From Mycobacterium sp. (GTDB lineage: Bacteria; Actinomycetota; Actinomycetes; Mycobacteriales; Mycobacteriaceae): 11,464 nucleotides of DNA. The DNA lies in the NCBI GenBank assembly GCA_023264755.1, contig JAHFVB010000100.1, forward strand, positions 1 through 11,464, in the 5' to 3' direction. Below, in pieces: positions 1 through 11,464 of this stretch. Position 1 is the first letter of the stretch, and the number at the start of each line of letters is the position of its first letter. A program made the translations under genes and the position numbers. The notes below the pieces were generated by a model. That model did no database searches. It was not told the DNA's origin and saw only the letters and a program-made list of their open reading frames with translations.

Positions 1-1
1 C

Positions 2-1786
2 TCCGCCATCGCCGCCCTGGACCCCGGCAAGCTGCCCGCCATCCGACAACAGATCTGGACGTTGATGCGGGCCGCCAAGATGGACCACGATCTGGGGTTG
101 GAGGACCGGCCGGACGAGGACGTGTTCGACGACATGCTGCTGCACGTCGACGGCTGGTTGTGCGAGATCAAGGACGTCCAGATCCGCGACGGCCTGCACA
201 TCCTCGGCCAGGCACCCGAGGGTGCCGTCGAACTCGACCTGGTGCTCGCGATCCTGCGCGCCCGCCAGCTGTTCGGCGGCGAGCAGTCGGTCCCCGGACT
301 GCGCCAAGCCCTGGGTCTGGCCGAGGACGGTACCGACCAGCGCGGGGCCGTTGACGTCGCCGAGGAACGGGCGCGTGAGCTGGTGGCTGCCCTGCAGGAG
401 ACGGGTTGGGACGCCGCGGCGGTCGCATCGATCACCGACGACGCCGAGGTGGCCGCCGTGCTTCGCTTCGCGGCCAAGGAGGTGGTGCCGCGGTTGCGCC
501 AGACCGACTGCGAGCTCAGTCAGCTCCTGCGCGCGCTCGACGGTGGCTTCATCGCTGCGGGACCGTCGGGCTCACCGCTGCGCGGTCTGGTCAACGTGCT
601 GCCCACCGGGCGCAACTTCTACTCCGTCGACCCCAAGGCGGTGCCGTCCCGGCTCGCGTGGGAAACCGGTGTGGCGCTGGCAGATTCGCTGCTCGAGCGC
701 TACCGTGCCGACCACGGGCAGTGGCCGCAGTCAGTAGGCCTGTCGGTCTGGGGCACCTCGGCCATGCGCACCTCGGGCGACGACATCGCCGAAGTCCTTG
801 CGCTGCTTGGCGTGCGACCGGTGTGGGATGACGCGTCGCGTCGCGTCACCGACCTCGAAGCGATAACGCTGGCCGAACTGGGCCGCCCGCGTATCGACGT
901 CACCGTCCGGATTTCGGGCTTCTTCCGCGATGCGTTCCCACACGTCGTCGCGATGATCGACGATGCGGTCCAGCTGGTCACCGGCCTCGACGAGCCCGAC
1001 GACCAGAACTACGTGCGCGCCCATACCCGCACCGACCTCGCCGAACACGGCGACCAACGACGCGCCACCACGCGCATCTTCGGCTCCAAACCCGGGACGT
1101 ACGGCGCAGGTCTGCTGCAACTCATCGACAGTCGGAACTGGCGCGACGACGCCGACCTGGCTGCGGTGTACACCGCCTGGGGTGGGTACGCCTACGGCCG
1201 CGGCCTCGACGGCGCCCCGGCGACCGAGGACATGAACAAGGCGTACCGGCGAATCGCCGTGGCCGCCAAGAACACCGATACCCGCGAGCACGACATCGCC
1301 GACTCCGACGACTACTTCCAGTACCACGGCGGCATGGTCGCCACGGTGCGGGCGCTGACGGGTCGCGACCCGGCCGCCTACATCGGCGACAACACCCGCC
1401 CGGACGCCGTGCGCACCAGGACGCTGACCGAGGAGACCACCCGCGTCTTCCGGGCGCGCGTCGTCAACCCGCGGTGGATGAACGCCATGCGTCGACACGG
1501 CTACAAGGGCGCGTTCGAGATGGCCGCGACCGTCGACTACCTCTTCGGCTACGACGCGACCGCCGGGGTGATGGCGGACTGGATGTACGAGCGGCTGGCC
1601 GGGGAGTACGTGCTCGACGACGAGAACCGCAAGTTCATGTCGGAATCCAACCCGTGGGCGCTGCACGGCATGGCGGAGCGGCTCCTGGAGGCGGCCGGGC
1701 GGGGGATGTGGGCCGAGCCGGAGGCCGCGACGTTGGACGGGTTGCGTCAGGTGTTGCTCGAGACCGAGGGTGACCTCGAGGGCTGA
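2..1786 (+). CDS. cobN: Cobaltochelatase subunit CobN, C-terminal part (5' end outside window)
   Basis: CobN is the large subunit of the ATP-dependent CobNST chelatase, which inserts cobalt into hydrogenobyrinic acid a,c-diamide in aerobic cobalamin synthesis in the cytoplasm. The frame is open from base 2, so the TTG/ATG codons at 62-67 are internal, and it ends in TGA at 1784-1786, giving about 594 visible residues. The mycobacterial protein is about 1,200 residues, so roughly half is here. Characteristic CobN blocks are visible: DGLHILGQAPEG, LPTGRNFYSVDP, SVWGTSAMRTSGDDIAEVL, ISGFFRDAFPHV, IFGSKPGTYGAG and TAWGGYAYGRG, in the usual order. No frameshift or internal stop is seen. The paired F420-type gene follows after 18 bp, as beside cobN in M. 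tuberculosis (recalled synteny). Only the missing N-terminal half is uncertain. Confidence 0.97.
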   Translation, partial: SAIAALDPGKLPAIRQQIWTLMRAAKMDHDLGLEDRPDEDVFDDMLLHVDGWLCEIKDVQIRDGLHILGQAPEGAVELDLVLAILRARQLFGGEQSVPGLRQALGLAEDGTDQRGAVDVAEERARELVAALQETGWDAAAVASITDDAEVAAVLRFAAKEVVPRLRQTDCELSQLLRALDGGFIAAGPSGSPLRGLVNVLPTGRNFYSVDPKAVPSRLAWETGVALADSLLERYRADHGQWPQSVGLSVWGTSAMRTSGDDIAEVLALLGVRPVWDDASRRVTDLEAITLAELGRPRIDVTVRISGFFRDAFPHVVAMIDDAVQLVTGLDEPDDQNYVRAHTRTDLAEHGDQRRATTRIFGSKPGTYGAGLLQLIDSRNWRDDADLAAVYTAWGGYAYGRGLDGAPATEDMNKAYRRIAVAAKNTDTREHDIADSDDYFQYHGGMVATVRALTGRDPAAYIGDNTRPDAVRTRTLTEETTRVFRARVVNPRWMNAMRRHGYKGAFEMAATVDYLFGYDATAGVMADWMYERLAGEYVLDDENRKFMSESNPWALHGMAERLLEAAGRGMWAEPEAATLDGLRQVLLETEGDLEG

Positions 1787-1798
1787 CGCCGATAGATT
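1770..1798 (+). promoter_or_regulatory. Probable vegetative (SigA-type) promoter giving a leaderless mRNA
   Basis: A GTGACC -35-like hexamer (1770-1775) is followed by a 17-bp spacer and TAGATT (1793-1798), which fits the mycobacterial -10 pattern TANNNT. Exactly 6 bp separate it from the ATG at 1805, so transcription would start on the start codon itself. No Shine-Dalgarno sequence precedes that ATG, which agrees with leaderless initiation. The promoter lies across the last codons of cobN, so the two downstream genes could be expressed independently of cobN. Inference from sequence only. Confidence 0.6.
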
Positions 1799-1804
1799 CG
1801 TGTC

Positions 1805-2194
1805 ATGGCCGTGACCTTCTCCGACGTTGCCGGATCCGAGTACATCCTGCTGACCACGTTCACCAAGGACGGGCGGCCCAAGCCGACGGCCATTTGGGCC
1901 GTGGAGGACGGTGACCGGCTGATCGCGATTACCCAGGAACAGTCCTGGAAGGTCAAGCGCATCCGCAACACCCCGCGGGTCACCATCGCCGTGTGCGACC
2001 GCAGCGGCAAGCCCAAGGGGGACGCGGTCGAGGCCACCGCCGCGATCTTGGACAAGTCCGCCAACGCGGCGACCTACGCGGCGATCGGCAAGCGGTACGG
2101 CCTGCTCGGCAAGGTCTTCAACCTGTTCTCCAAGCTGCGCGGCGGCCTGGACAAGAACGTGACCATCGAATTGAAGCCGATCGCGAATGCCTGA
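1805..2194 (+). CDS. PPOX-class F420-dependent enzyme, Rv2061-type (copy 1)
   Basis: A 129-residue protein of the pyridoxamine-phosphate-oxidase-like split beta-barrel fold. It resembles the Rv2061c-type family of probable F420-dependent oxidoreductases; its substrate is unknown. Visible family blocks are YILLTTFTKDGRPKPT near the N terminus (first barrel strands), then SWKVKRIRNTPRVTIAVCD, whose Lys/Arg residues are where this fold usually contacts the cofactor phosphate. A KGDAVEATAAIL strand and a helical C-terminal segment ending LDKNVTIELKPIA follow. Such proteins are usually soluble dimers binding F420 or flavin between subunits. The ATG at 1805 is chosen because the conserved core begins within 12 residues and a -10 element lies 6 bp upstream. 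It is followed, with an 8-bp overlap, by a paralogue. Cofactor choice (F420, FMN, haem) cannot be decided from the sequence. Confidence 0.88.
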   Translation: MAVTFSDVAGSEYILLTTFTKDGRPKPTAIWAVEDGDRLIAITQEQSWKVKRIRNTPRVTIAVCDRSGKPKGDAVEATAAILDKSANAATYAAIGKRYGLLGKVFNLFSKLRGGLDKNVTIELKPIANA

Positions 2195-2366
2195 GTTCTC
2201 CGAGGTCTACCGGGAGAAGTACTTGCTGCTCACCACGTTCACCAAGGACGGGCGGCCCAAGCCCACCCCGGTGTGGGGGGTGCCCCACGGGGACACGCTG
2301 TTGATCAGCACCGACGACGGCTCTTGGAAGACCAAGCGCATCAACAACACCCCGCGGGTCACCATC
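1853..2366 (+). repeat. Direct repeats left by tandem gene duplication (32 bp and 22 bp exact)
   Basis: Bases 1853-1884 recur exactly at 2232-2263 (32 bp), and 1966-1987 recur exactly at 2345-2366 (22 bp). Both pairs are offset by 379 bp, so no net indel occurred between them. They encode the TTFTKDGRPK and NTPRVTI cores of the two F420-type paralogues. Such runs of identity beyond what protein conservation requires point to a duplication with later divergence or occasional gene conversion. Confidence 0.9.
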
Positions 2367-2588
2367 CAGAAGTGCGGCGTGCTCGGCAAGGTGAAGGGCG
2401 AACCCGTCGAAGCGGTGGCCCGCAATCTGCCGAAGTCCGAGACCCGACGGGTGTTCGACATGGTGACCAGGCGCTACTGGTGGCACGCGTGGTGGTGGAT
2501 CCCACAGGCCGTCCTGCGCGGCGGCGTCGACAAGGTGCACGCTGCGATAGAGGTGGTCGCACTCGACGCGTCGGGCGCCCTGCCGTGA
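2187..2588 (+). CDS. PPOX-class F420-dependent enzyme, Rv2061-type (copy 2, Trp-rich)
   Basis: A 133-residue paralogue of the preceding protein, aligning along its whole length: YLLLTTFTKDGRPKPTPVWG, SWKTKRINNTPRVTI, KGEPVEAVARNL and LRGGVDKVHAAIEVV match in order. Its ATG (2187-2189) lies inside the end of copy 1, whose TGA is at 2192-2194, so the two are translationally coupled in one mRNA. Copy 2 lacks the two-residue DR/SG insertion of copy 1 after the Cys of the core. It carries a tryptophan-rich stretch YWWHAWWWIP (residues 97-106) where copy 1 has YGLLGKVFNLF. That change could alter the dimer surface, ligand pocket or membrane association, so the copies have probably diverged in function. 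Family assignment is firm; the reaction is unknown. Confidence 0.87.
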   Translation: MPEFSEVYREKYLLLTTFTKDGRPKPTPVWGVPHGDTLLISTDDGSWKTKRINNTPRVTIQKCGVLGKVKGEPVEAVARNLPKSETRRVFDMVTRRYWWHAWWWIPQAVLRGGVDKVHAAIEVVALDASGALP

Positions 2589-2623
2589 AACACCTCGTCG
2601 TGAAACCCCGAGCCGTGCAAGTA

Positions 2624-2650
2624 GGAACCCTCGGGCCCGCTCACTCGTTG
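2624..2650 (+). promoter_or_regulatory. Probable ECF-sigma (SigE/SigH-type) promoter of the fxsA operon
   Basis: GGAAC at 2624-2628 and CGTTG at 2646-2650 are separated by 17 bp, matching the mycobacterial SigE/SigH pattern GGAAC-N16-18-CGTT. The expected start site falls about 7-9 bp after CGTT, that is on or next to the ATG at 2658, so the fxsA transcript should be leaderless or nearly so. No Shine-Dalgarno sequence is present, which agrees. The same element with the same spacing stands before rbpA at 7765-7791 on the other strand. I recall fxsA-region genes being listed among SigE-dependent genes in M. tuberculosis but cannot verify that here. Confidence 0.72.
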
Positions 2651-2657
2651 TCGCTTC

Positions 2658-3149
2658 ATGGCTAAGCGGCTTTTCGGGCTGTACCTGCTCGTCGAATTGG
2701 CGGCAGTGATTGCGCTTTCGTACACCATCGGTTTCGGCTGGACCGTGCTGTTGCTGCTAGGCACCGTTGCCGTCGGCCTGGCGGTGGCGGGCTCACAGTT
2801 GACGCGACAGGTGTCCCGGCTGAGGTCGGGGCTCGCCACGCCGCAGGCGGCCGCGACCGACGGCGTGCTCATCGCGCTCGGTTCGGTACTGACCATCGTG
2901 CCCGGTTTCGTCACTTCGGTGCTCGGGCTGCTGCTGCTTCTGCCGCCCACCCGGGTGGTCGCCCGCCCGGCCGTGGCGGCCCTGGCCGCTCGCGGGCTCG
3001 GCCGCGTGCCGCTGCTCGTCACCTCGACGGGGGCCTACCGCCCCGCCCGGCGTGACTACATCGACGGTGAGGTGCTGGACGTGACGGAGTACACCGTCGA
3101 CGTGGAGGCTCCGCGGCTTCCCGGCGCCCATTCCGGGCCGACCACCTAA
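2658..3149 (+). CDS. fxsA: FxsA family membrane protein
   Basis: A 163-residue inner-membrane protein of the FxsA family, named for E. coli FxsA, which when overproduced relieves exclusion of phage T7 by the F plasmid; its normal role is unknown. Three hydrophobic segments are visible: residues about 5-24 (with the family Glu at position 13), 28-45 and 70-95. The third contains the family signature PGFVTSVLGLLLLLPPTR (82-99). A hydrophilic tail of about 60 residues follows, with an acidic IDGEVLDV motif typical of actinobacterial members. The ATG at 2658 is chosen because it fits the family N terminus and lies directly after a SigE-like promoter. It is the first gene of a tight operon: the next start codon is 1 bp after its TAA. 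M. tuberculosis Rv2053c is the expected orthologue (recalled). Confidence 0.92.
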   Translation: MAKRLFGLYLLVELAAVIALSYTIGFGWTVLLLLGTVAVGLAVAGSQLTRQVSRLRSGLATPQAAATDGVLIALGSVLTIVPGFVTSVLGLLLLLPPTRVVARPAVAALAARGLGRVPLLVTSTGAYRPARRDYIDGEVLDVTEYTVDVEAPRLPGAHSGPTT

Positions 3150-3150
3150 C

Positions 3151-4764
3151 TTGACCACGCTGCTGGTCAATGGCCGGGTGCACACGCCCGTCATGCCGGA
3201 GGCGACCGCAATCGCGGTCTCCGACGGGCCGGACTCGACGGTGGTGTGGCTGGGCACCGACGACGTCGGACGCTGCGAGTTTCCGGACGCCAGGCTGATC
3301 GATCTCGAGGGCGCGTTCGTCGCCCCGGCCTTCGTGGACAGCCACGTCCACCTCACCGCAACCGGGCTGGCCATCGTCGGGCTCGACCTGCGGCGGGCGA
3401 CTTCCCTGGCACACCTGCTCCGACTGTTGGCCGAGTACTCGGCCAAGAATCCGGACGGTCCGGTCTGGGGCCACGGCTGGGATGAAGCGCAGTGGGCGAA
3501 CCCGACCCCGCCCACCACCGCCGAGCTGGACCAGGTGCTCGGGGGCCGGCCCGCCTACCTCGCCCGCGTCGACGTGCACTCCGCGGCCGCCAGCACCGCC
3601 ATGCGAGCGTTGGTCCCGGGCCTGGCCGCGGCCGACGGCTACGCCGCTGACCTTCCGCTGACGGCGCAGGCCCACCACCTGGTCAGGGCCGTGGCCCGCG
3701 AGTTGCTGACCCCCGCGCAACGCGATTTGGCGCGCGCCGAGGCGTTGGAACTGGCCGCCCGCTCGGGCATCGTCGCGGTGCACGAGTGTGCCGGGCCCGA
3801 CATCGGCGGAATCGACGACTGGCAAGCGGTGCGCGCGTTGAACCACGGCGTCGAGGTCGTCGGTTACTGGGGGGAGGCCGTCAGCACCCCCGAACGAGCT
3901 CGCGAGCTCGTGGAGCTCACCGGTACCCGCGGGTTGGCCGGCGATCTGTTCGTCGACGGAGCCCTCGGTTCGCGAACCGCCTGGCTGCACCAGCCCTACG
4001 CCGATCACCCCGACGGCTGTGGCAACTGCTATCTCGACGTCGACGCCATCGAAGCCCATCTCGGCGCGTGCACCGAAGCCGGAATCACCGCGGGCTTCCA
4101 CGTCATCGGTGACGCTGCGGTGTCCGCCGTCGTCGCCGCCATGGATCGCGTCGTCGCACGGTTTGGCTCCGCGGCGGTGGCGCGCTGTGGCCACCGGCTG
4201 GAGCACCTGGAGCTGGTCACCGCAGAACAGGCCGAACGGCTGGGCCGCTTCGGGGTGATCGCCAGCGTGCAGCCCAATTTCGACGCCCTGTGGGGTGGGG
4301 AACGAGGCATGTACGCCACCAGACTCGGTGCCGACCGGGCCCGCCGGCTCAATCCGTTGGCGCTGTTAGCATCCCAAGGCGTGCCACTCGCGTTGGGCTC
4401 GGATTCGCCCGTCACCACCATGAATCCGTGGGCGACCGTCCGTGCGGCCATCCGGCACCAGACGCAGGGCAGCGCGTTGTCCGCCCGCGCGGCGTTCGCT
4501 GCGGCCACCCGCGGGGCGTGGCGGGCAGGCGGTGTCCGCGACGGAATCAGCGGCACCCTGGTGCCCGGTGCACCGGCCTCCTATGCAGTGTGGGACGTGC
4601 CGGGCGGAGCAGATGGTTTGGTGGTGGCCGCGCCCGCCGATGGCGTCGAGCGGTGGTCCACCGATCCGCGAGCCCGAGTACCGGTACTGCCGCGGCTGGA
4701 ACTCGACGAGCCCCTGCCCACCTGCCGCCAGACCGTCCATCGCGGCGTCGTGCTCCATGGCTGA
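3151..4764 (+). CDS. Amidohydrolase family 3 (YtcJ/NfdA-like) metal-dependent hydrolase
   Basis: A 537-residue protein with the complete layout of the Amidohydro_3 (YtcJ/N-substituted formamide deformylase-like) group. An N-terminal beta-sandwich segment is followed by the metal-binding FVDSHVH (H65, H67), a GHGWDEAQW block, and [13 protein letters not shown], which is characteristic of this group in place of a carboxylated-Lys motif. Then come GFHVIGDAA (H317), GHRLEHLE (H348, H352) and the catalytic ALGSDSPV (D418), and finally the returning sandwich segment. All expected metal and catalytic residues are present, so it should be active, cytosolic and hydrolyse an amide, formamide or related bond; the substrate is unknown. 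The start is TTG at 3151, 1 bp after the fxsA stop, and no ATG or GTG fits the family N terminus better. The 3' end overlaps lnt by 8 bp. This coupling ties it to envelope biogenesis, though no role there is established. Confidence 0.9.
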
Positions 4765-6574
4765 CCAGAAGCGTCGGTATTGGTCACGTCCCACGGACGT
4801 CACCGATACCTTCCCGGCTGTCGGCGACGAGGGCGACGAGCTCGAGGACCTTGACCACCTCGACGAGCTCGAGCTCGGTGACGTCGACGACCCGCCCCAG
4901 CCCGCCTCGACCACGTCCCGCGCCGAACGGGTCGCGCGGGTGGCCGCCCGGGTTTGGCGGGTGCTCGAGCCGAGGGTGTGGCGCCTGACGGCGAGCGTTC
5001 TGGCGGGGCTCCTGGTGTGCGCCAGCTTCCCGCCGTTCGGCCGGTGGTACCTGGCCTTCGTCGCGTTCGCGCTGCTCGGCTGGGTGCTGACGAGGCCGAC
5101 GACGACCCGGGCCGGTGGCTTCGGGTACGGCTTCCTGTTCGGGCTGGCGTTCTACGTTCCCCTGTTGCCGTGGATCAGCGAACTAGTGGGCGCGGTGCCC
5201 TGGTTGGCGCTGGCGACGATGGAGGCCCTCTTCCCGGCCCTCTTCGGACTGCTCGCCGTCCTGGTGCGCAGCCTGCCCGGCTGGCCGGTGTGGTTCGCCG
5301 CGGTGTGGATGTCGTCGGAGTGGTTGAAGTCCGTCGTGCCGTTCGGCGGGTTCCCCTGGGGAGTGATCGGCTTCAGCCAAACCGACGGTCCACTGTTGGG
5401 ACTCGCTCACCTCGGCGGTGCTCCGCTGGTGTCGTTCGGGGTGGTACTGGTGAGCTTCAGTCTGCTCGCCGTCGGACTCGAGGTGCTGCGCGGCGCGCGG
5501 CGCGATCGGGCTGCTGGGGCGGTTCGGCCGGCGGCGGTGTTGGTGCCAGGGCTCTGCGTCGTCGCGGTGCTACTCACCGTCGCGCTGGTGAGTCCGCACC
5601 TGCGCAAGTCGGGAGCGGGCGCCAGCGACGATCCGCCGGTCACCGTGGCCGCGATTCAGGGCAACGTGCCCCGGCTCGGGCTGGAGTTCAACGCGCAGCG
5701 GCGGGCGGTCCTGGACAACCACGTGCGAGAGACGCTGCGGCTGGCCGACGACGTCCGGAACGGCCGCGCACCGCAACCCACCGTCGTGATCTGGCCGGAG
5801 AACTCCTCGGACATCGACCCGCTGGCCAATCCGGACGCGGCCAGTCAGATCTCGCTGGCCGCCAATGCGATACACGCGCCGATCTTGGTCGGGGCGGTGA
5901 TCGCCGCGCCTGACTACACCCGATCCGATCCCGCGGCTACCAACTCGGTGATCGTGTGGGACGGCGTCAACGGTCCTGGGGAACGCCACGACAAGAAGAT
6001 CATCCAGCCCTTCGGCGAGTACCTGCCGTGGCGCAGCTTCTTCAAGCATCTGTCGTCGTACGCGGACCGCGCGGGTTACTTCGTGCCCGGTTCCGGCGAC
6101 GGCGTGGTGCACGCCGGGGGCGTGCCCGTCGGCGTGACCACGTGTTGGGAGGTGATCTTCGATCGCGCGGCCCGCGAGTCGGTGCTCAACGGCGCGCAGC
6201 TGCTCGCCGTGCCGGCCAACAACGCGACGTTCGACGAGCCGATGAGCGCTCAGCAGCTGGCCTTCGCCCGGCTGCGCGCGGTCGAGCACGACCGGTACGT
6301 CGTCGTCGCGGGCACCACCGGGATCAGCGCGATGATCGCGCCGGACGGCCGGGTACTGGCCCGGACGGCCTTCTTCGAGCCGGCTTACCTCGACGCGCAG
6401 CTCCGGCTGAAGTCGGAGCTGACACCCGCGACGAAGTGGGATCCGATCGTCCAGGGACTACTCGTTTCGGTTGGTGTTGCGGCTGTGTTCGGGGCAATGC
6501 TGCACAATGGGAGCTTCGTGCGTCGCCGGGTAGGGCGGCCGAGCGGTAAGCGAAGGAGTGGCATGACCAGCTAG
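4757..6574 (+). CDS. lnt: Apolipoprotein N-acyltransferase Lnt
   Basis: A 605-residue membrane enzyme that adds the third acyl chain to the N-terminal Cys of lipoproteins after Lgt and LspA. Residues 1-70 are a cytosolic extension with an acidic run (24-45). Residues about 75-300 hold the hydrophobic helices, starting [19 protein letters not shown] periplasmic nitrilase-like domain follows, and a last helix near [18 protein letters not shown]. The nitrilase triad is intact: E348 in [10 protein letters not shown]413 in [14 protein letters not shown] and C463 in [14 protein letters not shown]. The ATG at 4757 overlaps the amidohydrolase TGA in ATGGCTGA; longer in-frame starts upstream run through that gene and give low-quality sequence. 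In M. tuberculosis Lnt and Ppm1 are one polypeptide (Rv2051c); in M. smegmatis, and here, they are separate genes. Known mycobacterial data show Lnt also anchors Ppm1 at the membrane. Confidence 0.96.
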
Positions 6575-6597
6575 CGAGAAGCGGAGCGGGATCGCGC

Positions 6598-7359
6598 ATG
6601 AATGAGGGTGCGGATCGCCCCAGCCTGCGCACGCTGGTCATCATTCCGACGTACAACGAGCGCGAGAACCTGCCGCTGATCGTCGGTCGGGTGCATGCGG
6701 CGCGTCCGGACGTCGACGTGTTGATCGTCGACGACGGCAGCCCCGACGGCACGGGGGAACTTGCCGACGAGCTCGCGCTGGCCGATCCCGACCGGGTGCA
6801 CGTGATGCATCGCGCCAGCAAGGCCGGGCTCGGCGCTGCTTACCTGGCCGGATTCCGCTGGGGGCTGGGCCGCGGTTACACGGTGCTGGTCGAGATGGAC
6901 GCCGACGGTAGTCACGCTCCCGAGGAGCTGTACCGGCTGCTCGATGCCGTCGACGCCGGTGCCGACCTGTCCATCGGGTCGCGCTACGTCGACGGCGGTA
7001 CCGTGCGGAACTGGCCACGGCGACGCAAGGTGTTGTCTCAGACCGCGAACGGCTACTCGCGGGTCATGCTGGGCGTTCAGATCCACGACATCACCGCGGG
7101 CTACCGCGCCTACCGGCGTGAGGTGCTCGAGAAGATCGAACTCGACACCGTCGACTCGAAGGGCTACTGCTTTCAGATCGAGATGACCTGGCGCACCATC
7201 ACCGCAGGGTTCACGGTCGTCGAAGTGCCCATCACGTTCACCGAGCGTGAGTTGGGCAAGTCGAAGATGAGCGGATCCAACATCCGGGAGGCCATCTTCA
7301 AGGTCGCCGAATGGGGCCTCCGGGGCCGCCTCGATCGCGCCCGCGGCGTGGCGCGCTAG
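6598..7359 (+). CDS. ppm1: Polyprenyl-monophosphomannose synthase Ppm1 (GT2 family)
   Basis: A 253-residue glycosyltransferase that moves mannose from GDP-mannose to polyprenyl phosphate on the cytoplasmic face of the membrane. The product feeds lipomannan/lipoarabinomannan elongation and protein O-mannosylation. The GT2 (dolichol-phosphate-mannose synthase) order is clear: [13 protein letters not shown] (14-26), [13 protein letters not shown] (41-53), the metal-binding EMDADGSH with D101 and D103, GSRYVDGG, then the acceptor-side [12 protein letters not shown] and [12 protein letters not shown], and the C-terminal [13 protein letters not shown]. It has no membrane helices, unlike some DPM synthases, which fits dependence on Lnt for membrane placement. 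The ATG at 6598 is the only usable start after an in-frame stop at 6547-6549. A weak GGAG (6583-6586) lies 11 nt before it, and reinitiation after lnt (23-bp gap) is likely. Confidence 0.95.
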
Positions 7360-7369
7360 CGAAGGCTAG
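7356..7369. terminator. Small hairpin across both stop codons of ppm1 and rbpA
   Basis: CTAGC (7356-7360) and GCTAG (7365-7369) form a perfect 5-bp stem with a GAAG loop. The TAG stop of ppm1 (7357-7359, plus strand) and of rbpA (7368-7366, minus strand) lie in opposite arms. There is no T-run on either side, and 5 bp is weak for an intrinsic terminator, so it may act only as a pause or 3'-end stabiliser. It is the only structure available between two genes whose stops are 6 bp apart. Confidence 0.35.
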
Positions 7370-7704
7370 TTGCCGCGCCTGCGGGTCTTGATGATGTCCA
7401 TCCGCTCCTTGAGCAGCTCTTCGAGCTCCTCGACGGAACGACGCTCGAGCAGCATGTCCCAGTGGGTACGCGGGGGCTTGACCTTCTTCGGCTCGGGGAG
7501 GTCACCGTCGATCAGGGTGCCTTCCATGCCGTTGCGGCACGGCCACGTGCCGGGGATCTCTGCGTCGTCGGCGAAGGGAACCTCGAACTCCTCGCCGTTG
7601 TCCGTCCGGTAGCGGGCCATCTGGCGCGGGGCCAGGTCGTGGTTACGGTCGGTCTCGTAGCTCACAGCTCCGAGTCGACTGCCCCTCAAGACGCGATCAG
7701 CCAT
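7366..7704 (-). CDS. rbpA: RNA polymerase-binding protein RbpA
   Basis: A 112-residue essential actinobacterial transcription factor that binds RNA polymerase and group 1/2 sigma factors (SigA, SigB) and stabilises the open promoter complex. The known domain order is seen: N-terminal tail (MADRVLRGSRLGAVSYE, 1-26), core domain (about 27-71, with GEEFEVPFADDAEIPGTW), basic linker KKVKPPR (73-79, with the DNA-contacting Arg79), and the helical sigma-interaction domain starting THWDMLLERRS. It ends in RRRGN. The ATG at 7704 is chosen over an in-frame GTG at 7713 because AGAGGAG (complement of 7714-7720) is correctly spaced for it and the known N terminus is MADRV. Transcription is expected from a SigE-like promoter about 55 nt upstream. 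It converges with ppm1 (6-bp gap) and diverges from the zinc-knuckle gene. Confidence 0.98.
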   Translation of the reverse strand: MADRVLRGSRLGAVSYETDRNHDLAPRQMARYRTDNGEEFEVPFADDAEIPGTWPCRNGMEGTLIDGDLPEPKKVKPPRTHWDMLLERRSVEELEELLKERMDIIKTRRRGN

Positions 7705-7713
7705 GGTCCACAC

Positions 7714-7720
7714 TCCTCTT
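7714..7720 (-). promoter_or_regulatory. Ribosome binding site deciding the rbpA start
   Basis: On the minus strand AAGAGGAG precedes the ATG at 7704 by about 8-9 nt. The alternative GTG at 7713-7711 would overlap this sequence, so it cannot be the start used with it. This is the best Shine-Dalgarno sequence before any gene start in the window. Confidence 0.75.
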
Positions 7721-7763
7721 CAAGCAATTCATGTCGGGTATTCACCCAGTTCATCCGGGAGAA

Positions 7764-7792
7764 TCAACGCAGCCAGCCGGTGCGAAGTTCCC
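7764..7792 (-). promoter_or_regulatory. Probable ECF-sigma (SigE/SigH-type) promoter of rbpA
   Basis: Read on the minus strand, GGGAAC (7792-7787) and CGTTGA (7769-7764) are separated by 17 bp, an excellent SigE/SigH-type element. A start near 7757-7759 gives a leader of about 55 nt with the strong ribosome site. The core GGAAC-N17-CGTTG is identical, including spacing, to the element before fxsA. In Streptomyces rbpA is controlled by the ECF factor SigR through a related element (established knowledge), which supports the reading. A vegetative promoter may exist as well but I could not identify one. Confidence 0.75.
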
Positions 7793-7834
7793 GACTCTGA
7801 CTCCATGATACCGGGGTAGTGCCTCGCGGCGGTT

Positions 7835-7840
7835 TACAGT
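7835..7840 (+). promoter_or_regulatory. Possible -10 element for a leaderless mRNA of the zinc-knuckle gene
   Basis: TACAGT fits TANNNT and lies 8 bp before the GTG at 7849. No -35 hexamer is recognisable and no ribosome site precedes the GTG. The intergenic region is shared with the divergent rbpA promoter. Confidence 0.4.
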
Positions 7841-7848
7841 CGGGACTC

Positions 7849-8202
7849 GTGACCACTGGTGTCGGCCGGCGGGGCCGAGTACGACGGCAAGCGCAACCCT
7901 GTCGCTGGTGCGGCCGTGAGGTTCCCGACGCCGGAGTCGGTCGTCGTCGGCAGTACTGCAGGCAGTCCTGCCGGCAACGTGCGTACGAGCAGCGCGCCCT
8001 GGTCAAGGGCACCTCGTTGCCGCCGGATTCGGTGGTCTTGACCGCTGCGGAGGCCGCGGAGCTCGCCGATCGGGTGTTCCAGGTGCGTTGCGCGGCCGAG
8101 GACGTGGCCACTGCGGTCGACGAAGGGGCCGCGGCGGCCGAGCTCCGCGAGCTGTGTGCGGCCCTGTTGAGCGCGGCGAAGGCGGCCGACGGCTGGCGTT
8201 AG
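7849..8202 (+). CDS. Small zinc-knuckle protein of unknown function
   Basis: A 117-residue basic protein I cannot assign to a named family with confidence. After an Arg-rich start it has CRWCGRE (C18, C21) and YCRQSCRQRAYEQR (C37, C41). This CxxC-x15-CxxxC arrangement is likely to bind one Zn(II) and resembles the CRxCGR...RRYCSxxCRxRAYR knuckle of many small actinobacterial proteins and of DUF2256/CGNR-type knuckles. The rest (about 60-117) is Ala/Glu-rich and predicted helical, LTAAEAAELADRVFQV onward. GTG at 7849 is preferred over GTG at 7819 because a -10-like TACAGT sits between them and residues encoded upstream look unconserved; with the longer start it would be 127 residues. It is divergent from rbpA, about 140 bp away. 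A nucleic-acid-binding or regulatory role is plausible but unproven. Confidence 0.7.
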   Translation: MTTGVGRRGRVRRQAQPCRWCGREVPDAGVGRRRQYCRQSCRQRAYEQRALVKGTSLPPDSVVLTAAEAAELADRVFQVRCAAEDVATAVDEGAAAAELRELCAALLSAAKAADGWR

Positions 8203-8219
8203 CCTTGCGCTACCTCGCG

Positions 8220-8290
8220 GAGTGTGGGGGAAGTCGTCGACGATCGGCGAGTTTCTCAACCACAACCCGCACACTCGGCGAAGCCCGAGT
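8220..8290. terminator. Overlapping inverted repeats between convergent genes (candidate terminator region)
   Basis: The 123-bp gap between the zinc-knuckle gene (plus) and the lipoprotein gene (minus) holds two inverted repeats. A long one pairs 8220-8230 (GAGTGTGGGGG) with 8266-8276 over 10 of 11 positions. A compact one pairs ACTCGG (8273-8278) with CCGAGT (8285-8290) around a 6-nt loop. They share bases 8273-8276, so they cannot form together. Neither has a T-run, as is usual in mycobacteria. A bidirectional transcription end is the simplest reading. Confidence 0.4.
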
Positions 8291-8325
8291 TCGGTTGCGC
8301 CAAGGCGTCATCCGCGCGGAGGCGC

Positions 8326-9012
8326 TCAGCACGTGAACTGCAGGCCGATGTCCGGTGGCGGGGTCGCCGGCTGCAAGCATCCGAACGGCCCGACGCCCGC
8401 CTTCGACATGACGACGGCCGACTGATGCGCGTAGTTGACGCAGAACAGTCCGGCGGCGTCGGCGCGGCACCGGTAGTCGCCGAAGGCGAGGGTGTGTCCA
8501 GCGGGTAGTTCCGCACCCGTGCCGACCGTGAAGGGGCCGGGATCGCCATGGGGTGAGCCGATTTCGACGCTGGCGCCGCCGAAGTCGACCCAGTTGTTCT
8601 TCCAGGCCGTCGGGAAGTCGGGGGGACGTGGCGGTGGATTGGTCAGCTTGACCAGGCAGGCGAGTTCACCGTCGACGTACTTGTTCGTCATGCAGGTGGC
8701 TTCGGTGCCCGCCGTGACGAACGCGATGTCGTTGCCCAGCTGCGTCGTGGTGCCGTCGAGGGTGGCGGTGCGATAGTTCGCTGGGTCGGCGGGTTGTCCG
8801 GCTTCGACCCAGCTGATGACCTCGGCGATCGAGGCGCCGGCAGCGGGTGCCTTGGCGGGTGGGGAAGGCGTCGGCGCGCTGGTCGTCGGGGGTGCGGAGC
8901 GAGTGCTAGCCGGGGTGGTGAGGGCCGACGGGGAGTGGTGGGAGTCGCCGGTGACGTCGTTCGCGCAGCCCGCCAGCAGCATGGCCACTCCGACGATCAC
9001 CGCAACTCGCAT
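8326..9012 (-). CDS. lppI: LppI-like lipoprotein
   Basis: A 228-residue exported lipoprotein. Residues 1-16 form a short signal peptide with a canonical lipobox, MLLAGC, whose C16 would be diacylated by Lgt, cleaved by LspA and N-acylated by Lnt. A Ser/Thr/Pro/Ala-rich linker (about 20-60) follows, a common site of mycobacterial O-mannosylation. A globular domain (about 60-228) then carries paired Cys residues (ATCMTNK, LACLVK, YRCRAD, LFCVNY, FGCLQP and the C-terminal FTC), likely disulfides outside the membrane. Function is unknown. The ATG at 9012 fits the signal peptide and has a -10 element 7 bp upstream. The gene symbol rests on the general resemblance and on its divergent placement next to a LipT-like gene, as lppI (Rv2046) and lipT (Rv2045c) in M. 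tuberculosis; treat it as probable. Confidence 0.85.
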   Translation of the reverse strand: MRVAVIVGVAMLLAGCANDVTGDSHHSPSALTTPASTRSAPPTTSAPTPSPPAKAPAAGASIAEVISWVEAGQPADPANYRTATLDGTTTQLGNDIAFVTAGTEATCMTNKYVDGELACLVKLTNPPPRPPDFPTAWKNNWVDFGGASVEIGSPHGDPGPFTVGTGAELPAGHTLAFGDYRCRADAAGLFCVNYAHQSAVVMSKAGVGPFGCLQPATPPPDIGLQFTC

Positions 9013-9019
9013 AGGGGCC

Positions 9020-9025
9020 AGGCTA
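9020..9025 (-). promoter_or_regulatory. Probable -10 element, leaderless lipoprotein mRNA
   Basis: On the minus strand TAGCCT (TANNNT) is followed by 7 bp and the ATG at 9012. There is no ribosome site, so transcription probably starts at the start codon. No clear -35 element is seen. Confidence 0.5.
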
Positions 9026-9077
9026 GCGCCCAGCCGTTGCCCGAGCCGGTTGGGCGGTCCAACGGCTCGTCGTTCGC

Positions 9078-9083
9078 TACCGT
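9078..9083 (+). promoter_or_regulatory. Probable -10 element, leaderless lipT mRNA
   Basis: TACCGT (TANNNT) lies exactly 6 bp before the ATG at 9090, the ideal spacing for transcription starting on the A of the start codon. No ribosome site or clear -35 is present. It decides between GTG 9087 and ATG 9090 in favour of the ATG. Confidence 0.55.
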
Positions 9084-9089
9084 CGGGTG

Positions 9090-10598
9090 ATGCACGAACG
9101 CACGATTCGCGTGACCGTGGACAGCGGCACGGTGGAGGGGTTCACCCGCGACGGTGTCCACCGGTGGCGGTCCATCCCGTTCGCCCGCCCGCCGGTGGGG
9201 CCGTTGCGCTACCGGGCGCCGCAACCGGTGGCCCCATGGCGCGGGGTGCGGTACTGCCACGGGTATTCCTACTGCGCACCACAAGAGCGCAGGTACACCC
9301 TCCTGGGAGTCGGCAAGTACCAGCCGATGGGTGAGGACTGCCTGACCCTCAACGTGGTGGCGCCGGAGTCACCGCCCGAGGGCCCCTTGCCCGTGATGTT
9401 CTTCATCCACGGCGGCGGCTACGTCATGGGAAGCTCGGCCACTCCGCTCTACGACGGCGCGGCCCTGGCGCGGCGCGGGTGCGTGTTCGTCTCGGTGAAC
9501 TACCGGCTCGGGGCCTTGGGCTGTTTCGACCTGTCGGCGCTGTCCACACCGGAACACCCGATCGACGGCAACCTCTACCTGCAGGATCTCGTGATGGCGT
9601 TGCGCTGGGTGCGCGACAACGCATCGGTGTTCGGGGGTGACCCCGACAACGTGACGATCTTCGGGGAGAGTGCGGGCGCGCACGCGGTCGCCACGCTGAT
9701 GGCCGTCCCACAAGCGAAGGGCCTGTTCGCCCAAGCCATTTCAGAGAGTCCGGCGAGCGGCATGGTGCGTTCACCGGAGGCGGCCGCGACGTTCGCCGAA
9801 CACTTCGTCGGGCTGCTCGGAGCCGGCAAGCGCGACGGCGCCGCCGCATTGATGTCCGCCAAGCCCGAGCGGCTCGTCGGGGCACTGAACGAACTCATCG
9901 CCCGCGGCATGACCGACATGCCCGGCGCCTTTCCCGCCGGGCCCGCCTACGGCACCGAGTATCTGCCCGAAGACCCGATCGAGGCGATGCGGTCCGGATC
10001 GGCGCACCGGGTGCCGCTCATCGTGGGCACCAATGCCGAGGAGGGGCGGTTGTTCACCCGCTTCATGCCGCTGCTCCCGACCAGCGAACGCACCATCGAG
10101 AAGTTGCTGACCTATACCGACGTCGAGTCCCGAGACCGGATCACCAGCGCCTACCCCGGATACCCGAGCTCGTCGGCGTGCATCCAGTTGGGGGGCGACT
10201 TCGCCTTCGGTACCGCGGCCTGGCAGGTCGCCGAGGCGCACTGCCGGCATGCGCCGACCTACTTCTACCGGTACGACTACGCGCCGCGAACGTTCCACTG
10301 GTCTGGACTCGGCGCCACGCACGCCACCGAACTGCTCGCCGTCTTCGACGTGTACCGCACCAGGTTCGGTGCGCTGCTGACCGCAGCGGCCGACGGCCGG
10401 TCGGCGCGGCGCGTCAGCGACGACGTCCAATCCCGGTGGCGGGCCTTCAGCCGCAGCGGGGTCCCTGGCGCGGGCTGGCCGGAGTACACCACCGAAGAAC
10501 GAGCGGTCTTGGTGTTCGACAGAAACAGCCGGGTCGAACTGGATCCGGCGGCGGACCGTCGGCTGGCCTGGGAGGGTTTCTCACTCGCGGCGCAGTGA
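9090..10598 (+). CDS. lipT: Type-B carboxylesterase (LipT-like)
   Basis: A 502-residue alpha/beta-hydrolase of the carboxylesterase type-B/para-nitrobenzyl esterase family, expected to cleave carboxylic esters; the natural substrate is unknown. Features in order: IPFARPPVGPLRYRAPQ near residue 30 (family N-terminal signature), EDCLTLNVVAP, the oxyanion-hole FIHGGGYVMGSS, NYRLGALGCFDL, then FGGDPDNVTIFGESAGAHAV with nucleophile S194. The probable acid is E318 in GTNAEEGRLF and the probable base H411 in GATHATELLAVF, so the triad is complete. There is no signal peptide or lipid anchor, suggesting a cytosolic enzyme. ATG 9090 is used because of the -10 element 6 bp upstream. It is divergent from the lipoprotein gene and followed by an amine oxidase gene after 65 bp. 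M. tuberculosis Rv2045c (LipT) is the expected orthologue by recalled order. Confidence 0.92.
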   Translation: MHERTIRVTVDSGTVEGFTRDGVHRWRSIPFARPPVGPLRYRAPQPVAPWRGVRYCHGYSYCAPQERRYTLLGVGKYQPMGEDCLTLNVVAPESPPEGPLPVMFFIHGGGYVMGSSATPLYDGAALARRGCVFVSVNYRLGALGCFDLSALSTPEHPIDGNLYLQDLVMALRWVRDNASVFGGDPDNVTIFGESAGAHAVATLMAVPQAKGLFAQAISESPASGMVRSPEAAATFAEHFVGLLGAGKRDGAAALMSAKPERLVGALNELIARGMTDMPGAFPAGPAYGTEYLPEDPIEAMRSGSAHRVPLIVGTNAEEGRLFTRFMPLLPTSERTIEKLLTYTDVESRDRITSAYPGYPSSSACIQLGGDFAFGTAAWQVAEAHCRHAPTYFYRYDYAPRTFHWSGLGATHATELLAVFDVYRTRFGALLTAAADGRSARRVSDDVQSRWRAFSRSGVPGAGWPEYTTEERAVLVFDRNSRVELDPAADRRLAWEGFSLAAQ

Positions 10599-10663
10599 GC
10601 GCGCCACCGGTGCAGTCTCATCAACGTGCTGCGCCGGGTTCGCGGATGTGATTGCGTGACCGG

Positions 10664-11464
10664 ATGGCTCATCCCTTGGATCCGTTGTCTTCCGACGAAT
10701 TCGCCACCGCCGCTGCCATCTTGCGACGCGAGCACGACGTCCAAGCCGGTGGGCCGGGACTGGGTTGGCGCTTCGCATCGATCGAACTCGTCGAGCCGAC
10801 CAAGGCCGAACTGCGCGAGTTCGAGCGCGCCGGCGAAGTGCCGGACCGGCGCGCCACGGTGATTTGCCTGAATCGGGCCACGAACGCCACCTACAAGAGC
10901 GTCGTGTCGCTCGCGGCCGACCGGGTGGAGTCGTTCGAGCACGTGCCCGGTGTGCAGGCCAACTTCACCGTCGACGAGTTTGTCGAGTGCGACCAGCTAT
11001 TGCGCACCAACCCCGAGCTGCTCGCGGCGCTCGCCCGCCGCGGCGTCGACGACGTCGGGCTGGTGTTCTTCGATACCTGGACCTACGGCGATGCCGTGGC
11101 GCCCGCGGAGTTCCGCGACCGCAGGCTCGGATGGTCGGACACCTGGTTGCGGGAGGGGCAGGGTACGAATCCCTATGCGCACCTGGTCAGTGGGCTGCAT
11201 TGCGTCATCGACGTGAACGCGATGGAGGTGCTGCGCATCGAGGACGGCCCGCACGTCGCCATGCCCGCCGTCATGGGCGAATACGTGCCCCGGCACATCC
11301 CGGAGCGAATCCGGGCGCAGTACCGGCGCGAACCACTCAAGCCGCTCCAGGTCGTCCAGCCCGATGGTCCGTCGTTCACGTTGGACGGCAATCATCTGGA
11401 ATGGCAGAACTGGTCGCTGCGGGTCGGCTTCAACTACCGCGAGGGAATGACGCTGCACGCCGTC
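10664..11464 (+). CDS. Copper-containing primary amine oxidase, N-terminal part (runs off window)
   Basis: The reading frame is open from ATG 10664 to the window end (267 codons). The start MAHPLDPLSSDEFATAAAIL is the standard opening of prokaryotic copper amine oxidases, and GNHLEWQNWSLRVGFNYREG near the end is the family's conserved entry to the catalytic beta-sandwich. Between them lie the small N2/N3-type domains (about 10-210), with CNRATNATY-like and GVQANFTVDEF segments. Full-length enzymes are about 640-680 residues and oxidise primary amines to aldehydes with H2O2 and NH3, using Cu(II) and a self-processed topaquinone. The Tyr that becomes topaquinone and the three Cu-binding His residues lie beyond the window, so activity cannot be judged. 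An in-frame TGA at 10649-10651 leaves 10664 as the first ATG. No signal peptide is seen. No good promoter or ribosome site was found in the 65-bp gap after lipT. Confidence 0.95.
   Translation, partial: MAHPLDPLSSDEFATAAAILRREHDVQAGGPGLGWRFASIELVEPTKAELREFERAGEVPDRRATVICLNRATNATYKSVVSLAADRVESFEHVPGVQANFTVDEFVECDQLLRTNPELLAALARRGVDDVGLVFFDTWTYGDAVAPAEFRDRRLGWSDTWLREGQGTNPYAHLVSGLHCVIDVNAMEVLRIEDGPHVAMPAVMGEYVPRHIPERIRAQYRREPLKPLQVVQPDGPSFTLDGNHLEWQNWSLRVGFNYREGMTLHAV

Follow-up and report, generated by a model that had tools for sequence, protein, structure and literature searches.

Genes and promoter elements from fxsA to rbpA

The window, by which we mean the whole 11,464-nt stretch of the Mycobacterium sp. 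contig JAHFVB010000100.1 that was analysed, carries on its forward strand fxsA, a gene for a membrane protein (PF04186; 2658–3149), followed one nucleotide past its stop codon by the TTG start of an amidohydrolase gene (Amidohydro_3, PF07969; 3151–4764). The end of the latter overlaps by 8 nt with lnt (4757–6574), encoding apolipoprotein N-acyltransferase (LNT_N and CN_hydrolase domains), and beyond it on the same strand lies a gene for a polyprenol-phosphate mannosyltransferase-like protein (Glycos_transf_2; 6598–7359), which we take from gene order and general knowledge to be Ppm1. In M. tuberculosis lnt-ppm1 is one fused gene. Here the two are separate, and a rough test of reading frames gives the same arrangement for 52 of 58 mycobacterial loci; these loci belong to the best 80 of 568 relatives, hereafter the locus sample. 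Convergent with ppm1, and with only 6 nt between the two stop codons, rbpA occupies 7366–7704 on the reverse strand and encodes the RNA polymerase-binding protein RbpA (PF13397, 141.7 bits against a cut-off of 25). RbpA is essential and modulates both SigA and SigB.

The first-pass annotation had reported the motif GGAAC-N17-CGTTG before fxsA and again before rbpA, and our motif search of the window found both: GGAACCCTCGGGCCCGCTCACTCGTTG at 2624–2650 on the plus strand and GGAACTTCGCACCGGCTGGCTGCGTTG at 7791–7765 on the minus strand. The two were also said to have an identical core, which holds for the first five bases of the −35 element and fails at the sixth, C at fxsA and T at rbpA. The predicted SigE-class promoter of fxsA (2624–2650) consists of a −35 GGAACC (2624–2629) and a −10 CGTT (2646–2649), with the ATG 8 nt after CGTT. 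Leaderless transcripts have their start codon about 0–3 nt from the transcript start (PMC8022548), and because the fxsA ATG stands only 8 nt beyond CGTT its transcript is probably leaderless, as originally suggested; the start codon, ATG or GTG, lies 8–9 nt past CGTT in all 45 motif-bearing loci of the locus sample. The SigE consensus quoted in PMC8022548 is GGGAACY-N16–17-CGTT, and fxsA, reading AGGAACC in the window, lacks its first G while matching in core and spacing.

The predicted SigE-class promoter P2 of rbpA (7765–7791, minus strand) matches that quoted consensus in full, having a −35 GGAACT preceded by G (7792) and a −10 CGTT (7769–7766). Its placement is also as first proposed: the end of CGTT is 61 nt away from the ATG, so that the leader would be some 54 nt long, and the ribosome-binding site AGAGGAG (7713–7719, minus strand) sits 8 nt ahead of the ATG at 7704. 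The base preceding GGAAC is G in 49/49 rbpA loci of the locus sample (2.0 bits), which were chosen for the core motif with N17 so that this position itself was unselected. A conserved TATCAT (7805–7810, minus strand) lies 13 nt upstream of GGAAC and, given its conservation, probably represents the −10 of another rbpA promoter, P1, of the housekeeping SigA type; a strict sigma-70 scan of 7200–7900 found no promoter, the P1 position included. No rbpA start-site data were found in the searched passages of PMC6529629 or PMC8022548.

Recurrence of the boxes in the window, the genome and related loci

No other exact match occurs in the window, where dinucleotide shuffles lead one to expect 0.04, and the pair appeared in 0 of 200 shuffles. 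A looser form (N16–18, CGTT) likewise gives two matches against 0.28 expected, with at least two in 10 of 200 shuffles, so that the pair is only moderately surprising if judged from a single window. The decisive evidence that both boxes are real is their conservation across loci. Among mycobacterial loci of the best 80 of 568 relatives, the fxsA box is present in 45 of the 48 that could be scored (0.03 expected from shuffles), the rbpA box in 52 of 58 (0.09 expected), and both together in 44 of the 48 scorable for both, which bears out the conservation upstream of orthologous fxsA and rbpA that the first-pass annotation had proposed looking for. Ten of the 58 loci were left out for fxsA. Four loci (L015, L016, L019 and L044) were counted as mycobacterial despite other titles, and without them the figures are 44/47 for fxsA and 50/54 for rbpA. 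The fxsA box is missed in L026, which has a GGAATT variant at the same place, and in L061 and L067 (M. lepraemurium and M. lepromatosis), where fxsA aligns only partly; the rbpA box is missed in L015, L018, L019, L023, L041 and L064. Invariance of the boxes inside aligned locus sets arises by selection and carries no evidential weight.

The window's own genome assembly (4.75 Mb in 636 contigs, 70% complete) contains 9 copies of the exact motif against 6 of a backwards control, so the genome-wide count hardly exceeds the control and the special feature of the matches is their position. Apart from the two boxes in the window, another five of these nine matches fall at most 120 nt upstream of start codons, namely those of sigE, a thioredoxin gene, dnaK, a DUF4193 gene and a small gene whose RecG_wedge match is weak and below the cut-off. 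The matches before sigE, dnaK and the thioredoxin gene all have A at position 6, and sigE and dnaK are SigH-dependent (PMC4803200). The GGGAACY-N16–17-CGTT consensus occurs 8 times, 3 times with N16 and 5 times with N17 (1 and 3 in backwards controls); two of these precede genes, one standing 37 nt ahead of the sigB ATG and one before rbpA, and the remaining six appear to sit within coding frames. The genes for SigE, SigH and SigB are all present in this genome. That both boxes are chance matches devoid of promoter function is barely credible, since the near-background genome-wide count that speaks for it is set against the fixed distance from −10 to start codon at fxsA, the published SigE dependence of the orthologues (PMC8022548, PMC10100808, PMC10027907) and a conservation across loci far in excess of shuffles; that conservation and the fixed distance already contradict a chance origin, and we rejected it on the former.

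Base 6 of the −35 hexamer and the choice of sigma factor

A published rule assigns promoters with a pyrimidine at base 6 of the −35 hexamer to SigE and those with a purine to SigH, whose consensus is GGAAYR-N17-GTT, while some promoters are read by both (PMC4803200). Neither fxsA (C) nor rbpA (T) has the purine of SigH, and their GGAACC and GGAACT show the conserved GGAAC plus pyrimidine of SigE. Across 28 mycobacterial genomes rbpA has GGAACY in 28 and fxsA in 27, the remaining one being GGAATT. In the same set the SigH-type control trxB reads GGAACA in 27/27 motif-bearing cases and the SigE-type control htpX reads GGAACY in 16/16 searched, as it does in all 26 motif-bearing loci from all genera searched. 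Exceptions at base 6 among mycobacterial loci of the best 80 of 568 relatives are G at two rbpA promoters and A at one fxsA promoter. The pyrimidines at both sites therefore support their assignment to ECF-type promoters of SigE rather than SigH class, and the choice of SigE over SigH, which the first-pass annotation had favoured by inference and left open, is settled by this sequence comparison.

The competing reading, that both sites are SigH promoters answering to thiol and heat stress, has some attraction in that the SigH consensus fits their core and spacing, base 6 excepted (PMC4803200), and in that Streptomyces rbpA is SigR-dependent (PMC9205884). It nevertheless appears quite improbable, given C or T at both window sites and in 28 of 28 mycobacterial genomes, while trxB of those genomes has A wherever the motif occurs; further, none of the names rbpA, Rv2050, Rv2051c and Rv2053c appears in the body of the SigH regulon paper (PMC4803200). 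On the evidence of base 6 in the 28 genomes we rejected SigH as the sigma factor for these boxes. The SigH promoters of trxB2, sigE (P3) and dnaK have GGAAC-N17-(C/T)GTT in common with them but carry A at position 6.

A different element, GGGAGMRA-N15-CGTTG, is present at fxsA in Rhodococcus, Nocardia, Gordonia and Williamsia. It has 14 matches in 10 non-mycobacterial genomes, 8 of them at fxsA (backwards controls 2), and a single match, with a single control, in 4 mycobacterial genomes. We considered and dropped this variant as the general SigE reading in those genera: htpX there stays GGAACY and the variant is rare beyond fxsA.

Proposed joint induction and possible history of the rbpA promoter

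The paired boxes at this locus are real and both look like SigE targets, but this is mostly known from related species. Published work places both fxsA and rbpA in the SigE regulon of M. tuberculosis or M. marinum (PMC8022548, PMC10100808, PMC10027907), with SigE-dependent expression reported for the M. tuberculosis orthologues (PMC10100808, PMC10027907). The published M. tuberculosis unit, given as rv2052c-rv2053c, is named as directly SigE-regulated (PMC10100808) and is among nine SigE units defined earlier (PMC8022548); Rv2053c (fxsA) is induced by thioridazine (PMC2851646), and M. marinum fxsA has a primary start site. The M. tuberculosis unit shares its promoter class with the fxsA unit described here and its genes are orthologous by name and order, although it belongs to another species and lnt and ppm1 are separate in ours. 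Likewise, the rbpA of mycobacteria reported as SigE-dependent (Hu et al. 2016), which a review counts among the SigE-regulated genes (PMC10027907), is the same gene with the same promoter class.

We consider it very probable that two conserved SigE-dependent promoters serve fxsA and rbpA and are induced together. The first would yield a leaderless fxsA transcript that probably also covers the amidohydrolase gene and, with less certainty, lnt and ppm1, and the second would act as a stress-inducible P2 of rbpA just downstream of the probable SigA-type P1. Envelope damage would free SigE and raise the fxsA operon, rbpA and sigB together, the last from its matching promoter elsewhere in the genome, and RbpA would then assist SigA and SigB holoenzymes, making a feed-forward loop from SigE to a SigB/RbpA arm. 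This scheme builds on our observations of the elements, their conservation and spacing, the position-6 class and the SigE, SigH and SigB genes, and on published SigE dependence of the orthologues; it extends them to function in this species, to the reach into lnt-ppm1 and to P1 as a SigA promoter.

It is likely that rbpA P2 and the fxsA promoter work independently of each other and lie close together as a by-product of gene order, forming no shared unit and producing no antisense effect of use to the cell. In the locus sample (best 80 of 568 relatives) a ppm1 match is missing from the examined flank in 15 Rhodococcus/Nocardia-type loci and lies 4.9 kb off in a sixteenth, yet the rbpA box is kept in 16/16; the box persists without its ppm1 neighbour, which speaks against the bracket as a functional unit, and we rejected that reading. 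The first-pass interpretation is therefore supported in part. The stop-to-stop gap between ppm1 and rbpA is short yet variable: among 58 mycobacterial loci it ranges from −44 to 124 nt in all but one, where it is 779 nt. Against separate action, convergent ends no more than 124 nt apart in those 57 loci, together with the finding of no intrinsic terminator at 7200–7900, make overlap of the transcripts at their 3′ ends likely.

Relatives differ in the class of the rbpA promoter. In the window's genus it is GGAACY in 18/18; in other genera of the family (117 loci) it is GGAACR in 51, GGAACY in 27 and GGAATN in 8, with no motif in 31 (125 of 130 matched genomes were examined, plus 10 of the window's genus). 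Outside the family, where 125 genomes were searched, the motif is present in 39 of 45 rbpA loci examined, where shuffles give 0.9; these 39 comprise 27 GGAATN, 12 GGAACR and no GGAACY. Thus the promoter looks SigR/SigH-like in most box-bearing relatives and SigE-like in mycobacteria. The controls trxB and htpX, read in the same genomes, do not change class except for two GGAATG at trxB, both outside mycobacteria. The rbpA promoter of Streptomyces coelicolor is of the GGAA/GTT type. There, too, rbpA is under an ECF stress sigma factor, SigR (PMC9205884), which is a SigH-like thiol-stress factor, whereas the mycobacterial promoters are SigE-like at base 6.

We give about even chances to a handover in which the ECF promoter was kept in most of the order while the −35 positions deciding between sigma factors shifted, so that in mycobacteria RbpA passed from the thiol-stress response under SigR/SigH to the envelope response under SigE, with a SigE −35 so near the SigA-type −10 that the polymerases would exclude each other. 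Position 6 at rbpA is mixed within several genera, and we therefore do not claim a single clean handover at the mycobacterial root. The literature searched yielded no description of this position-6 change among relatives.

In the mycobacteria examined, one base separates trxB-type from htpX-type promoters, and the idea of a regulon handover becomes testable with natural promoters. As RbpA modulates SigA and SigB, the stress that raises it would decide how the cell deploys its main sigma factors.

The promoter pair and its conservation

The window contains exactly two copies of GGAAC-N17-CGTTG, as the first-pass annotation had claimed, one ahead of fxsA (2624-2650, plus strand) and the other ahead of rbpA (7765-7791, minus strand). 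In shuffles of the window the exact motif is expected 0.04 times and 0 of 200 had two; a looser form is expected 0.28 times and occurred at least twice in 10 of 200. The window's own genome (4.75 Mb, 636 contigs, 70% complete) has 9 exact matches against 6 for the reversed motif, so the count by itself is little proof, but the placement of the nine is telling. Besides the fxsA and rbpA promoters, matches lie no more than 120 nt upstream of the start codons of sigE, a thioredoxin gene, dnaK, a DUF4193 gene and a small gene with weak, below-cut-off similarity to RecG_wedge; doubtful cases are the last two of the nine, one at an ABC transporter gene and one at a dehydrogenase gene. At sigE the match (3138-3164 of contig C61) is SigH-type, with A at position 6, the last base of the -35 hexamer. 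It sits 83-89 nt ahead of in-frame sigE start codons, within a longer frame running into sigE, and by analogy with M. tuberculosis may be the SigH-dependent sigE promoter P3.

Pfam calls in the window, a single contig of 11.5 kb, are CobN, two PNPOx-like, FxsA, Amidohydro_3, LNT_N with CN_hydrolase, a family 2 glycosyltransferase and RbpA. The best matches of this RbpA come from mycobacteria (96% identity being reached with a MAG of Mycolicibacterium among the matches listed). The gaps between fxsA (2658-3149, plus), the amidohydrolase gene, lnt and ppm1 are 1, -8 and 23 nt, in order, and rbpA (7366-7704, minus) converges on ppm1 with 6 nt from stop to stop. Just ahead of fxsA, two tandem genes that overlap each other (1805-2194 and 2187-2588) encode members of the PNPOx/F420-type oxidoreductase family, and their transcription could continue into fxsA.

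Our locus sample comprised 80 rbpA loci of named records, the best 80 of 568 relatives, plus the window; 58 of these loci were counted as mycobacterial and 23 as non-mycobacterial. Among mycobacterial loci, a GGAAC-N16-18-CGTT box was present no more than 120 nt from fxsA in 45 of the 48 that could be scored (shuffle mean 0.03) and no more than 160 nt from rbpA in 52 of 58 (0.09). Both genes have it in 44 of the 48 loci scorable for both, so the boxes show the conservation upstream of orthologous genes that the first-pass annotation had set as a check. Outside mycobacteria, the box occurs at fxsA in 1 of 5 scorable loci and at rbpA in 20 of 23 (shuffle mean 0.05). Mycobacterial loci without the fxsA box are L026 (GGAATT instead), L061 and L067; those without the rbpA box are L015, L018, L019, L023, L041 and L064. 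In M. lepraemurium (L061) and M. lepromatosis (L067) fxsA aligns in part (residues 26-150 and 1-33), which suggests fxsA decay. L015 and L019 are records titled Bifidobacterium breve MAG, yet their rbpA-ppm1-lnt loci are mycobacterium-like and the records look mislabelled or contaminated. In three genomes of the window's genus (G006, G097, G124) RbpA is accompanied by another RbpA-like protein of lower similarity (72-74% identity).

Assignment to SigE or SigH

At position 6, SigE prefers a pyrimidine and SigH a purine according to PMC4803200, which also gives M. tuberculosis trxB2 as SigH-dependent; trxB in the same genomes served as the SigH control. The SigE control was the best Peptidase_M48 match per genome, treated as htpX, which PMC10100808 names as a SigE target. 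Across 28 mycobacterial genomes the rbpA hexamer is GGAACT in 26 and GGAACC in 2, that of fxsA GGAACC in 16, GGAACT in 11 and GGAATT in one, and that of trxB GGAACA in 27, with one gene fragment unscored. For htpX, 15 of the 16 mycobacterial genomes searched have GGAACC and 1 GGAACT, and GGAACY occurs in 26/26 loci with the motif across all genera searched; no motif was found at the Tsukamurella best Peptidase_M48 match or at a second Nocardia copy, and one Corynebacterium genome among those searched for htpX lacked an M48 match. In 16 non-mycobacterial genomes trxB has GGAACA (11), GGAATG (2) or no motif (3). Position 6 in the mycobacterial part of the locus sample is T in 46, C in 4 and G in 2 at rbpA, and C in 26, T in 18 and A in 1 at fxsA. 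The full SigE consensus quoted in PMC8022548 matches 3 sites of the own genome with N16 (control 1) and 5 sites with N17 (control 3); of these eight, those at sigB and rbpA are upstream and six apparently lie within coding frames. SigE, SigH and SigB are all encoded there (PDB sequence matches 4.7e-119, 4.8e-116 and 2.4e-186). Taken together, the position 6 class with its controls, the consensus matches and the presence of these genes place both promoters in the SigE class, a choice against SigH that the first-pass annotation had marked as inference.

This assignment agrees with published work, in which fxsA is listed among SigE units (PMC8022548), rv2052c-rv2053c is under direct SigE regulation (PMC10100808) and rbpA is a SigE regulon member (PMC10027907). 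There, too, thioridazine induces Rv2053c (PMC2851646), and dormancy-like and persister data sets show overexpression of Rv2050 together with that of sigE and clgR (PMC6333855). The core biology is already published for relatives; the original observation is correct and well placed.

Promoter geometry and the convergent transcripts

In the mycobacterial part of the locus sample, CGTT lies 8 or 9 nt upstream of the fxsA start codon in 45/45 loci with the motif, though the spacer from GGAAC to CGTT measures 17 nt in 25 of them and 18 nt in the other 20. The -10 element is therefore locked to the start codon, an arrangement that leaderless transcripts require, and fxsA is probably leaderless, as claimed. 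One fxsA locus has an additional in-frame GTG 2 nt after CGTT. At fxsA of Rhodococcus, Nocardia, Gordonia and Williamsia (loci L203-L219) GGAG(A/C)-N17-CGTT replaces GGAACY. Of the 20 non-mycobacterial loci in which fxsA was matched, 17 carry this variant, the remainder being Tsukamurella with GGAACC and two Corynebacterium with neither motif. A stricter form of the variant is rare beyond fxsA in those genomes.

Upstream of the rbpA promoter P2 (7765-7791, minus) lies a conserved CCGGTATCAT, with TATCAT at 7805-7810 (minus), which we read as a predicted housekeeping promoter; a strict sigma-70 scan of the window did not report it. By raw count in the locus sample, GGTANN(A/C)T occurs within 45 nt upstream in 41 of 52 mycobacterial loci having P2, five of the other 11 have the close variant CGTATCAT, and all six mycobacterial loci without P2 keep a match (TATCAT itself in four). 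Where P2 is present, this match stands 13-14 nt ahead of GGAAC in 21 loci, 18-23 nt in 6, 33-37 nt in 13 and 4 nt in one. At 13-14 nt the housekeeping start would fall just ahead of the P2 -35, so mutual exclusion of the two polymerases would be expected. Gaps from TATCAT to the SigE -35 (window 7765-7810; sample loci L010-L089) fall mostly near 14, 23 and 35 nt, about one helical turn apart, with few independent events, and the largest is mostly in slow-growing species.

The two promoters had also been proposed to bracket fxsA-amidohydrolase-lnt-ppm1 and convergent rbpA, with antisense RNA over ppm1 and rbpA. The SigE unit named in PMC10100808 ends at rv2052c, and extension of SigE-driven RNA into lnt and ppm1 is less certain. 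No terminator was found within 7200-7900, so the 3' ends of the ppm1 and rbpA transcripts are likely to overlap. A ppm1 match is absent from the rbpA flank examined in 15 Rhodococcus/Nocardia-type loci of the sample and 4.9 kb off in one more; the rbpA box is kept in 16/16 of these, and the bracket is therefore not required for the promoter. The bracket as a joint unit and antisense control are unproven.

The rbpA promoter across relatives

In the window's genus, rbpA has GGAACY in 18/18 loci, the window counted. Across 30 genera of the family, 104 of 135 rbpA loci carry the motif (shuffles 1.0). The 117 loci from other genera of the family divide into 51 GGAACR, 27 GGAACY, 8 GGAATN and 31 with none; four genera, each represented by seven or eight loci, have a purine at position 6 throughout (8/8, 8/8, 7/7 and 7/7), and some genera are mixed. 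Outside the family, 40 rbpA loci were fetched and 5 added from 125 such genomes searched, using a 320-nt motif window and a rule demanding only GTT at -10. An ECF motif was present in 34/40 and 5/5 (shuffle mean 0.9, largest 4), with 27 GGAATN, 12 GGAACR and no GGAACY. Streptomyces rbpA is SigR-dependent (PMC9205884).

The simplest reading of these hexamers, by locus counts, is a handover of rbpA between sigma factors. The gene would ancestrally have been under SigR/SigH and would have come to depend on SigE in mycobacteria; other lineages would account for more than one further change. Against a handover, one locus in four lacks the motif in the family outside the window's genus. Further, SigH might tolerate C at position 6 in Nocardia, and G at that position might suit both SigE and SigH.
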